A stretch of 64,000 nt of DNA, taken from contig NZ_CP029287.2 in the NCBI RefSeq assembly GCF_003201675.2, forward strand, positions 930,001-994,000, written 5' to 3'. The notes below the pieces were generated by a model. That model saw nothing but the letters and a program-made list of their open reading frames with translations, was not told where the DNA came from and made no database searches. Made by a program: the position numbers and the translations under genes. Every line of letters starts with the position of its first letter. Position 1 is the first letter of the stretch. Source of the stretch: Metallosphaera hakonensis JCM 8857 = DSM 7519 (GTDB lineage: Archaea; Thermoproteota; Thermoprotei_A; Sulfolobales; Sulfolobaceae). Positions 1 through 64,000 of this stretch are shown in pieces.

Positions 1-1
1 G

Positions 2-370
2 AAGATCTTCTTCCTGTTGGAGAAGGAGGGAGGAGTTGATCTGGGCCTAGAATTTAAGCCCTGGTTCTTTGGGCCATATAGCGAAAGGTTACAGGATTAT
101 TTAGACAAATTAATTGAGATTGGAGACGTTGACGTAAAAGAGGAAGAAATACGCGATGGATTAACCAAGGAGGTGGTAGGGCACAAAAGGACTTATGTTC
201 TGGTTGACGAGAATTTTAAGCCATCTGACGAGAGTGACGTGATGAGTTTTTTTAGAACGTGGATCAAAAAGAGTAGACACGAAATACTTAGCTATGTCTA
301 TGAGAAATATCCTGAATACTCTAGATATTCCTTAATAAGAGACAAAATTTTAGGTGCACTTAATGGGTAA
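2..370 (+). CDS. YwgA/Panacea-like winged-helix protein, 5' end cut by window
   Basis: The reading frame is open from base 2, so the gene starts before the window; the TTG at 17 is probably internal. About 122 residues are visible. The segment FKPWFFGPYSERLQ followed by an acidic helix and a basic 'HKRTYVLVDE' strand resembles the YwgA/SocA-type winged-helix fold (a hydrophobic strand, then F-x-P-x-x-F/Y-G-P-Y-S). Such proteins often act as antitoxins or regulators next to a toxin gene. It overlaps the next gene by 8 nt, so the two are probably translationally coupled. The family call rests on motif resemblance only. Confidence 0.5.
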   Translation, partial: KIFFLLEKEGGVDLGLEFKPWFFGPYSERLQDYLDKLIEIGDVDVKEEEIRDGLTKEVVGHKRTYVLVDENFKPSDESDVMSFFRTWIKKSRHEILSYVYEKYPEYSRYSLIRDKILGALNG

Positions 371-1361
371 AAGGAGTAAATCGATTTTTTACAGTTACTT
401 ATATGATTCCCTAAGGTTTTATGGTACTGCCTTAAGTTTATATGAAAAAATTAAAAATAGTAGAGAACCTCTATATCCGGATTTGAGAGCTCAAGAAGAA
501 ATGAAAATCTTCCATATTGCCAGGTCATTTGAAACCTTGGGCAAAGCTTATCTAACTTCTTATGGATTTCTGATAATTTTCCCATCACTCATTATCTCAA
601 CTGCTAAAAAAGGAGGACTTAGGGCTCCTAGGCATTTACAAAAAGAGTTGAACTCGCTTTCTATTCTAGCTCGACAGGCCTTAAACCCCAAAAAGCTCAC
701 TAATAAATTAAAGCATGATCCGCTTGGGAAATCACAACTCCCCGATTTGTTTATTAGTTCTGCAAAATTCATGGAACAAATTGGAGAGAAGGAATTAGCA
801 ACGTTATACAATAAAGTCTCGGCATATTTATCTAAACCTAATAATCAGAGAAAATACGATGATATCTCACAGCTAAGAAAAGAAATTACAGATTTAATTC
901 GGTTTAAGGAGATTTACAAGGAGCTATTCGAAATCCTCAAGAATTGTATCGAAGAAAACAGTAATGAAGCTATATGTAAAACTCTCACAGATGAAACAAA
1001 GAAGACGTTGTCTTCATTTATAAATAAAACATATTTACTAGATCAAATCTTTTCACTGTTGGATTTAGGCTTACAAGGGTTGTATGACGGGATTCTATAC
1101 ACTGCATATTTAGCTAGGGCCGCTGAAATAGCTGATTACACCGTAGGTAGGACAGAAGAAGATGAGAAATATCTAGCCGAAATAATAGATCATCAGGCAG
1201 AAATGTTTGAATTGTTGAAGCGGATAGAGGAAACAAACAACCAATTGATCAAGGACCATGAGCTCGACGACTTTATGGGTCAAATAGAGGAAGAGTCAAG
1301 AGAGTTCTTTAAAAAATTAGACGTAAATAGAAAGGATTCTCAAAACCCAAGTCAAGATTGA
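363..1361 (+). CDS. Helix-rich protein, AbiV/HEPN-like motif
   Basis: This 332-residue, almost all-helical protein starts at ATG 363, inside the stop region of the upstream gene; an in-frame GTG lies at 354. Near residue 55 it has S-F-E-T-L-G-K-A-Y, which resembles the E-x-L-G-K-A helix of AbiV-type HEPN proteins. I do not see a clean R-x4-6-H ribonuclease motif. The C-terminal ~70 residues are charged and coiled-coil-like. Overlap with a small winged-helix gene is the classic layout of a two-gene toxin-antitoxin or abortive-infection module, but function is inference. Confidence 0.6.
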   Translation: MGKRSKSIFYSYLYDSLRFYGTALSLYEKIKNSREPLYPDLRAQEEMKIFHIARSFETLGKAYLTSYGFLIIFPSLIISTAKKGGLRAPRHLQKELNSLSILARQALNPKKLTNKLKHDPLGKSQLPDLFISSAKFMEQIGEKELATLYNKVSAYLSKPNNQRKYDDISQLRKEITDLIRFKEIYKELFEILKNCIEENSNEAICKTLTDETKKTLSSFINKTYLLDQIFSLLDLGLQGLYDGILYTAYLARAAEIADYTVGRTEEDEKYLAEIIDHQAEMFELLKRIEETNNQLIKDHELDDFMGQIEEESREFFKKLDVNRKDSQNPSQD

Positions 1362-1758
1362 TAGGATGTAAGGTCACAAACTCTAAAGATCGACAAAAAG
1401 GCTAGATATGATGAGTTATAGAATTTAATATGTTGAGTGATCGATTTAAAAATTATTACAGTTAAGATGAGTGCCTAACTCTCGATTCATTCTGGTTAAA
1501 CTGTAAGACCTTTGTAACTACTCTTTACCTAGAGGAACTGAGCCGATTTTTTGATCAAATTTTTGGTCAAAATCAAAAATTGAATATATCGAGTTATACT
1601 AACGTGTAAGGTACTTCAATTTCTGGTAAAGAGAAATGGTTTACTAGTTGGCCCCTAGACAGTCAGTTAAAGATGACGGAATCTTAAGAGTCCCGATCAG
1701 TAAATAGTTGAAGTTTTTCTTACGCATCCTTTTATTGACTCAGGTTAAAACCCTGTTT
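1362..1758. other. Non-coding gap
   Basis: This stretch has no convincing ORF. It is A+T-rich with stops in all frames and probably holds the promoter of the molybdoenzyme gene that follows. No repeat or RNA gene was recognised. Confidence 0.5.
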
Positions 1759-2361
1759 ATGGAAAATCAAACACAGATACCTCCTGGTCAAAGAGCTGTT
1801 AAGAAATTCATTTACTACGCTGCTCTGGGAGTTCCAGAGGTCGATATAAATGACTACAGGTTTAAAGTTACAGGACTTGTGGAGAAGGAGAGAAGTTACA
1901 CCTATGAAGAGTTAATCAAGATGATGGACGTGTCCTATAAGAGGGACTTTCACTGCGTGACGGGCTGGAGCGTATTAGGAGTCGATTGGAACGGTGTGAA
2001 ACTAAAGAGGTTAGTAGAGGAGAGCGTCCCCAAGAAGGAGGCTAAATGGGTAATGTTCTATTCCCTCGATGGTTACACCACGACAGTACCCTTGAGTGAC
2101 GTGCTACAGGAAGACTCGGTATTGGTACTTTACGTTAACGGAAAACCCTTAACCAAGGAAATGGGGTTTCCCGCTAGGCCCTTCTTTCCTCATTTATACG
2201 GTTGGAAGAGTGCCAAGTGGGTGACGTCCATGGAGCTAATCCCTGAGTACATAGACGGTTACTGGGAAGAAAGGGGTTATCATGAAAGGGGAAACGTATG
2301 GGATGAGGAGAGGTTCAAGGGCATTTGGGGAAGGCACTCAAAGAAGAGACCTATTTTATAG
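1759..2361 (+). CDS. Sulfite-oxidase-type molybdopterin-dependent oxidoreductase
   Basis: The 200-residue protein corresponds to a lone oxidoreductase molybdopterin-binding domain (SUOX/YedY type). The key feature is F-H-C-V-T-G-W-S-V near residues 64-72: the Cys (C66) is the expected molybdenum ligand and V-T-G-W-S is characteristic of the fold. Later motifs are Y-S-L-D-G-Y-T-T and [18 protein letters not shown], typical of the pterin pocket. The start is put at ATG 1759 rather than the track start 17 codons upstream because domain homology begins there. No signal peptide is seen, suggesting a cytoplasmic enzyme. The substrate is unknown; sulfite or another S/N-oxide is possible. Confidence 0.85.
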
Positions 2362-2780
2362 CGTAGGGTTTTTTGTAGAGTTTCATGTTTAACGTCTATT
2401 CTCGAACAGGAGCGGTAGTCACGCGATAAAGAGGTCACGCTCCATCTTGTCAAAGACAGAGTATTAGTGCTTCTCGTAAGTTATTAGCCGGGGACCAAAG
2501 AGTTTAGGTAGATATTTTCCAGAAATACTACTGAAATCCCTGCTTCGATAACGTGGATGTCGCGTTATGATTGTCAGGGACAACCCGTGAGTTTCCTTCC
2601 ACACTTATTGTGCACCTTCCAGTTTCTCTTTATTTTCCCTTTCCCCACCTTAAGGGTAAATGTTGTTATAAATATCTTCTTATTTAAAGAATTAGAATCT
2701 ATCAAAGCAACTAACTTGGTTATAATTGTTTAGACACGGCTCAGTAAGGTTTATTAATACCGCGGTTATAATGATAGTTT
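2362..2780. other. Non-coding gap with downstream promoter
   Basis: No gene is supported here. An A+T-rich box (tttattaatac, about 2751-2761) lies 20-30 nt before the ATG at 2781 and could serve as a box A promoter for a nearly leaderless transcript. Confidence 0.45.
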
Positions 2781-3050
2781 ATGAGTAAAACTTTCTTACG
2801 TAATGAGAGATCAGAGGACATGGGAACAAGTAAAATATTTGAGTACAGCTTGGTTAAGGGAGACCACAAGGTTTGGAAGATAAGGTTAACTTCCGTAAGC
2901 TCGGATCCCACCCAGAGCCTCATGAATCCACACCTATCCCAGTACGGGAAGATGTGTTTCGAAACCAAATCCACAGGATACGTGTGCCCCGTATGTAACC
3001 TGGACATAGACGAGTACGGATATTGTGGGTGCGGAGCGGGTTCAAGCTAG
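2781..3050 (+). CDS. Small protein with C-terminal Cys cluster
   Basis: An 89-residue protein, or 76 residues if the second ATG at 2820 is used. The C-terminus carries C-P-V-C-N-L-D then Y-C-G-C-G, a four-Cys zinc-ribbon-like knuckle. The rest has no recognisable domain. A long ORF on the other strand is a shadow. It sits alone, convergent with the peroxiredoxin gene. Function unknown. Confidence 0.6.
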   Translation: MSKTFLRNERSEDMGTSKIFEYSLVKGDHKVWKIRLTSVSSDPTQSLMNPHLSQYGKMCFETKSTGYVCPVCNLDIDEYGYCGCGAGSS

Positions 3051-3081
3051 AACCAAAAAATTGTACAACTGACTTAATTTC

Positions 3082-3549
3082 TTACTTTAGTTTTCTTACT
3101 ACATCCTCAATTTCCTTGTAATTGGGCTCGTTACCCAGTTCCTTTCCGACCCACTTATACGCTATTTTCCCATCCTTATCCAGGACAAAAACTGCCCTCT
3201 TAGCTAGAACGTAGCCCGGTAGGGGAGGAAATTCCATATCGATTCCGTAGGCCTTGACGGCATCCCTCTTATAGTCGCTCAATATGGTAAAGTTCAATTT
3301 ATTGGCCTCCTTGAATGCCTTATTGCTGAAAGGTGGATCAACACTTATACCCAAAACTACGGCGTTGACTTCATTGAATTTAGCCATAGAGTCCCTGAAG
3401 GTACACATCTCCTTTGTGCAGACCGAGGTAAACGCGCCTGGGTAGAACGCCAATACAACTACCTTACCCTTAAAATCGGATATCTTTACCTTCTTGAGGT
3501 CTGTATCTACCAACTCCACGTCCGGAGCCTTTTCTCCTACTTCTGGCAT
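3082..3549 (-). CDS. Peroxiredoxin, BCP/PrxQ type
   Basis: A 155-residue thioredoxin-fold peroxidase that reduces peroxides using thiols. The active-site region reads Y-P-G-A-F-T-S-V-C-T-K-E-M-C-T-F-R-D, with the peroxidatic Cys at residue 44 and a second Cys five residues later (C49), the arrangement of BCP/PrxQ enzymes where the second Cys can resolve. The start at 3549 is preferred over the track start (3690) because the family begins at M-P-E-V-G-E-K-A-P-D and a good box A lies 26 nt upstream. Confidence 0.92.
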   Translation of the reverse strand: MPEVGEKAPDVELVDTDLKKVKISDFKGKVVVLAFYPGAFTSVCTKEMCTFRDSMAKFNEVNAVVLGISVDPPFSNKAFKEANKLNFTILSDYKRDAVKAYGIDMEFPPLPGYVLAKRAVFVLDKDGKIAYKWVGKELGNEPNYKEIEDVVRKLK

Positions 3550-3570
3550 AGCGTGATTATGGAAAACTAA

Positions 3571-3580
3571 CATATAAACC
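3571..3580 (-). promoter_or_regulatory. Box A (TATA) of the peroxiredoxin gene
   Basis: On the minus strand this reads ggtttatatg. Its centre is about 26 nt upstream of the ATG at 3549, the spacing expected for an archaeal leaderless transcript, and it decides the start codon. Confidence 0.55.
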
Positions 3581-3791
3581 AATTTATCAAGAAGTTTGAA
3601 TTCTTTAAACCTCGTTAACTTGAAAGGGAAACATGTAGATAATGGATTCAATTTATTTAAAGCGACACGACAGATTTGGTTGAAACCCAACGTGTTTACC
3701 GGTTAGAGCTAGGCCGATCAGTTGACTATATGTCCATTGAATCTGTGCTCTTCATATACCACAGTGATGAAAACCTGAGTCGTCCTGAAAG

Positions 3792-5147
3792 CTATCTCGT
3801 GAGCCACTTATCCTGGTCCCATACTGTAACTAGGGCATACATGCTCACGAAGAGCTGAATAACCAATGCCAAGGATCCAATGAACAGAACTTTGAGTTTC
3901 TCGTCCTGAAGAAGTCTCCAAAGCGCGTAAACGAAGGGGATAGCGGTTAAGTAACTCGCCAGATGGATGAGAATAATTGAGTACTTGAAACCTATTCTTG
4001 GAAAGTGAAGAAGGGTATCCCCCATTATATGAACGTGTAGGCCTTGTACGGGGAGTCTGAAGGAGTTGTGAGTCCCAATCTCCCCCAAGAGTAGAGCGAA
4101 CACTATTCTCTTCGCTAGAAGGATGGGAATGTGTAGAATGAAATCTCCACCGTGAATAAGAGCCATCTCATAGTCCGAGACGTTAGTATCCACAAGTGTG
4201 GATCCTAAGAATATCATGTCGAAGATCGAGATCCCTAAAACCAGAAACGGGAGTAAGGTAGTGTAGAAGAAGTTGTAGACGTAGATCGGGCCCCTCTTTA
4301 TCATTGTTCCGTCCGTTATCTCCTTAAAGAAGAAGTAGTAGTTGGCCCTCCCCCATCTCAGTAACTGCTTGTAGAGCTTCTTTACGGTTTCGGGGGGATA
4401 TGTTAGAACAGTGGTTTCGAAGTCCACTATGGCCCTAAATCCCTTAGAAATGACGTAATTGGTGAGCTGTTTGTCGTCTCCAATGAGTGCTCTTCTTCCC
4501 ATGAAAGTGGGGTTCCTATATTCCTCACTGAGGATGAAGGGCTTCACAAGCTCAGTCCTATATAGCGAGCACTTACCGTTCAATAGGACAGCGTAGCCCG
4601 AGCCGTTTACTGCCCTCATGGTAGTCTCCTTGAGTCTCTCAATGAGCTCGGCGAGATAGAAGATGTTCCCAGTTTTAGCGTTCCTCACGTTCACGCTTAC
4701 GCCTCCCACGTTGTCGTCCATAAGCGAAATCATGTTATGGATTCCCTTATCGGGAAGGATCGTGTCGCTATCGAGAAGGAGAACGAACTTGGAGTTCACG
4801 TGCTGAATTCCCCAGGATACGGCTTTCCTCTTTCCAGATCTAACGGGAGTTCTCAAGAATTCTCCTCCATATTTTGTGGCGATCGATTTGTAGGGCTCAT
4901 CACACCCATCGCCTACAACAAGGAACTTAACTCCTTGTCTCGACACTGAGGACACGACTCTTTCAAATACTTCCTCTTTTTCGCCATATACGGGTATCAG
5001 TACGGTCACGTCTGATATGTCGTTGGTTTGAACTCTCTTGAATTTTCTTGTATTTAGAGAGAAATAAGAGTTTAAAAGGAAGTAAGTTAAGGAAAGGAAG
5101 AGCGTCACAGATGCAAAGATTAAGTAGAATGCGTCTAGATGATTCAT
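3792..5147 (-). CDS. Processive family 2 glycosyltransferase, membrane bound
   Basis: This 451-residue protein looks like a hyaluronan/cellulose-synthase-type GT2. It has an N-terminal membrane helix (about 6-28), the GT-A start V-T-V-L-I-P-V-Y-G (47-55), D-S-D-T at 126-129 for nucleotide-sugar/metal binding, G-D-D-K-Q-L at 223-228 supplying the catalytic Asp, and Q-L-L-R-W at 261-265, the Q-x-x-R-W motif of processive enzymes. Several C-terminal membrane helices follow. It probably polymerises and exports a surface polysaccharide at the cytoplasmic membrane. Monocistronic; the acceptor and sugar are unknown. Confidence 0.9.
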   Translation of the reverse strand: MNHLDAFYLIFASVTLFLSLTYFLLNSYFSLNTRKFKRVQTNDISDVTVLIPVYGEKEEVFERVVSSVSRQGVKFLVVGDGCDEPYKSIATKYGGEFLRTPVRSGKRKAVSWGIQHVNSKFVLLLDSDTILPDKGIHNMISLMDDNVGGVSVNVRNAKTGNIFYLAELIERLKETTMRAVNGSGYAVLLNGKCSLYRTELVKPFILSEEYRNPTFMGRRALIGDDKQLTNYVISKGFRAIVDFETTVLTYPPETVKKLYKQLLRWGRANYYFFFKEITDGTMIKRGPIYVYNFFYTTLLPFLVLGISIFDMIFLGSTLVDTNVSDYEMALIHGGDFILHIPILLAKRIVFALLLGEIGTHNSFRLPVQGLHVHIMGDTLLHFPRIGFKYSIILIHLASYLTAIPFVYALWRLLQDEKLKVLFIGSLALVIQLFVSMYALVTVWDQDKWLTR

Positions 5148-5337
5148 TCCAGGTTAGCATAATTGGACACAATTAAAAAGCTTTAACATTACATTTCAGT
5201 GTGATCGAGGGAATTGAGGATCGCATCAACCTTGATTATGGATATGTTCGAGTGTTCCGCCTTAAGTCACCCTTTCACATCTCTATTGAGCTCAATCGTT
5301 GATACATTAACTTTTGTTAAAGAGAAGATAAGTCGAT

Positions 5338-5580
5338 TTAACTTAGTTTTTGGCACTCAACCACTACGGGCCTTCCAATGGGATATTTACTTAGAATTTC
5401 CCTGAAATAGTGGCCCGGATCAATTTTCTTAGCTTCTTTCTCCAGATCCCTAGCAACGTCCGAGTTAGCTACAATGAACGGATTTATCTTTATTGTATCT
5501 ACTTCAACCTCATTATTATTAGTCCTTACCCTAACACCCTTTCCCATGTCTTTGCCCAGTAAGTAATCTACAAATTTCAC
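5338..5580 (-). CDS. Hypothetical protein, 80 aa
   Basis: A small soluble protein with no recognised domain: mixed beta/alpha, with a basic stretch near residues 15-25. It lies 16 nt downstream of the 5597-5863 gene on the same strand and probably belongs to the same operon as the interrupted ATPase. Function unknown. Confidence 0.55.
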   Translation of the reverse strand: MKFVDYLLGKDMGKGVRVRTNNNEVEVDTIKINPFIVANSDVARDLEKEAKKIDPGHYFREILSKYPIGRPVVVECQKLS

Positions 5581-5596
5581 GCAAAAGTAATGCTTT

Positions 5597-5863
5597 CTAA
5601 AGTAATCTGCCAGATCTCTTTTTTTTATTCATTGACAACTCAAATATGTCTACAATAATAGTCCGATTTCTAACTGAGATGCGAATAGCGTCACAGTGCT
5701 CATATCCATCGCTGATGTTCTTCTTAATGTCCTCCGACAAAAGATCGTACATGAACTCGAAATCAGCGAAGAATAACACGTCCCTACTCTTAACTTCGTA
5801 AGCACAGTCTCCGTCTACGATGTACATCCCGCAATCTTTTCCCATCACGATTAGAGTTGGCAT
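5597..5863 (-). CDS. Hypothetical protein, 88 aa, coupled to the ATPase gene
   Basis: The start is taken at ATG 5863, whose A is shared with the stop of the upstream ATPase fragment (TAATG), implying translational coupling. The N-terminus M-P-T-L-I-V-M-G-K-D-C-G-M-Y-I-V-D-G-D-C-A-Y-E-V looks like a small beta-rich domain; the C-terminus is basic. An in-frame ATG at 5905 would overlap the ATPase coding region and is less likely. Function unknown; a partner of the AAA ATPase is suggested only by the operon layout. Confidence 0.6.
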   Translation of the reverse strand: MPTLIVMGKDCGMYIVDGDCAYEVKSRDVLFFADFEFMYDLLSEDIKKNISDGYEHCDAIRISVRNRTIIVDIFELSMNKKKRSGRLL

Positions 5864-7445
5864 TACTGTTCGTCTCTTCTCTTCCAATATAATTTCGAAA
5901 GCCATTCAAATTCCTTGTGCATCACATCGACTACGTCTGGTATTCCCCCTACCATTTCCTCAGCCTTCTTCTCCTCTACCTTACCGTCATGGAAGAAGTG
6001 AAACTTCACTCTTCTAGAGTTCGCCTCCTCTACCGCCCTCGCAAGTTCCTCTCCCCGTTTTATACCAAGGGATTCGAGTAACTCTAAGACGTGAGAATGT
6101 CCGGAATGTAAAAAATTCAATTTATATTGATAAAGGGATTTATGTTTTTCCATATTTTCTACCAGTAAATACAAATCATCTATCTTGTGAAGGAGTATCA
6201 TGATAGAAGGTTTACAGAACATCCAGATATAACCTTATATCCAGAATAATTCTCGTTATTATATCAATAGTTTCGTCGAAATACTTGCATTCCGGACATT
6301 CTCACGTCAGTGGAGGAGGGTCTTGAAACGGCCATGTGTGACAATGTGTAGAGGATCGTTTGGCTGTGAGTTGTTATCACTATTTTATTAAAACTCGATA
6401 ACGCGTAGAGGATGAGAGCCATAATGACCTGCGACTTTTCATATAACTGAGTTTCCGGCTCTTCATAGAGTACTAGTTCTCCCTCCCTTATTGACATTAG
6501 TAAACTCAAGGTCTCCATTACTGATGCGGATACGAAATTCCACGGTATTTTTTCGCCTCCCTCCACGTACACTAGGTTTCCGTTGCTCTCGCTTATTTCT
6601 CCAGGCATCAGGAGCTTCACTAAGCTGTACACTTTTTTATTAGTTGGTTCATATTCAGATATTCTCTCCAAGTATGATTCCAATTCTGGAAAGTCTTGCA
6701 GAACCATCCTAAGGCTCGCATGCTTCATTGCTGAGGGTATTTCTTCACTCATATCATCAAATCTTGTATATAATTTCAACTTCTCAAAGGTTACTAGCGT
6801 CCTCAGGTAGGGTATGAAGATTGAATTCTCTATTCTCTCAGTTTCACGTAATCTTTCCTTAAATTTCTCCTTGTAGATGTTCAATATCCTATTACCCACA
6901 TATGATATAATCTTCTCACTTACCTCTGCGTGTAGGGACTCCTTGCATTTGGGCGTGAGTCCACTATCGTCCATGTCGAAAACCACATTCCCGTTTTTTC
7001 CTGAGACTTCTACCTCGAAAGGTATTCCCTTCTTTATCACTTCCATCTTCTCCTTGTCGCACTCGTCAGATATTATCAGCGGTGAAGGCCATAACTTGTC
7101 CTTGTAACTCTCATAGACCGAGTTTTGCCTTAGGAATTCCATAAATGACGGTTCCGTTGAGAATTCCCCCTCCGGTAGAAGATCTCTAAGATAATTATCG
7201 TGAGGATAAAAATTGAACTCAAGTTCCTTATCTTTAACTGAGCGATATTCTATCCTTATGGCATTTAGATCTACAGCATCTTTTTCGAATTTCTCAACTT
7301 TTCTAGGAAGAAATAACGAATAATAAATTGCTTTCATGACTGTAGATTTGCCGGAATTCTGGGGACCAAAGAATACCGTAAGGTCACCTAACTCGATATC
7401 AGTTCCTTCCCTTATAGGTCCTAAGGTCTTTATCTTTATTTTCAT
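5863..7445 (-). pseudogene. AAA (AAA_15/OLD-like) ATPase split by a MITE
   Basis: The N-terminal part (7445 down to 6304) begins M-K-I-K-I-K-T-L-G-P-I-R-E-G, with Walker A G-P-Q-N-S-G-K-S-T, Walker B L-V-L-Y-E-E-P-E-T-Q-L and an H-loop T-T-H-S-Q: a RecF/OLD-like ABC-type ATPase. The MITE at 6093-6303 interrupts it. Removing the MITE and one copy of its 4-bp target duplication joins S-S-T-D-V to L-E-L-L-E-S-L-G in frame, giving 455 residues that end at the TAA at 5863. As it stands the gene yields a truncated 393-residue-or-less ATPase with a MITE-encoded tail, plus a separate C-terminal ORF starting inside the MITE. Start 7445 is preferred over 7490 because domain homology begins there. Confidence 0.85.
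6093..6303. mobile_element. 211-bp MITE, copy 1 (inside the ATPase gene)
   Basis: The element is bounded by perfect 16-bp terminal inverted repeats (gagaatgtccggaatg ... cattccggacattctc) and flanked on both sides by acgt, a 4-bp target duplication. It carries no complete gene. The same 211 bp occurs inverted at 34776-34986 and appears identical base for base by eye. It provides a start codon for the displaced C-terminal ATPase fragment (6222). Confidence 0.93.
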
Positions 7446-7499
7446 TGCGTAAAATCCCGTTCTTGAGTAAAAATTCTTTACCATTGACATAACAAAAAC

Positions 7500-7835
7500 T
7501 GAAGGTTAGGATTAGGAATGAAGGTCACCTAGTATAGAGGCGTATTTAATCTGAAAACGACGTTTCTCATCTAAGTATGAGAGACCATATTTCGTGGTTC
7601 ACCTCAAATGAAGGAAGAGAATGATGGAAATCTCACGTAGATGGTTCTCTTCTCCTTGCGGATATGAGAACGATCATAACGTCATCCCCGTGATTAACTC
7701 GAATGGATCTCCATGCTTTCCATAACCTATTACTGAGATGTAATATCCATTGGAGGCAAAACCATTGCCTGGTAGTGACGAAGTCAACTTCGGCTCGTGA
7801 ATATCGAACGGGCTCATTACTTCAAAAGAACGTGA
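7500..7835. other. Gap with a possible mini-element relic
   Basis: No convincing gene; the ORF on the plus strand here overlaps the ClC gene and is a shadow. Around 7544-7574 the sequence gcgtatttaatctgaaaacg followed by acgtttct resembles the core of the mini-element at 26709-26736, so this may be a decayed copy. Confidence 0.4.
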
Positions 7836-9593
7836 TCATGATTGCTTGGCCAACGCTCTCATTTCGTTCTCGTAGGCTTGAACCATGGATTCCATGGTCG
7901 CTATACCCATGAACTCGCCGTTTTCTACGACAGCCACCCATCTGCTCTTACTCACAGCCATGATCTCCCATGCGTACTCAAGCGTTGAGGAGAGAGTAAC
8001 GTAGGGTGACCCTCTAACGATGTATTTACTTACCGCCTCCGAGGGACTAGCTCTGATTATATCGTGAAGATATACAATCCCCAAAAACTTCCCAGTTGCA
8101 TTAACCACAGGTAGACTGAGGAAGTTGTTGTCTGTCATTACCCTCGTTGCTGTCTCCACTGTATCGTGGTCAGAGAGTTTCACGTCGGAGAGCTTGCACT
8201 GCGATATTCTCAGCTTCCTCATTATGGGAACTTCGTATTCGCTCTTGTGGGCAGGAGAGTCCCTCCTAGTGGGGACCTGACTCCTGTAGATGGTGTAGTT
8301 CCCCGATACAAGGTAGGAGATCGCAACGGCTATCATTGCCCCCGGTAGGAGCTGAAGGCTCGAGGTCATCTCCGTGACCATCACAATTACGGATAGGGGA
8401 ACCTTTCCTGCCGCTCCAAAGAACGACATCATTCCTATTATGACGAACGGAGCAATGTCAGGTGCCACTGTAGGGAAAAGGTAGTGAAAGGCCAAACCCA
8501 CATCAGCTCCCACAAACGCACCTATAAATAATCCAGGCGCGAAGACTCCTCCGCTCCCCCCTGATCCAATGGAGAGAGACGTGGTTAAGATTTTCACGAA
8601 AGGTAGTACTAATAATAAAAGTATTAGGGGGAGCACAGGAGAGTAAAAGGACGAGAATTTTTGAAATTCAATGAGATTAATCCATCCGTAACCGGTACCC
8701 AGGGCCTCTGGAACCACGAGCATTACCAGCCCAGCTAGGGCACCACCTATCATGGGTTTCAAGTGGTTGGGGATTGGAAACTTTTTGAAAACCGAGGTCA
8801 TACCATAGAAGGACTTAACGTAAAGGATTGCCATTAATCCTGAGATGACTCCCAGTACCGCGTACATGGGAAGTCTAAGAGGACTAAAGGTACCCGTATA
8901 GAACCCGAACACGGGTGTGAACCCAAACAACAATCCGAAAATGGAGTAACCCACGGCCGATGCTATGAGACCAGGATATATTACTTCAGGCTCCAGATCC
9001 CTTTTGTATAAGATTTCTGCTGCGAGGAGAGCCCCGCCTATGGGCGTCTTAAATATGGTTCCTATTCCTGCCCCAATACCCACCGCCACTGCCCTTCTTC
9101 TGTCCTCGGGAGGTAATCCAAGTAAGTCTGCAACCACGGATCCTACACCGGATGAGAATTGGGCTGTGGGGCCTTCCCTACCTGCGCTTCCTCCAGAGCC
9201 GATGGTAATCGCAGAGGCTATTATCTTCACTGGTATGACCACCCATCTAACCTTACCCTGCAGATAATGATAGGCTTTGATGGCAGCATCTGTGCCGTGG
9301 CCTTCAGCTTCTGGGGCAAACGTGTAGACTATTAACCCTGAGATGAGACCACCTATCATTAAAGATACAGGTATGAGGAAGTAGTGCCCAGGAGTAAAGA
9401 CGAAGTTGAGAGAGCCGTTCTCTCCCAGAGGATGGGGATATGCTATTCCAATAAACTTATTGATGAAAAGGTATTCGAAGAGATGGAGGAGGACATAGAA
9501 AATCGTTGCAGCTAGACCAGCGATAACTCCGAGGATAAGACCTAGGATTAACCATTTCTCGAAATATGGCAGGGAAGAGAGTCTACTGGCCAT
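7836..9593 (-). CDS. ClC-family chloride channel/antiporter with CBS pair
   Basis: A 585-residue ClC protein. The first anion-pore motif is [11 protein letters not shown] at residues 132-142, with the gating glutamate E140. A second, [14 protein letters not shown], lies near residue 345. About ten hydrophobic segments run to residue ~430, and two CBS domains (about 455-580) end the protein, probably binding adenine nucleotides for regulation. Anion conductance or Cl-/H+ exchange is plausible in an acidophile. The presence of the gating Glu does not itself tell channel from antiporter. Monocistronic. Confidence 0.94.
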
Positions 9594-9858
9594 TTATTCC
9601 AATAGCTTACTCATCTATTTTAAGATCTTTGGATTCGAATTTTGTTGAAAGTTAACTAACAAATCTTCTTTATCGTCAATATCTTGTCCACAAAACCGTT
9701 CTTTACGTGATTCATGTTAAACTCGAGCGCGTAACTTAACACGGAGGGCGATTCAGGTGATAATTGAGAATTGTAATTATGGCCAAGGCGAACTAAATAA
9801 AAGAAACTAGAAACGTAAATCTACACCCGGTCAATGCAAGACCCTTCAATAAACTTTA

Positions 9859-9908
9859 TTCTATTTCCTTTAAATAAACTGAATTCGCAAAGAAGACCTG
9901 AATTGCCC
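9859..9908. repeat. Relic repeat shared with 35107-35155
   Basis: About 50 bp ending ...gacctgaattgccc matches, in inverted orientation, the sequence starting gggcaattcacgtcttcg at 35107 with few differences. The gaattgccc / gaatcgccc end recurs at 35258 and 63634. It is probably a terminal fragment of a decayed IS200/IS605-type element; that assignment is inference. Confidence 0.5.
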
Positions 9909-9983
9909 GCTTTTAAATTAACATTGAATTTTGAATTTAGGAGAGTATAACTACCTAACACCTAAGTAAACAGAAGTTATCTA

Positions 9984-10195
9984 TAGCAGTTGTTCTACTT
10001 TCCCTCGGTAATACACAATCCCCAGTATTGTCAAGAAAGTTTTTCGGCTAGTATCCAACACTAAGTGAAAAGTATGGAGGAATCCCCCTGATTTATTGAC
10101 ATAAGTTAATGAAAAACCTCAGGTTAATGAAGATGTTTAATCACGTAAAACAGGTTAATGAAGATGTTTAATCACGTAAAAGTAGAACAACCGCT
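9984..10195. mobile_element. ~211-bp MITE with 17-bp terminal repeats and 8-bp target duplication
   Basis: The left end (agcagttgttctacttt, 9985-10001) matches the reverse complement of the right end (10179-10195) at 16 of 17 positions. The element is flanked by gttatcta on the left (9976-9983) and right (10196-10203), an exact 8-bp target duplication. It has no ORF. The right half contains a perfect 31-bp tandem duplication. The parent transposon was not recognised in this window. Confidence 0.75.
10120..10181. repeat. Perfect 31-bp tandem duplication
   Basis: The unit beginning caggttaatgaagatgttta occurs twice in a row (10120-10150 and 10151-10181) with no mismatch. A partial third copy (taagttaatgaaaaacctc) precedes it. 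It lies inside the MITE at 9984-10195. Confidence 0.9.
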
Positions 10196-10350
10196 GTTAT
10201 CTAAAAGAACCCAAAGACGTAAATCTCCTATGGGCTTTTCATGAATTGCGTTGCGGAGCGAAAACCTGGACTGTAAACTTGCCTCTATTAACTCTTGAGA
10301 ACTACGTAAAAAAAGAATATTTTATTAACATCAAGATGATGGTCAACTTG

Positions 10351-11157
10351 ATGTATAACCTGATTTCAGTCGATGATCTGCTGAGAGATGGTAAAGAGTT
10401 CAAGGTTATTGAGGTAAGTTATAACCAGAGCTCATACCTAGACTGGCATATACCTGGAGCCATAATGCTACCTTGGAGATATCTTAGGCATCCTGTAATT
10501 AGGGATTTCGCACCTAAGGAAATCCTTGAGAAAAATTTGGGAAGTTTAGGAATATCAGCTGACGATTTCCTGGTACTATACAGTGACTTTGGGAACAGGT
10601 ACGCTTTCTATGCCTTCTGGGTCCTGAGGGCATTCGGCCACAAGAACTTAGCTGTACTTAACGGGGGTAAGGCGGTCTGGGAAGCGAAAGATCTACCCAG
10701 AGAAAGTGAGGTCAGAAGATCATCCCCGGTAAATTATGAGGCTAAGGATCCTGACTGGAGCGATAGAGTCACGGTATGGGAACTACTTCTCAAAATTAGA
10801 TCTGGGGAGAAGTTTCAACTTTTGGACGTGAGGTATTGGGAGGAATATTCCGGCGAAACGGGGACCTCCCCTGAGCACCCTAACGAAGAGTCTCAAACCT
10901 TAGGTCACATACCTGGCGCTGTAAATATACCTTGGAATAAGTTCTTTGACCCTGTTACAGAGGAGCTAATTCCCCCTGATAAGCTACAAATTTCCATACC
11001 CAAGGAGGATACAGTTGTGTATTGCAGGACTGGAGCCAGGGCCTCGGTGGTTTGGTATTACTTAAAGTTTCTCATGGGGTTTCCAAAGGTAAGGCTCTAT
11101 GACGGTTCATGGTCGGAGTGGGGAAACATGGTTGGGGTCCCAGTTGAAGTATCCTGA
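10351..11157 (+). CDS. Two-domain rhodanese (thiosulfate/3-mercaptopyruvate sulfurtransferase)
   Basis: Two rhodanese domains in tandem, 268 residues. The second ends with V-V-Y-C-R-T-G-A-R-A-S, the active-site loop with the persulfide-forming Cys. The first domain has L-Y-S-D-F-G-N in the same place and lacks Cys, as usual in tandem rhodaneses. Start chosen at ATG 10351 (M-Y-N-L-I-S-V-D-D) because the domain begins there; ATGs at 10336/10339 are possible. An A+T-rich box (gaatattttattaac) lies just upstream. It probably transfers sulfane sulfur in the cytoplasm, in keeping with the sulfur operon 1 kb downstream. Confidence 0.9.
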   Translation: MYNLISVDDLLRDGKEFKVIEVSYNQSSYLDWHIPGAIMLPWRYLRHPVIRDFAPKEILEKNLGSLGISADDFLVLYSDFGNRYAFYAFWVLRAFGHKNLAVLNGGKAVWEAKDLPRESEVRRSSPVNYEAKDPDWSDRVTVWELLLKIRSGEKFQLLDVRYWEEYSGETGTSPEHPNEESQTLGHIPGAVNIPWNKFFDPVTEELIPPDKLQISIPKEDTVVYCRTGARASVVWYYLKFLMGFPKVRLYDGSWSEWGNMVGVPVEVS

Positions 11158-11231
11158 TTTGAGTCATCTTTATGGAATATCAATATTGACTGAGATCGTG
11201 AAAATCTAGGTTTATATATTAAATTTCGAAA

Positions 11232-11978
11232 TTAAATTTCTGATCTCTCCCCTTCATTCGCCGTGGGTAAAACGTTGATCGTTTGTTGATTCTCCTCAAA
11301 CTTCCTTATCTTAACTTTAGTCAATTCACCGTCTTTGTAGAAGATTGCCTCCCCTACACCCATGCTCTTTATCTCGCTCTCTAACTCCTTCGATTTAATA
11401 GGTAAGATTTCCCTATATACCCTAACGTCCACAGGGTGGACAACCTTATGAAGGAAGTAGATCTCGCTTTGAGTAAGGACGTCCTTGTTCACCTTAGCCG
11501 ATCTCTGACTAACTAGGAGAAGACCCAAACCTCTCTTCCTCCCCCTTAGGGCTATCCTCACTAAGACGTCACTTAGGGGAGTCCTTTCACCTTGTGGAAT
11601 GAACTCGTGGGCCTCCTCGAGTAGGATGAAGATATCTTTCTTGTATATCTTTGATACTTCCCATAAGTAAGTGAAGAAAGACGTCAGGAACTCGAACACC
11701 TCATTGTTCCAGTCGTTTACGTCAAGTACCACGCTCTTCCCAACTAGAAGTACGTTAACCAACTCCTCCGGCTCAACATTGAACTTATCGAAAACAACAG
11801 CGTTAAGTCCCCTATACTCTCCGTCAGGATCTACCACCACAAGGGAAATCCCCTCTCTTATTAGCTCCTCTGCCAAGACCTTAGCTGTGTTTGATTTCCC
11901 TGATCCCCTTATACCGAGCACGGCTACGCATTTCCTTGATACCTGTTCTCTCTCCAAGATCAGCGTGCCTAAATTCAT
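11232..11978 (-). CDS. HerA/DUF87-like ATPase
   Basis: A compact 248-residue P-loop ATPase with Walker A G-I-R-G-S-G-K-S-N at residues 22-30, V-V-D-P-D-G-E-Y after strand 2, and Walker B I-F-I-L-L-E-E-A-H-E-F-I-P near 120. The L-R-G-R-K-R-G-L-G-L-L-L-V-S-Q-R segment contains the sensor and arginine finger region of HerA/FtsK proteins. It is much shorter than the ~500-residue HerA helicase and lacks the N-terminal HAS barrel, so it is a HerA-family paralogue and not the DNA-end resection helicase itself. It stands alone, divergent from the sulfur operon. Confidence 0.85.
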   Translation of the reverse strand: MNLGTLILEREQVSRKCVAVLGIRGSGKSNTAKVLAEELIREGISLVVVDPDGEYRGLNAVVFDKFNVEPEELVNVLLVGKSVVLDVNDWNNEVFEFLTSFFTYLWEVSKIYKKDIFILLEEAHEFIPQGERTPLSDVLVRIALRGRKRGLGLLLVSQRSAKVNKDVLTQSEIYFLHKVVHPVDVRVYREILPIKSKELESEIKSMGVGEAIFYKDGELTKVKIRKFEENQQTINVLPTANEGERSEI

Positions 11979-12090
11979 AATGTCATACTGATCGCCTTCG
12001 CCTTTTAAGTGGCACCTCGCAGTATTACGATTTTTATTGTTTCTTTAGTAATAATGGAATAATCCATAATAAACACTTTTAAATAAAAGT

Positions 12091-12100
12091 TTATAAGTAA
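12091..12100 (+). promoter_or_regulatory. Box A and Shine-Dalgarno region of the sulfur operon
   Basis: The sequence gtttataagt is followed by gggagag immediately before ATG 12108. The box is too close for a 26-nt leaderless start at 12108 but fits one at 12120-12126 (in-frame ATGs). The start of tusA is therefore uncertain by up to 6 codons. Confidence 0.45.
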
Positions 12101-12107
12101 GGGAGAG

Positions 12108-12356
12108 ATGTATGTAATGATAAAAATGTCCTTAAAGATATATAAAAAGTTAGATTTAACAGGACAGTCATGTGCAGGACCCCTAGGGGAACTCTCTGGG
12201 GTTCTTGAAGAATTAAGCCCAGGCGAGGCAGTCGAGGCTACCCTGGGAGATGAGGCAACAAAGAAGGATGTGGTAGCCTTCGCCACAAAGAAGGGGTACA
12301 AACTAGTATCTGAGAGAAATGAGGGCGGGAAGTTCGTGGTGGTGATTGGCAAATGA
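12108..12356 (+). CDS. tusA: TusA-family sulfur carrier protein
   Basis: An 82-residue (or slightly shorter) TusA fold protein. The motif [15 protein letters not shown] places the sulfur-carrying Cys at residue 22 in a C-x-x-P setting; the end F-V-V-V-I-G-K is typical. TusA accepts persulfide or thiosulfonate sulfur and hands it to partner proteins in the cytoplasm. It overlaps the SQR-like gene by 4 nt (ATGA), so it is the first gene of a tight four-gene operon. In Sulfolobales TusA and DsrE proteins trade thiosulfonate; that role here is inferred from context. Confidence 0.93.
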
Positions 12357-13507
12357 AGAGGGTAATTGTAGTAGGTGGAGGAATAGCCGGTACCATAGTG
12401 GCTAACAGAATGGCCAGAATGATGCCTGAAGAAATAGAGAAGGGAGAGGCCGAGATAGTCGTTCTAGACAAGAACGAGAAACATACATATCAACCTGGTC
12501 AGTTACTAGTTCCCTTTAATGTTCAGGACCCGATGGAATTAACTAAGCCGGAGAGAGAGTTATTGGATCATAGGATTAAGTTTCTTCACGGTCAGAAGGG
12601 AGATGTAACTAAAATCGATCCCGCAAATCACTCCGTTGTAACCGCGGACGGAGTGTCCCACTCCTATGATTACTTGGTAATAGCTACCGGATCGCATTTG
12701 AGATGGGACGAAGTCCCTGGATATAAGGACGTAGTTTACTCTCCATGGGATTTCTTAAGCGCCCTGAAGCTTAGGGAAGAATTGGACCAGTTCAGTGGAG
12801 GTACCGTAGTGATTAACGTAGCTAAGCTTCCACATAAGTGCCCAGTTGCACCATTGGAAGTCACTCTCATGCTAGACGACTATCTTAAGAGGAGAGGTAT
12901 CAGGGACAAGACCGAGATAGTATATACTTACCCAGTTCCTGGAATATTCGGTATAAAGACCACAAATGACGTGATGATAAAGATATTCCAGGAAAGAGGA
13001 ATAAAGATCATATCCCCGTTTAACGTTACTAAAGTTGATCCCAAAGAGAAAATAATGGAGTCACAGGAGGGTGAGAAACTAAAGTTCGACTTAGCTATTG
13101 GGGTGCCACCTCATGCTGGGGCAGACGTGATAGGTGCGTCGGGAATAGGGGACAAGAGAAACTGGGTCCCAACAGACAAGTTCAGCCTCAGGATGAAAGA
13201 TCACTCAAACGTCTTCGTCATTGGAGACACCACCGATATACCCATATCCAAGGCTGGATCTACGGCTGACTTCGAGTCCTACATTATTGCTAATAACGTC
13301 ACAAATGAGATTAGAGGAAACGGGCTTAAGAAGACTTACGATGGATCTGTGTTCTGTTATATCGCAACAGGTCTTGACTCAGGAACATACATAAGGTTCA
13401 ACTACGCTGCTCCGCCAGTTCCCCCACCGCCCTCTTACGTACATTGGTGGGGTAAATTAATGTATAACAAGCTCTACTGGACAGTCACCGCTAAAGCTGT
13501 TGTGTAA
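12353..13507 (+). CDS. Sulfide:quinone oxidoreductase-like flavoprotein
   Basis: A 384-residue FAD-dependent pyridine-nucleotide-disulfide-oxidoreductase fold protein of the SQR/FCC group. Visible features: G-G-G-I-A-G near residue 8 for [11 protein letters not shown] near 107, [11 protein letters not shown] with C163, V-F-V-I-G-D-T near 287, and a second Cys, C335, in F-C-Y-I-A-T-G. These are the only two Cys residues, matching the conserved redox Cys pair of SQRs without the third. The C-terminal Pro-rich and Trp/Tyr-rich region may contact the membrane. It likely oxidises sulfide or a carrier persulfide and reduces quinone. Confidence 0.88.
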
Positions 13508-13511
13508 TGGG

Positions 13512-13895
13512 ATGTCCATGAAAGTTGGTATCATTTTGGGCTCGAACGAGCTTGATAGGGTTGCCTACGCAGGTATGCACGCCCTAATCTCAACGACACT
13601 GGACAACGAAGTTGTAATTTTTGCTACCATGGACGCGGTGAAGGCGTTCCTTAAGGAACCGGACCTTAAGGTCGAGAGCGCTACCTCTAAGACAATAAAG
13701 GAAAACAAAGAGGACATATTTCAGCATTACGTCAGGGCAAAGAAGTCAGGGAAACTAAAGATTCTGGCTTGCTCCTATGCCAGTAAAATCTACGGTTACG
13801 ATAAGGACGATTACGGGAGTCTTGTGGACGATATTGTTGGAATTACCTCCTTCTCCATGGAAGTGGAGGGAGGGCAAATAATTAGCGTGTGGTGA
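13512..13895 (+). CDS. DsrE-like sulfur-transfer protein
   Basis: A 127-residue alpha/beta protein starting M-S-M-K-V-G-I-I-L-G-S-N-E-L. The fold pattern and the single Cys in L-K-I-L-A-C-S-Y-A-S-K match the DsrE/DsrF-like superfamily, where that Cys binds persulfide or thiosulfonate. The start at 13512 (or 13518) follows the SQR stop by 4 nt; the track start at 13500 lies inside the SQR gene. Sandwiched between SQR-like and DUF1641 genes, it probably works with TusA. Confidence 0.82.
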   Translation: MSMKVGIILGSNELDRVAYAGMHALISTTLDNEVVIFATMDAVKAFLKEPDLKVESATSKTIKENKEDIFQHYVRAKKSGKLKILACSYASKIYGYDKDDYGSLVDDIVGITSFSMEVEGGQIISVW

Positions 13896-14804
13896 ATGGA
13901 TATGGCCACTGAAGTCAACCTGGATAAGGTCCTTAATAAGCTAGACGAAAAAAAGATGGATGAGTTATCCCAATTCCTGGATCACGTCTCAACGCTCAAC
14001 GAAGTGCTTGCCAAGGTTAGCCAGCTAAAGGATAGTGGAGCTCTAGACGTTCTGATTAACTTCAGCTATGGAGCCAAGTCGTTGAGGGATGCTCTCAACG
14101 ACGACGCGATTCAGAGCATTGCAGACATTATGTCGAACCTCATGACAGTAGCCGGAGAGATGAAGGATAGACAAAGTGACATTGCCCAGATCCTCGAGAA
14201 CGCCGATACGTTAAAGGATGCTATAATGAGATTGAAAGCACTTAAGGACAGCGGAACGCTGGACGTGCTGATCAATATGTCCTACGCCCTCAAGTCGTTA
14301 AGGGACGCGCTGAACGACGACGCGATCACCAACCTTGCGTCCACTGTGAGCAATCTTATGGAAGTTCTCAGTTCAATGAACGCGCGGAGCGTAGAGGGAG
14401 TTAAGGAAATAATAGCCAAGATGCCGGAACTAAATGAAGTATTAAATAGGGTGATGGACCTCAAGAACAGTGGCACGCTGGACGTGCTGATCAATATGTC
14501 CTACGCCCTCAAGTCGTTAAGGGACGCGCTGAACGACGACGCGATCACCAACCTTGGAACTACACTCTCTCTAATATTTGAATTCCTGCCGAAGGGATTG
14601 GAGTTCCTCAATAAGGCCATGAGCCCTCCCATAAGCTCCATGATTGAGGCTTGGTCCAGTCCCGAGGCCATGAAGATGTTATCTAACCCTGAGAACGTGA
14701 CCCTTGGGAAGCTAGTTACCATGATGAAGGATCCAGACATACAGAGGGGACTAGGGGTAATGATGGCTTTCCTAAAGGTTTTAGGGAAGAATTTTAGAAG
14801 CTGA
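13896..14804 (+). CDS. DUF1641-type protein with three internal repeats
   Basis: A 302-residue, all-helical protein that starts directly after the DsrE stop (no gap). It contains three copies of a unit with S-G-[AT]-L-D-V-L-I-N-[FM]-S-Y at about residues 45, 120 and 193, each followed by K-S-L-R-D-A-L-N-D-D-A-I. DUF1641 proteins are short and regularly sit beside SQR/formate-dehydrogenase-type oxidoreductases; their role is unknown. Here the domain is effectively triplicated. Copies 2 and 3 share 82 identical bases (14256-14337 and 14475-14556), including third codon positions. It is likely a scaffold or membrane-tethering partner of the SQR-like protein, by context only. Confidence 0.85.
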   Translation: MDMATEVNLDKVLNKLDEKKMDELSQFLDHVSTLNEVLAKVSQLKDSGALDVLINFSYGAKSLRDALNDDAIQSIADIMSNLMTVAGEMKDRQSDIAQILENADTLKDAIMRLKALKDSGTLDVLINMSYALKSLRDALNDDAITNLASTVSNLMEVLSSMNARSVEGVKEIIAKMPELNEVLNRVMDLKNSGTLDVLINMSYALKSLRDALNDDAITNLGTTLSLIFEFLPKGLEFLNKAMSPPISSMIEAWSSPEAMKMLSNPENVTLGKLVTMMKDPDIQRGLGVMMAFLKVLGKNFRS

Positions 14805-15209
14805 CTTCTTTTTTCAAGAACACTTCTTTTTCAAGAACTATCCTTAATTAATAAAAGTTTTGGCTTTAGAAAAATTTTCTCTTAAAAGAGAGGTCTCGTA
14901 TCCTCGAAACCCAATGGGGTAGCGAGTCTCGGCAGAACACAGGCCAGTAGCTTGCAATTCTCTTGATTCTCCACTATACTGCATTCATATAGTCCGTAAT
15001 TTGTGGGACAGAGAGATGTTTGTTTTATAGTGAAATATATCTTCATTAACTAGTTTAAGCTTTCAAAGCATTTAAGTATTAATGCTCTAGTTATTTTAAC
15101 AACTCCCTTTAACGGACTGTGACGATCTGGAGAATTAAATCCAGACCTTGTGTCAATCCGTTGCGTGAGATTACTTTACCTATTTAACCAACAGAGATTA
15201 ATTGTCCCC
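14805..15209. other. Non-coding gap
   Basis: Nothing recognisable as a gene. T-rich runs (ctttttt, tctttttc) just after 14804 may terminate the sulfur operon, since archaeal termination uses T tracts. The promoter of the ABC transporter operon should lie toward the 3' end. Confidence 0.4.
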
Positions 15210-16031
15210 ATGATAGACGTCCAAAGGCTCTCCAAGGTTTACAAGGATGGGACGGTAGCTCTAGACGAGGTAACTTTCCACTCCACCGCAAAGGTTCTCT
15301 CTGTGCTGGGGAGAAACGGTGCAGGGAAAACCACAATGATGCGAATCCTCTCAACTCAACTTCTCCCAACCTCTGGTACGGCTAGCATTCTAGGTTACGA
15401 CGTTGTGAAGGACGCCAACAAATTGAGATCGATAATAGCCTCAATACCTCAAGAGGCAAAGCCCGTCGGGTTCGCTAGCCCTCTGGAACACGTTACCATG
15501 TTCCTCACAGCCCGAGGTGAAAGCGTGAAAACGGCGTTGGAGGAAGCTAGAAAATCCCTAAAGGAGATAGGGCTCTGGGAGGTTAAGGATAAGCCTTGCG
15601 ATGATCTATCGGGTGGAATGAAGAGAAAGGTGTTCGTTGCCATGGCATTGGCCTCAAATGCTGATCTAATTTTCCTGGACGAACCCACAACCGGATTGGA
15701 CCCTATTTCTAGACTTGAGGTTTGGTCGGTAATAAAGAACATAAACTCCAAGGTTGTCCTAACCACGCATTACATGGAGGAGGCGGAGGAACTCTCCCAG
15801 GACATAGTGATGTTGGGAAAGGGAAAGGTAATAGCCAAAGGGACAAAGGAACAACTATTGGCTCCTCTTAAGGGAAAGGTGAGGGTTGAAGGAATAGGCG
15901 AGAGGTTCATAGGTAAAACCCAGATTTCCTACATGGATGAAAGTAGGGCAAGAGAAATAGTAGGAAAGGCCGTGATCAAGCCCGTATCTCTAGAGGACCT
16001 CTTTATTATACATGGAGAGGATGAGAATTGA
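15210..16031 (+). CDS. ABC transporter ATP-binding protein
   Basis: A 273-residue ABC ATPase with Walker [11 protein letters not shown]-loop near I-P-Q-E-A, signature L-S-G-G-M-K-R-K, Walker [14 protein letters not shown] and H-loop T-T-H-Y-M-E-E-A. The start at ATG 15210 ([11 protein letters not shown]) is preferred because upstream codons do not belong to the fold. The TTG start of the permease overlaps its stop (TTGA), so they form a coupled operon. It resembles drug/ABC-2 exporters; substrate unknown. Confidence 0.93.
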
Positions 16032-16750
16032 ATTTCAGATACGTTATAACTTTCGCGTGGTTCTACGGATACTCATTTTTAAAGAGGGGTTACACTTACG
16101 TATTTAGTTACTTAGTTACACCTCTATCAATACTTTTCTTGGTTTACGTCTTATCAAGGGGAGAGTTAATTCAATATGCCATAGTAGGGGGACTAGTTTC
16201 GGTAATAGTGACTAACTCAGTGGTCAGCTTATCGGACGTGGTGATGCTGAGAAAGGAAATGAAGCTTCAGGACATGTTGATAGCTACCAAGATTGGACCC
16301 TTAGAGTACATGCTGGGGCTGGCTACCGCGAACTACATTTTCTCGTCAGTGGGCGTCTTGGCCTACGCAGTTCTGGGTCTGATCATTCACGTATTTAACG
16401 TGTATAGCGTATTGCTCTCAATCCTGATTTCCCTTTACCTGAACTATTCAATGAGCGGTTTAGCCTTCGTCATAGGTACTCTCGTTCCTTACACTAGGCA
16501 CTCTTGGGCAATATCGGGAGTACTGGGAACAGTCCTAACTATAATCCCGCCCATCTACTATCCCTTCCTGGAACTCCACGGGATTGTTCGTTATCTGTCC
16601 TTAATTCTTCCCTCAGCACCTGCTTCTGTGGTCAGTCAGTGGATCACTGGGCTATCCCCATTTAACTTGATAGCAACCGTGTTGTTCTTAGTGGAGGCTC
16701 CTCTCTTCATGATAGCTGCAATGAAACTATCTAAGTGGAGGGAAAGTTGA
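16028..16750 (+). CDS. ABC-2 type permease
   Basis: A 240-residue protein with about six hydrophobic helices, the usual size of an ABC-2 membrane subunit. It contains a conserved-looking stretch [11 protein letters not shown] after helix 2, the coupling region to the ATPase. It begins with TTG overlapping the stop of the ATPase gene and so forms the membrane part of the same exporter. Confidence 0.88.
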
Positions 16751-16764
16751 GCCTCAGCTGAGCT

Positions 16765-17301
16765 TCAACCATTGGTGAAGTTGGTCTTCACCTTAATGTT
16801 TACCCTATATCCCTTACCTTCTTTCCTCACTCTATACTGAACCTCGTACCCATTGCACTTCCTGGTAACTATCATGTTGTTCTCATCGATCACGTTATAG
16901 GAGGGTTCACCGCATCCGTTGATGAGGCTTCCCAACCTCTCCTCGATTTCGGAGTTATTCTTTGCATGGAATTCCATCTCGGCCCCGTCAGGAGTCACAA
17001 CCGAGAACATGGTGCGTCCTGAGATCGCGTAGGATATTAACACGCTGGAGGCTATCCCTAACACCGAGAATATTACAGAGAAGACCGGTAACAAATTTCC
17101 TAGAAAGGGTACAACTAGGACTTTAAAGGCCAAGTAAACGTATAACGCTGAAGCTAAGCTTGAGGCTATCAGTGAAGAGATGGGCGCAGTGTCTTTTCGT
17201 CTCTCTGAAAACCCTGAGACTAGACCCACTATCACTCCGTCTAAAATTGGTATCCACCAGACAGCCAATGCCACCGGTATTGAGTACTTGAGGGATTTCA
17301 T
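16765..17301 (-). CDS. Membrane protein with soluble C-terminal domain
   Basis: A 178-residue protein with about three to four membrane helices in the first 100 residues and a basic, beta-rich C-terminal domain containing two Cys (N-G-C-G-E-P and R-K-C-N-G). It is convergent with the ABC permease. No family recognised; the helical part loosely resembles small DUF5518-like membrane proteins. Confidence 0.7.
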   Translation of the reverse strand: MKSLKYSIPVALAVWWIPILDGVIVGLVSGFSERRKDTAPISSLIASSLASALYVYLAFKVLVVPFLGNLLPVFSVIFSVLGIASSVLISYAISGRTMFSVVTPDGAEMEFHAKNNSEIEERLGSLINGCGEPSYNVIDENNMIVTRKCNGYEVQYRVRKEGKGYRVNIKVKTNFTNG

Positions 17302-17493
17302 AAAGATAATATAGTGGTGAGAGTTTTTAACCTGATCTGAAAGTCTTTACGCATAATTACAATTTTCATTTAATATGAGAAATTTGGAGTTTACCATCCG
17401 TGGGCGGAGTAGAAAACGCTATATTTACGCGGATTAAGCAACTTTGTCGGTAGCCCGAAAAGTCTGTTTAATACAATAAAAATAAGGAAAGAT

Positions 17494-17889
17494 TCACGTG
17501 GAAATCCCGACGATGTTATCCAGTTCCTTTAAAAGCTTGTCCTCAACATGAGAGTTCCACAACATCTCAGGTACATCTACTACTAAGAATAACTCCGATA
17601 GCAATATGGTCTCTATTGCAGTTACAGCTAAATTCTGTATCCATTTCCCAACCCCAACCGTAGCCTTAATTCCCTCTTGAGTTTTCTCCAGAACGAAAGT
17701 TAAGGCCCGATCAGCGGCTATTATGTCCCTGAGGATTCCTCCCTTCTGTGCCTGAATTATTACCTTATCTCCCTCGGTCCTTGATTGAACCTTCCAACCG
17801 TCCATCTGAAGGTATTGTGTGAACCTGGACGCTATCTGTTGCAGGTCCCCATTTACTTTATACATTTTTTCTTTTTTGAAAAGAGCCAT
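17494..17889 (-). CDS. Conserved hypothetical protein
   Basis: A 131-residue protein. Start at ATG 17889 (M-A-L-F-K-K-E-K-M-Y-K-V-N-G-D-L) rather than 17931, because the first 14 codons look like leader. It has an N-terminal alpha/beta domain and a C-terminal hydrophobic helix (W-I-Q-N-L-A-V-T-A-I-E-T-I-L-L-S-E-L-F) followed by P-E-M-L-W-N-S-H-V-E-D-K-L-L-K-E. The pattern looks like a protein conserved in archaea and some bacteria, but I know of no function. Confidence 0.78.
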   Translation of the reverse strand: MALFKKEKMYKVNGDLQQIASRFTQYLQMDGWKVQSRTEGDKVIIQAQKGGILRDIIAADRALTFVLEKTQEGIKATVGVGKWIQNLAVTAIETILLSELFLVVDVPEMLWNSHVEDKLLKELDNIVGIST

Positions 17890-18009
17890 GTCTTTCATTA
17901 TGATTATCATTAAAAAATCTTTTCGTAACAACAGTTATTGAAGCAAATAGAGAAATAAAAAATAAAAAAAGGAAGTGTTCAATAAACCTTAAAAAGTTTA
18001 GGCTCGACT

Positions 18010-19161
18010 TTACTTGTCCGGAAGAGGCGTACTTTTTGAATTTCCTCTACTTTCAGTAAATCTCCCCGAGAAAAGTCCCAATAATATGACCCCTGCTAAG
18101 GCACTTCCAATAACGACTCTCTGAAGCATATCTCCAATTAAGATGGAGTCGTACAGGCCGTAAATCATCATTAATGCTGGGATAAGGGAGACGATTCTCT
18201 TGATACCGGGGAGGAGAAATAGGAAAGCGAGGAACAGAGAGAGATAGAGAAGCGCCACCGATGGAGCTATGGTGATATTGTAATAACCTAGGGGAGAGAT
18301 TAGACTCAACACAGCGGAAACTAGAAAGGCTATACCCAAGGCTTTAGGCTGAACGCCTAAGGACTTACTCGTTCTACTTAGAGCTATGGCTTCAACCATC
18401 ACTAGGCCTATCATTGATATTCCCTGGTAAATCCCGTTAAGTCCTGTGATCAGAAAAGATCCCGCAATCAATGCAACGAAGCCCACCGAGATTGAGGCTG
18501 GTATAACCCACGCCATCTTCGGCTCTCCATCAGCGTAGGGAATGAGAGTGACGCAAACTAGAAGTAGGGACGAATTCAGAATATTAACGAAGTTGAGGGA
18601 ATCTTGAGCACCAGTGACGGAAGGGGACCAACCCAAAAACATGGGAACCACCTGGAGCACAGCCATTGGAATCAACAACGTCTCTCCTCGACCAAGGAGT
18701 AGTAGCAAAGTCATCGCTGTAAGCCCAAAAAAGAGTAAGAAGGAGTAGAAGCTAGCTGGGGCTAGATCGTAGAAAACAGCGTAGTCCAGGGTGTATGAAA
18801 GATATAGGAAGTAGCTCAAAGCCCAAGAGTAAAGCTGGATTTTCCCAACCTTGGTGCTCCTAACTGCATCGTAAAGACCCACCTTGGGCCACGACCTGCT
18901 CACGTAAAGGTAAAGGGATATACCCAAGGGTAGAATTAGGAGTGCGGAAATCATCGAGTCCTTAAATGACGAGTGTAATGCTTCCAAAGAGAGGGGAGCA
19001 GAGGCGTTCAAGGCAAAGGCTATCAGTGTTTTCCTGTTCAATGGGTCAACGTTAACGAATCTAGTTAAAAAGCAATTTTCCAAATTTAAACGTTCTGTCC
19101 CAGTCCAGCTAGGGTCCTCTAGCACTAGGGAGTTGAATTGTGAGGTCTCTTTCCAGAACAA
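18010..19161 (-). CDS. Multi-pass membrane protein of unknown function
   Basis: Up to 383 residues with roughly ten hydrophobic helices and a short basic tail rich in Ser. No transporter or enzyme motif is recognisable. The first ~60 residues are not membrane-like, and the true start may be an internal Met near residue 71. It stands alone, followed upstream by a poorly defined gap. Confidence 0.65.
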   Translation of the reverse strand: MFWKETSQFNSLVLEDPSWTGTERLNLENCFLTRFVNVDPLNRKTLIAFALNASAPLSLEALHSSFKDSMISALLILPLGISLYLYVSRSWPKVGLYDAVRSTKVGKIQLYSWALSYFLYLSYTLDYAVFYDLAPASFYSFLLFFGLTAMTLLLLLGRGETLLIPMAVLQVVPMFLGWSPSVTGAQDSLNFVNILNSSLLLVCVTLIPYADGEPKMAWVIPASISVGFVALIAGSFLITGLNGIYQGISMIGLVMVEAIALSRTSKSLGVQPKALGIAFLVSAVLSLISPLGYYNITIAPSVALLYLSLFLAFLFLLPGIKRIVSLIPALMMIYGLYDSILIGDMLQRVVIGSALAGVILLGLFSGRFTESRGNSKSTPLPDK

Positions 19162-19250
19162 GAGACTAAAGGCATTTTGAACGAAGATCGTAGCGTGCTT
19201 AGGTTACCATTCCTCCCTATGACCCAGGAAGCTTTTGTAGAAGTATAGAG

Positions 19251-19454
19251 TTATAACTGTCCTCGTGACCTAAGGATGGTGAAATCATGGAAGCCCTCTT
19301 TTCCGCACATGTACTGTGGAACGGATCTGTTGGCCTGACCACCGGCTATGACGAAGCAAAATTGAGGTCCATAGAGAATCAAGGTAACCTTATCGCGAGG
19401 TTGTAATAGGTAAGGTACACAACTATACTTGATCCGTTCTAGCTCCTTGAGCAT
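19251..19454 (-). CDS. Possible small protein, 67 aa
   Basis: An open frame with a plausible composition (three Cys; L-Q-P-R-D-K-V-T-L-I-L-Y-G-P-Q-F-C-F-V-I-A-G-G). It ends before the promoter region of the membrane protein and begins 8 nt from the stop of the carboxypeptidase gene. No family is recognised and it could equally be a chance ORF. Confidence 0.3.
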   Translation of the reverse strand: MLKELERIKYSCVPYLLQPRDKVTLILYGPQFCFVIAGGQANRSVPQYMCGKEGFHDFTILRSRGQL

Positions 19455-19462
19455 GATTTAGT

Positions 19463-20926
19463 TCACAAATATTTTCTCTCCAGATAAGCCGTAAGTCTCT
19501 TCGGATCGTACACTTCACCGAATGCCTTATTGAGCAACACTTTAGGAGGATATATCGCCCCATATTTGCATATCTTGTCAGTGAGGAACGACCTAATCCC
19601 AGGAAAGTCCTTTGAGGCTATCTTCATGGGCAAATCGTCAACGAAATGATACATTGTCCCCGCCAAGATGTTTCCTAGAGTATAAGTTGGAAAATATCCA
19701 AAGCTTCCTTGCGACCAATGAATGTCCTGAAGCACTCCCTCGCTGAGGGTTTTCGGTCTAATCCCGAGGTATTTATCCATGAAGTCATCCCAAATGGATG
19801 GAAGATCGCTCACGGAGACCTTTCCTGAAATGAGGTTTTTCTCTATCTCATATCTTAACGCAATGTGGAAGTTATAGGTTATCTCGTCTGCATCAACCCT
19901 TATGAGACTGGGAGAGACCAGATTGAAGTACCTGTACACCGATTCCTCATCGTCCCTTATGTTCAACTTATCCTTGAGAATGGGATAGAGAATCCTCGTG
20001 AACTCCTTGCTCCTTCCGATTACGTTCTCCCAGAATCGGGATTGCGACTCGTGAATCCCGGTGGAGGCCCCAGTAGCAACGGGGGTCATTTCGTAGTTAG
20101 GATCTATACTGAGCTCATACATTGCGTGACCGGACTCGTGAATGACAGAGAATATGGTGCTCCTGAAGTCTACTCCTTCGTAGCGAGTGGTTATCCTCAC
20201 GTCCTTTGAGGATATCCTGATCGTGAAAGGATGAGCCGAAACGTCCATTCTGAAGGAGCCGGTAGGCATCCCCAGTATCTTCAGTACTTCCCTGTTAACC
20301 TCCTCCATTTTCTTGACATCGTAGCTCATTTCCTTCAGGGGATGCGGAGAAGAGAAGTATCCTTCGCTTAGTACTTTCTCTAGGATGGTCTTGAGATCAG
20401 GAAGTAATTTGGAGAAGATGGAGTCCAGGTCTTCCACTGTGATCCCCTCCTCGTACAGGTCAACCAGAGCGTTATACGGATGACCTTCGTAACCTAGTTT
20501 CTCGGCTATCTGCCTCTCGATCTCAACTATTCTCTCCAGGTATGGTCTGAAGGAGGCGAAGTCTTCTCTTTTCCTGCTCTCCCTCCATACGACCGCGCTC
20601 TGTGAGGTAAGTCTCTCCAGCTCCTCTGTGATCTCCTTGGGAACTGCTGAATAGAACTTTATTGCCCTCTTGAGTAACCTGATCGTTCCCTTGCCGAAGT
20701 CGTCAAGGTCCTCCTCCCTAATTCTCTCCAATTCCTCCTTCATTGCCATGATCTGTTCCCTAATCATGGTGGAGATGTTCGCATATACCTCTCCCCTCAG
20801 GGCTGAGTCCTCCTCGGGCATGTAAGTCTCCAAGTCCCACGCCAGAAGTGCCTGGGAGTAGTTGAGGGCCCAAACCCGCTTATACCTTTCAAGAATTTCC
20901 TGAAGCATGAAATGTTGATGTATCAT
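19463..20926 (-). CDS. Carboxypeptidase Taq (M32 family metallopeptidase)
   Basis: A 487-residue protein of the usual M32 length. The zinc motif is V-I-H-E-S-G-H-A-M-Y-E-L (H-E-x-x-H) in the middle of the chain; other M32 signatures are S-A-H-P-F-T-I-R-I-S, D-V-R-I-T-T-R-Y, G-I-H-E-S-Q-S-R-F-W-E-N and R-V-D-A-D-E-I-T-Y-N. It removes C-terminal residues from peptides in the cytoplasm. An alternative start is ATG 20908, just before L-Q-E-I-L-E-R-Y-K. It is 33 nt downstream of the UPF0210 gene and may share its transcript. Confidence 0.94.
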   Translation of the reverse strand: MIHQHFMLQEILERYKRVWALNYSQALLAWDLETYMPEEDSALRGEVYANISTMIREQIMAMKEELERIREEDLDDFGKGTIRLLKRAIKFYSAVPKEITEELERLTSQSAVVWRESRKREDFASFRPYLERIVEIERQIAEKLGYEGHPYNALVDLYEEGITVEDLDSIFSKLLPDLKTILEKVLSEGYFSSPHPLKEMSYDVKKMEEVNREVLKILGMPTGSFRMDVSAHPFTIRISSKDVRITTRYEGVDFRSTIFSVIHESGHAMYELSIDPNYEMTPVATGASTGIHESQSRFWENVIGRSKEFTRILYPILKDKLNIRDDEESVYRYFNLVSPSLIRVDADEITYNFHIALRYEIEKNLISGKVSVSDLPSIWDDFMDKYLGIRPKTLSEGVLQDIHWSQGSFGYFPTYTLGNILAGTMYHFVDDLPMKIASKDFPGIRSFLTDKICKYGAIYPPKVLLNKAFGEVYDPKRLTAYLERKYL

Positions 20927-20959
20927 TGGGTAATAAACGATCTCCCAAGATCCCGTGAG

Positions 20960-22300
20960 TTAACCCAGCTCCAGTCTTTTCACGGGTGTGGGAATGAAGC
21001 CCGTCCTCGACGTGAATTGGGAGCTATCCACTTCCTTCATCTTAGCTATTACCACTTTTCCCAGGAGTCCTCCTAGATCGATCTCCTCCCCAGGCTTTCC
21101 GTCCAGGGGAATCACTCTGACCCCCAGGATTTTATTCAGGATCAATCCCAACGACAACACGTCTAGGATCAGTGCAGTTATCTTCTCCTCTCCCTCACTC
21201 TTGGGAACTCCTACCATGTCTATTCCGCTGTTGCATACCGCCGACATGGCCAGGATATCGTTAAGTTCTAGGTGGCCCTCCTTCATCCTCAAGGCCATGA
21301 TGGAATCCTCGCTAACCGGAATAAAGGCGCTACTTAGTCCCCCCACAAGGTTAGTGGCCATGGACCCTCCTTTCTTCACAGCGTCCATTATGAGGGCCAA
21401 GGCGGCAAGCGAGCCGTGTCCACCTACCCTTGATATTCCCATAACCTCCAGGATCTCCGCAACGCTGTCCCCAACCTTAGGTGAAGGAGCCAGGGAGAGA
21501 TCCACTGAGCCCATGGGGACTCCCAATTCCTCTGAGACAACCCTTCCAACTAGTTCCCCCAACCTGGTTACCTTAAATGACGCCTTTTTTACGACCTCAT
21601 AGAGTTCCTGGAAGGAGCTGGGCTTGGCTCTCCTGACGGCCCCCGCAATTACCCCTGGACCGCTAACCGCAATATTGATTGAGGAGTTGGGCATTCCCCT
21701 CCCGTGGTGAGCTGAAGGGACGAAGGGCGAGTCCTGGGGAGAGTTGGCCATTATGGCCACCCTTGATGAGGCGTGGGGTGACATTTTCAGCAACTGAGCG
21801 GTGAAGAGTTTCACAGCGTCTACGTTCAGACCCTCCTGAGTTGAGGCAGCGTTGAGCATGCCCGAGAGCCTTGTGGTAGAATTGAGAACCTCCGACAAGC
21901 TCTCCAGCATCGCCTGAACTCCACGACTTACGCCCCTGTCAGCGTAACCTGAGAATCCGCCAATGTAATCTAAGTTCGATTTAAGGGCCATACTATCGAG
22001 ATGTTTCCCTAATTTCACAGCGTATTCCATCTCCGGGATAGGTTCGAGGAAGTATTGAACGGGCGAAACTGCGACCCTCTTAGTTACAATCCTTACCCCA
22101 AGTTTCTCCTCAACCAACTCCACGACTTCCGAAAACCTGGAGAGAGCTGGGTTCAGGGAAGAGAGCTTCTCTATGGATCTCTCTGGAACATCTGAGACAG
22201 CGAATAGGGTGTTAAGACTTAAGGTTACAGATCTTATGTCCAGGTCCTCGTGGTTAAGCATATTTATGACTTCGGCTATCTCCTCGGCAGAATAGTTCAT
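20960..22300 (-). CDS. UPF0210 (DUF711/PFL-like) protein
   Basis: A 446-residue protein of the UPF0210 family, recognisable from I-R-S-V-T-L-S-L-N near residue 22, the long glycine-rich segments [10 protein letters not shown] and [14 protein letters not shown], and [15 protein letters not shown]. It starts right after the stop of the ACT-domain gene (TAAATG). This ACT + UPF0210 pair recurs in many bacteria and methanogens, but the reaction is unknown to me. Confidence 0.9.
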
Positions 22301-22573
22301 TTAGATCCTCTCCATGAACTTGAAGACTTCACCGTGAAATACCAGGACCTCCACTCCCAGCTCCTTTCCCCTTCTCTGTAACTCCTCCCTTAATTGCCCA
22401 ATGGACACATGCCCCGTATCTAGGTCAACTATCATTATCATGGAGAAGATTCCCCTCAATACCGTTTGGGAGATGTCGACTATATTCACGTTTTTCTCGG
22501 CGAGCTTAGATGAGATCCCTGCAACTATTCCAGGTTTATCTGCGCCTATCACTACTATAACGGCTGTCTCCAT
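22301..22573 (-). CDS. ACT-domain protein (UPF0237)
   Basis: A 90-residue single ACT domain: M-E-T-A-V-I-V-V-I-G-A-D-K-P-G-I-V-A-G-I-S-S-K-L-A. The G-x-D-x-P-G-I motif between strand 1 and helix 1 normally binds an amino-acid ligand. ATG 22573 is chosen because the domain begins there. It is the first gene of a two-gene operon with UPF0210 and probably senses a small metabolite for it. Confidence 0.9.
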   Translation of the reverse strand: METAVIVVIGADKPGIVAGISSKLAEKNVNIVDISQTVLRGIFSMIMIVDLDTGHVSIGQLREELQRRGKELGVEVLVFHGEVFKFMERI

Positions 22574-22860
22574 GGGAAGACAAAAACTAGAATGTTTTAA
22601 AAGCTGATATGAAAATGAATTCTGTCTTGTAACCGGGTTTAGGATCCAGAGCAATATCGATCTGATAATTGTGGCAAACCCTGGAGTAGTTAAAGACCTA
22701 GATAGAGCAATAAGATCATTTGAGAAGTCAATAAATCATTTCAGTAGACCTATAATTGCGAGATACCGTCCAAACTTAGTAGTAAAGTCATGTAACTCAT
22801 GTAGTGATTTAACGATCATGTTTACGGTGGTGTTTCACAAGACCGTTTAATTTAACTAAT

Positions 22861-22906
22861 GGGGGTAGGGGGCGAAAGTCCCCTCCGTGACGGTAGACCC
22901 AAAATC
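22861..22906 (+). repeat. Structured IS right-end relic with GAAA tetraloop hairpin
   Basis: gggggc-gaaa-gtcccc (22868-22883) forms a six-pair stem (one G-U) closed by a GAAA tetraloop; outer gggt / accc can also pair. It ends in cggtagacccaaaatc, a 16-bp motif also found at 23004, 35282 (one extra c) and inverted at 35605-35620. It looks like the right end of a decayed IS200/IS605 or TnpB element. Confidence 0.5.
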
Positions 22907-23003
22907 GTTTTTCGAAGACTAAACTTCTACTCAATCTCATCACCATGAGAGCGTTAGATTAAATTCGTTACTATTGGCTAAGTGAACTCTACCCCGCCCT
23001 TAC

Positions 23004-23305
23004 CGGTAGACCCAAAATCATTTAACTAAATATAATAATAGTAGATTAATAATTCTGAATGATCCTATCTATGATTAAATACGAAGGAAAAGGTTGATTT
23101 TATCTAAGATTTTCATGAGTTGAATGTATTCTTTTCCTTTTTTTCATAAAATTTATAAAAAAAATGAGAATAATCTCTAGAATTATAATGCTATCTCTTA
23201 AGTAATACACATATATATGATCATGTAGTGAGGATTTTACTTTAAGTTTTTAGTGATTATGATGAGATTATATACTTTAATTATAAAAATGGTATGATAT
23301 CTGGA
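23004..23305 (+). repeat. ~300-bp repeat, copy 1 (inverted copy at 35320-35620)
   Basis: Starting at cggtagacccaaaatc, roughly the first 145 bp are identical to the reverse complement of 35620 downward; the remainder is diverged but alignable up to about 23300. There is no ORF. The conserved half contains ggaaaagg and cttttccttttttt, which could pair and end in a T tract. Copy 1 stops just before the IS630-type element. Confidence 0.8.
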
Positions 23306-23310
23306 CGCTA

Positions 23311-24056
23311 GTATTTCCGAAAAGTTTAAAACGTTCTGTAATGATTTAGAAGAATGGAAAATTTAGTAGAGGCTTACGAGAGGGAGAAGGACGTCAAGGT
23401 GAGGGAGAGGATACTAGCAGTCAAGATGCACGTAGTGGACGGGATGAGGGAGGTGGAGGTCGCGAAGGTCCTCAACAAGGGTTACTCCACGGTGAGGACG
23501 TGGGTGAGGAAGTTCAGGAAGGGAGGGGTAGAGGCCCTCAGGGATAGGCCCAGGTCCGGGAGGCCCAGAAAGGCCGGGAAGGAGGATGTGAAGAGGGTCC
23601 TAGAGGACGGGCCCAGGAACTACGGGATCGAGCAGGACTTCTGGACGGTCAAGGCGCTCAAGGTTGTACTCCTGAAGAGGGGAGTGGAGTACAGGAAGTC
23701 CAGGTTGTACGAGCTGGTCCACGAGCTCGGGTACGAGCTGGTGACGCCCAGGCCCACCAACATGAAGGCTGAAAGGGAGAAGTGGGACGATTTTAAAAAA
23801 AGTGAAGGAGTTGGCAGACGAAGCGGTGTACTTCTTCGACGAGTGCAGGGCCGTGATCAGCACCCTGGTGAAAAGAGTCCTGGCGAGACGAGGGAGTAAA
23901 CCAGTCCTCAGGGTCAACACGGGCTTCTCCTCGACCTACGTCCTCCTCGCTGTTAATGCGTGGACAGGGGAGGTCGTGTTCACAGTTGCTGACAGGCCCA
24001 ACTCCGAGTCCGTGAAGTACTTCCTGCGCTACTTCAAGAGGAGGGTTGGGAAAGGT
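23311..24056 (+). mobile_element. IS630-type element, truncated on the right
   Basis: The left end gtatttccgaaaagtttaaa follows a TA dinucleotide (23309-23310), the target expected for IS630/Tc1. About 100 bp from this end match the right half of the MITE at 26639-26860. No matching right end is present; the sequence runs into the IS256-type element near 24057. Confidence 0.8.
23354..24056 (+). pseudogene. IS630-family transposase, frameshifted and truncated
   Basis: Frame 1 encodes an N-terminal helix-turn-helix region (R-I-L-A-V-K-M-H ... S-T-V-R-T-W-V-R-K-F-R-K-G-G) up to about residue 150. At the A7 run near 23795 the reading moves to the next frame (+1), which gives K-E-L-A-D-E-A-V-Y-F-F-D-E-C with the first catalytic Asp of the DDE domain, and continues to V-G-K-G. 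The second Asp and the Glu are missing because the gene is cut off near 24056. Slippage on the A run could restore the frame, but the truncation makes it inactive. Confidence 0.8.
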
Positions 24057-25377
24057 GGGGCTACCAGTTATAGTTGTGGTAGCCAAAGGTGAAAAATAAT
24101 GTCGAAAAGTAAAAATAACCCCGGAAGGGGTAATATAAGGGAGGGTAATACCATGAAGGCAAGGGAGGAAGTGAGGGAGACCATAAGGAAGGCAGTCAAC
24201 GAAAGAGTCAGCCTAAGGGAGATCGAGGAGATGATATTGCAGGAAACCATGATGGAGGAGAGGGAAGCGTATCTTGAAGTTGAGGACGACGAGAAGAACG
24301 GGACGTACTTCAGGTATCTGGGCACTGGAAACGGGGTGTTGAGGCTCAGGGTACCGAGGACCAGGAAGGGTGGATTCAGGCCGAAGATCCTCCCCGAGAA
24401 GTACGAGAGGATGGACCAGGGCTACGAGGAGTTCCTCCAGGGACTTGTCCTTTCTGGGATGACTCCAGGTCAGGTTAAGGCTGTTCTCGCAAAGGGTATA
24501 CCGTACAGTGAAGTGGTGATGGACCGCGTCGCGGAGAGGATATCCAACAAGCTCAGGGAGTTCAAGAGCCGCGAACTACCTCACGACCTCCTTGCGCTCT
24601 ACGTGGACGTGAAGTTCGTTAAGGTCAGGATCAACGAGGCCATTGTGGAGAGAGCGGTTTACATCATAGGAGTTGACCTTGATGGCAACAAGTCCGTGCT
24701 GGACTACGAGGTCAGGGATAGGGAGGACCTGGACGGTTGGAAGTCCTTCTTGGGAGGTCTAGTGAGCAGGGGAGTCAGCAGAGTAGACGTAATCGTAAGC
24801 GACGACTTCTCGGGTCTGGATCGCGTCGTGTCCACTCTCTTTCCCTCCTCCCAACATCAGCTCTGCATAACCCACTTGATCAGGAACCTCATGAGGGTTC
24901 TTCCTGACAAGGAGAAGGACGAGCTGATGGCTAGGGTTAGGGACCTCAAGTCCTCGAGGAACGTTGAGGAGGGAAAGAAGGCAATCTCGTCCCTCAGTCA
25001 ACTCGTTGAACCCTTCTCTCCAGCTCGCGCCAAGAGGCTTCTAGACGCTGCTGATAGGTACTGCGCCTTCCTCAACTTCCCCAGGGAAGTCAGGCACTAC
25101 CTATACACCAACAACACGTCAGAGAGCTTCAACTCGACCTTAGCCAGGTTCGAGGAGGAGCTGAAGTTACTTCCCCTCCCTTCGCTCCCTGCAGGTCTAC
25201 CTCTACGTCTCCATCGAGGAGAGCAACTCACGTTGGAAGTCGAGGCCCATGTCGGTGATAAGGCATCACTCCTATCACCTGAAACAGCTCCACGCCTCCA
25301 GGTTCCAGGTGAGCTTTGATGAAGACTTTTAAGCTAGTGCTTATATATTTTCTTACACATCTATACCCGGTAGCCCC
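24057..25377 (+). mobile_element. IS256-type insertion sequence, about 1.3 kb
   Basis: Terminal repeats: left ggggctaccagttatagttg; right, as reverse complement, ggggctaccgggtatagatg. They match at 19 of 22 positions. I see no matching target duplication. The left end falls in IS630 transposase sequence and the right end falls in a TnpB-tail relic, so later rearrangement is likely. A related truncated copy is at 61370-62305. Confidence 0.75.
24099..25332 (+). pseudogene. IS256/mutator-family transposase with a late frameshift
   Basis: The first ~355 residues are a good mutator-type transposase: L-A-L-Y-V-D-V-K-F-V (first catalytic Asp), V-I-V-S-D-D-F-S-G-L (second Asp), C-I-T-H-L-I-R-N-L-M and N-N-T-S-E-S-F-N-S-T-L (C-terminal Glu/Asn block). 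Around 25170-25180 (a ttcccctccc run) the frame breaks. The correct ending is in another frame (L-Q-V-Y-L-Y-V-S-I-E-E ... V-S-F-D-E-D-F) with a stop at 25330-25332, while the open frame ends at 25319 with an unrelated tail. One base appears to be inserted, so the transposase is probably inactive. Confidence 0.85.
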
Positions 25378-25590
25378 TCACGGTAGGGATTTCCTGCTTC
25401 TCAGCACCACCTTACCAAGGATAGAGGGCGGAGTTCTACATCTGAGGGTCACACCGACCCCGAAGTGAAAAGGATGGTGCCCTGAGGACTGCTGATCGGA
25501 GCAGAGGCGTACTACACGAACCCTCGCTTTAACCAAGGCGTCTCGGTGACTCATACTCCGTCAGTGAGTGTCATTGATATAGATGTTGAT
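25378..25590 (-). pseudogene. TnpB 3'-end relic, copy A
   Basis: About 210 bp related to 35630-35860. Read on the minus strand it gives decayed versions of S-V-T-E-T-P-W-L-K-R-G, V-L-F-T-S-G and P-S-D-V-E-L-R-P-L, with in-frame stops. The Pro/Val/Glu-rich tail resembles the C-terminal extension of archaeal IS605-type TnpB proteins. The IS256-type element truncates its right end. Confidence 0.5.
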
Positions 25591-25711
25591 TTTTTCCATG
25601 TTTATTTTTTACTACAAAGGGACTATCCATCCCCACGGATGAGGTCTTCCAGCCCCCTTTGACCCCTCCCCCCGTAAAGATAAAGATAGGTTATCGGTGC
25701 AGTTCCTTGTT

Positions 25712-26290
25712 TCAATAGTGTACGTATTTCATGACCCAATCGTGGATAATTCTATCGATCTCGCCATATAGATGTTTAGGTGGAGAGTGCCTCATCTTTA
25801 GTCTTATCAGAATGCAGTTGTTTCCTTTTTTATTTACTTCATCGCATAGCCTTTCGGAATGGATGATGGGTACAACATCGTCATCCTCCCCATGAATTAG
25901 AAGAACGTTTCTCAGGGATGAAGCGTAGGTCACTGGTGAGGTCTCAATGAGCTTAGACTGAGGGAAGGACGAGAGATATTTGAAAAGCTTTCCCTGTTCG
26001 CTATCCTGTGGAAATTTCGATAGATGGTTTAGCTGGAGAATACGATCCGTCGGTGCCGAAACCGCAATCACCGGTAAGCCCCTCTTTGCTCCTGCAAGCA
26101 ATGCTACGGTACCTCCCCTAGAGTGTCCAGCCACTAACTGAAAGTCCTTATCCAGAACCATCTCCAATCCCTTCTCGACATCGTATTCAAATTCAGGAAC
26201 CTCGACAGTTCCAAATCTCATGAGAGGTTTCCATAGCCATTCCACCTTAGATGGGGATGATCCTTTGCCGTGTAGAACCAACGAATACAT
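25712..26290 (-). CDS. Small alpha/beta hydrolase
   Basis: A 192-residue alpha/beta hydrolase. L-H-G-K-G is near the N-terminus, and the nucleophile elbow V-A-G-H-S-R-G-G-T-V supplies Ser near residue 60. H-G-E-D-D-D-V-V-P supplies Asp, and R-H-S-P-P-K-H supplies the His. The start at ATG 26290 begins right before the first strand; the track start (26314) adds eight residues. The protein resembles dienelactone-hydrolase/esterase-like YdeN proteins; substrate unknown. It sits intact amid IS debris. Confidence 0.85.
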   Translation of the reverse strand: MYSLVLHGKGSSPSKVEWLWKPLMRFGTVEVPEFEYDVEKGLEMVLDKDFQLVAGHSRGGTVALLAGAKRGLPVIAVSAPTDRILQLNHLSKFPQDSEQGKLFKYLSSFPQSKLIETSPVTYASSLRNVLLIHGEDDDVVPIIHSERLCDEVNKKGNNCILIRLKMRHSPPKHLYGEIDRIIHDWVMKYVHY

Positions 26291-26314
26291 GATTAAGTTG
26301 TCCACTGGTGACAT

Positions 26315-26638
26315 GAAAAGATTTCCGTGACCTAGTGACCTACATTGGGTAAATCCTTAAACTACTCTGTTCGGGTTATTCATACAGTTTACTGTATTTT
26401 TAATCTTAATTAAGATATTTAAATGAATAATTTTTGGTCTATGATAATGTACTGGGGGTAGAACTTCGCGGGATGGCTCAAGGCTGGATTGATCATGATC
26501 TCGCAGTTTCCCATTTTGAACCATTAGCTGAGGCGCAAACGTAACGTATTTGTTCTCAGTCTAACCAAGTAGTCTCGGCAAAATCTATCACGTTCAAGAC
26601 CATCATGAGAGTATAAGTAGATTGCGTGGCATGAGATA
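26315..26638. other. Non-coding gap
   Basis: A+T-rich sequence upstream of the hydrolase gene; no gene or further repeat was recognised before the MITE at 26639. Confidence 0.4.
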
Positions 26639-26860
26639 GTATTTCCGGAAAGTTATGAACACTCAATTTTATCTAGCCCCAAGTATTTTGGGACTATCAA
26701 TTATAGTTGCGTATTTTACCTGAAATCGACGTTTCTTACACATCTATACTCGGAAGCCTCATTCTCCCTCACCTTAACGTCCTTTTCCATCTCGCAAGCC
26801 CCTACTAAATTTTCCATTCTTCTAGATCATTACAGAATGTTTTAAACTTTTCGGAAGTAC
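26639..26860 (-). mobile_element. IS630-derived MITE, 222 bp, with nested mini-element
   Basis: The ends are gtatttccggaaagttatga and, reverse-complemented from the right, gtacttccgaaaagtttaaa, flanked by TA on both sides. On the minus strand the right half matches the first ~100 bp of the IS630-type element at 23311, including the transposase start region. The centre (26691-26760) is a separate 70-bp unit with IS256-like ends. Confidence 0.8.
26691..26760 (+). mobile_element. 70-bp mini-element with IS256-type ends, nested in the MITE
   Basis: The left end ggactatcaattatagttgc and right end cacatctatactcggaagcc match the termini of the IS256-type element (24057-25377). The interior is only about 25 bp and does not match the transposase. 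A sister copy is at 28270-28338. Confidence 0.6.
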
Positions 26861-26957
26861 TAGGGAGTTGTTTGTTTCCGTCTTCATTGACTTAATCCTC
26901 CTACCCGCAAGTCCCATTCACGCAAACCTAAAATAATTCCGAGACTAGAGAATATCA

Positions 26958-28079
26958 ATGGAATTGTCAGTTTATAACATGGTCATCGATGGAGAGTTAG
27001 AGATTAAGAATGTTCAAAAATTTTTGAATAAATTAATGATAGCCGTTAACACACTTTCTCAAGTTCATGATGCTGAACCATTCAAATCTCTTTATGAGAA
27101 ATATCACGGTGAGTTGAAAGGGATTGATGAATTAAGAGATAAAGACCCCGCGTTATATGCTTCTTATCTGTTCCATAGAATGTTTGATGATTACCTTAAT
27201 AACGGAAAATTAAAGGGTTTACTTGACGAAATCAGCAAGATTAAGCTTGATAAGAAAAGAATGATATCACTCATGGGAGTTAAGGACAAGGTAGAAGCCG
27301 AGAATGTGGTGGAATCATTGTCATACACCGTTTGGACTTTTGAGACCTCAAATCCTCTCGATCTATTGAAAAAGCTTGATTCAAGTATCGATAGAGATAT
27401 TGAGATAGGATACATGGGGTTGAAAGTGTATCTAGTCGTGAAACCCTCTCCTGACGAGTTAGGATCATATGAGTCTTACATTTTTTTCACTAAGAATAAC
27501 CCGAGGATAGGAGTAGAAGTTGGTGAGATCTCCATAGACCCCTATGAAGTGACAATCGTCCTGTTTGATGAGGGTATGAAATCACTTATGTTGTCCATCA
27601 TAGAAAAAATTTTTGGTAAATCGACCTTAAAATTAAAGAAGAAGTCAAAGGTTAACAATCCCTCAGAGTTCATAAGTACAGGATTCCTAATAAAGATGTT
27701 GAGGTATACCCATTGGGCTTTGAATAACTCAAAGCTGTCTTTAAGTGAAGCAGTGAACTATTTACCCCTTATTCTTGGAGTTATTAATAGGCCGAAGCGA
27801 ACCATCAAGGAGTTAACAAAAATGCATGACGAATTTGTGGAGTATGGACTTAATTTAGATCTAGTTAAAAACGAACTTCAAAATCTAGGTTGGTATAATA
27901 TAGAATTACCAAATAACTCGATAAGGGTCATTGAAATGGGTGATAAAAGATTTAAGAAATTCCTTACCATGTCCGAGAGATTTGGAGAACCCGATACTTT
28001 ACTCTTATTTCTGATGGTTTCCGCAATGTTTGTTTACGAGATCAATGGTCTTGATTACAAACAATTATTTCAATTTTAA
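26958..28079 (+). CDS. Hypothetical protein, 373 aa, in the IS-rich zone
   Basis: I do not recognise this gene. The protein is helix-rich and Lys/Ile/Asn-rich, encoded by clearly A+T-richer sequence than neighbouring metabolic genes. The N-terminal ~130 residues are helical, a beta-rich middle (residues ~150-210) follows, and the C-terminus is helical with M-L-R-Y-T-H-W-A-L-N. It stands alone between two IS-derived elements, which suggests horizontal acquisition. Confidence 0.7.
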   Translation: MELSVYNMVIDGELEIKNVQKFLNKLMIAVNTLSQVHDAEPFKSLYEKYHGELKGIDELRDKDPALYASYLFHRMFDDYLNNGKLKGLLDEISKIKLDKKRMISLMGVKDKVEAENVVESLSYTVWTFETSNPLDLLKKLDSSIDRDIEIGYMGLKVYLVVKPSPDELGSYESYIFFTKNNPRIGVEVGEISIDPYEVTIVLFDEGMKSLMLSIIEKIFGKSTLKLKKKSKVNNPSEFISTGFLIKMLRYTHWALNNSKLSLSEAVNYLPLILGVINRPKRTIKELTKMHDEFVEYGLNLDLVKNELQNLGWYNIELPNNSIRVIEMGDKRFKKFLTMSERFGEPDTLLLFLMVSAMFVYEINGLDYKQLFQF

Positions 28080-28240
28080 AAATTTAAAATGCTTAATTTT
28101 ACAGTCTAAAATGGAAATCTTTATCTCTGTCAATTGAAATACTTTGTTTAACTTAACGTCAATGTTCATCTGAGTCAAGGAACGAGAAGATTCCGTTCGT
28201 TTGGGAGAGTCCCTCAAAAGCCCAAGAAAACGTGAACGTT

Positions 28241-28338
28241 AGTATTTCCAGTAAATATTTATCCTAAGAGGACTACCGGCTATAGTTGTGTATTTCACCT
28301 AAAAATTACCTTTCTTACACATCTATACAGGTAAGCCT
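28241..28338. mobile_element. Decayed IS630-end plus 69-bp IS256-type mini-element
   Basis: TA-gtatttcc at 28239-28249 resembles the IS630 end. It is followed by a mini-element from ggactaccggctatagttgt (28270) to ctatacaggtaagcc (28338). The order mirrors the nested unit at 26639-26760, so this may be a second, more degraded composite. Confidence 0.55.
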
Positions 28339-28713
28339 CATCCTAAGCACCTCTGGTCGCTACCTAAGAACTTATCAGAAACACTAGTGTATGTCCCTGA
28401 TCTTGGTCGTAGCAGTGACAAGAGTCATTAAGTTACCTAGATTGAGACGTGGATTCGTTTGGTGAGCCTGTGCTCTTAATAATGTCGCAGGACCCCGGAA
28501 TTTTAACCCTCAACTTCACGTTAACGAGAGGGGTAGATGAGAGATGGCAAAGACTTGGGGAGGGATGCGGTTCCCATCCGACAAGTTGGCATAGGTTTGC
28601 ATTACACATCCTGGCTATGAGCTAGGCATGACTCTTGAATGACTCTTGAACTTCAAACTTCCTTAGTAACGCATCCTACGATCTCTTTGTTGTTTCAATC
28701 TTCATAAAGTGTA
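28339..28713. other. Non-coding gap
   Basis: No gene or clear repeat recognised between the mini-element and the small gene at 28714. Confidence 0.4.
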
Positions 28714-28962
28714 TTAAGGGACTTCTCCTCGGCACCATTTGACGATCCTGTTCGTAAGGGAGTCAACTTCGTCCTTCTCTAACTTCCTTCCTATAATGTA
28801 CTCTGCCGTTCCCTCAAGCAAAGTTCTAATCTCGTCCTCAGATGTTGAGCAAACTCTCTCCCGATCCATCTCAGTGGCCCTATCAAAAGCTGACAATCCA
28901 TCCCTTATCAGTTTTGCAAGGAAATTTCTAATTAATGCCGTTCTATAGAAGTCACTTTCCAT
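28714..28962 (-). CDS. Hypothetical protein, 82 aa
   Basis: A charged, helical protein (for example D-E-I-R-T-L-L-E-G-T-A-E-Y-I-I-G-R-K-L). It is transcribed divergently from the DmsBC-like gene with only 60 bp between them, so the two may share a control region. No known family is recognised. The reverse-strand ORF is a shadow. Confidence 0.6.
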   Translation of the reverse strand: MESDFYRTALIRNFLAKLIRDGLSAFDRATEMDRERVCSTSEDEIRTLLEGTAEYIIGRKLEKDEVDSLTNRIVKWCRGEVP

Positions 28963-29022
28963 AAAAAATGTTTAAATGTATAGGTAATAAACCTTAATAT
29001 TATTAGGTTCGCCATTGAACTT

Positions 29023-30246
29023 ATGGAAGACCTGGAAATTTCCAATGAGAAGCTCAGGTTAGGCTTTACCTTTGACCATAACAAATGTATCATATGCGGA
29101 GCTTGCGTGGAAGCGTGCAATAAAGCGTATGGGGGAAATTGGAGAGTCCTACCAGTTTTCGAATTGGGTGAGGCAAAGACCGCGCTCTCCATATCGTGCA
29201 ACCATTGCGATAACCCAGTGTGCCTGAAGTCCTGTCCGGCGCTGGCCATATCCAAGGATGAGAGAGGTATAGTAGCCATAGATCAGGACAAATGCATTGG
29301 CTGCAGTTACTGCCAATGGGCTTGTCCCTACGAGGCTCTGCATCTCTCCAAGGAGGGAACCATGACGAAGTGCCATCTATGTAAGGATAGACTTGGAAAC
29401 GGAATGCCGTACTGCGTAGAGAGTTGTCCCACGGGAGCGTTAACTTTCGGATGGCTTGATAAGCCTGACGGAGACGTAAACTATCTGGCCCCTCCAACCA
29501 TAACCTCTCCGAGGCTCAAAATTAACCCTCCCAAAGAGGAAATAAGGGCCTCTCCCATCAAAGAGAAGAAAGAGGAGAGGGCTCTAGGGCTAATTTCCTT
29601 TACTTTGGGAAGCGAGATTGCACTGGCTTATTCGTTATTTAAGATGCCTTACTTCCAGGTCGTATCATTTCTCTTGTTGGCGATTACACTTCTCATTTCC
29701 ATCGGTCACGCTCGAGTGTCAACTAGGTCCCTCAGGGTAATCCTTAACCAGTCCACTTCCTGGCTCAGCCGGGAAGTTTTGTTCGGTGGATTGGGATCAA
29801 TCACTTTTCTGATTGATGCCCTATTCAACAGAGATTTCCTATATTACCTGGCGCTCATTTTCACAGTGGTAGCTGTTGCCTCGTCAATCATGATTTACAT
29901 GCTTAAATCTCGGCCGTCCTGGTACAACCTGGATACACCAGTGTCGTTCATTGGAACAGCCTTCACTGTGGTGACCCCCCTTGTCTATCTCTTCTCCCAT
30001 CAACCCCTTGCCCTAATCCTGGGTGGTGCATTTGCTCTCCTTGAGATCTTCAGTGCCAGGAGGAAGGCGACCATGGGATTCAAGGATAGGAGGATCTTGA
30101 ATATAGCCTATATTGTTCTACTCTTGGCTGGACTTCTGATACCCTACCTCGAATTGGTAGCTTTCGGCTTAGCTTTAGCATCAGAGGTAATTCACAGACG
30201 TGAGTTCTTTCAAAAAGTAATATATTATGGCGTGCCGGGAGTTTAA
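29023..30246 (+). CDS. DmsB-DmsC fusion: iron-sulfur protein with membrane anchor
   Basis: A 407-residue fusion. Residues ~15-155 carry sixteen Cys in four groups (C-I-I-C-G-A-C-V-E-A-C; C-N-H-C-D-N-P-V-C-L-K-S-C; C-I-G-C-S-Y-C-Q-W-A-C; C-H-L-C ... C-V-E-S-C), the layout of DmsB-type proteins with four [4Fe-4S] clusters. Residues ~185-407 hold about eight membrane helices with the DmsC signature H-A-R-V-S-T-R-S-L-R and T-S-W-L-S-R-E-V. The anchor exchanges electrons with quinone. No molybdopterin catalytic subunit is nearby; instead a 2-oxoacid oxidoreductase operon follows 50 bp downstream. Confidence 0.9.
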   Translation: MEDLEISNEKLRLGFTFDHNKCIICGACVEACNKAYGGNWRVLPVFELGEAKTALSISCNHCDNPVCLKSCPALAISKDERGIVAIDQDKCIGCSYCQWACPYEALHLSKEGTMTKCHLCKDRLGNGMPYCVESCPTGALTFGWLDKPDGDVNYLAPPTITSPRLKINPPKEEIRASPIKEKKEERALGLISFTLGSEIALAYSLFKMPYFQVVSFLLLAITLLISIGHARVSTRSLRVILNQSTSWLSREVLFGGLGSITFLIDALFNRDFLYYLALIFTVVAVASSIMIYMLKSRPSWYNLDTPVSFIGTAFTVVTPLVYLFSHQPLALILGGAFALLEIFSARRKATMGFKDRRILNIAYIVLLLAGLLIPYLELVAFGLALASEVIHRREFFQKVIYYGVPGV

Positions 30247-30296
30247 ATTTTTCAGTAACAACCTTTATTAGACTAATAAGTTAATATTATATCTGG

Positions 30297-30863
30297 GTGG
30301 AATCATCGCTTGAAATACGCTTCCATGGTAGAGGTGGACAAGGTGTTGTTACGGCGGCCAATCTACTTGCCGAGGCCGCAGGATTAGAGGGACTATTCTC
30401 CTCAGCTTTCCCAATTTACGGTGCAGAGAGACGAGGGGCTGAAATAGAGTCGTATTGCAGGATCTCTAACTCCCAGATAAGGGAGACCTCTCCCATTGAG
30501 GAGCCAGACGTGGTGGTGATATTGGATCCAACCCTATTGAAGATCTCTAATCCATTACAAGGATTGAAAAGAGATGGAAAGGTTGTCATTAACTGGAAGG
30601 GCAACCCTCCGGTTTTGTCTGGAAAACTTTACGTGGTGGACGCCACTGGTATAGCTATTAGCCTTAACTTGGTGAAATCCGGTTGGCCTCTGGTTAACAT
30701 TCTAATGCTGGGTGCCCTGGTGAAGGTCATTGGTATGCCCTCGCTTGACTCACTGAAAAAAGCCATAGACTCTGAGTTTAGTGGCAACGTGGCCGATCTT
30801 AACAAAAAAGCGGTGGAAATTGCGTTCGAGAGAACTAAGGAGGTTGAGCAGATTGTCGCTTGA
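30297..30863 (+). CDS. porG: 2-oxoacid:ferredoxin oxidoreductase, gamma subunit
   Basis: A 188-residue gamma subunit starting at GTG 30297. F-H-G-R-G-G-Q-G-V-V-T-A-A-N-L-L-A is the family signature, and F-P-I-Y-G-A-E-R-R-G-A follows. Gamma subunits contribute to CoA binding. First of four tightly overlapping genes, it is the start of a PorGDAB/VorDAB-type operon; the substrate (pyruvate or branched 2-oxoacid) is not fixed by sequence. Confidence 0.92.
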   Translation: MESSLEIRFHGRGGQGVVTAANLLAEAAGLEGLFSSAFPIYGAERRGAEIESYCRISNSQIRETSPIEEPDVVVILDPTLLKISNPLQGLKRDGKVVINWKGNPPVLSGKLYVVDATGIAISLNLVKSGWPLVNILMLGALVKVIGMPSLDSLKKAIDSEFSGNVADLNKKAVEIAFERTKEVEQIVA

Positions 30864-31110
30864 GTATCAGTTCTTCCCGGTTTCCTATCCAGCTGAGGGA
30901 GCGGGAGGTAAGACTGGAAACTGGAGGGTAGTTAGACCAGTGGTATCTGATAGATGTATCGGATGCAATGCGTGCTTCATGTGGTGCCCTGAGGGAACAA
31001 TAGGCGTTAAGGGTAAGAGAGCCCAGGTGAACTACGAATACTGTAAGGGATGCGGAGTTTGCGCAAACGTGTGCCCCGTGAAGGCGATTTCCATGGTGAG
31101 TGAAACATGA
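30853..31110 (+). CDS. porD: 2-oxoacid:ferredoxin oxidoreductase, delta subunit
   Basis: About 85 residues with two [4Fe-4S] motifs, C-I-G-C-N-A-C-F-M-W-C-P and C-K-G-C-G-V-C-A-N-V-C-P. It passes electrons from the catalytic site to ferredoxin. The start is put at TTG 30853 (or 30859), overlapping the gamma stop; the longer track frame adds 24 unlikely residues inside gamma. The stop overlaps the alpha start (ATGA). Confidence 0.92.
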   Translation: MSLEYQFFPVSYPAEGAGGKTGNWRVVRPVVSDRCIGCNACFMWCPEGTIGVKGKRAQVNYEYCKGCGVCANVCPVKAISMVSET

Positions 31111-32303
31111 TGAAAGTGATATCTGGAAATGAGGCTGTAGCCTTGGCCGTGAAATTAGCAAGAGTGGGAGTGGTGGGGATTTACCCGATTACTCCACAGA
31201 CTACCATAATCGAGGAGTTGGCCGAGATGAAAGCCAGAGGAGAGATCTCCACGGACGTAGTTAGGGTTGAGAGCGAACACTCTGCCATGGGAGTGACGTT
31301 AGGTGCCGCCGTGTCAGGCGTTAGGGCTTTCACGGCCACCTCGTCTCAAGGATTGCTATACATGCATGAGATGATTTGGTGGGCTGCTGGAAGCAGGGCC
31401 CCAATCGTAATGGTAGTGGCCACTAGGGCAGTCGGAGCCCCATGGAACATCTGGAACGAGAACACTGACTTCATGAGTGAGAGGGACAGTGGATGGATAA
31501 TGTCCTTCGCGTCTAGCCCGCAAGAGGCCTTAGATCTAACTATTCAGGCCTTTAGAATCTCGGAGGATCCAAGGGTCTTCACCCCAATGATGGTGGGGAT
31601 GGACGGATTCATTCTATCTCATACCAAAACCAACGTTTACATACCTTCCCAGGAGGAGGTAGATCAATTTATACCTCCCAGGAGGCAACCATACGTTATA
31701 GATCCCGAGACCAAGGAGAGCATGGGAAACATATTTCAGCCATATCATTACATGAAGCTAAGGCAGTCTATTCACGACGCCATAAATGAATCTAAGGAAG
31801 TGATCACGGAAGTAGGAAGGGAGTATGAAAAGTTGAATCCGTTGACCGACTACAAAACACTGAACGTTTCATATAAACTTGAGGATGCGGACTTTGCAGT
31901 TGTGACCATGGGCGCATGGTCTCTCGATGCCATGGAAGCGGTGGATAGGCTAAGGGATAGAGGAGTGAACGTTGGCTTATACAGGGTCAGATACGTTAGA
32001 CCCTGGGCAGAGGAAGAGATCATACAAAATCTGGGGGACAAGAAAGCTATCCTGGTGTTTGATAGGGCAACGTCCCTTGGAAGGGCTGGCCCACTCTACC
32101 TTGAGATGAAGGCTACACTGGATAATCCCATGAAGGGAGTGATAGCCGGCCTAGGTGGAGTCTCTATGGGAAAGAAGGACTTTTACGAGGTGATCTCCAG
32201 GTTTGTAGAGGAGAGCAAAGAGGGTCGCCTTAAGGGAGTCGAGTGGTATTATCCAAGGGAGGTGAAGGAGGTTGAGCTTGGGACTCCGAGATCTTCGATC
32301 TGA
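31107..32303 (+). CDS. porA: 2-oxoacid:ferredoxin oxidoreductase, alpha subunit
   Basis: A 398-residue alpha subunit. Y-P-I-T-P-Q-T-T-I-I-E-E-L at residues ~25-37 contains the conserved Y-P-I-T-P substrate loop, and V-E-S-E-H-S-A-M-G follows. It belongs to the four-subunit enzyme class, separate from the two-subunit (fused alpha-gamma) enzymes that Sulfolobales also carry. Confidence 0.93.
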   Translation: MMKVISGNEAVALAVKLARVGVVGIYPITPQTTIIEELAEMKARGEISTDVVRVESEHSAMGVTLGAAVSGVRAFTATSSQGLLYMHEMIWWAAGSRAPIVMVVATRAVGAPWNIWNENTDFMSERDSGWIMSFASSPQEALDLTIQAFRISEDPRVFTPMMVGMDGFILSHTKTNVYIPSQEEVDQFIPPRRQPYVIDPETKESMGNIFQPYHYMKLRQSIHDAINESKEVITEVGREYEKLNPLTDYKTLNVSYKLEDADFAVVTMGAWSLDAMEAVDRLRDRGVNVGLYRVRYVRPWAEEEIIQNLGDKKAILVFDRATSLGRAGPLYLEMKATLDNPMKGVIAGLGGVSMGKKDFYEVISRFVEESKEGRLKGVEWYYPREVKEVELGTPRSSI

Positions 32304-33156
32304 ATCTCTTCTTCCAGGAACGTCGGCTTGTCCTGGATGTCCAGAGAACATGGCAATGAGAATGGTGGGGATGTCTCTGGGGAAGGACGTCGTAATGGTA
32401 GTTGTAGCAGGATGTTCTTCAGTTATCCAAGGGATAGGTCCTAAGAACGCCTACGGATATCCGGTCCTGAACATAGCGTTCGCGGCCGGTCCGGCAGCTG
32501 CGTCGGGAATGTGGAGGGCGTTCAAACAGAGAAACAAGAACGTTACAGTAGTGGTATGGGCCGGCGACGGTGGGACAGCAGACATAGGGTTTGCGTCGTT
32601 GAGCGGAGCGGCTGAGAGAAACGAGGACTTCATCTACCTTTGCGTTGATAACGAAGCTTACATGAACTCAGGTGGACAAAGGAGTGGTTCCACCCCCCAC
32701 GGAGCCGTGACCTCCACAACTCCTGAAGGGAAGAAGGAGAACAAGAAGGAACTACTCTTCATCATGCTGGACCACAATGTACCCTATCTGGCCACGGCCT
32801 CCGTGGGTTATCCCCACGATCTCATTGACAAGCTTAGGGTGGCTAAGGAGATACAGGGATTCAGATATGTCCAGGTTCTAACTCCAGATCCCTATGGATG
32901 GCTCTTTGATCCGTCTAAAACTGCAGAGGTAGGTAAGTTGGCTGTACAAACGTGTTATTGGCCACTAATAGAGGTGATAGATAGGAAGGTCAAGATAAGT
33001 AACGAATCCTTGCACTGTCTCAAAAAGGAGACCAGGAGACCTCTAAAGGACTTCCTCTCTGTGCAAGGGAGATACAAGAAGTTGTCGGAAAAGGACTATC
33101 AGGAGCTTGAGAATTACGTTGATGACCTTTGGGAAAGAATAATATCCATGTTATGA
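32272..33156 (+). CDS. porB: 2-oxoacid:ferredoxin oxidoreductase, beta subunit
   Basis: A 294-residue thiamine-diphosphate subunit. C-P-G-C-P-E-N near residue 18 supplies two cluster ligands, and W-A-G-D-G-G-T-A-D-I-G (G-D-G) with C-V-D-N-E-A-Y-M-N binds Mg-TPP. N-S-G-G-Q-R-S-G-S-T-P follows, as in PorB. It starts at TTG 32272 inside alpha, though nearby TTG 32278 is also possible. Last gene of the operon. Confidence 0.93.
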   Translation: MSLGLRDLRSESLLPGTSACPGCPENMAMRMVGMSLGKDVVMVVVAGCSSVIQGIGPKNAYGYPVLNIAFAAGPAAASGMWRAFKQRNKNVTVVVWAGDGGTADIGFASLSGAAERNEDFIYLCVDNEAYMNSGGQRSGSTPHGAVTSTTPEGKKENKKELLFIMLDHNVPYLATASVGYPHDLIDKLRVAKEIQGFRYVQVLTPDPYGWLFDPSKTAEVGKLAVQTCYWPLIEVIDRKVKISNESLHCLKKETRRPLKDFLSVQGRYKKLSEKDYQELENYVDDLWERIISML

Positions 33157-33351
33157 TTTTCTAGGAACGACCCTGGGTAACATATTGATATTCCGTTTAT
33201 TTGGTTTGGTTTCTCTACAAAGAGTGGTATAGTCCCTATTTCAATTTATACCGACGACAACTCGGATCCTTGATACCACATAATCGCGAAAATTCATGAA
33301 ACCACAAAGTTTACTGGACAACCTTTTTAGACGTGGAATCTCCATTCATGT

Positions 33352-34455
33352 ATGAACGGAGAAGTTTACAAGATTTCATTTTCTGCCTTTTTTGCTGATC
33401 TCGGTTACCAAGCCGTTGTTGCCTCGTTTCCCATCATTTTAGTATTTCAATTTCATTTACCAATCTATATTTACGGCGTAGTGGAGAGCGTATCTTATGG
33501 CGTAGGGCTCGTCTTCTCTTTCCTTGGAGGCTTCATGGCAGACAAGTACGGAAGCAAGAGGGTAGCCATATTCGGAAACTTGCTGATTACTCTTCTCTCC
33601 TTCACAGGACTTGCCCAAAATAGCCTTGAGGCCATAGGCTTCTTCCTCTCTGGTTGGTTCATGAGAAACTTTAGGAGTCCTGCCAGGAGGACCATGCTGG
33701 TTCAAGTGACCGATGAGAAGGAGAGATCGAAGGCTTTCGCCACCCTTCACTCCATCGACTTCTTGGGGGGACTATTCGCGATCGTATATCTTACGCTGGC
33801 GCTTTACTTTCATTATTCCTTCGCTGAGATTTTGCCCTTTACCGCAATCCCCATCCTGATTAGCTCGCTCCTCCTCTTTCTAGCAAGGCCCCGCTCATCT
33901 CAGTCGACGAGCAAGAGGAGTGGAAGGGTTCTAGGGGCAGTTGTTATAGCTTCCATGCTCTTCGGGATTAGCACTTACAGTCCAGGCTTTCCGATCATTA
34001 CAGTGACTCAATCCACATCTCGAATCTATTTGGGTACTCTGACTTACGCTTTCTTTCTCGGCTCATCCTCTGGATTTGGAATGCTTCTCTCTAGATTGAA
34101 GATCGGGGACTACTCTGGTCTGATTCTGGGTTACCTTGTGACTTCTGTGGCGAGTGTCGGTTTCATCCCGCTTTTCCATTATGGTGAGTTCGGACTTTAC
34201 CCCCTTGTGATACTCTTGGGAATTGGGAGTGCGTTTGCTGAAACCTTTGAACCCAGTCTGGTTTCCAAGGTCTCTGGTCAAAACGTTGGAACGGGAATGG
34301 GAGTCCTTTCCCTTTCAAGGGGAATAGGCTATTTCATAGGGAACAGCGTAATGGGAGTCCTATACTCGTTCAGTTACGTTTACGCGTACGGCTTCGCCTC
34401 CTTGGTCGCCCTTGGCTCTGCGCTCACGGTCTTAACCTTGGTGAGAGGGAAATGA
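33352..34455 (+). CDS. MFS transporter (12-helix type)
   Basis: A 367-residue major facilitator with about 11-12 helices and the loop 2-3 motif G-G-F-M-A-D-K-Y-G-S-K-R (G-x-x-x-D-x-x-G-x-R type). The substrate is unknown. The start ATG 33352 has an A+T-rich box at about 33323-33330. The stop overlaps the next gene (ATGA), so a small partner protein is co-translated. Confidence 0.88.
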   Translation: MNGEVYKISFSAFFADLGYQAVVASFPIILVFQFHLPIYIYGVVESVSYGVGLVFSFLGGFMADKYGSKRVAIFGNLLITLLSFTGLAQNSLEAIGFFLSGWFMRNFRSPARRTMLVQVTDEKERSKAFATLHSIDFLGGLFAIVYLTLALYFHYSFAEILPFTAIPILISSLLLFLARPRSSQSTSKRSGRVLGAVVIASMLFGISTYSPGFPIITVTQSTSRIYLGTLTYAFFLGSSSGFGMLLSRLKIGDYSGLILGYLVTSVASVGFIPLFHYGEFGLYPLVILLGIGSAFAETFEPSLVSKVSGQNVGTGMGVLSLSRGIGYFIGNSVMGVLYSFSYVYAYGFASLVALGSALTVLTLVRGK

Positions 34456-34703
34456 CTTTAGTGGATGAGATTTCAGGGCTACTGAAAGAGGGAAAGCCTC
34501 TCTTCGCTCTCATGCTAATAAAGCAGTACGTGGAAGACAACGTTGCAGATGAAACCTCGCCGGAATGCTCCGAACTGATCACCGCGGTTAGGGTCATGCC
34601 TTGGATGAACGACGAGTCATGGAGGTACTTCGCCCCTTCTCTACCTGATGAAGAGATAAAGACCTTGGCTCTCAGGGTTCAAGAGTGTGTCGGACAACGG
34701 TGA
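34452..34703 (+). CDS. Small helical protein coupled to the MFS gene
   Basis: An 83-residue acidic protein starting in the ATGA overlap with the MFS gene. It has two Cys and W-M-N-D-E-S-W-R-Y-F near the middle. No family recognised. Tight coupling suggests a function tied to the transporter or shared regulation. Confidence 0.65.
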   Translation: MTLVDEISGLLKEGKPLFALMLIKQYVEDNVADETSPECSELITAVRVMPWMNDESWRYFAPSLPDEEIKTLALRVQECVGQR

Positions 34704-34775
34704 GTTATGACGCCTTGACGAACGTAACAACTCTTCCTAACAACGGCGTCTTCCCACTTCTTAGGACAAGCTCGA

Positions 34776-34986
34776 GAGAATGTCCGGAATGCAAGTATTT
34801 CGACGAAACTATTGATATAATAACGAGAATTATTCTGGATATAAGGTTATATCTGGATGTTCTGTAAACCTTCTATCATGATACTCCTTCACAAGATAGA
34901 TGATTTGTATTTACTGGTAGAAAATATGGAAAAACATAAATCCCTTTATCAATATAAATTGAATTTTTTACATTCCGGACATTCTC
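34776..34986. mobile_element. 211-bp MITE, copy 2
   Basis: The same element as at 6093-6303 but inverted, apparently identical over 211 bp. It is flanked by tcga on both sides (34772-34775 and 34987-34990), a 4-bp target duplication different from copy 1. It lies in non-coding DNA 70 bp past the small gene at 34703. Confidence 0.93.
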
Positions 34987-35319
34987 TCGATTCTCCATCA
35001 GTAGAGATTCCGGCCTAGTCGTCCACTATACGCCAAGTTGAAGAGAATCTAAGGAGCGTTCAGGTGACAATTCACTGGTTGAGGCGTGAACTCTACCCCG
35101 CCCTAAGGGCAATTCACGTCTTCGTTGCGAATTCAGTTTATTTAAAGAAATAGAACGAATTTAATTGAATGTTCTCGTACGGACCAGGTAGAGATTCACG
35201 CTTAACAATTCCCTTTATTTGATTTACCTTTCCAGTAATTACAATTCGCAATGGACTCGTGAATCGCCCCCGCCCTAACCGGTAGACCCCAAAATCTATT
35301 TTCAGAAATAATTTATATT
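34987..35319. repeat. Cluster of decayed IS200/IS605-type ends
   Basis: No gene. It contains gtgaactctaccccgccct at 35084-35102 (also at 22983-23000), gggcaattcacgtcttcg at 35107, cgcaatggactcgtgaatcg at 35250 (related to 63617) and ccggtagaccccaaaatc at 35281. Several element ends appear to be stacked here in both orientations. Confidence 0.5.
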
Positions 35320-35620
35320 CAGATGTTATATCATCTTTATAATTAAAGTATATAATCTCATTATAGTCAGTAAAAACTTAAAGTAAAATCTTCATCACAC
35401 GATCAGAAGTGTGTACATTGCTCAAGAGACTGAATTATGATTCTAGAGATTATTCTCATATTTTCTTATAAATTTTAGGAAAAAAAGGAAAAGAATACAT
35501 TCAACTCATGAAAATCTTAGATAAAATCAACCTTTTCCTTCGTATTTAATCATAGATAGGATCATTCAGAATTATTAATCTACTATTATTATATTTAGTT
35601 AAATGATTTTGGGTCTACCG
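35320..35620 (-). repeat. ~300-bp repeat, copy 2
   Basis: Inverted partner of 23004-23305. Its outer end is the 16-bp motif cggtagacccaaaatc (minus strand from 35620). Conservation is near perfect over the first ~145 bp and weaker toward 35320. It sits between two right-end motifs that face each other. Confidence 0.8.
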
Positions 35621-35870
35621 TAACGGACGGGGCTTCCCACCTCACGGTAGGGATTTCCTGTTTCTCAGCTCCACCTTGCCAGTACTTCGGTACTGGTAGA
35701 GGGCGGAGCTCCACATCTGAGGGTCGCACCAACCCCGAAGTGAATAGGACGCTTTCCTGAGGATCGCTGATTGGAGTAGAGGCGTACCACATGGATCCTC
35801 GCTTTAACCAAGGCGTCTCGGTGACGCTTACTCCGTCTATGACTGTCATCAATATATTGACGATAAAAAC
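35621..35870 (-). pseudogene. TnpB 3'-end relic, copy B
   Basis: A minus-strand frame of 85 codons (35852-35595) reads T-V-I-D-G-V-S-V-T-E-T-P-W-L-K-R-G, then V-L-F-T-S-G-L-V-R-P-S-D-V-E-L-R-P-L-P, then G-G-A-E-K-Q-E-I-P-T-V-R. This resembles the C-terminal tail of archaeal IS605-type TnpB, and the same region is decayed at 25378-25590. The catalytic part is absent, so this is a 3' relic including the putative RNA scaffold end. Assignment by resemblance. Confidence 0.5.
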
Positions 35871-35978
35871 TCTTCATGCTTACCTTATCAAGATACGAAT
35901 CTTTTTTAACATGCATATATTCGATTTGTCGATATATCTTAAACTCAAACTTATTTTGTAGTCATGTAAATTCCATTA

Positions 35979-37388
35979 ATGAATGAGAGGGGAAGGGAAG
36001 TTTTACTTCTCCTAGTCTGGGGAGACCTTCTCATAAACTATGTAGAGACCATGGTTGTCCCAGCCATTCCGACCATACAAAATGACTTCTCCATAAGCTC
36101 TACCTTAGCTTCATGGATAACCTCGGCTTTCATTATCGTAGGTGCGATTGTTTCACCAATATTTGGTAAACTCGCCGATACTTACGGACGCAAGAAGATG
36201 TATCTTGTATCGCTAGGGGGTTATCTGCTTGCCGTAGGTATAGCTGGATTTTCTCCAACAATCTACACGCTCATTGGGGCAAGGGCCATTCAGGGAATAG
36301 GCTACGGAATATTTCCCGTTGGTTTAGCTATAATAACCGATGTTTTACCACCTGACGAAGTAGCGACTGCTCAGGGACTTCTTTCAGGTTCCGTGGGAAT
36401 CGGGACTGCGCTTGGTTTAATTATAGGGTCATATATAGACCAAGACTTTGGATGGCAATACGCGTTTCATACTGCATTTATCTTATCTTTGGTGTTTTTC
36501 TTGGTTATCTTAGTGGGCTTGAAGGACACTGGAATAAGGACAAAACAGTCGATTGATTACGTGGGGACCAGCCTACTCACCTTAGGCATGGCACTGATTC
36601 TAGTTTATATAACAGAAGGTCCCTCCATGGGTTGGTTGAGCTCCGAGAACTTAACTTTCCTCGTTTTAGGTACACTCCTGATATTTGCCTTTATCCCTGT
36701 GGAGATGAGAGTCAAAGAACCTTTAGTAGATATGAAACTAATGAAGATAAGAAACATAATGGTAGCTAACCTAGTGGGAATAGTGAGCAGTATAGCTCTA
36801 ATGATAATGTATTTTGGCATTATATATTACGCTCAATTACCTCCACCTTTCGGTCTTGGATTGGACATCCTTTCAGCAGGTTTAACTCTTGCCCCAGCTA
36901 CAGTCGTGATGTTTATTGTTGGACCCATCGTGGGCAAGCTTACAGGAGACATTGGACCTAAACCTCTTCTAATTTCTGGGTCCATTATCTCCATACTCGG
37001 ATTCTCCTTGCTCATCGTGAACAGGGAATCTGCTGAAGCCTTAGTGGAAGATGTCATAGTAGCGGGAACTGGAATGATATCCATTATTATTCCTCTCATT
37101 AATATGATCGCAGTTACAGTGCCGGAGAGAGACAGGGGAATAGGATTGGGAATGAATACCTTACTTAGAAACCTCGGGGCCTCAATAGGCCCAGTTCTCT
37201 CTACGTCAATTATGTCGTCTTATAAGGATCCCTATGTCTTGATGTTAGGTAATAACATTCTCGATGTCTCTTTCTTTCCTGGAAACCAGGCTTTCAATAT
37301 CATGTTCCAAGTGGCTATCTTGGTGATACTGGCTAACCTCGGGATATCGTTGTTTACGCAAAACTACAAATCGGTGAAGCAGGGGTAA
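35979..37388 (+). CDS. MFS transporter, DHA2 (14-helix) drug-efflux type
   Basis: A 469-residue MFS protein with about 14 hydrophobic segments. F-G-K-L-A-D-T-Y-G-R-K-K is the loop 2-3 signature, and G-A-R-A-I-Q-G-I-G-Y-G motif is typical of EmrB/QacA-like drug:H+ antiporters. It is likely an exporter using the very large proton gradient of an acidophile. It ends shortly before the S53 protease gene; the substrate is unknown. Confidence 0.9.
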   Translation: MNERGREVLLLLVWGDLLINYVETMVVPAIPTIQNDFSISSTLASWITSAFIIVGAIVSPIFGKLADTYGRKKMYLVSLGGYLLAVGIAGFSPTIYTLIGARAIQGIGYGIFPVGLAIITDVLPPDEVATAQGLLSGSVGIGTALGLIIGSYIDQDFGWQYAFHTAFILSLVFFLVILVGLKDTGIRTKQSIDYVGTSLLTLGMALILVYITEGPSMGWLSSENLTFLVLGTLLIFAFIPVEMRVKEPLVDMKLMKIRNIMVANLVGIVSSIALMIMYFGIIYYAQLPPPFGLGLDILSAGLTLAPATVVMFIVGPIVGKLTGDIGPKPLLISGSIISILGFSLLIVNRESAEALVEDVIVAGTGMISIIIPLINMIAVTVPERDRGIGLGMNTLLRNLGASIGPVLSTSIMSSYKDPYVLMLGNNILDVSFFPGNQAFNIMFQVAILVILANLGISLFTQNYKSVKQG

Positions 37389-37462
37389 AAGTACCCCCTT
37401 ATGAAAAGTCCGTATGAAACTTATATTCAAATATAAAAACAATAAATCAGTTTTAAACGCTA

Positions 37463-39265
37463 ATGAAAAGACTAGGTTCTATCTATGTAGTATTGGTAGT
37501 TTTTTTATTTTCCATATCCAGTTTAAGTTTGGCTAGCAGCGGAAGTCTATCCAGTGGCGGAAGCTATTACATTGAGACATCCTCTCCGCAGTATTCCATT
37601 TTACCAGGCTCACAGTTTGTTGAGCCCCTTAACACCAGCCTAAGTATTCCATTTGCAGTTCTTCTAAATTTCACCAACTATTCATCTCTGAACGAGGAGC
37701 TTCTGAGAGTTATCAATAACCGGGGTGAATATCTTTATCCCAATCAGTTTAGGCAATATTACTATCCGTCTGAGGCCTATATAAATAGCTTGGTGGCATA
37801 CTTGAATCAATACGGTATAACAGAGACCGGAGACTACGGTCTGATATTGACCTTCAATGGGACGGTGGGTGAGATAGAGCAAGCGTTCCATACTCAAATT
37901 AACGTATATTACTATCCATTTAAGGACATTTACTGGTTTGGAAAAGTAGGAATAGAGAACGTTGGCCCATTCTACTATTTCACCAACAATGTCACACCCT
38001 CTCTTCCATATTCTGTTGGAAAGTACGTTCTTGGCATAGTCGGAATAGATAGCATTGATCCTCACGTATATCAGGCTTTAAGGCAGGCTTGGAATATACC
38101 CATGATCAACGAGAGGGGACCCAGTGGACGTAACCTTATATCCTCAGCCATAATCACTCCTAACACCATTCTCCAGTACTTTAACTTCACAAAGCTCTAC
38201 AATCAAGGTATGACTGGGTCTGGATCCAAAATTGCCATTGAGGGAGTTCCAGAGTGCTACGTTAATACTACCGATATTCAGAGCTTTTGGACGTTATACG
38301 GAATAAATAGGACGGGTTCACTAAATGTGATTACTTTAGGAAATGATACCTCTGGAGGTCAATCTGGAGAGAACGAATTGGATGCTGAATACTCTGGTGC
38401 CTTTGCCCCAGGTTCAAACATATACGTAGTGTTCAGTGACGGATATGTAGGAGGCAAGGCATTGGTAGGAAACTCCCTGAATTACTACTACGAGTATTAT
38501 TACATGGCCAACTACATTAATCCTGACGTAGTCTCCATTTCTGTAACTTTGCCAGAGAGCTTTTTGGCAGCCTATTATCCAGCTATGCTCTACATGATAC
38601 ATAATGTAATGGTACAGTTTTCAGTTCAAGGCACATCCGTCCTAGCAGCCTCTGGAGACTGGGGATTTGAATCCGATCATCCTCCACCTAACTTCCACAT
38701 TGGTGTCTACAACACCATATGGTATCCAGAGTCTGATCCTCTAGTAACCTCTGTTGGTGGGATATTTCTCAATGCGACTTCCAATGGTTCCATTGCTTCA
38801 ATATCAGGATGGGACTACAGTACGGGAGGAAACAGTGTAGTATTTCCCGTTCAGACCTTCGAGCTGACCTCCCTTATTCCCTTTACTCCAGTTACTGGAA
38901 GGACATATCCTGATATAGCTTTCGTATCTGCAGGTGGATATAATATTCCTGAATTTGGATTCGGTCTCCCACTAGTATTTGAGGGCCAGATCTTCGTCTG
39001 GTATGGGACAAGCGGTGCAGCACCCATGACTGCTGGAATGATATCTCTTGTTGGGCATAGATTGGGTCCATTGAACTACGTTCTTTATCACATTTCGTAT
39101 TCTGGGGAAATATTGACTCCGCAGGGCATAATCGAAGGACAGCCTGCGTGGATACCAATAACCTCTGGCAACAATCCATTACCTGCGCATTACGGATGGA
39201 ATTATGTTACTGGACCTGGTACCTACAACGCCTACGCAATGGTCTATGATCTAGAGTTATACTAA
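37463..39265 (+). CDS. Secreted S53 (sedolisin-type) acid protease
   Basis: A 600-residue preproprotein. Residues 1-25 are a signal peptide and ~50-200 a kumamolisin-like prodomain. The catalytic pair is in G-E-N-E-L-D-A-E-Y (E303 and D307, the E-x3-D spacing of sedolisins). S-G-D-W-G holds the oxyanion Asp, and Y-G-T-S-G-A-A-P the nucleophile Ser. Near the C-terminus G-W-N-Y-V-T-G-P-G aligns with the usual G-x-D-x-x-T-G-x-G calcium-site segment but has Asn for Asp. It is expected to digest protein outside the cell at low pH. Confidence 0.9.
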   Translation: MKRLGSIYVVLVVFLFSISSLSLASSGSLSSGGSYYIETSSPQYSILPGSQFVEPLNTSLSIPFAVLLNFTNYSSLNEELLRVINNRGEYLYPNQFRQYYYPSEAYINSLVAYLNQYGITETGDYGLILTFNGTVGEIEQAFHTQINVYYYPFKDIYWFGKVGIENVGPFYYFTNNVTPSLPYSVGKYVLGIVGIDSIDPHVYQALRQAWNIPMINERGPSGRNLISSAIITPNTILQYFNFTKLYNQGMTGSGSKIAIEGVPECYVNTTDIQSFWTLYGINRTGSLNVITLGNDTSGGQSGENELDAEYSGAFAPGSNIYVVFSDGYVGGKALVGNSLNYYYEYYYMANYINPDVVSISVTLPESFLAAYYPAMLYMIHNVMVQFSVQGTSVLAASGDWGFESDHPPPNFHIGVYNTIWYPESDPLVTSVGGIFLNATSNGSIASISGWDYSTGGNSVVFPVQTFELTSLIPFTPVTGRTYPDIAFVSAGGYNIPEFGFGLPLVFEGQIFVWYGTSGAAPMTAGMISLVGHRLGPLNYVLYHISYSGEILTPQGIIEGQPAWIPITSGNNPLPAHYGWNYVTGPGTYNAYAMVYDLELY

Positions 39266-39685
39266 TCTATAAAGTCAATCTTTTTGTCAATTTTTTCTTT
39301 TCGAGTCAAGAATATTCGTGTTGTACCCCACACACCGGGAAGAGATAATATCCTTGATTTCCTTTCGGTCTGGTATTACATGAGCTACTTTTTCAGGTTT
39401 TGACTCTGAGATAGATACTGTGGTGAGAGGAACTAATGGGCATCTTGATCTTCCCTGAACCAATTGATGGACGATCCATCCACACTTTGTCTAACATGCA
39501 TAAGGTCTTCACGTCTCTTTACTGCACAGAGGAAAACTTCAGAGAGGAACGTATATGTTAAGTGAGAGTCTTACCTTGAAGTCTCAGGAAGTATAATTAG
39601 ATCTAAAGACTCAGAGGATATTTTAGAAACCTAGAAAATAATAAACTTATTTGGTCTATTCTACTTAGTTTATCTTTTATTTATA
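39266..39685. other. Non-coding gap
   Basis: No gene recognised. A 19-bp string aagtctcaggaagtataat (39579-39597) recurs at 58114-58132. A T-rich tract (ctttttgtcaattttttctt) directly after 39265 may terminate the protease transcript. Confidence 0.45.
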
Positions 39686-40570
39686 GTGGATTATGATTTT
39701 TTGATGAAGATACTGAAATATCTAGTGCCTTACATTGTATTGGGATCACTTCAATATAAATTCACTAAAGATGGTTTAGGTTATGCATCTCCGTTCGTTT
39801 TCATGAGTCTAAGATATCTAATTGGTGGGAGCATATTACTTCCCTTTGCAAAGAAAATAATGATAAATAAGGACATATTAATTTTGACCTTGCTAACTGT
39901 AACTAGCTCCGCCCTCTGGGCTATTGGACTCACTTACGTGGATCCATCGGAATCGGCTGTATTAAGTTACACCATGCCACTTTTCTCCATACCTATCGCC
40001 TTCTTCGTCGTCAAAGAGAAACTTAGACTCTTTGAAATCATTGGTGCGATAGTAGGGTTCGCTGGAGTAGCCATATATGGATTATCCTTGTCTGCTAGAC
40101 TTTCGTTGCTGGGCAGTCTGCTTACCATTATTAACGCAGTATTTTGGGCATCTTTCACCGTGTACTATAGGAAAATAAAGAACTTGGATCCACTCGTAGT
40201 TAACTCCTCTCAGTTGTTGTTGGGTTCACTGATTTTCCTAGTCTTAACGCCATTTGATTTCAGGTTAGTATCATCGTTGAACTTCCTTGGAGACTTACTC
40301 TTCTCCGCAATTCTAGGGGGAGGTGTTCTCTTCTACCTCTGGAACCTAATGCTTAGGGTCGAGAAGGTTGGGAAAGTCACCGTTATGGCCTTTTCCGTAC
40401 CAATCTCAAGTTCAGTTATTGACGAAGTTACAGGAGAAATTCAACTGAATCTTGAGAGCTATCTCGGTTTAGTCGTAATGGTTGCAGGTATCTTACTTTC
40501 TAGAAAAGACGAGTTTTTCCATAGAAAGAAGATTAGGCTTGAAAATTCAGATCAAAAATACAAATTATAG
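39686..40570 (+). CDS. EamA/DMT-family transporter
   Basis: About 290 residues with ten hydrophobic helices in two similar halves, as in EamA (RhaT/YdcZ-like) carriers. V-D-P-S-E-S-A-V-L-S-Y-T-M-P-L-F and the later L-W-N-L-M-L-R segment fit the family. The start may be GTG 39686 or ATG 39704; an A+T-rich box at about 39672-39683 favours the latter as a leaderless start. Probably exports a metabolite. Confidence 0.85.
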   Translation: MDYDFLMKILKYLVPYIVLGSLQYKFTKDGLGYASPFVFMSLRYLIGGSILLPFAKKIMINKDILILTLLTVTSSALWAIGLTYVDPSESAVLSYTMPLFSIPIAFFVVKEKLRLFEIIGAIVGFAGVAIYGLSLSARLSLLGSLLTIINAVFWASFTVYYRKIKNLDPLVVNSSQLLLGSLIFLVLTPFDFRLVSSLNFLGDLLFSAILGGGVLFYLWNLMLRVEKVGKVTVMAFSVPISSSVIDEVTGEIQLNLESYLGLVVMVAGILLSRKDEFFHRKKIRLENSDQKYKL

Positions 40571-40811
40571 TAAGTCTGATATCTTTTGAACTCTTGCTTA
40601 TATCACCAAATCTAGCAAAATAAGTTGAACATCTTTTAGAGCAAATTGAGGATTATATTTCGTTCATTCTTCATTGTAGAGAAATGAATAATGACAAAGA
40701 TATAACATAAGAGTCTATAGAATTTTTCTGGATAAACTTTCAATTCACAGTATTACTTTGAACATTGTTTAGATCAGATAACAGTTTACTCTATATCATT
40801 ATTCTTATTCC

Positions 40812-41546
40812 TTATTTTAACTGAGGACCCCACTTTAGCTTTTCTACTAAAACAATGTTTACATGCTTAAGGTTCTTATAATTGAGCCATAGAAATATCG
40901 CGGTCAAAAATGGCAAACCCACATACCCCACGTCGAGAAGCACTAACGCCATTCCTGTTACTACGATCGGTGCGTAATAGGAAAGAATACTGGCAATAGA
41001 TATACAACATGTACTTCCACTGACTATGCCGGCCAAGGGTAACCCTACCAGAGATACGTCTCTTCTCAACCCTCTTAATCTCCTTAACTCAGCGATGTTT
41101 CCTAAGACCAGAAGCCCTATAACTAGACCCATTACTAGAGAGAAAAAGCTCAAATCTAGGTAAAATTGAGAGTTTCCCATTGATATTGATGGGGAGAACA
41201 GAAGCCCAATTCCGTTGTTTAGTCCTATTGATTCCATGGGTGCGTAGGTGAGGCCGAATCCAGTGGACAGGGAAATCCCTAGTATCTTATCCAAGAGGAG
41301 ACTATATGCAAGGTAATGTACCGAAAGATAGGATAATAGTATGTACCAACCACTTCTAGACCGGAGAGAGGACAGAACCCCCCTTAGGGGATATCTGACC
41401 GTCAAGTAACAGATACCAAGCCAAAAGGCCAAACCCCCACCCAGCTGAGCGTAGAACTGGTTAAAAATGGGAGAATAGATAAAGAAAAGGAATCCAATTA
41501 AACAAAGAAAAATGTAAAATAAAGCTATCGTCTTCATATCCTTCAA
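40812..41546 (-). CDS. Membrane protein at the end of the sox operon
   Basis: A 244-residue protein with about six to seven membrane helices. It has a Cys pair in S-G-S-T-C-C-I-S-I-A-S-I-L. It overlaps soxI by 4 nt, so it is the last gene of the leftward oxidase operon. No known subunit matches; an assembly or copper/heme-delivery role is possible from context and from the Cys-Cys pair. Confidence 0.7.
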   Translation of the reverse strand: MKDMKTIALFYIFLCLIGFLFFIYSPIFNQFYAQLGGGLAFWLGICYLTVRYPLRGVLSSLRSRSGWYILLSYLSVHYLAYSLLLDKILGISLSTGFGLTYAPMESIGLNNGIGLLFSPSISMGNSQFYLDLSFFSLVMGLVIGLLVLGNIAELRRLRGLRRDVSLVGLPLAGIVSGSTCCISIASILSYYAPIVVTGMALVLLDVGYVGLPFLTAIFLWLNYKNLKHVNIVLVEKLKWGPQLK

Positions 41547-41977
41547 TCCTTGTAATATTCTTTATAAATAACGAAAATAAACGACGAGAAAAAGAGAATC
41601 ATCAGCCCCACTAGTAGACCAATGTTAAACTGAAAGGCCAAAATGTCCGTGAAGTATTGGGAAATGGCGTATGCGAGACCTATACCTGACACCAGTAGAA
41701 CGGGTAGAACCAATTTGGACGCGTCGGTCCTCCTTTGTTCTTGTATTGCCTCTGAATATCTAAATCTAATCGAGAAGAAAATTAGGGATCCCATGAACAC
41801 CCCAAACACACCGGACGCGCTGATATACATTAATCTCCAGAGATTCTCAACATATTGTGAGATTGGGGACTGAGCTAGGTAGCCCAGTGTACCGAAGTCA
41901 CCAATCCAGAGGAACACTAGGGCCATAATAATTATCGTGGAGACCCAAGCTGCTATATCAAGAGGTTTTAGTTTCAT
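41543..41977 (-). CDS. soxI: SoxI-like small membrane subunit
   Basis: A 144-residue protein with four predicted helices and two longer basic loops. Its place directly after the subunit II gene, with only 4 nt between, matches soxI of the SoxM supercomplex. Function in the complex is unknown. Identification rests on position and topology. Confidence 0.65.
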   Translation of the reverse strand: MKLKPLDIAAWVSTIIIMALVFLWIGDFGTLGYLAQSPISQYVENLWRLMYISASGVFGVFMGSLIFFSIRFRYSEAIQEQRRTDASKLVLPVLLVSGIGLAYAISQYFTDILAFQFNIGLLVGLMILFFSSFIFVIYKEYYKD

Positions 41978-41981
41978 GTTT

Positions 41982-42425
41982 TCACCCTGTGGAGTTAGTA
42001 ACTATCATGATTCCTTTCATAGTGTAATGACCTGGACCGCAGAACTCAGCACACCAGATATTATAAACTCCGGGTTGATTTACAAGGACATAGAGATCGT
42101 AAGTGTATCCGGGGATAGCCTGCATCTTCATACCCAACTGCACAATGTAAAATGCGTGAATCACGTCCGCTGACGTTAACTCGAACACGTAGGGCTTACC
42201 GGCCTGAATCACTACCTTATCGTAGGATACAGTACCATTGGGATAGATGAACTCCCAAACGTACTGTTTCGCAATCACCTTAATGGGAATTGCGGTTTCA
42301 TTAGATGGAATATATGAACCGTGGGTTATATCTCCGAGGTATTGAAAAGAAAGTGCCCCTAAAAATACCAAAATGGCTATGGCGAAAATTATGGTAGCTA
42401 TTTCCGCTATTCTTTCAGCTTTCAT
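41982..42425 (-). CDS. soxH: Cytochrome c oxidase subunit II-like protein with CuA site
   Basis: A 147-residue protein with one N-terminal membrane helix and a cupredoxin domain. The CuA ligands are visible: H in D-V-I-H-A-F-Y-I, and C-A-E-F-C-G-P-G-H-Y-T-M near the end (two Cys, His, Met). It accepts electrons and passes them to SoxM. It is short for subunit II, as in SoxH. Overlaps the cytochrome b gene by 4 nt. Confidence 0.92.
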   Translation of the reverse strand: MKAERIAEIATIIFAIAILVFLGALSFQYLGDITHGSYIPSNETAIPIKVIAKQYVWEFIYPNGTVSYDKVVIQAGKPYVFELTSADVIHAFYIVQLGMKMQAIPGYTYDLYVLVNQPGVYNIWCAEFCGPGHYTMKGIMIVTNSTG

Positions 42426-43948
42426 GACTCTTCGCCCCTAAGAGTGTATATTAAAACTAAGTAAGAGACTAGGAACATGTTTATCCCCGCTAGAAAGCCG
42501 AGCTCGAATTGATCGGCGAACAGATTGGTTAGGAGGAACATCTTGGTCGTAGTGTAAGCTATGAGACCCAGTGAGGCAAGTATGCTCAGATCCATCCCTA
42601 GGGAAACCGGCTTAGACAGGTTTATCGTTTCGGTTTGAGTAGAGACACTATTAGCGAAACCCAGCCTTTTCCCAACGTTAAAGGTTTCAGGTTCTGATTC
42701 GGCTCTTCTCTGTAACCACCTTAAAGTGGGGAAGAGGGCGAGGAACGACGCTACAAAGACTGTACCATCGACCTCAACTCCTATTGGTCCGATGTCTCTC
42801 CCAGGAGTTAGATATGCCCAAACGCTGTTAACAATAAACGATACGATGAACCCTACCCCTAAGGCAATCGAAGCGGGTCTCATGACGGGATGAGGAGACC
42901 TGTGACGAAACACGTACTGATCTATGAAGGGGAAAAGTAGAGTGATCCCTCCCCAAGTCAGGAATATCAATGACGCATCAGATGGTGATACTGACTTATA
43001 GAAGAAGTAGATGAACAGGAAATACCAGTCAGGTATGGGCGGGGTCTGAGCAGCTAAAGCGGGGTTGTACTCAGGCATCACATACTTTATCTGACCGCCG
43101 TTCAATGATATCTGGAATGGAAATGCGGACGCAATGAGAAATATTGCCCCAAACGTCATTAACATGGTAACCAGGATTATTCCGAAGGTCCTAGTTAAGG
43201 GTTGCAATTTCCAGTTGGGATCATTCCTAAGCTTTTCCTCATAGTCGTCTATCAACTCAGACCTGTCCTTTTCCTTTGTTAGTGGTGGAGTAATACCATG
43301 TTTCTCGAATATGTAGAGATGTAGACCAAGGACTAGTCCAATTAGAGCACCAACAATCCAATGAAAAACGAAGAACCTATCCACTAGTGGATCTACGCCA
43401 CTGGCTATACCAGGAAGTTGAGGTAGGAGAGTCATGGCTGCTATAAGGTTGCTCAACCCGAAAGGCATATAGGTGAAAAGATTTAGTCCTGTGGTTGTCG
43501 CAGTCCAGGATATTAGATTATATGGTAGCGAGTAACCCAGATATGCCTCTGTCAGGGTGAGCCCGGCTAAGATAGTCCCTACCATCCACATTATTTCTCT
43601 GGGTTTCCTGTAAGCTCCTACAATGAAATTCCTTGTCATATGCACGAGGAGTAGGAACACCATGGCATATGCCCCCCAGCTATGAAGACTGAAGAGAAGT
43701 GCACCTAGCGGAACGCTAGAGATTAGGTATGAGGTTGAAGCGTAGGGGTCTGCCGGGACGTAATAGAGAGCCACCAACATTCCAGTTACGACTTCAAATA
43801 GAAAGGAGGCTAAGACGAAGGAACCTAGCCAAAAATCTAACCTATATGCATACCTGGGGGCTTGTCTCAACGTGTGTCCGTAAATCCCTGTCCTCTCATC
43901 CAGCCACTCCAGAGCCCTGTCTAGCCACGACTCCTGCTCCTCCTGCAT
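42422..43948 (-). CDS. soxG: Cytochrome b of the SoxM supercomplex
   Basis: A 508-residue cytochrome b. Heme ligands lie in L-H-S-W-G-A-Y-A-M and L-V-H-M-T-R-N-F (helix B) and in F-H-W-I-V-G-A and G-L-H-L-Y-I-F-E (helix D). P-P-I-P-D-W-Y-F resembles the P-E-W-Y quinol-site loop but with D. Like soxG it has an extended C-terminal membrane part. It overlaps both neighbours, between Rieske and subunit II genes, so together they form a quinol-oxidising bc-type module. Confidence 0.92.
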   Translation of the reverse strand: MQEEQESWLDRALEWLDERTGIYGHTLRQAPRYAYRLDFWLGSFVLASFLFEVVTGMLVALYYVPADPYASTSYLISSVPLGALLFSLHSWGAYAMVFLLLVHMTRNFIVGAYRKPREIMWMVGTILAGLTLTEAYLGYSLPYNLISWTATTTGLNLFTYMPFGLSNLIAAMTLLPQLPGIASGVDPLVDRFFVFHWIVGALIGLVLGLHLYIFEKHGITPPLTKEKDRSELIDDYEEKLRNDPNWKLQPLTRTFGIILVTMLMTFGAIFLIASAFPFQISLNGGQIKYVMPEYNPALAAQTPPIPDWYFLFIYFFYKSVSPSDASLIFLTWGGITLLFPFIDQYVFRHRSPHPVMRPASIALGVGFIVSFIVNSVWAYLTPGRDIGPIGVEVDGTVFVASFLALFPTLRWLQRRAESEPETFNVGKRLGFANSVSTQTETINLSKPVSLGMDLSILASLGLIAYTTTKMFLLTNLFADQFELGFLAGINMFLVSYLVLIYTLRGEES

Positions 43949-44685
43949 TAGCTCACCCTCACGCAGGCTGGATTACTCGGGACAGAGTAGCTGTATCTTG
44001 GGTCATATATCAGGTTGTCTCTGGGTCTTCTCCTGGGTACTGCCTCCGAGAAATACGGAGCGTTAGTCCCTACGGCATATATGTCTCCAGTGCTTTCATC
44101 GTATTGCAATAAAACCATGGGCAATGGCCTAGGTGCCGGTCCCCCCACCACAACTCCTCCTTGATCCAATTGATACATGGATCCATGACATGGGCAGTGC
44201 AATATGGACGTCGAAGGGTTGAGGCCGGGATCGCTGGAACTGGGCACGAGCGCCTGGGCAGGCAATTGACAACCTAAGTGAACACACACGGCTGAGAAGG
44301 CGCATATGGATCCCTTAGGTCCCACTCCCACTATGTCCTTAAAGTTCGTGTTTATTCTAAATTGATTGGCGTAGGGGTTCTTGAACTCCACGTTTTTCAT
44401 GTTGTTTAACTTACTGAAGTCCACTAGGAAGCAAGGCTCGTCTGTAAGTGGGTATGCGAAGAAGTAGACTGGGCAGCTACCCTGGAGTTGTTTTATGTTT
44501 GCTACCTTATACCTTGGAAATCCCTCAAGGCCCTGCGAATTATTTGCCACTAAGTACTTGGGAGAGATGGATTTCAACTCGCCGTAATAGTAACCCATGT
44601 AGTCTAGGACTGGTGATACTAGGGGAGATACCGCAATGGCACCTCCCAAAATCAAACTAAGCCTAAGGAAGTCCCTTCTATCCAC
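43948..44685 (-). CDS. soxF: Rieske iron-sulfur protein with Tat-type signal
   Basis: A 245-residue Rieske protein. C-V-H-L-G-C and C-P-C-H-G-S carry the [2Fe-2S] ligands (Cys-His twice) and the disulfide Cys pair. The N-terminus D-R-R-D-F-L-R-L-S followed by a hydrophobic helix is a twin-arginine signal-anchor. It starts at GTG 44685; the 10 nt before are a direct repeat of the start region (gtggatagaa twice). It would transfer electrons from quinol to sulfocyanin. Confidence 0.93.
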   Translation of the reverse strand: MDRRDFLRLSLILGGAIAVSPLVSPVLDYMGYYYGELKSISPKYLVANNSQGLEGFPRYKVANIKQLQGSCPVYFFAYPLTDEPCFLVDFSKLNNMKNVEFKNPYANQFRINTNFKDIVGVGPKGSICAFSAVCVHLGCQLPAQALVPSSSDPGLNPSTSILHCPCHGSMYQLDQGGVVVGGPAPRPLPMVLLQYDESTGDIYAVGTNAPYFSEAVPRRRPRDNLIYDPRYSYSVPSNPACVRVS

Positions 44686-44790
44686 TTCTATCCACTATGA
44701 AATTAACGGGATTGAGCACTTATATCTATTCTATTAATACATTAGAAAATTTTATTTTTAAATAAAAAATAATTAATCATGACAAACTCC

Positions 44791-45381
44791 TCAGCTTACC
44801 ACGTACGGCGTAGTGACGTTCTGTGACACCACCAAGTTTACCCACATACCTGACTCTGCATGTCCAGATATACCGCAAGCTAACCAATAGGTTCCAGGAT
44901 TAATGGGACCATAAACTCCGACTGCAGTTTGGCCTGACGATATCCCTTGAATAGTATAAGCAGACGACGATGTACCGACGAAGAGTAAGATCTTTCCGTC
45001 ACTGGACAAATCAGCTGCGTTGGGGGTAGGGGTATCGTTCATTACTAGAAGTAGGTTATGTTGCAACGATTCTTGATTTGTGAATTTCAATTCAAGGCTG
45101 TAGCCTGCAGGAACGTAAATGGTCATTTGTCCAAACGAAGTTCCATTAAAATTAAATGTTGACGCGGAGGACAAAGCCACTAAGCTAATTACCACGGTCT
45201 TATTGGACGCAATAACTGGAAGTGTAACCTTTGTTGGCCCTGAAGTGGTAGTGGTATTAGACGTTGAGGGTGATGATAAGGTGTGAAATTGAACTATAGA
45301 GATAATTGCCGCGGAAAGAACTACTATAGCCACAATAAACGCTACCACATATGAGAACACGGGAGATACCGCTTTCTTCAT
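44791..45381 (-). CDS. soxE: Sulfocyanin, blue copper protein
   Basis: A 196-residue protein with an N-terminal membrane anchor (residues ~5-30), a Ser/Thr-rich linker and a cupredoxin domain. The type 1 copper ligands are visible: H in L-Q-H-N-L-L-L-V, and C, H, M in W-L-A-C-G-I-S-G-H-A-E-S-G-M. Sulfocyanin replaces cytochrome c in Sulfolobales and links the bc-like module with the oxidase on the outer face of the membrane. Confidence 0.93.
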   Translation of the reverse strand: MKKAVSPVFSYVVAFIVAIVVLSAAIISIVQFHTLSSPSTSNTTTTSGPTKVTLPVIASNKTVVISLVALSSASTFNFNGTSFGQMTIYVPAGYSLELKFTNQESLQHNLLLVMNDTPTPNAADLSSDGKILLFVGTSSSAYTIQGISSGQTAVGVYGPINPGTYWLACGISGHAESGMWVNLVVSQNVTTPYVVS

Positions 45382-46269
45382 GTAAAATCCTCATGATAAT
45401 TACGAATTCTGTTTTATAAATGTTATTTATAAATGCTCTGAAATCCTGCTTTGTGGATTACTCTAGTTCGTACGAGGACTTTAAGTTACCTCCGTCAAGC
45501 ATTGCTTTGGAGAAAGGGAAATGGAGATATACGCGAAAGATTTGGAGTATAGTAAGAAAGTAATCATCAGGTAATAGATTATGTTAGTTTACCATTTTTG
45601 GGAACTATTGAGACTCTGGAGGAAAGCAGAAACGTGAAATAGAACTCTATTTACGTAGAGGGATTCTATCCCCTCCGATCTCTCCATCTCTTTCTTGTTA
45701 AAGTGATGAGAGAAGGTTACTTAGAGCTCTAAAGTAAATCATGACTGGCTAGGTGTCCCTTGTAGATGCCGAGTGAACCCTATTTAAAACATCGTGGCAA
45801 ACAATTTTCAATGATCAATTATTTTGCAATCTTGAATGGTAGGGCTCTTTCTCGGAAACCCTATGGTTTAGTCTCGTTCTTATTACCTGATTTTATTATC
45901 TGAAGATGATTCTGGTCCTGTGGGATTGTTCCTTTGGAGAAGAGTTATTACCCCGTGATGGGTGGAGTTCTCTGGGTTTCTAGTGCTAGGGAACGTCCCC
46001 ACCAGCGAATTCCATAACGTAATGGAGAAGAGGTTGTTGAGGCGGTCTGAATCTGTTCTACTCATATAAACTGGAATAAAGAAGGTAACATAGTTAAATG
46101 GACAAAGTTAACTAAACAACAAAATATTTTTAAAAAATTAGACCATCTATAATATACATAATAAAAACTATAATAGCTTTTGAAGGTTTTATCTAGAATA
46201 GTTCATGATTATAGAAAAGTATATATCTAAACATTAATTCCCGTTAAAACGATCTATCATTGAGAATTG
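45382..46269. other. Divergent soxE-soxM control region
   Basis: Nearly 900 bp with no supported gene (a 60-codon ORF at 45883 looks like chance). It separates divergent sox operons, so promoters for both should lie here. A box aaaagtatatatctaaac (46214-46231) lies about 45 nt before the soxM ATG. Confidence 0.5.
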
Positions 46270-48681
46270 ATGGTAAGTGCGAGAAAGATAAAGGATACAT
46301 TGAAAATTGCTCTCACGACTACAAGTGCACATGACATAGGGATAATGTACATTATAGTGGGTATAATAAGTCTTATCACAGGTTCCGCTTACGCGTCAGT
46401 CATTAGGGATCAGCTTACTCTCAATAATATTGGTGCCGTGGAATATTACAACGCGGTCACGCTTCACGGTATTTTCATGATATTTTTCATGGTAATGCCA
46501 ATCTCCACCGGATTTGCCAACTATCTTGTACCTAGAATGATTGGAGCCAATGACTTGTATTGGCCGAAAATCAATGCCTTATCCTTCTGGATACTCGTTC
46601 CCGCGGTTGCAATGAGCATAATTGCCCCATTGTTCGGTCCCATCAACACTGGGTGGTACATGTACGCACCTCTGAGTACCGATTTGCAGGTCAATGGTGG
46701 TTTCGGCGTTACCTTGATAGAGATTGCCCTAATGATAGCGGGGGTTTCCTCAACCCTCACGGGGATCAACTTTCTTATGACCATACTTAGGTTAAGGAAG
46801 ATCCCGTTCTTCAAGATGTCTCTGTTCACTTGGTCGTTTTTTGCTACCGCGATACTGTTAATGGTTGCGCTCCCACCACTCACTGCTGGTCTAGTGATGG
46901 CCTTCCTAGAGAGGATGTGGAATCTTCCCTTCTTTAATGCCTCCCTTGGAGGAAATCCTCTACTGTGGCAGAACGTGTTCTGGTTCTTCGGACATCCAGA
47001 GGTTTATATTCTAATATTGCCTGCCATGGGACTAGTTGGAGAGGTTCTTCCTAGGGCAGTGGGGAGGCAGATATACGGGTATAAGGCACTGGCACTCTCT
47101 TCCATGGCCATAGCTTTTCTCTCAGTGCTGGGAGTGTGGATGCATCACATGTTTACCGCCATAGATAGCGACGTGGTAAGGGAGATCGCAGCTGCAACGA
47201 CCATGGCCATAGCAATACCGTCTGGCGTGAAGGTGGTAAATTGGACTATAACGTTCTATGGAGGTAAGGTCAAGTTCTCTGCGCTAACCATAGGAATGAT
47301 AGGTTTCATCTCTCTGTTCCTTGTGGGCGGCATCACTGGAGTGTTCTTCCCTCTGATTCCCGTGGACCTGGCCTTCAATGGGACATATCTAGTTGTTGGA
47401 CATTTCCACTACATGGTTTTCGCAATTCTAGTTGGTCTTTTGAGTGGATTAGTCTACTATTTCCCATACTTCACAGGGAAGTGGTTTGACCAAGAGCTTG
47501 CTAGAAGCTCGATGCTAATGATAGTTGTGGGGGCCTTTGTAGTTGCCACTGGCATGAGCATTGATGGTGTTTTGGGTATGCCAAGGAGATATGCTGTTGT
47601 GCCAGCACTAATTTATCAGCCTTTCCAGAATTTGATCACGGTGGGTGGATTCGTGGAGGGAATAGGTCTACTCATGATGTTTGGAACCCTATTGTACGCC
47701 TGGGTCAGAGGTCCTCCAGTTAGAACCATGGATCCCTGGAACTCAGAGCAATTAATAGGCATACCCGATTTCACGATCAGGCCTATAGCCTTACCTCTCT
47801 CCTTTGGCAAGGAGATGGACGGTTCTACGCCAGAACATAGACATGGATCCTATTTCCCTTCAATCCTGGGCATGCTTCTATGCTTCCCTCCACTGGGCTT
47901 CATGTTAATCTTAGCGGGTATAACGATTCCAGGAATTTTAATGATCCTGACCTTCTTAGGAGTTGGAGTGTCGTGGCTTTACAATGATTACTTCAGACAA
48001 GTCAAACCCATACCTGGTATATTTGGAAACCTAGGATTAGGAAAAGCTGTAAACTCAGCCCCTAGTGGTGCCACAGACGCTACCTTAGGAGGTATTGAGA
48101 ATCCCACAATTCAAGAGAATGGTGTGGAGATCTCAAGGAGAGCTAAAACCCCTGTTCTCTTCTTCATTATCGCAGAGATATTTCTGTTTGGTAGTTTCAT
48201 AGGAGGTTACATATACGATATAAATGAGACTCCAACAGTCGCTACCCTGTCCAGGCTTCCTGTGGATTGGTATCCTTTACCGTTGATCATGACAGTTATA
48301 TTACTTTCAAGTTCCATCCCTGCCCATTTGGCATATCATAATTTCCTCAAGGGCAAAATGAGGACCTTCAAGATCTTAGGGGCCCTTACTGCTCTCATGG
48401 GGTTCACTTTCCTTATGGGCCAGGTCTATGAGTTCACTCATATAGTGAAATTTATACCACAAGAGAACGTATACACCGCCTTCTTCTTCACCATAGTTTC
48501 CCTCCATGCATTTCACGTTATCATGGGCCTCGTCCTTTGGGCTATTACCCTATTAAGAACAAGGATAACTGTGCCATATCAACTATCCACTGGCGCATCA
48601 TATTACTGGCATTTTGTGGACGCTGTTTGGGTTGTCGTCTTCACAATGTTATACCTTCAGCTACCAATCTATCATCCGTGA
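46270..48681 (+). CDS. soxM: Heme-copper oxidase subunit I/III fusion
   Basis: An 803-residue fusion. The subunit I part (residues ~10-560) shows V-T-L-H-G-I-F-M-I (heme a His), F-G-H-P-E-V-Y-I-L (CuB His, the A-type Glu, and the Tyr for His-Tyr crosslink), W-M-H-H-M-F-T (two CuB His) and V-V-G-H-F-H-Y-M-V (heme a3 and heme a His). The subunit III part begins near residue 620 with about five helices and L-H-A-F-H-V-I-M-G. H-P-E-V-Y points to the A family. ATG 46270 is chosen; the TTG just before it is in frame. Reduces oxygen and pumps protons. Confidence 0.95.
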   Translation: MVSARKIKDTLKIALTTTSAHDIGIMYIIVGIISLITGSAYASVIRDQLTLNNIGAVEYYNAVTLHGIFMIFFMVMPISTGFANYLVPRMIGANDLYWPKINALSFWILVPAVAMSIIAPLFGPINTGWYMYAPLSTDLQVNGGFGVTLIEIALMIAGVSSTLTGINFLMTILRLRKIPFFKMSLFTWSFFATAILLMVALPPLTAGLVMAFLERMWNLPFFNASLGGNPLLWQNVFWFFGHPEVYILILPAMGLVGEVLPRAVGRQIYGYKALALSSMAIAFLSVLGVWMHHMFTAIDSDVVREIAAATTMAIAIPSGVKVVNWTITFYGGKVKFSALTIGMIGFISLFLVGGITGVFFPLIPVDLAFNGTYLVVGHFHYMVFAILVGLLSGLVYYFPYFTGKWFDQELARSSMLMIVVGAFVVATGMSIDGVLGMPRRYAVVPALIYQPFQNLITVGGFVEGIGLLMMFGTLLYAWVRGPPVRTMDPWNSEQLIGIPDFTIRPIALPLSFGKEMDGSTPEHRHGSYFPSILGMLLCFPPLGFMLILAGITIPGILMILTFLGVGVSWLYNDYFRQVKPIPGIFGNLGLGKAVNSAPSGATDATLGGIENPTIQENGVEISRRAKTPVLFFIIAEIFLFGSFIGGYIYDINETPTVATLSRLPVDWYPLPLIMTVILLSSSIPAHLAYHNFLKGKMRTFKILGALTALMGFTFLMGQVYEFTHIVKFIPQENVYTAFFFTIVSLHAFHVIMGLVLWAITLLRTRITVPYQLSTGASYYWHFVDAVWVVVFTMLYLQLPIYHP

Positions 48682-48685
48682 TCCC

Positions 48686-49219
48686 ATGAAGGTAAAACGT
48701 TTTTTCCTTGTTTTATTTATAATTGCATTACTTTTAAATCCTTATTCTGAGAGCCTTTACAGGACAAACGCAGTGCTCTTTATGGCCTCACATTACGCTC
48801 TATTTACACTTGGTCTCTGGATGGGATTAAATGGGTCCAGAAAGTTCTGGATTGGTAAATTATGTTTAGGTTGCGCCATAACTGTATTGGTCCATACTCC
48901 TGCGATTTTCGATATCTCCGCCTATGACTACGCAGTCAGGCTATTGGTCGAAGTTGCCCTCTTATGTGCAGGTTTTCTTGTGGGTTCGTCTTTGCCAGGA
49001 AATAACAAGGTCACCTATTCCTTACTAGGAGGTTGGATGGGTGGGGACACGGCACTCTCTATCGCCTTCATTCTTGGGGACTCCGTTTACGCTTATCCGT
49101 CCTCTCCTTATCCTGTTTGGCAAATTCGAGATACCGGAATGTTTATGTTTATATTGATGGATGTCGTCGCGTTTTTCCTTATCATGAAGATATTTATCTC
49201 TTATGTGGAGAAGGCATGA
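48686..49219 (+). CDS. DUF1404-type membrane protein, copy 1
   Basis: A 177-residue protein with six predicted helices, starting M-K-V-K-R-F-F-L-V-L-F 4 nt after soxM. N-P-Y-S-E-S-L, A-S-H-Y-A-L-F and G-G-D-T-A-L-S-I-A-F are shared with the convergent gene next door. DUF1404 proteins are Sulfolobales membrane proteins of unknown function. Downstream position suggests co-transcription with soxM. Confidence 0.82.
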   Translation: MKVKRFFLVLFIIALLLNPYSESLYRTNAVLFMASHYALFTLGLWMGLNGSRKFWIGKLCLGCAITVLVHTPAIFDISAYDYAVRLLVEVALLCAGFLVGSSLPGNNKVTYSLLGGWMGGDTALSIAFILGDSVYAYPSSPYPVWQIRDTGMFMFILMDVVAFFLIMKIFISYVEKA

Positions 49220-49222
49220 TTC

Positions 49223-49765
49223 TCATAACCCTCTTAGTAAATTCTTGAACATGACGTAAATTACCGTGGCCAAAATCAAATTCATTACAACTATCATTGC
49301 TATTCCCGCTAATGGCAAGGAGCTAGGGGGGTAAGGAGAGAAAGGATAAAGCCTATTGGAGTAGAGCGGGCTTTCAACTATGAAGAGGATGCTTAGTGCC
49401 GTATCTCCTATCATGTAAAGTATGAAGAGGGATATTTTCCCCCATTGGGGTAATGCCCAGATGGAAGATCCAGCGAGAAATCCTCCCAGAAAGATAGTTA
49501 TCTCTAGAACTATCCTTAATCCAATATAAGTTGCGCCCAAGGCAAAGGGGAGAGGTAAATGCCAAAAAGCGATTGGGGTAAGTCCCACTGGCATGAAATA
49601 CCACTTGGTTTTCAAGATTGCATGTCCTAAAATGAATCCAGATGAAACTAACGCGTAATGGGACAACATATAGATTACTGGAGAAGAGAACTCGAGCTTC
49701 TCAGTAAATGGGTTTACGGATACGATAATCAAGATCAATGAGAAAAGAAGTTGCCTTCCTTTCAT
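49223..49765 (-). CDS. DUF1404-type membrane protein, copy 2
   Basis: A 180-residue paralogue of the previous gene in convergent orientation, 3 nt apart at the stops. Shared motifs: N-P-F-T-E-K-L, L-S-H-Y-A-L-V, A-G-S-S and G-D-T-A-L-S-I-L-F. The conserved His and Asp in otherwise hydrophobic helices could bind a cofactor, which is only a guess. Start at ATG 49765 with the first six codons of the longer frame dropped. Confidence 0.8.
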   Translation of the reverse strand: MKGRQLLFSLILIIVSVNPFTEKLEFSSPVIYMLSHYALVSSGFILGHAILKTKWYFMPVGLTPIAFWHLPLPFALGATYIGLRIVLEITIFLGGFLAGSSIWALPQWGKISLFILYMIGDTALSILFIVESPLYSNRLYPFSPYPPSSLPLAGIAMIVVMNLILATVIYVMFKNLLRGL

Positions 49766-50554
49766 TAAAAAGTCTTTTACCACGGAGATAATAAGTGTAA
49801 GGAGACGACACTACTTTGCGGATCGCTTCAATTATCTTAGTGGTAAATCTATGATTCTTTCTTGTATTCAAACTCCGCTATTTTTCTAAAAGTAAATTGG
49901 ATGTTAACTTTGATAAAAATTGGAGAAATCGATAAAGCACTCCTGAAACTTTATGAGTAATTTAGAAATTAAACCTTATGCTTTTCGCGAGAAACGTGCC
50001 GATTTTCCTTAAGAACATATCTTACAATCTTAGATATAGGGTTGGTAAAGAGATTTCCCTAAACGCCCACCGTAATTCGGTTAGTTAATAGATGTTGACT
50101 CACGCTATAACTTTATAATCCAAGAAAAGAAATATTTTGATTAAAAGATTACAATAAATTAAACGTAATATTAAACTCTTTTTGTTCTGTGCGCCTCTTA
50201 TTATCAAGAATTTTCTTTATAGACCCATTAGCTCACGGTAAATACTTTAAAGTTTTTAACATTTTCTTTTCCTATATAAAATAGTTTTGTATTAAGCTCG
50301 TTTATGTTGGGATTCGATTTGAGCCAGATCGTTGACTATGAAGGGATCAAGGCTCAGATACTCTCAATTGAGGGTGCTGGAAACGTCATAGATTTGCTAG
50401 GCTGGTGATTCTGATCCGTCTCGGAAGAGTGCAGAATCCAAGGGTATAACTCTGATAAACATTATGAAATCCTGCGAGTTCCAAACCGCTCCCTAGCTCA
50501 CATCTCCAGTAATGCAATGGCTACTAGTTCAACTGATTGTACCTATGTGGTCAT
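49766..50554. other. Gap with one possible very small gene
   Basis: About 790 A+T-rich bases. The only coding candidate is the 34-codon ORF at 50304-50408. No repeat was recognised. Confidence 0.45.
50304..50408 (+). CDS. Candidate 34-residue protein with good promoter spacing
   Basis: An ATG ORF reading M-L-G-F-D-L-S-Q-I-V-D-Y-E-G-I-K-A and ending in D-L-L-G-W. A strong box A (cctatataaaa, 50271-50281) is centred 27 nt upstream, the spacing for a leaderless transcript. Composition is protein-like. Function unknown, and it could be a fragment of a lost gene. Confidence 0.4.
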   Translation: MLGFDLSQIVDYEGIKAQILSIEGAGNVIDLLGW

Positions 50555-50833
50555 TCAAAAGAGAGTTAACATGTTGGACACATCAGCCAGAGCAAATAAC
50601 CCGATCAGTAGAAGAGCTGGCAAAATCATCGATTTTCTCATGAGATACACTGCGCCGATTATTGCTACAGCCTTCAATAGTATCATGGTTATAGCGAGCG
50701 CAAGAGGATCGCCCTGAAGTACATGGAGGAAAGCGTTCTCCTCTGTATAACCGTTCTGCAAACCTATTACGGTGGTAAGCACGTCTAGTAGACCCAATCC
50801 ACCTAGAACCGGAAGAAGTACTCTCTGAATCAT
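50555..50833 (-). CDS. Small membrane protein (DUF5658-like)
   Basis: A 92-residue protein with about three membrane helices. L-D-V-L-T-T-V-I-G-L-Q-N-G-Y-T-E-E-N-A-F near the first helix matches the pattern D-x-x-T-T ... G-x-x-E-x-N of DUF5658 proteins. Function unknown. Confidence 0.75.
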   Translation of the reverse strand: MIQRVLLPVLGGLGLLDVLTTVIGLQNGYTEENAFLHVLQGDPLALAITMILLKAVAIIGAVYLMRKSMILPALLLIGLFALADVSNMLTLF

Positions 50834-50994
50834 AATTTATTATCCTTTTCTAACCTTAAAAGTTACATATGTTTAAGTTTATTGGAAATTATTAAAATAT
50901 CTATATCGATGTACTTCTACATACAATAGTTGACATCTTAACATAAAGTTTATTACCCTAATTTTGTTAATAGATATAATAATGGTGAAAAAGT

Positions 50995-51504
50995 TTGGGT
51001 ATAGGTCTAAGAATAGGTGAAGTTATTGCAATTGTACTCATTGCTGGAGCTCTTTCTTTAGGTTTTATAGGAGGAAATCCTAGCGCTCAGGTTCCTTCAA
51101 TCCCATCAGTCTCTCTTTTGGACCATTATACAGGGTTGGGCTGGAGTGTAGTTAGTTCGTTCAGCGGTGTTGCGGATAGCTCACCAACATCTTTTCTACA
51201 GAGCTTTGGTTCCGACGCCATATCTTACGCTAATCTAACCGATAGTAGCGGAGATTTACTCACAGTCCTGCAAGTATATTTCCCTTCGAGCAATAGTGCG
51301 CTTAATTACCTGGAATCTGTAGCTCCTGAAAGTCCTCATCTGGTAAATAACGTTTGGATGGCCACATATTCATTGGGACAAGTAGAGATCGTATACATGG
51401 TTAGCGGATCACACTTCGTTCAAATTTCCTATGTGGGTAGCTCAGGATCGCTCCCGAGCCTGAACTCTATGGAAGGATTAGGTCTCTCCCTTATTCAGGG
51501 CTGA
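50995..51504 (+). CDS. Secreted or anchored small protein
   Basis: A 169-residue protein with one N-terminal hydrophobic helix (I-A-I-V-L-I-A-G-A-L-S-L-G-F-I) and a Ser/Gly-rich beta-type domain outside. It starts at TTG 50995, supported by a Shine-Dalgarno-like ggtga 7 nt upstream; the nearby ATG at 50982 is in another frame. No family recognised. Confidence 0.65.
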   Translation: MGIGLRIGEVIAIVLIAGALSLGFIGGNPSAQVPSIPSVSLLDHYTGLGWSVVSSFSGVADSSPTSFLQSFGSDAISYANLTDSSGDLLTVLQVYFPSSNSALNYLESVAPESPHLVNNVWMATYSLGQVEIVYMVSGSHFVQISYVGSSGSLPSLNSMEGLGLSLIQG

Positions 51505-51978
51505 ATGTGGATATGGGGTTTCATGTGCCTTTTGTGTATATATAAACCCTTTTTACCTTACTCTCATGAGGAAATCCGTGATTAATTCTTCATTTAGAAT
51601 CCTTGGATTGTAGATGGAGAAGCTCTCCCTACCCTAGCCATATTGCTAACCGCTTCAATAATCTCAGGTGTTAAGCTCAATAGTATCTCTTAAATTCAAG
51701 ATCAAATATATATCTGAAAATGAGCCAAGCCTTGACCCCTCTAAAATCCGGAATGGTCCACAAGGCACAGTTTCTTATGTCTTAAACTGGTAAATAACGA
51801 TGTGGATTCGCGAGAAAAATACGACGTATATTTAGGATAAGTCATGCAGGAGTTTTCTACGTTCTTTGGAAATAAATGACTGAACCGATTAACTAAACGT
51901 AAACTTTAGGAGAGTACCACGGAAGATCGTTTGGAAGAAACTAAAATAACTGGCACAAATTAAACAATAAGGAGCGAA
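51505..51978. other. Non-coding gap
   Basis: No gene recognised. The Shine-Dalgarno-like ggag of the kinase gene lies at its end (51971-51974). Confidence 0.4.
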
Positions 51979-54465
51979 TTGGAGAGGCCCAGCGTTAAGG
52001 CTATATATATCATCTACATCATCTTCGCCACATATCTATTGACGGTCATCTTTCTCCTCCAGACTAACTCCCTCAATATCAAGGCTTTACTTCTCTACAT
52101 TTCGATCTCAGCATCATTGATTCCTCTTTCCCTCCCTAGGCCAAACCTTATTGTAATTCCGGTCTATACAATTCCCCTATTCGTCTATCCTCTCTTGTCC
52201 TCTTTCTCAAACCTTGATCTAATCCTAACGGTAATTCTTTCGGTTTCAGCCATAGGTCTTGCCATATTTGCTCGCGACCTCAATGATATCTCAATAATAC
52301 CATTCTTAATCTCCATAATCACTTTTGGTATTACTTACTCGATCGTAAGTATTCTTCTTGTTAGTTCCAACTTTTATTCATGGGATCTTGTATTATCGGG
52401 AATTACGTTATTCATAGTTCCTGTCTTCAAAGCGGTGAAAAAGGAGGGGGCGATCATTGCGGCAATGGTCCTAGTTCTATTCTCACAGTACTTGATTATT
52501 GGACCTAAATTCAACATAGGTGATCTGTTAACTGTCTCCATGTCTTCGGTGGAGACGTGGACAGTATTATTTCTCTTGGCATCTGCGATACTCATATCCC
52601 TTAAGGCCAGAAGGATTGTTCCCATAACGTATCTGGTACTTTCTGGCTTAGTCTATTTATTTTCGTCTCCATTATTGGCGATTTTCCCACTACAGGTGGG
52701 TTCAGCGAGCGTGTCTGATGAGGGCCAGACCTTGAGACTTGACGTAAATGTAGAAGGGAACAAGGTTAACATAAGATTTCTTAATCCTGGAACCGTGATT
52801 CCAGTTCTCACTGTAGACTCGTCTCCGGTTAAGTTCTCTTGTAAAGGTAAGGAATGCATATCATTGGTCCAAGCCACTCCAGGTAAGCATGAGGTAAAAC
52901 TATGCGTCGGGAATCAATGTGTTTCCAGAGAGGTCCTAATTCGTTATCCCGTACGCTCTCCCATAAGCCTAGACTACTCAGTGACAGGGAACAAACTTCA
53001 GATCAGAGTCAATGTGGCTAAACGAGTCAACTCCCTTGAGGTCAGAGTGAACAATGAAGTAGTATCCGTTCTAAATAACGGTAAGGAATACGTTGGAGAG
53101 TACGTTCTAAAATCGGCTGGAAAATACGTTATAGAGGTCATTGGGAACATCAAGAATGAAACTATCACGATCTCCAGAGAGCTGGAAGTCAAGTCCTTGA
53201 ACTTGGAGATTAAGCTTAGGACCGAGCCAAGGTGGCCCGATCTAATCATAGCTGCGGAGGTCTACGTTGATGGATCTAGGTCTTCGGTTGATAAATTACT
53301 AATGAAGGTTAATAACGAGGATATTGCCTTCAGCAATCCCGAAACCGGCCTCTACACTGGGGTAATTACTTCGCTGGAAGGAAGAACCTATGAGATAGTG
53401 GTAGAGGCCATTAAAGACGGAATAGCCAAGACTGAAAGAGCCAAGGTGTCCATATCTCCTCCCTCCCTTAGTTCCTGGGATCCAAAAATATGGATCGGAA
53501 AGGAAATCTACGGGTATGACATTGAAGGTATACTAGGAGTTGGTGGCACGTCATATGTACTCCTGGGGAATAGGGAGTCCAAGAAATACGCCATCAAAAT
53601 AGCTAACGTTTTGCCGTCCTCCTCGGGTTCGTCCACTAGACTTGGACTTACTACGTTCTCGGACTTAAGTAAGGAATCCTCCAAGCTCCAGGAGATATCG
53701 GAGCGAGCCAATGAGATTGTAAAGCTCTATGGGGTGTACGCTGACGTGAACACCATTAGGGAAATAATTGAGGGGAAGACCCATCTTTACCTCACTAATC
53801 CTCCAGCCATAGTTATGGAACTCATGAGAGGTGGAACAGCCGAAGACCTAGTTAAGAGGGAAGCTGTGTCTCTTTCCTCAAATTGGCCGTCGGTAGTGAA
53901 AATTATTTTCATTAACATGGCGAAAGCGCTCAGCGCTGTTCACAGGGAGAATTACGTTCATCTCGATGTGAAACCCAGGAATATTTTCTTCAGTGAACCT
54001 CCTGGAAATACTGGGGCGGAGGTCCTGAATAACCTACTTTCAGGGAAAACCTCGGTTAAGCTTGGGGATTTAGGTTCAGCTAGAAGAAGGGGTGAGAGGA
54101 TAACTGAGTATACTGCCGAGTACTGCCCTGTGGATCAAGTGGAGGACATGCTACTGGGAAGAGGGGCAAGGCCGGATATGGACGTATTCGCCCTGGGGGC
54201 AACAATATACCGACTAATAAATGGAACTCCCCTCATTCCAGTAGAAGTCGTTAAGGATATGGACGGAGCTGTGGACGCGTTCTTGAGAAGAGGAGACTAT
54301 AGGTCAATCTTGGAGAAGGCAAAGAGAGGTTACATACAGACACATTCATCCTTGAGGCTCACGAGATTCAGGGAGGTCGAAGAACTGGTTAGGAAGATGA
54401 CAGATCCCGATCCCTCCAAGAGGCCCTCAATTACAGAGATTCTAAATTACCTCTATTCAATTTAA
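51979..54465 (+). CDS. Multi-pass membrane Ser/Thr protein kinase with internal beta domains
   Basis: An 828-residue protein starting at TTG 51979. Residues 1-245 hold about eight or nine membrane helices. Residues ~250-500 form two or three Ig/CARDB-like beta domains with four Cys near 290-320. Residues ~503-828 are a eukaryotic-type kinase: G-V-G-G-T-S-Y-V (Gly loop), A-I-K (Lys), H-L-D-V-K-P-R-N near 660 (catalytic loop) and G-D-L-G-S-A near 696 (D-L-G for D-F-G), then D-P-S-K-R-P-S. No helix separates the beta domains from the kinase, so both must lie on the same, presumably cytoplasmic, side. Sulfolobales kinases of this layout take part in motility and nutrient signalling. Confidence 0.9.
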   Translation: MERPSVKAIYIIYIIFATYLLTVIFLLQTNSLNIKALLLYISISASLIPLSLPRPNLIVIPVYTIPLFVYPLLSSFSNLDLILTVILSVSAIGLAIFARDLNDISIIPFLISIITFGITYSIVSILLVSSNFYSWDLVLSGITLFIVPVFKAVKKEGAIIAAMVLVLFSQYLIIGPKFNIGDLLTVSMSSVETWTVLFLLASAILISLKARRIVPITYLVLSGLVYLFSSPLLAIFPLQVGSASVSDEGQTLRLDVNVEGNKVNIRFLNPGTVIPVLTVDSSPVKFSCKGKECISLVQATPGKHEVKLCVGNQCVSREVLIRYPVRSPISLDYSVTGNKLQIRVNVAKRVNSLEVRVNNEVVSVLNNGKEYVGEYVLKSAGKYVIEVIGNIKNETITISRELEVKSLNLEIKLRTEPRWPDLIIAAEVYVDGSRSSVDKLLMKVNNEDIAFSNPETGLYTGVITSLEGRTYEIVVEAIKDGIAKTERAKVSISPPSLSSWDPKIWIGKEIYGYDIEGILGVGGTSYVLLGNRESKKYAIKIANVLPSSSGSSTRLGLTTFSDLSKESSKLQEISERANEIVKLYGVYADVNTIREIIEGKTHLYLTNPPAIVMELMRGGTAEDLVKREAVSLSSNWPSVVKIIFINMAKALSAVHRENYVHLDVKPRNIFFSEPPGNTGAEVLNNLLSGKTSVKLGDLGSARRRGERITEYTAEYCPVDQVEDMLLGRGARPDMDVFALGATIYRLINGTPLIPVEVVKDMDGAVDAFLRRGDYRSILEKAKRGYIQTHSSLRLTRFREVEELVRKMTDPDPSKRPSITEILNYLYSI

Positions 54466-54736
54466 TTTTATTTATATCAAGAGGAAGCAAGTATTTCATG
54501 TTGACGTATGGCTTCAATGTATTTAAAGGATTATAATGAATTTAATTGAATATATACAATGCAGACTGAAGTACATCAAAGCAGTTATCTAGGACATGAT
54601 TTTCGGCCCCCTATGTCCACATCCAAGTTAAGTAGCCTCTCTTTTGTAGCTAACCAACAGTGATGAACTGCTTACTTAATCAGCCCTCATCCCCTTAAAA
54701 CCTAATTGAGACGTATCCACCTCAAAAATGGCTTTT

Positions 54737-54758
54737 TATACTATGAAAACATAGTATA
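54737..54758. promoter_or_regulatory. Perfect 9-bp inverted repeat over the promoter of the nucleotidyltransferase operon
   Basis: tatactatg-aaaa-catagtata overlaps the 3' part of the box A (ctttttatac, 54732-54741) and ends 4 nt before ATG 54763. The box is ~26 nt before that ATG, so the transcript is probably leaderless. A repressor dimer bound here would block transcription, as expected for autoregulated toxin-antitoxin operons. Confidence 0.65.
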
Positions 54759-54762
54759 GCTT

Positions 54763-55056
54763 ATGAATCTCCAAGTTAAGGGACGCTATCTTTACGTAAC
54801 AATGTGGGACAAATCCAGGAAAAGACCCAGGAGATTCTACCTTGGGGACATCTCCCGGAGAGAAGTATGGGAGAGTCTACTGAATTTCGCTGAAAAATTG
54901 AATACCCCTAAATCAGACCTGGAGGACTACCTCAACTTCTATGTGGATAAAGGAACCAACATGACTAAGTCTGAATTCGTGCTACAAAGTTTAGAAATGG
55001 GTGAACTTTTACGGGAGTCAGTTGGACGCTCAGAGAAGGTATCAGAAGGGGTGTGA
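54763..55056 (+). CDS. Small basic protein, putative antitoxin
   Basis: A 97-residue protein: a basic beta-rich N-terminus (G-R-Y-L-Y-V-T-M-W-D-K-S-R-K-R-P-R-R-F-Y-L-G) followed by helices. The start resembles the beta-sheet 'R-Y-L-Y-x-R' elements seen in integrase arm domains and some antitoxins. It overlaps the next gene (GTGTGA) by 4 nt and lies behind a palindrome promoter; antitoxin role is inferred. Confidence 0.65.
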   Translation: MNLQVKGRYLYVTMWDKSRKRPRRFYLGDISRREVWESLLNFAEKLNTPKSDLEDYLNFYVDKGTNMTKSEFVLQSLEMGELLRESVGRSEKVSEGV

Positions 55057-55586
55057 AATTTCTCTCTAAATACTACCCAGACTACCTTCTGATAGGAAGA
55101 GTTGCCAGAAATATATACGCTATTCCAGAGACTACTTTGGACATAGATTTCCTTGTGGATTTGGACGACAAGTTGAGGTTGTCCGAGCTGATGCAGAATT
55201 TGCCTCTGGACTCCCAGATATTCCCCAAGGACCTAGGTCATTGGCAATACAGACTGGTGGTGAGGGGTATCAGAATCGATCTTGTTAAGCCCAAGGGGTT
55301 TATCCTCACCGAGGAGGTCATATCCAGAAGGAGGATAGTCAACCTGGAGAAAGTTGGGAAGATCCAAGTGATATCCCCGGAGGATCTTGCCCTACTTTAC
55401 GTCCTAGCATCCATGGAGAGAGGGGTAAGAGATTTGATCAAGGCCAAGGACGTGATGGACTACTCCAGGGCAAGACATGATTTCAACACCGACTACTTCC
55501 TTAAAAGATGCAATGAACACAAAGTGATCCCTCTCTGTATTAAACTGATTTCATTGGACAAAGTTGATAAGTTCCCAGTACTTTAG
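55053..55586 (+). CDS. AbiEii/DUF6036-like nucleotidyltransferase, putative toxin
   Basis: A 177-residue protein of the minimal nucleotidyltransferase type. I-G-R-V-A-R-N-I-Y near residue 14 stands for the G-G-x-A helix, and T-T-L-D-I-D-F-L-V-D-L near 28-38 holds the D-x-D metal site; I-R-I-D-L-V near 71 supplies a third Asp. It starts at GTG in overlap with the small gene. The pair looks like a type IV or AbiE-like module. G-G of the usual G-G-x-A signature is G-R, so activity is uncertain. Confidence 0.78.
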   Translation: MKFLSKYYPDYLLIGRVARNIYAIPETTLDIDFLVDLDDKLRLSELMQNLPLDSQIFPKDLGHWQYRLVVRGIRIDLVKPKGFILTEEVISRRRIVNLEKVGKIQVISPEDLALLYVLASMERGVRDLIKAKDVMDYSRARHDFNTDYFLKRCNEHKVIPLCIKLISLDKVDKFPVL

Positions 55587-55593
55587 GGGGAGC

Positions 55594-57699
55594 GTGAAGA
55601 GTGAAATATTACTCTTATTAATCTTCATGATGGTCGTCATTCCTATTACACATTCTCAATCTCCTCCATTCTACGCTATACCCAATATACAATCAGTGAA
55701 CGGGTTCTTCTATTCAAATGTAACTCATGACACCTACGTTGTGGGAAGTTATGAGGGCCAAATTTACGTTTGGATGAACTACACTCCGATTCCCATAGCC
55801 CAAGGCTTCGTAAACACGAGTTCCCTTCAGGGAGATTACGTCGTGATAGAGGGATACGTGGTGATTAACTCCTCTCAATACCCAAGGATTTGGATCTTCA
55901 ACACTCTAAATGAAAAGATCAACACAATCAATACAAACATTGCTTACAATATTGTTGGGAGCCTGGATAACGTATTAATTCTTACCTACAACCAGGATAA
56001 ATATCTATACTTGACTGGCTTAAACTTGGCCACAGGTAAATTCGTTACTAACTCTTTTCCTCTGAATCCAGACTTCAATGCTGGGGTATTGCTTGTTAAC
56101 ACCACGGGAAATATTGCCAATCTCCTGATCTGGTTCTCAAACGATGGAGCTCTTCAGGTCAACTCTTTGCAGATTCAGAGTCTAGGGTCCTCCATCCTCC
56201 AGGGAGCTACGCAACTCATAGTTCAGGTTAATAACGGATTAGTGATTAACGTCACATCGAACCAAGGGGAGATAGCGCTTACAATATCAGGTTCACCTTC
56301 TTATCTTGTCATGATAGGTAAATCTACAATTATTAAAGAGATCCCTAACCTAAATAATTACATTGGGACTTGGATACTGGGGGATACTGCCTATCTCCTG
56401 AACGGGAATTCACTGATTACGGTATCTTCCAATGTTAATCAAGTCTCGCTTCCTGGTCAGGCAAATCTTGTGGTCCCGGGTCCGTTCAACCTCTCTTACG
56501 TTTGGATAGGAAACGAAATTGTGGTGTCCACAGGAACATCCATCTCCTCAATAAATTCGTCCGTTGGCTTCAATGCCCAGAAACTTCTATATGAGGATGG
56601 CGGAACCGGGTATATAACATATCCAGGAGGAATCGCTGAAATCAATCTCTACACAGGCCAACTACAAACTTTTCCGCTTCAGGGGACCTTTCGGGGATAT
56701 GCCGTGGGTCCTGGAACGATCTTTGTCCTAACCATGAGTAGTAATCAAGCTAACGTTTTCACCATCACCTTGGTTCCCTCATTCACTGCCGAGATCTTCG
56801 TGAACTACAATGGCGAGTGGACGTTGTTACTAGGCAACGTGGATGTTAACTTGTCAGGTTCACTGACCCTAACGCTTCCAAGTCAAGAATATCACTTCGT
56901 AATAGAGATCGGACAAGGATATGAGCCTATTCACGGGATCGTGTCTCCCTCTAACTCTACTTTCAATGCAACTCCCACTAAATCTTTGTATACAATCGTA
57001 GTTGTTGAGACGGGTATCGAGCAACCGTGGACTCTGGTGATTAATGGAACTCCGTACAACGTTAGTGGGACTCCGTTTAGTGTTATGAAACCTGTGGGCA
57101 CGTACCTCATAAGGATCATGGCTCCACAATATTACACCTTCATTCTGAAATCTCTTCTAGGACAAGACATATCCTACAACCAAGGATCTCCCGTTATCCA
57201 GGTATCTCCCTCTCAAAGCTCCTATTCTTTATCAGGAAAAACCTTTCATAACGTTTCGCTGGTACTTTTAGTTAATTTCTCTGAAGAGAAATTCCCTTTA
57301 ATCGTTAGGACTCAAGGAATTAACTACAGCTGGGTCCTTGACCTTAACGGCACCCTGTTTAATATCACGGGAAACAAAACTCTTGATCTCTATCCTGGAG
57401 TTTACTATGTAAAGGTCTTAAACCCCAACGGGCTAAATTTCAGCGCGCCTCTAATCGTCAAAGTACCTACTAACACTTCCCTCACTGTCACCTTTCTCGA
57501 GACTAAATCGATCGGAAACTCTACGATATCAATCTCCAATACAACTGGGATCGAGACTCCGCCCAATACGACTCAACCCATTTCTACTCCTCCTACCACG
57601 TCCAATTCGTTGAACTTCGTTGGGACATTTTACTTCAAAGCGATATCCCTAGTGGTTCTTTTAGTCGTAGCAATTGCAATCGGTTACAAGATTAAGTGA
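55594..57699 (+). CDS. Large secreted, membrane-anchored beta-repeat protein
   Basis: About 701 residues. GTG 55594, behind a purine-rich ggggg-ag Shine-Dalgarno region, begins the signal peptide (K-S-E-I-L-L-L-L-I-F-M-M-V-V). The middle (~30-390) has repeated beta-strand units, perhaps a propeller. Near residues 460-520 and 565-625 lie two copies of the common archaeal 'V-E-T-G-I ... P-W-T-L-V-I-N-G ... P-V-G-T-Y' surface domain. A Thr/Pro/Ser linker and one C-terminal helix anchor it. Many N-x-S/T sites suggest glycosylation. Function unknown; likely cell surface. Confidence 0.78.
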   Translation: MKSEILLLLIFMMVVIPITHSQSPPFYAIPNIQSVNGFFYSNVTHDTYVVGSYEGQIYVWMNYTPIPIAQGFVNTSSLQGDYVVIEGYVVINSSQYPRIWIFNTLNEKINTINTNIAYNIVGSLDNVLILTYNQDKYLYLTGLNLATGKFVTNSFPLNPDFNAGVLLVNTTGNIANLLIWFSNDGALQVNSLQIQSLGSSILQGATQLIVQVNNGLVINVTSNQGEIALTISGSPSYLVMIGKSTIIKEIPNLNNYIGTWILGDTAYLLNGNSLITVSSNVNQVSLPGQANLVVPGPFNLSYVWIGNEIVVSTGTSISSINSSVGFNAQKLLYEDGGTGYITYPGGIAEINLYTGQLQTFPLQGTFRGYAVGPGTIFVLTMSSNQANVFTITLVPSFTAEIFVNYNGEWTLLLGNVDVNLSGSLTLTLPSQEYHFVIEIGQGYEPIHGIVSPSNSTFNATPTKSLYTIVVVETGIEQPWTLVINGTPYNVSGTPFSVMKPVGTYLIRIMAPQYYTFILKSLLGQDISYNQGSPVIQVSPSQSSYSLSGKTFHNVSLVLLVNFSEEKFPLIVRTQGINYSWVLDLNGTLFNITGNKTLDLYPGVYYVKVLNPNGLNFSAPLIVKVPTNTSLTVTFLETKSIGNSTISISNTTGIETPPNTTQPISTPPTTSNSLNFVGTFYFKAISLVVLLVVAIAIGYKIK

Positions 57700-58303
57700 T
57701 ATTTCGTTCCCGCATTTCTTAAGGTAAGTGATTGTTGAGGATTGAGTTGAGAGATGGAGAGCCTCTCTTGTGGAAATCTGCATCGGTCTGAGCTAAGGAG
57801 CGCTAAATTAAAGCAAGGAACAAATGCAACAATTGGGCAAAGACAGTCCTGTATCACCCTAAATTGACGTCATCCACATGTCAACACCGGGAAGCCTAAG
57901 CAATTGACCTTCCTATACGAGAAAACAGTACGGTTTCTTGGCTCGGCCGAACCATACAACTCAATTCATGGGCGTGATTCTAGCCTCACTGAGGGAAAAT
58001 CTAGGAGTTAATCTATCGCGACCCGCCCTCAGAATTTATACTTGTTCATAGTCTAAAGCGCAATATAGCGTCCAAAGCCACTCGATGTATCAGAGAAGGT
58101 TAAGTTGCCTTTAAAGTCTCAGGAAGTATAATCTTGATGATCATGAGATCTAGTGAGAGTTCTCAATATGATTGGTCTAATTGAGTTTAGTGATAAGTTT
58201 CATTTCGTAATTCGATTTTGAAATCCGTGAAAAGTTCTAGATTCTTCAGTTAAGGTAATTCTCTGAAGATACTAATTTATGTTTCTCAAGCAGAATCAAT
58301 AAC
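57700..58303. other. Non-coding gap
   Basis: About 600 bases with no convincing ORF. It contains the 19-bp string shared with 39579-39597. The promoter of the fix operon should be at its end. Confidence 0.45.
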
Positions 58304-59026
58304 ATGTCAGTTGTAGCTTGTTTTAAGGTAGTTCCAGACGATACCTCAATAAGGGTTATAGGGGGCAAGGTGGAGACGAACGTTCCGTTAAAGGTAAGCA
58401 CATATGATAAGAACGCTATAGAGGAGGCAGTAAGGGTTAAGGAAAAACTTGGATGGAAGGCCATTGGTGTCACGGTTGGTAATACAGACAGGAAAAGCAT
58501 TCGAGACGCTTTATCCATGGGATTGGATGAGGTAGTTGCTATATCATCCGGATACCTAGACGTCTCTGGGACAGCCATGGCCTTGGCTGAAACAATAAGG
58601 TCAATATCACCTAAGCTAGTAATTATGGCAGAATCAACCACGGACAGCAGTACCTCCGCCCTACCTCCGTATCTGGCCGAGGTCTTAGGTTACAATCTTG
58701 TCTCATACGCTAGATCCATCTCCATCCAGGACTCGACAATAAGGGCAGAGAGAAGCGTCGGAGATATAGAGGTAGTTGAATCTCCTCTCCCCGCAGTGGT
58801 GTCTGTGACAGGGGAGATAAACACGCCTAGGACTCCATCGGTGAAACAGATTATGGAGTCCGCAAAGAAACCTGTGAAGCAATCCAGTTTCAGCTCTCAA
58901 CCGCTAAGTGAGTTGGTTGAGGTTAAACCATTCGTTACGGTAAGGAAGAGGGTAATTATTGAGAAGCCAATGGAGGAGGCTGTAGACCAACTAATCAATT
59001 ACTTGAAAGGAGAGGGTGTTCTATGA
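58304..59026 (+). CDS. fixA: Electron transfer flavoprotein beta subunit (FixA-type)
   Basis: A 240-residue ETF beta: V-V-A-C-F-K-V-V-P-D near the start, Y-D-K-N-A-I-E-E-A-V-R near residue 34 and D-E-V-V-A-I. It pairs with the alpha subunit to bind FAD/AMP or a second FAD. It overlaps fixB by 4 nt (ATGA). The four-gene order fixABCX is that of electron-bifurcating or quinone-linked Fix systems. Confidence 0.92.
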   Translation: MSVVACFKVVPDDTSIRVIGGKVETNVPLKVSTYDKNAIEEAVRVKEKLGWKAIGVTVGNTDRKSIRDALSMGLDEVVAISSGYLDVSGTAMALAETIRSISPKLVIMAESTTDSSTSALPPYLAEVLGYNLVSYARSISIQDSTIRAERSVGDIEVVESPLPAVVSVTGEINTPRTPSVKQIMESAKKPVKQSSFSSQPLSELVEVKPFVTVRKRVIIEKPMEEAVDQLINYLKGEGVL

Positions 59027-59886
59027 AGATCCTGGTAATGTCCGAGGATCCGGAGTTCTTCCGCTCTTCAGCCTGGATGGCTCAACAGTTGGGCGGAGAG
59101 ATCCTAGGAATCCATCCCTCAGAGTCGAGGTACGTGGATAAGGTTTACATTCCCAACCTTGAGGGAGCTTGGGAGACAGCTTTGGCAGAGTTCGCGTTCA
59201 CTCTTAAGCCTGACGTAGTTATAGCAGGTGGTACCAGAAGGGACAGAACCTTCGCCTTCTCCCTAGCCGGAAAGATGAGAGCTTCGGTGGCCTCGGAGGT
59301 AATGGAGGCAACTCTCCAGGGGGATAGCCTCCTTGTGAAGAGACCGGTGTATAGCGGTATAGCCGTAGCGACCTTAAAGATGAGACTACCAGCCGTTATA
59401 TCGGTGCAGAAGAACGTTATGGAGCCCAACCTCTTGAAGGGGGAGGTTGAGAAGATTACGTTACCTGGAACTAACTTAATCCTTAAGGAGAGGAAAGTCG
59501 CACAGCAATCAGTTAGCTTGGATAAGGCAAAAATCATTGTGTCCGTGGGGAGAGGAATGGGATCCAAGGAGAACGTCAAGTTCGCAGTGGACTTGGCGAG
59601 AGTACTCAACGGAGCAGTAGGGGGTAGCAGACCGGTGACCGCTGAAATGGGATGGTTACCTGAGGACAGGCAGATAGGTTTGTCCGGGAATAAGGTGAGA
59701 CCACAGCTGTATATAGCCTTGGGGATATCGGGACAGCCTCAGCACATTGCTGGGATAAGGGACTCCAAGGTTATAGTTGCCGTAAATAAGGACAAGAACG
59801 CACCCATCTCCGAGAACTGCGACTACATGATCGTGGGAGACGCCATAGAGTTCTGCAAGGTCCTTACGGGGAGGCTCTCGAAATGA
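59023..59886 (+). CDS. fixB: Electron transfer flavoprotein alpha subunit (FixB-type)
   Basis: A 287-residue ETF alpha. The C-terminal FAD domain shows S-V-G-R-G-M-G, P-V-T-A-E-M-G-W-L-P, G-L-S-G-N-K-V-R-P-Q-L-Y-I-A-L-G-I-S-G-Q-P-Q-H and V-A-V-N-K-D-K-N-A-P-I, all diagnostic. It forms a heterodimer with FixA and transfers electrons to FixC. Confidence 0.94.
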   Translation: MKILVMSEDPEFFRSSAWMAQQLGGEILGIHPSESRYVDKVYIPNLEGAWETALAEFAFTLKPDVVIAGGTRRDRTFAFSLAGKMRASVASEVMEATLQGDSLLVKRPVYSGIAVATLKMRLPAVISVQKNVMEPNLLKGEVEKITLPGTNLILKERKVAQQSVSLDKAKIIVSVGRGMGSKENVKFAVDLARVLNGAVGGSRPVTAEMGWLPEDRQIGLSGNKVRPQLYIALGISGQPQHIAGIRDSKVIVAVNKDKNAPISENCDYMIVGDAIEFCKVLTGRLSK

Positions 59887-61088
59887 GCTTCGATGCAGAC
59901 GTAATAGTTGTGGGAGGCGGACTGGCCGGGCTATCTGCGGGAATCACGGCAAATAGGGAGGGAGTTTCAACCCTGGTCTTGGAGAGGGGAGAGTACTCCG
60001 GGGCCAAGAACGTAAGCGGAGGGAGAATATACGTCCACGCCCTCAGGAATTTAGTTAACATAGACGATGCCCCACTGGAGAAGCCTATAGTTAGGGAGAC
60101 ATATGAAATTTCGTGCGGATCTAGGAAGCTAAACTTCTCCTTCTATGATCCAGAGACAAGGAACAGTTACTCAGTTTTAAGGGCGAAATTCGATCCTTGG
60201 TTAGCAAAGAAAGCGGAGGAGGAGGGCGTCCTAATATCATATGAGACCTTAGTGTATAACGCTGAGCGTGACGTCAACGGGATCACTCTCAAGACAAACA
60301 GGGGAGACCTAAGGGCGAAACTGGTGATTGAGGCAGATGGAGTAACCGCAGGAATATCGAGATACCTTGGAATTAGAAGTCTATCCCCCGATTCACTGAT
60401 GTTGGGCGTGAAGGAGGTCGTGAAACCCGACAACGTTCCAGAGGAGGGAGAGGCTAAGGTTTTGGTGGGCTATCTCAACGGATTACTGGGCGGTGGTTTC
60501 ATGTACGTTAATCAGGACTCTCTCTCCATCGGAGCGACGGTTAAGGTGAACTCTCTACAAGAAGAAAAAATCCTGGCCAGAGATGTGGTTGAGGACTTGA
60601 GAGCGAAACTGAAGGTAGAAGGGGAGGTGCTGGAGTACTCGGCCCATCTAATTCCTTATTACGGATTCAATAAGCTACCCCCGCTAAGTGCTCCAAACGT
60701 CCTAGTGACAGGAGACGCAGCGGGACTCCTAATAAATGATGGATTCGTGATCAGGGGAATGGACCTGGCTATAGGGTCCGGAATGGTGGCAGGTAAGGCC
60801 TCGAAAGTCATCCTGAATCAGGGAGATCCATCTAAAACGGAAGTATACGAGAAGATGCTCGCTGAGTCCTTCGTTTTAAGGGACATGAGGACTGCCAGTA
60901 GGGCATTTCAACTCATGAACAATGAGAGACTATTTAAAACCTATCCTGAACTACTCTGTAATGTATTGGCGAGGATGTTTACCGTGGAAGGAGAAAGGAA
61001 AACCCTCATGAACGTTATGGTTGAAGAGACCAAGTCTAGGGGACTCACCCTGACCCAAATGATAAGGGATTTAATGAAGGTGGTCTAG
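59883..61088 (+). CDS. fixC: FixC / ETF:quinone oxidoreductase-type flavoprotein
   Basis: A 401-residue FAD protein of the geranylgeranyl-reductase/ETF-QO fold: V-I-V-V-G-G-G-L-A-G-L-S-A-G near residue 8, G-A-K-N-V-S-G-G-R near 41, and V-L-V-T-G-D-A-A-G-L near 270. It overlaps fixB by 4 nt. It reduces quinone with electrons from FixAB. Confidence 0.93.
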   Translation: MSFDADVIVVGGGLAGLSAGITANREGVSTLVLERGEYSGAKNVSGGRIYVHALRNLVNIDDAPLEKPIVRETYEISCGSRKLNFSFYDPETRNSYSVLRAKFDPWLAKKAEEEGVLISYETLVYNAERDVNGITLKTNRGDLRAKLVIEADGVTAGISRYLGIRSLSPDSLMLGVKEVVKPDNVPEEGEAKVLVGYLNGLLGGGFMYVNQDSLSIGATVKVNSLQEEKILARDVVEDLRAKLKVEGEVLEYSAHLIPYYGFNKLPPLSAPNVLVTGDAAGLLINDGFVIRGMDLAIGSGMVAGKASKVILNQGDPSKTEVYEKMLAESFVLRDMRTASRAFQLMNNERLFKTYPELLCNVLARMFTVEGERKTLMNVMVEETKSRGLTLTQMIRDLMKVV

Positions 61089-61352
61089 GTGGATCTAATC
61101 AAGAGGCTCTCCCTAAATAAGTACCGAGTGGATAAGGAATCGCACATAAGAGTCAACTTGGACATCTGTAGAACTTGTTCCGAGAAACCCTGTATTAAAG
61201 TCTGCCCTGCAGGTACTTACGAGAGATCCGGTGACGTAATAGAGGTTCACTATGAGAGATGTCTGGAGTGCGGTGCGGCCCTGGTTGCATGTCCCTTTAG
61301 TGCAATAACCTTCAAGTTCCCAGAGGGAGGAGTAAGTTTTAGGTTCGGTTAA
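61089..61352 (+). CDS. fixX: FixX-type ferredoxin
   Basis: An 87-residue ferredoxin starting at GTG 61089 directly after fixC. Cys residues lie in C-R-T-C-S-E-K-P-C-I-K-V-C-P and C-L-E-C-G-A-A-L-V-A-C-P, the FixX pattern that binds one [4Fe-4S] (possibly with a degenerate second motif). It ends 20 bp before IS256-derived sequence. Confidence 0.92.
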   Translation: MDLIKRLSLNKYRVDKESHIRVNLDICRTCSEKPCIKVCPAGTYERSGDVIEVHYERCLECGAALVACPFSAITFKFPEGGVSFRFG

Positions 61353-61369
61353 GAATAATCCGCTCTTAA

Positions 61370-62305
61370 TGAACTGCAGGGCATGAGTAAAAGAGCCGAA
61401 CCGGTTCAGGAAAGAGATGATTCCCTCCTCGTTCCTGGATGGCTTAACGTCTTTAGTTCTGGCTCTTGACTTTTTCTCCCTTTCTTGGATAGCCCTCATT
61501 AAGTTCATCTGAACTCAGAGTTAAATGGAAAGAGGATGGGAAGACTGTCGCTATTACCTTATCCAGGCCTGGGAAGTTGTCACTGACGACCACATCTACC
61601 TTGTTCAATCCCCTGTTCGCAAGCCCGCTCAAGAAGGATTTCCAGCCGTCCAGATCCTCCCTGTCCTTTACGTCGAAACCCAGGACCGACTTGTTTCCAT
61701 CGGGATCAAGTCCTATGGCAACGTAGACAGCCCTTTCCGCCATGGACTTGTTTTCCCTGGACTTCACAAACTTCACATCAACGTAAAGGGCCAGGAGGTC
61801 GTGGGGTAGCTCCTTGGTTCTGAGCTCATTAAGTTTCTTGAATATCCTGTCCGCGACCCTGTCCATCATGGCCTCACTGTAGGGTATTTCCTTTAGGACA
61901 GACTTGACCTGAACTGGGGTCGTTGAGAGAATCAGTTCATGGAGGAACTCCTCATAATTGCTCGTCCTCTCGTACTTCTCAGGCAAGATCTTGGGCCTGA
62001 AACCACCCTTCCTTGTCCTCGGAACCCTAAGCCTAAGAACACCCTCTTCGGTCCTCAGGTATCTGAAATAGGTCCCGTTCTTGTCGTCGTCCTCCACCTC
62101 AAGGTAGGCCTCTCTTTCCTCCATCATGGCCTCCTGCAGGACAATCTCCTCTATCTCCCTGAGGCTGACTCCTCCCCTCATGATTCTCTTTATTTTCTCC
62201 AACACTTCCTCATTCAGTTTCATGATATTATCCCCTTCCTGGTTATTTTTATTTTTTGCCATTATTTTTCACTCTTGACTATCACAACTATAGTGGTTCA
62301 GATGA
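61370..62305 (-). mobile_element. Truncated IS256-type element, copy 2
   Basis: The left end (near 62290, reverse-complemented ctatagttgtgatagtc) and the first ~245 transposase codons closely match the element at 24057. The 3' third is deleted or scrambled: beyond 61520 only decayed transposase sequence (N-L-M-R-A ... S-R-N-E-E-G) is visible to about 61370. No right end is present. Confidence 0.8.
61453..62262 (-). pseudogene. IS256/mutator-family transposase, C-terminally truncated
   Basis: It starts M-A-K-N-K-N-N-Q-E-G-D-N. The catalytic D of L-A-L-Y-V-D-V-K-F-V and of V-V-V-S-D-N-F-P-G-L are present. After F-P-S-S the frame ends in an unrelated tail because the C-I-T-H-L block and the C-terminal catalytic residue are lost. 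It cannot be active. Confidence 0.85.
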
Positions 62306-62427
62306 GGGGACTTCTACATATAGATGGGTACTAAACGGTATTTTCGTGAAATATACAGCTATTGCAGGTAACCCCATCATTGACTTAAGAAAATGTAAGA
62401 GTCAAAGATGTGCCTTATGCACTCTCC

Positions 62428-63174
62428 CTATGTCTTCTTGATTTTGTTAGATCGGGATAAAAACTTCCCCATTCTCTCCTTAGCTTCCCTAGAGGTAGAC
62501 ATGAGGGTAAGTTCCCTTATGGCCTCCCTGACCTCTACCCTGTTCTTTCTAAGCCAGGCTTTAATTACGTCAATAGATTTGGGTTCCATGAGAGCAATCT
62601 TATCTACCACGGCCTCGACTTCGCGGTCAAGATATGGATCGCTAACCACGATGTCCACAAGTCCAATCTCCCTAGCTCTATGGGCATCGATTTCCTCTCC
62701 GGTTATGGCGAGCCATGAGAGGGGACGCCCTATGGCCTTATATCCTACCGAGAGGGCCATGGGAGGAATGAGACCTAATCTTCCCTCAGGTATGGAGAAC
62801 TTCGCTGAAGCCACTGAGACCACCACATCCATAAAGAGAAGAATCTCGCAACCTCCACCATAAGCTAGTCCGTTAACTGCCCCAATTACGGGCTTCTTGG
62901 AATCAATAAGACCGTCAACAGCGTACAGCAAGGTGTTAAAGAACTCCTCTGCCTTGTCCTGCTCCTCTAGGTTAGCCATGGCACCTATGTCATCGCCTGC
63001 ACTGAAGGCTCTCCCAGTGCCGGTGATTATTGTAGCTAACGATCTTGATGAGTCCGCTTTCCTAACATAGTCGCCTAAAAACTTCCATCCCTCGAGATCA
63101 AGAGCGTTAAGTTTCTCTGGCCTATTGAACACTATCCACGTGGTTCTCTCCCTTTCCTGATATAATACTTTCAT
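62428..63174 (-). CDS. Enoyl-CoA hydratase/isomerase family protein
   Basis: A 248-residue crotonase. F-N-R-P-E-K-L-N-A-L near residue 17, G-R-A-F-S-A-G-D-D-I-G-A-M near 54 (CoA/oxyanion loop), N-G-L-A-Y-G-G-G-C-E near 101 and F-S-I-P-E-G-R-L-G-L-I-P near 121 carry the two glutamates of hydratases. Likely acts in beta-oxidation or in the 3-hydroxypropionate/4-hydroxybutyrate cycle. It lies convergently behind fixABCX, separated by an IS relic. Confidence 0.92.
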   Translation of the reverse strand: MKVLYQERERTTWIVFNRPEKLNALDLEGWKFLGDYVRKADSSRSLATIITGTGRAFSAGDDIGAMANLEEQDKAEEFFNTLLYAVDGLIDSKKPVIGAVNGLAYGGGCEILLFMDVVVSVASAKFSIPEGRLGLIPPMALSVGYKAIGRPLSWLAITGEEIDAHRAREIGLVDIVVSDPYLDREVEAVVDKIALMEPKSIDVIKAWLRKNRVEVREAIRELTLMSTSREAKERMGKFLSRSNKIKKT

Positions 63175-63339
63175 GGACTACCTATCTGCGTCACAAACTT
63201 AATTTTATTGTTCCCCTCCCACACCTTACATCTGTTTAATCTTTTGATGAATTGAAATGTCCTAAATTTCTTCTTGTATAGCTAAATACTTTTCAATAAA
63301 ATCAGCGGGACTATACTATCAACAATAGAACTGTTAATC

Positions 63340-63535
63340 CTGCCTGCTACCTCGTTGCGAGCAAGAAGCTCTGGAAGTTCAAGTCCAACAACCTGGTCGA
63401 GACCTTCAACTAGCTCCTGGAGAAGAGGAGGTTCGGGTTGTTTCACTCTCCCTGGAGGATACTTCAGATCGCGCGGGCCATAGCCCTTTACTACAACCTA
63501 TTCACCTGTTTTCTCATCACTGTAATAATATTACG
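63340..63535 (+). pseudogene. Transposase 3' relic
   Basis: Reading frames give fragments such as A-S-K-K-L-W-K-F-K-S-N-N-L-V-E-T-F-N, a stop, then L-L-E-K-R-R-F, and W-R-I-L-Q-I-A-R-A-I-A-L-Y-Y-N. This is the C-terminal pattern of Sulfolobales IS5/ISC1234-like transposases. Stops and missing 5' part show it is a relic. Confidence 0.5.
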
Positions 63536-63609
63536 ATTGTCTTTGTTTCTCTCACTTCCTCAGTAACATACCCAATACTTTGTACATTAAATAAGCCTAA
63601 TTCGGAGCA

Positions 63610-63641
63610 TAATATTACAATTCGCAATGGACTCCTGAACC
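63610..63641 (+). repeat. IS right-end relic shared with 35240-35270
   Basis: attacaattcgcaatggact followed by cctgaaccgccc is nearly the same as 35242-35271 (gtgaatcgccc). The rest of the element is absent. Confidence 0.5.
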
Positions 63642-63775
63642 GCCCAAGTGTCATTAAAGGAATAATTTTCGCTATATTCTAATTTTTTACTATAAACTAT
63701 CAAATTAGATGACTGCATGAGGGCACTCCCTAGCAGGTTAACACCTTGGTTAAGGTTACCTCTCATCTCATCAAG

Positions 63776-63786
63776 ATTTATAACTA
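63776..63786 (+). promoter_or_regulatory. Box A of the VWA gene
   Basis: gatttataact lies about 26-30 nt upstream of ATG 63807, consistent with a leaderless transcript and supporting that start. Confidence 0.45.
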
Positions 63787-63806
63787 AGTTTCCAGAAAAA
63801 ATACTA

Positions 63807-64000
63807 ATGACCTTATCCCTTAGACTTGATGGCTCTCACGCCTTTTCTTGGACGTCGGAGATGAGATCTGCCTTCGCGATTACCATAGTTCCGGAGAAGA
63901 GAAGGGAGGCCCCCCTTGACCTCTTCGTTCTCTTGGACGTCAGCGGATCCATGAACACGTTGGACATAGACCCTGACGGCATAGATCCGAGCATGATTCA
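63807..64000 (+). CDS. VWA-domain protein, 3' end beyond window
   Basis: The ATG at 63807 opens a frame M-T-L-S-L-R-L-D-G-S-H that stays open to the window end. It reaches L-F-V-L-L-D-V-S-G-S-M-N, the D-x-S-x-S metal-ion-dependent adhesion motif of von Willebrand factor A domains, at residues 43-54. Sulfolobales VWA proteins work with kinases, phosphatases and FHA proteins in signalling; nothing visible fixes the role here. Confidence 0.8.
   Translation, partial: MTLSLRLDGSHAFSWTSEMRSAFAITIVPEKRREAPLDLFVLLDVSGSMNTLDIDPDGIDPSMI

Follow-up and report, generated by a model that had tools for sequence, protein, structure and literature searches.

Which transposase moves a unit that bears the ends of two insertion sequence families is the question raised by this locus, a 226-bp stretch within the 64-kb window (the whole stretch of DNA that was analysed) of a genome represented by one contig of 2,544,115 bp. 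A preliminary description had proposed an IS630-derived MITE with an IS256-type mini-element inside it, and this nested structure was borne out, with exact bounds now set for both the outer and the inner unit (Table 1). The composite is non-coding and without a complete transposase gene. Its ends form an inverted repeat (28 nt, 79% complementary), the IS630 right part includes the transposase start codon and first codons on the minus strand, and two bases, AT, separate the inner unit from this right part. We hold with high confidence that this is a non-autonomous MITE for which the 1,049-bp IS630-family element of the same genome supplies the transposase, that its inner 71 bp are a passenger, and that it uses a non-TA target; it would have formed by capture followed by adjacent deletion. 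Movement driven by IS630 is argued for by the presence of both IS630 ends, nine dispersed copies, target duplications at seven of these and empty sites for five.

Table 1 Coordinates of the composite MITE and related elements in the 64-kb window
Feature	Position	Strand	Detail
Composite MITE, 226 bp	26637..26862	+	Ends TAGTATTTCC...GGAAGTACTA; genome-wide copies 96–100% identical
Left 53 bp of the 1,049-bp IS630-family element	26637..26689	+	92–100% match to the IS630 left end
Inner 71-bp mini-element with IS256-type ends	26690..26760	+	59/71 positions equal the consensus of free mini-elements
Right 100 bp of the IS630 element	26763..26862	+	92–95% match to the IS630 right end
Copy of the parent IS630 with right end and 5' part of transposase	23309..24056	+	98% match to IS630 query positions 310–1063
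Full IS256-family element, 1.32 kb	24057..25377	+	Likely autonomous partner of the inner mini-element
Free IS256-type mini-element (28269–28339)	28261..28347	+	8-bp ATCCTAAG repeated at 28261–28268 and 28340–28347

The composite has moved as one unit

Nine full copies of the composite were found genome-wide (40 of 96 candidates scored), and the inner unit and both junctions were identical in all nine. No outer MITE lacking the inner unit was present among these nine full copies from the same 40 scored candidates. Because both junctions are common to 9/9 copies, a single capture was followed by movement of the composite as one IS630-type unit; that the two units had come together repeatedly and independently was rejected on the same ground. 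Among the 31 genomes of the family searched, the composite was present only in the source genome.

The suggestion that the composite itself had moved was further upheld by the insertion sites. When flanking dinucleotides were read with the element ends set at TAG...CTA, perfect 2-bp target duplications were observed at seven of the nine composites: AC at L002, L003 and L004, GT at L005 and L007, GC at L006 and CC at L009. The copy in the window (L001) had unequal flanks (GA/GG), as did L008 (GT/AC). Empty target sites, aligned without gaps and with the dinucleotide present once, were recovered for five composites. L004 was inserted within another IS630 copy, and in the four full IS630 copies this site is intact (...GTCAACACGGGC...): a single AC stands where the insertion occurred, and TA is absent there. 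With this site already known, a search for paralogues covered the remaining eight composites. The joined flanks of L003, L005 and L009 equalled intact paralogues at 80/80 bases and those of L006 aligned without gaps to a diverged paralogue; the search returned no empty site for L001. Joining the flanks also regained long reading frames in five of the nine composites. One of these frames is an IS630 transposase and the others were judged by eye to be transposases; taken as such, they indicate that the composite often lands in other insertion sequences.

The high identity of the nine copies (96–100%) could also be expected if they were segmental duplications of one locus and not products of transposition. 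However, the flanks differ from copy to copy, and both the duplications and the empty sites stop exactly at the element ends. Segmental duplication is refuted by these unrelated flanks, and we give it virtually no probability.

The left arm of L008 and the left end of the full IS630 element share 100% identity, and one full IS630 copy (L061) has the same unequal flanks, GT/AC, as L008. This pattern suggests that recombination between copies may lie behind the flanks of both.

The parent IS630 element and its transposase

Four full copies of the parent element (L061–L064) occur in the genome. The copy at 23309–24056, whose product is an IS630 transposase, is cut off by the IS256 element. The second reading frame of the transposase matched NF033545 above cut-off (134.8 bits), and the transposase of this clade is of the DD34E type, with the second D and the E separated by 34 residues (a count made by eye on the alignment). 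In all four full copies a run of seven A (GATTTTAAAAAAAGTG) divides the transposase between two overlapping frames, which suggests programmed frameshifting; given the split in 4/4 copies, frameshifting would be needed for activity.

Two further observations were made on this clade. In G007, split transposase copies occur together with copies that are open over 331 aa. L165 of G014, a unit that measures 761 bp and has this clade's ends and unequal flanks, is probably another deletion derivative.

The parent clade inserts at C-RY-G

Choice of TA as target is regarded as a defining mark of the IS630/Tc1/mariner superfamily and of the tools derived from it. The preliminary description had read the composite as TA-flanked. 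This did not hold for the target duplication: the TA pairs at the outer ends are part of the element, and the composites are flanked by duplicated AC, GT, GC or CC.

We extended the reading of flanks to full elements of the same clade in the source genome, G007 (44% amino-acid identity), G013 and G014 (65–66%). Forty-eight loci were examined and one (L166), for which both ends were not found, was left out. A perfect 2-bp duplication was present in 39 of the resulting 47 insertions from four genomes, against ~3 expected by chance, although these insertions are partly non-independent (L122 and L133 of G007 occupy one site in similar sequence, and the left flank of L136 is also that of L137). By group, perfect duplications were found in 7/9 composites, 3/4 full elements of the source genome, 20/22 insertions in G007, 3/4 in G013 and 6/8 in G014. 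The duplicated dinucleotides were AC (14), GT (14), GC (6), CC (2), GG (2) and CG (1), with TA in none of the 39; C preceded the dinucleotide in 38/39 and G followed it in 37/39, giving the target C-RY-G, with RY for most of the dinucleotides. Flanks were unequal in the other eight insertions, in seven of which C still stood before and G still after the element; L001, the copy in the window and also one of the eight, has A before it. Recombination between copies would fit these unequal flanks.

Empty sites were likewise sought for G007, where 16 of the 22 loci were entered and seven were aligned, four of them in G007 and three in the same-genus genome G008. Together with the five from the source genome, 12 empty sites matched the joined flanks without gaps and showed a non-TA dinucleotide at the insertion point.

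As controls, 11 IS630 copies of other groups (23–26% identical to the clade member of the source genome) were tried, and the search pattern located no ends for two of them (L208 and L209). All nine others, eight in G014 and one in the source genome, had TA on both sides. One of them, L203, had an empty site with a single TA, and L202 gave further ungapped matches (as table rows only).

These data bear on whether the non-TA duplications might be an artefact of ends placed two bases off, with TA as the true target. In favour of that reading, the element does begin with TA and end with TA. The 12 ungapped empty sites nevertheless show a non-TA dinucleotide, and the same procedure yielded TA for the other IS630 groups (9/9 with ends found, one with an empty site). 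A true TA target with misplaced ends is thus refuted by the empty sites and is extremely unlikely. More distant haloarchaeal and bacterial relatives (34–37% identity; four plasmid records) yielded no convincing element ends, and for the named relatives of the IS630 transposase 111 pattern matches among genome contigs gave none that was confirmed.

We consider it likely that a Sulfolobaceae IS630 clade switched from TA to C-RY-G as its target and retained the 2-bp stagger and the DD34E transposase, that TA is now the tip of the element, that IS630 groups of the same genomes still use TA, and that this clade moves the composite MITE. The C-RY-G target of the parent clade is a more surprising result than the nested MITE.

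The inner unit is a passenger

The inner unit matched the ends of the full IS256-family element at 18/23 positions on the left and 26/29 on the right (copy at 26690–26760). Its 18-base right-end motif occurred 57 times in the genome at ≤2 mismatches, the reversed control giving no occurrence. Assigned by position, nine of these lay in composites, five in full IS256-family elements and 43 elsewhere. Flank analysis of the mini-elements comprised 30 rows, from which three composites were removed, leaving 27 distinct free mini-elements. Direct repeats of 7–9 bp, as expected for IS256-type transposition, flanked 18 of these 27. The inner 71-bp unit is a copy of this separate mini-element family, carried as a passenger.

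The full IS256-family element at 24057–25377 is one of five full copies in the genome. Its transposase (24099–25319, 406 aa) matched NF033543 with 236.7 bits, and it is the likely autonomous partner of the inner mini-element. No target duplication was found at this copy; another of the five (L089) has an 8-bp duplication, AGCAGGTC.

The bearing of the IS256-type ends on movement of the composite was a central point of the preliminary description, according to which either transposase could mobilise it. Given the match of the inner ends to the full IS256 element, its transposase may still be able to act on the inner 71 bp. These ends, however, enclose only the 71 bp, which the IS256 transposase would be expected to move alone, and every perfect duplication at the composite edges (7/9) is of 2 bp. 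No 7–9 bp duplication was found at the edges of the inner unit when looked for, and the TATCAATT stretch of the composite was absent from all 27 free mini-elements examined, so there is no sign of the inner unit having left the composite. Dual mobilisation, in which the composite moves or moved through its IS256-type ends, was rejected on the 71 bp enclosed and the 2-bp edge duplications, and we regard it as very unlikely; movement by the IS630 transposase is preferred.

The 28.2-kb site

A similar order of ends had also been noted at 28241–28338. This comparison stood in part: an IS256-type mini-element is indeed present (28269–28339), and no composite is. The mini-element is free, with its own 8-bp duplication, and the AGTATTTCC at 28241 sits outside this duplication. 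The 9-mer AGTATTTCC occurs five times in the 64-kb window, against 0.97 expected; once the two that are true IS630 ends are set aside, three remain, and the occurrence at 28241 is best read as chance. No IS630 right end was found near the mini-element, and a second composite at this site was rejected.

Origin of the composite

Three steps would account for the composite. An IS256-type mini-element would have inserted into an IS630 copy. A deletion would then have removed ~0.9 kb of the IS630 interior to one side of it, along with one of the two copies of the IS256-type target duplication; this is what an adjacent deletion that begins at the end of the mini-element should produce. The IS630 transposase would finally have multiplied the shortened element. 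The occurrence of the first step is seen at L210 (G000:C1:1848000–1850200), where an IS630 copy of another group (1848596–1849533, TA-flanked) contains a free mini-element flanked by a 9-bp duplication, TGAATTCTG. For the second, the IS256 element at 24057 adjoins the IS630 copy cut there (23309–24056) with no duplication between them, as if an event analogous to the adjacent deletion had occurred. Because of the extra AT between the inner unit and the right part, the deletion model falls short of proof at the level of single bases.

The same fusion of a full IS256 element to an IS630 remnant in the window would also agree with the inner unit being an internal deletion of a full IS256 element that had inserted in IS630, and not a ready-made mini-element. 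Against this, the likeness of the inner unit to the free mini-elements extends through their middle and not just their ends (59/71 positions of the consensus). No longer intermediate with the same junctions was seen in the searches of the source genome (40/96 and 40/87 candidates scored). Internal deletion is improbable compared with capture of a mini-element that already existed.

Relation to known elements

The composite and its parent resemble IS630/Tc1/mariner insertion sequences and their MITEs in the NF033545 match, DD34E, terminal inverted repeats, a 2-bp duplication and MITEs derived by deletion. They differ in duplicating AC, GT or GC (with few CC, GG or CG) and TA in 0/39, and in carrying a passenger mini-element of another family in the middle. 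The composite is a variant, not a typical member, of the IS630-derived MITEs, because its target duplication is not TA. With IS256-family elements and their derived mini-elements the inner unit shares both ends; the free copies have 7–9 bp duplications, whereas the copy in the composite has none and gives no sign of movement of its own.

In PMC8533490, members of the superfamily are described as recognising and duplicating TA, and most Sailor elements as using TATA. Like the Sulfolobus MITEs SM3A and SMN1 (PMC3718332), the composite is non-coding, moved in trans by an insertion sequence transposase, and found in the Sulfolobales. SM3A and SMN1 have different parents (ISC1058 and ISC1733), and the accessible part of that account mentions no nested second mini-element. 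Nested elements are mentioned elsewhere as Russian dolls (PMC3852290). Integration of Sleeping Beauty at non-TA sites (PMC5801840, PMC7987939) is a comparable use of such sites by a Tc1/mariner-type transposase; those events are of low frequency, asymmetric and mainly aberrant, whereas here non-TA insertion is the rule, at a symmetric C-RY-G and with clean duplications. The open literature searched, including the accessible parts of PMC2246112 and PMC7827188, yielded no account of this composite or of an IS630 clade with a C-RY-G target, with ISfinder and most subscription literature outside the scope of the search.

If the change of target is true, a C-RY-G clade exists beside TA-using relatives in the same cells and target choice becomes testable by comparison and domain swaps, with natural pairs for mapping it available within the same genomes. 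One MITE can carry the mini-element of another family through many rounds of transposition, and the proposed origin suggests that new MITEs can arise from deletions next to an IS256-type end.

Neighbouring reading frames

Between the two mini-elements of the window lies a 373-aa reading frame (26958–28079) for which neither Pfam nor NCBIfam gave a match at E 0.001. Further downstream, a 407-aa protein (29023–30246) has an N-terminal 4Fe-4S part like subunit B of DMSO reductase and a weak DmsC-like anchor part, and is possibly a fusion.
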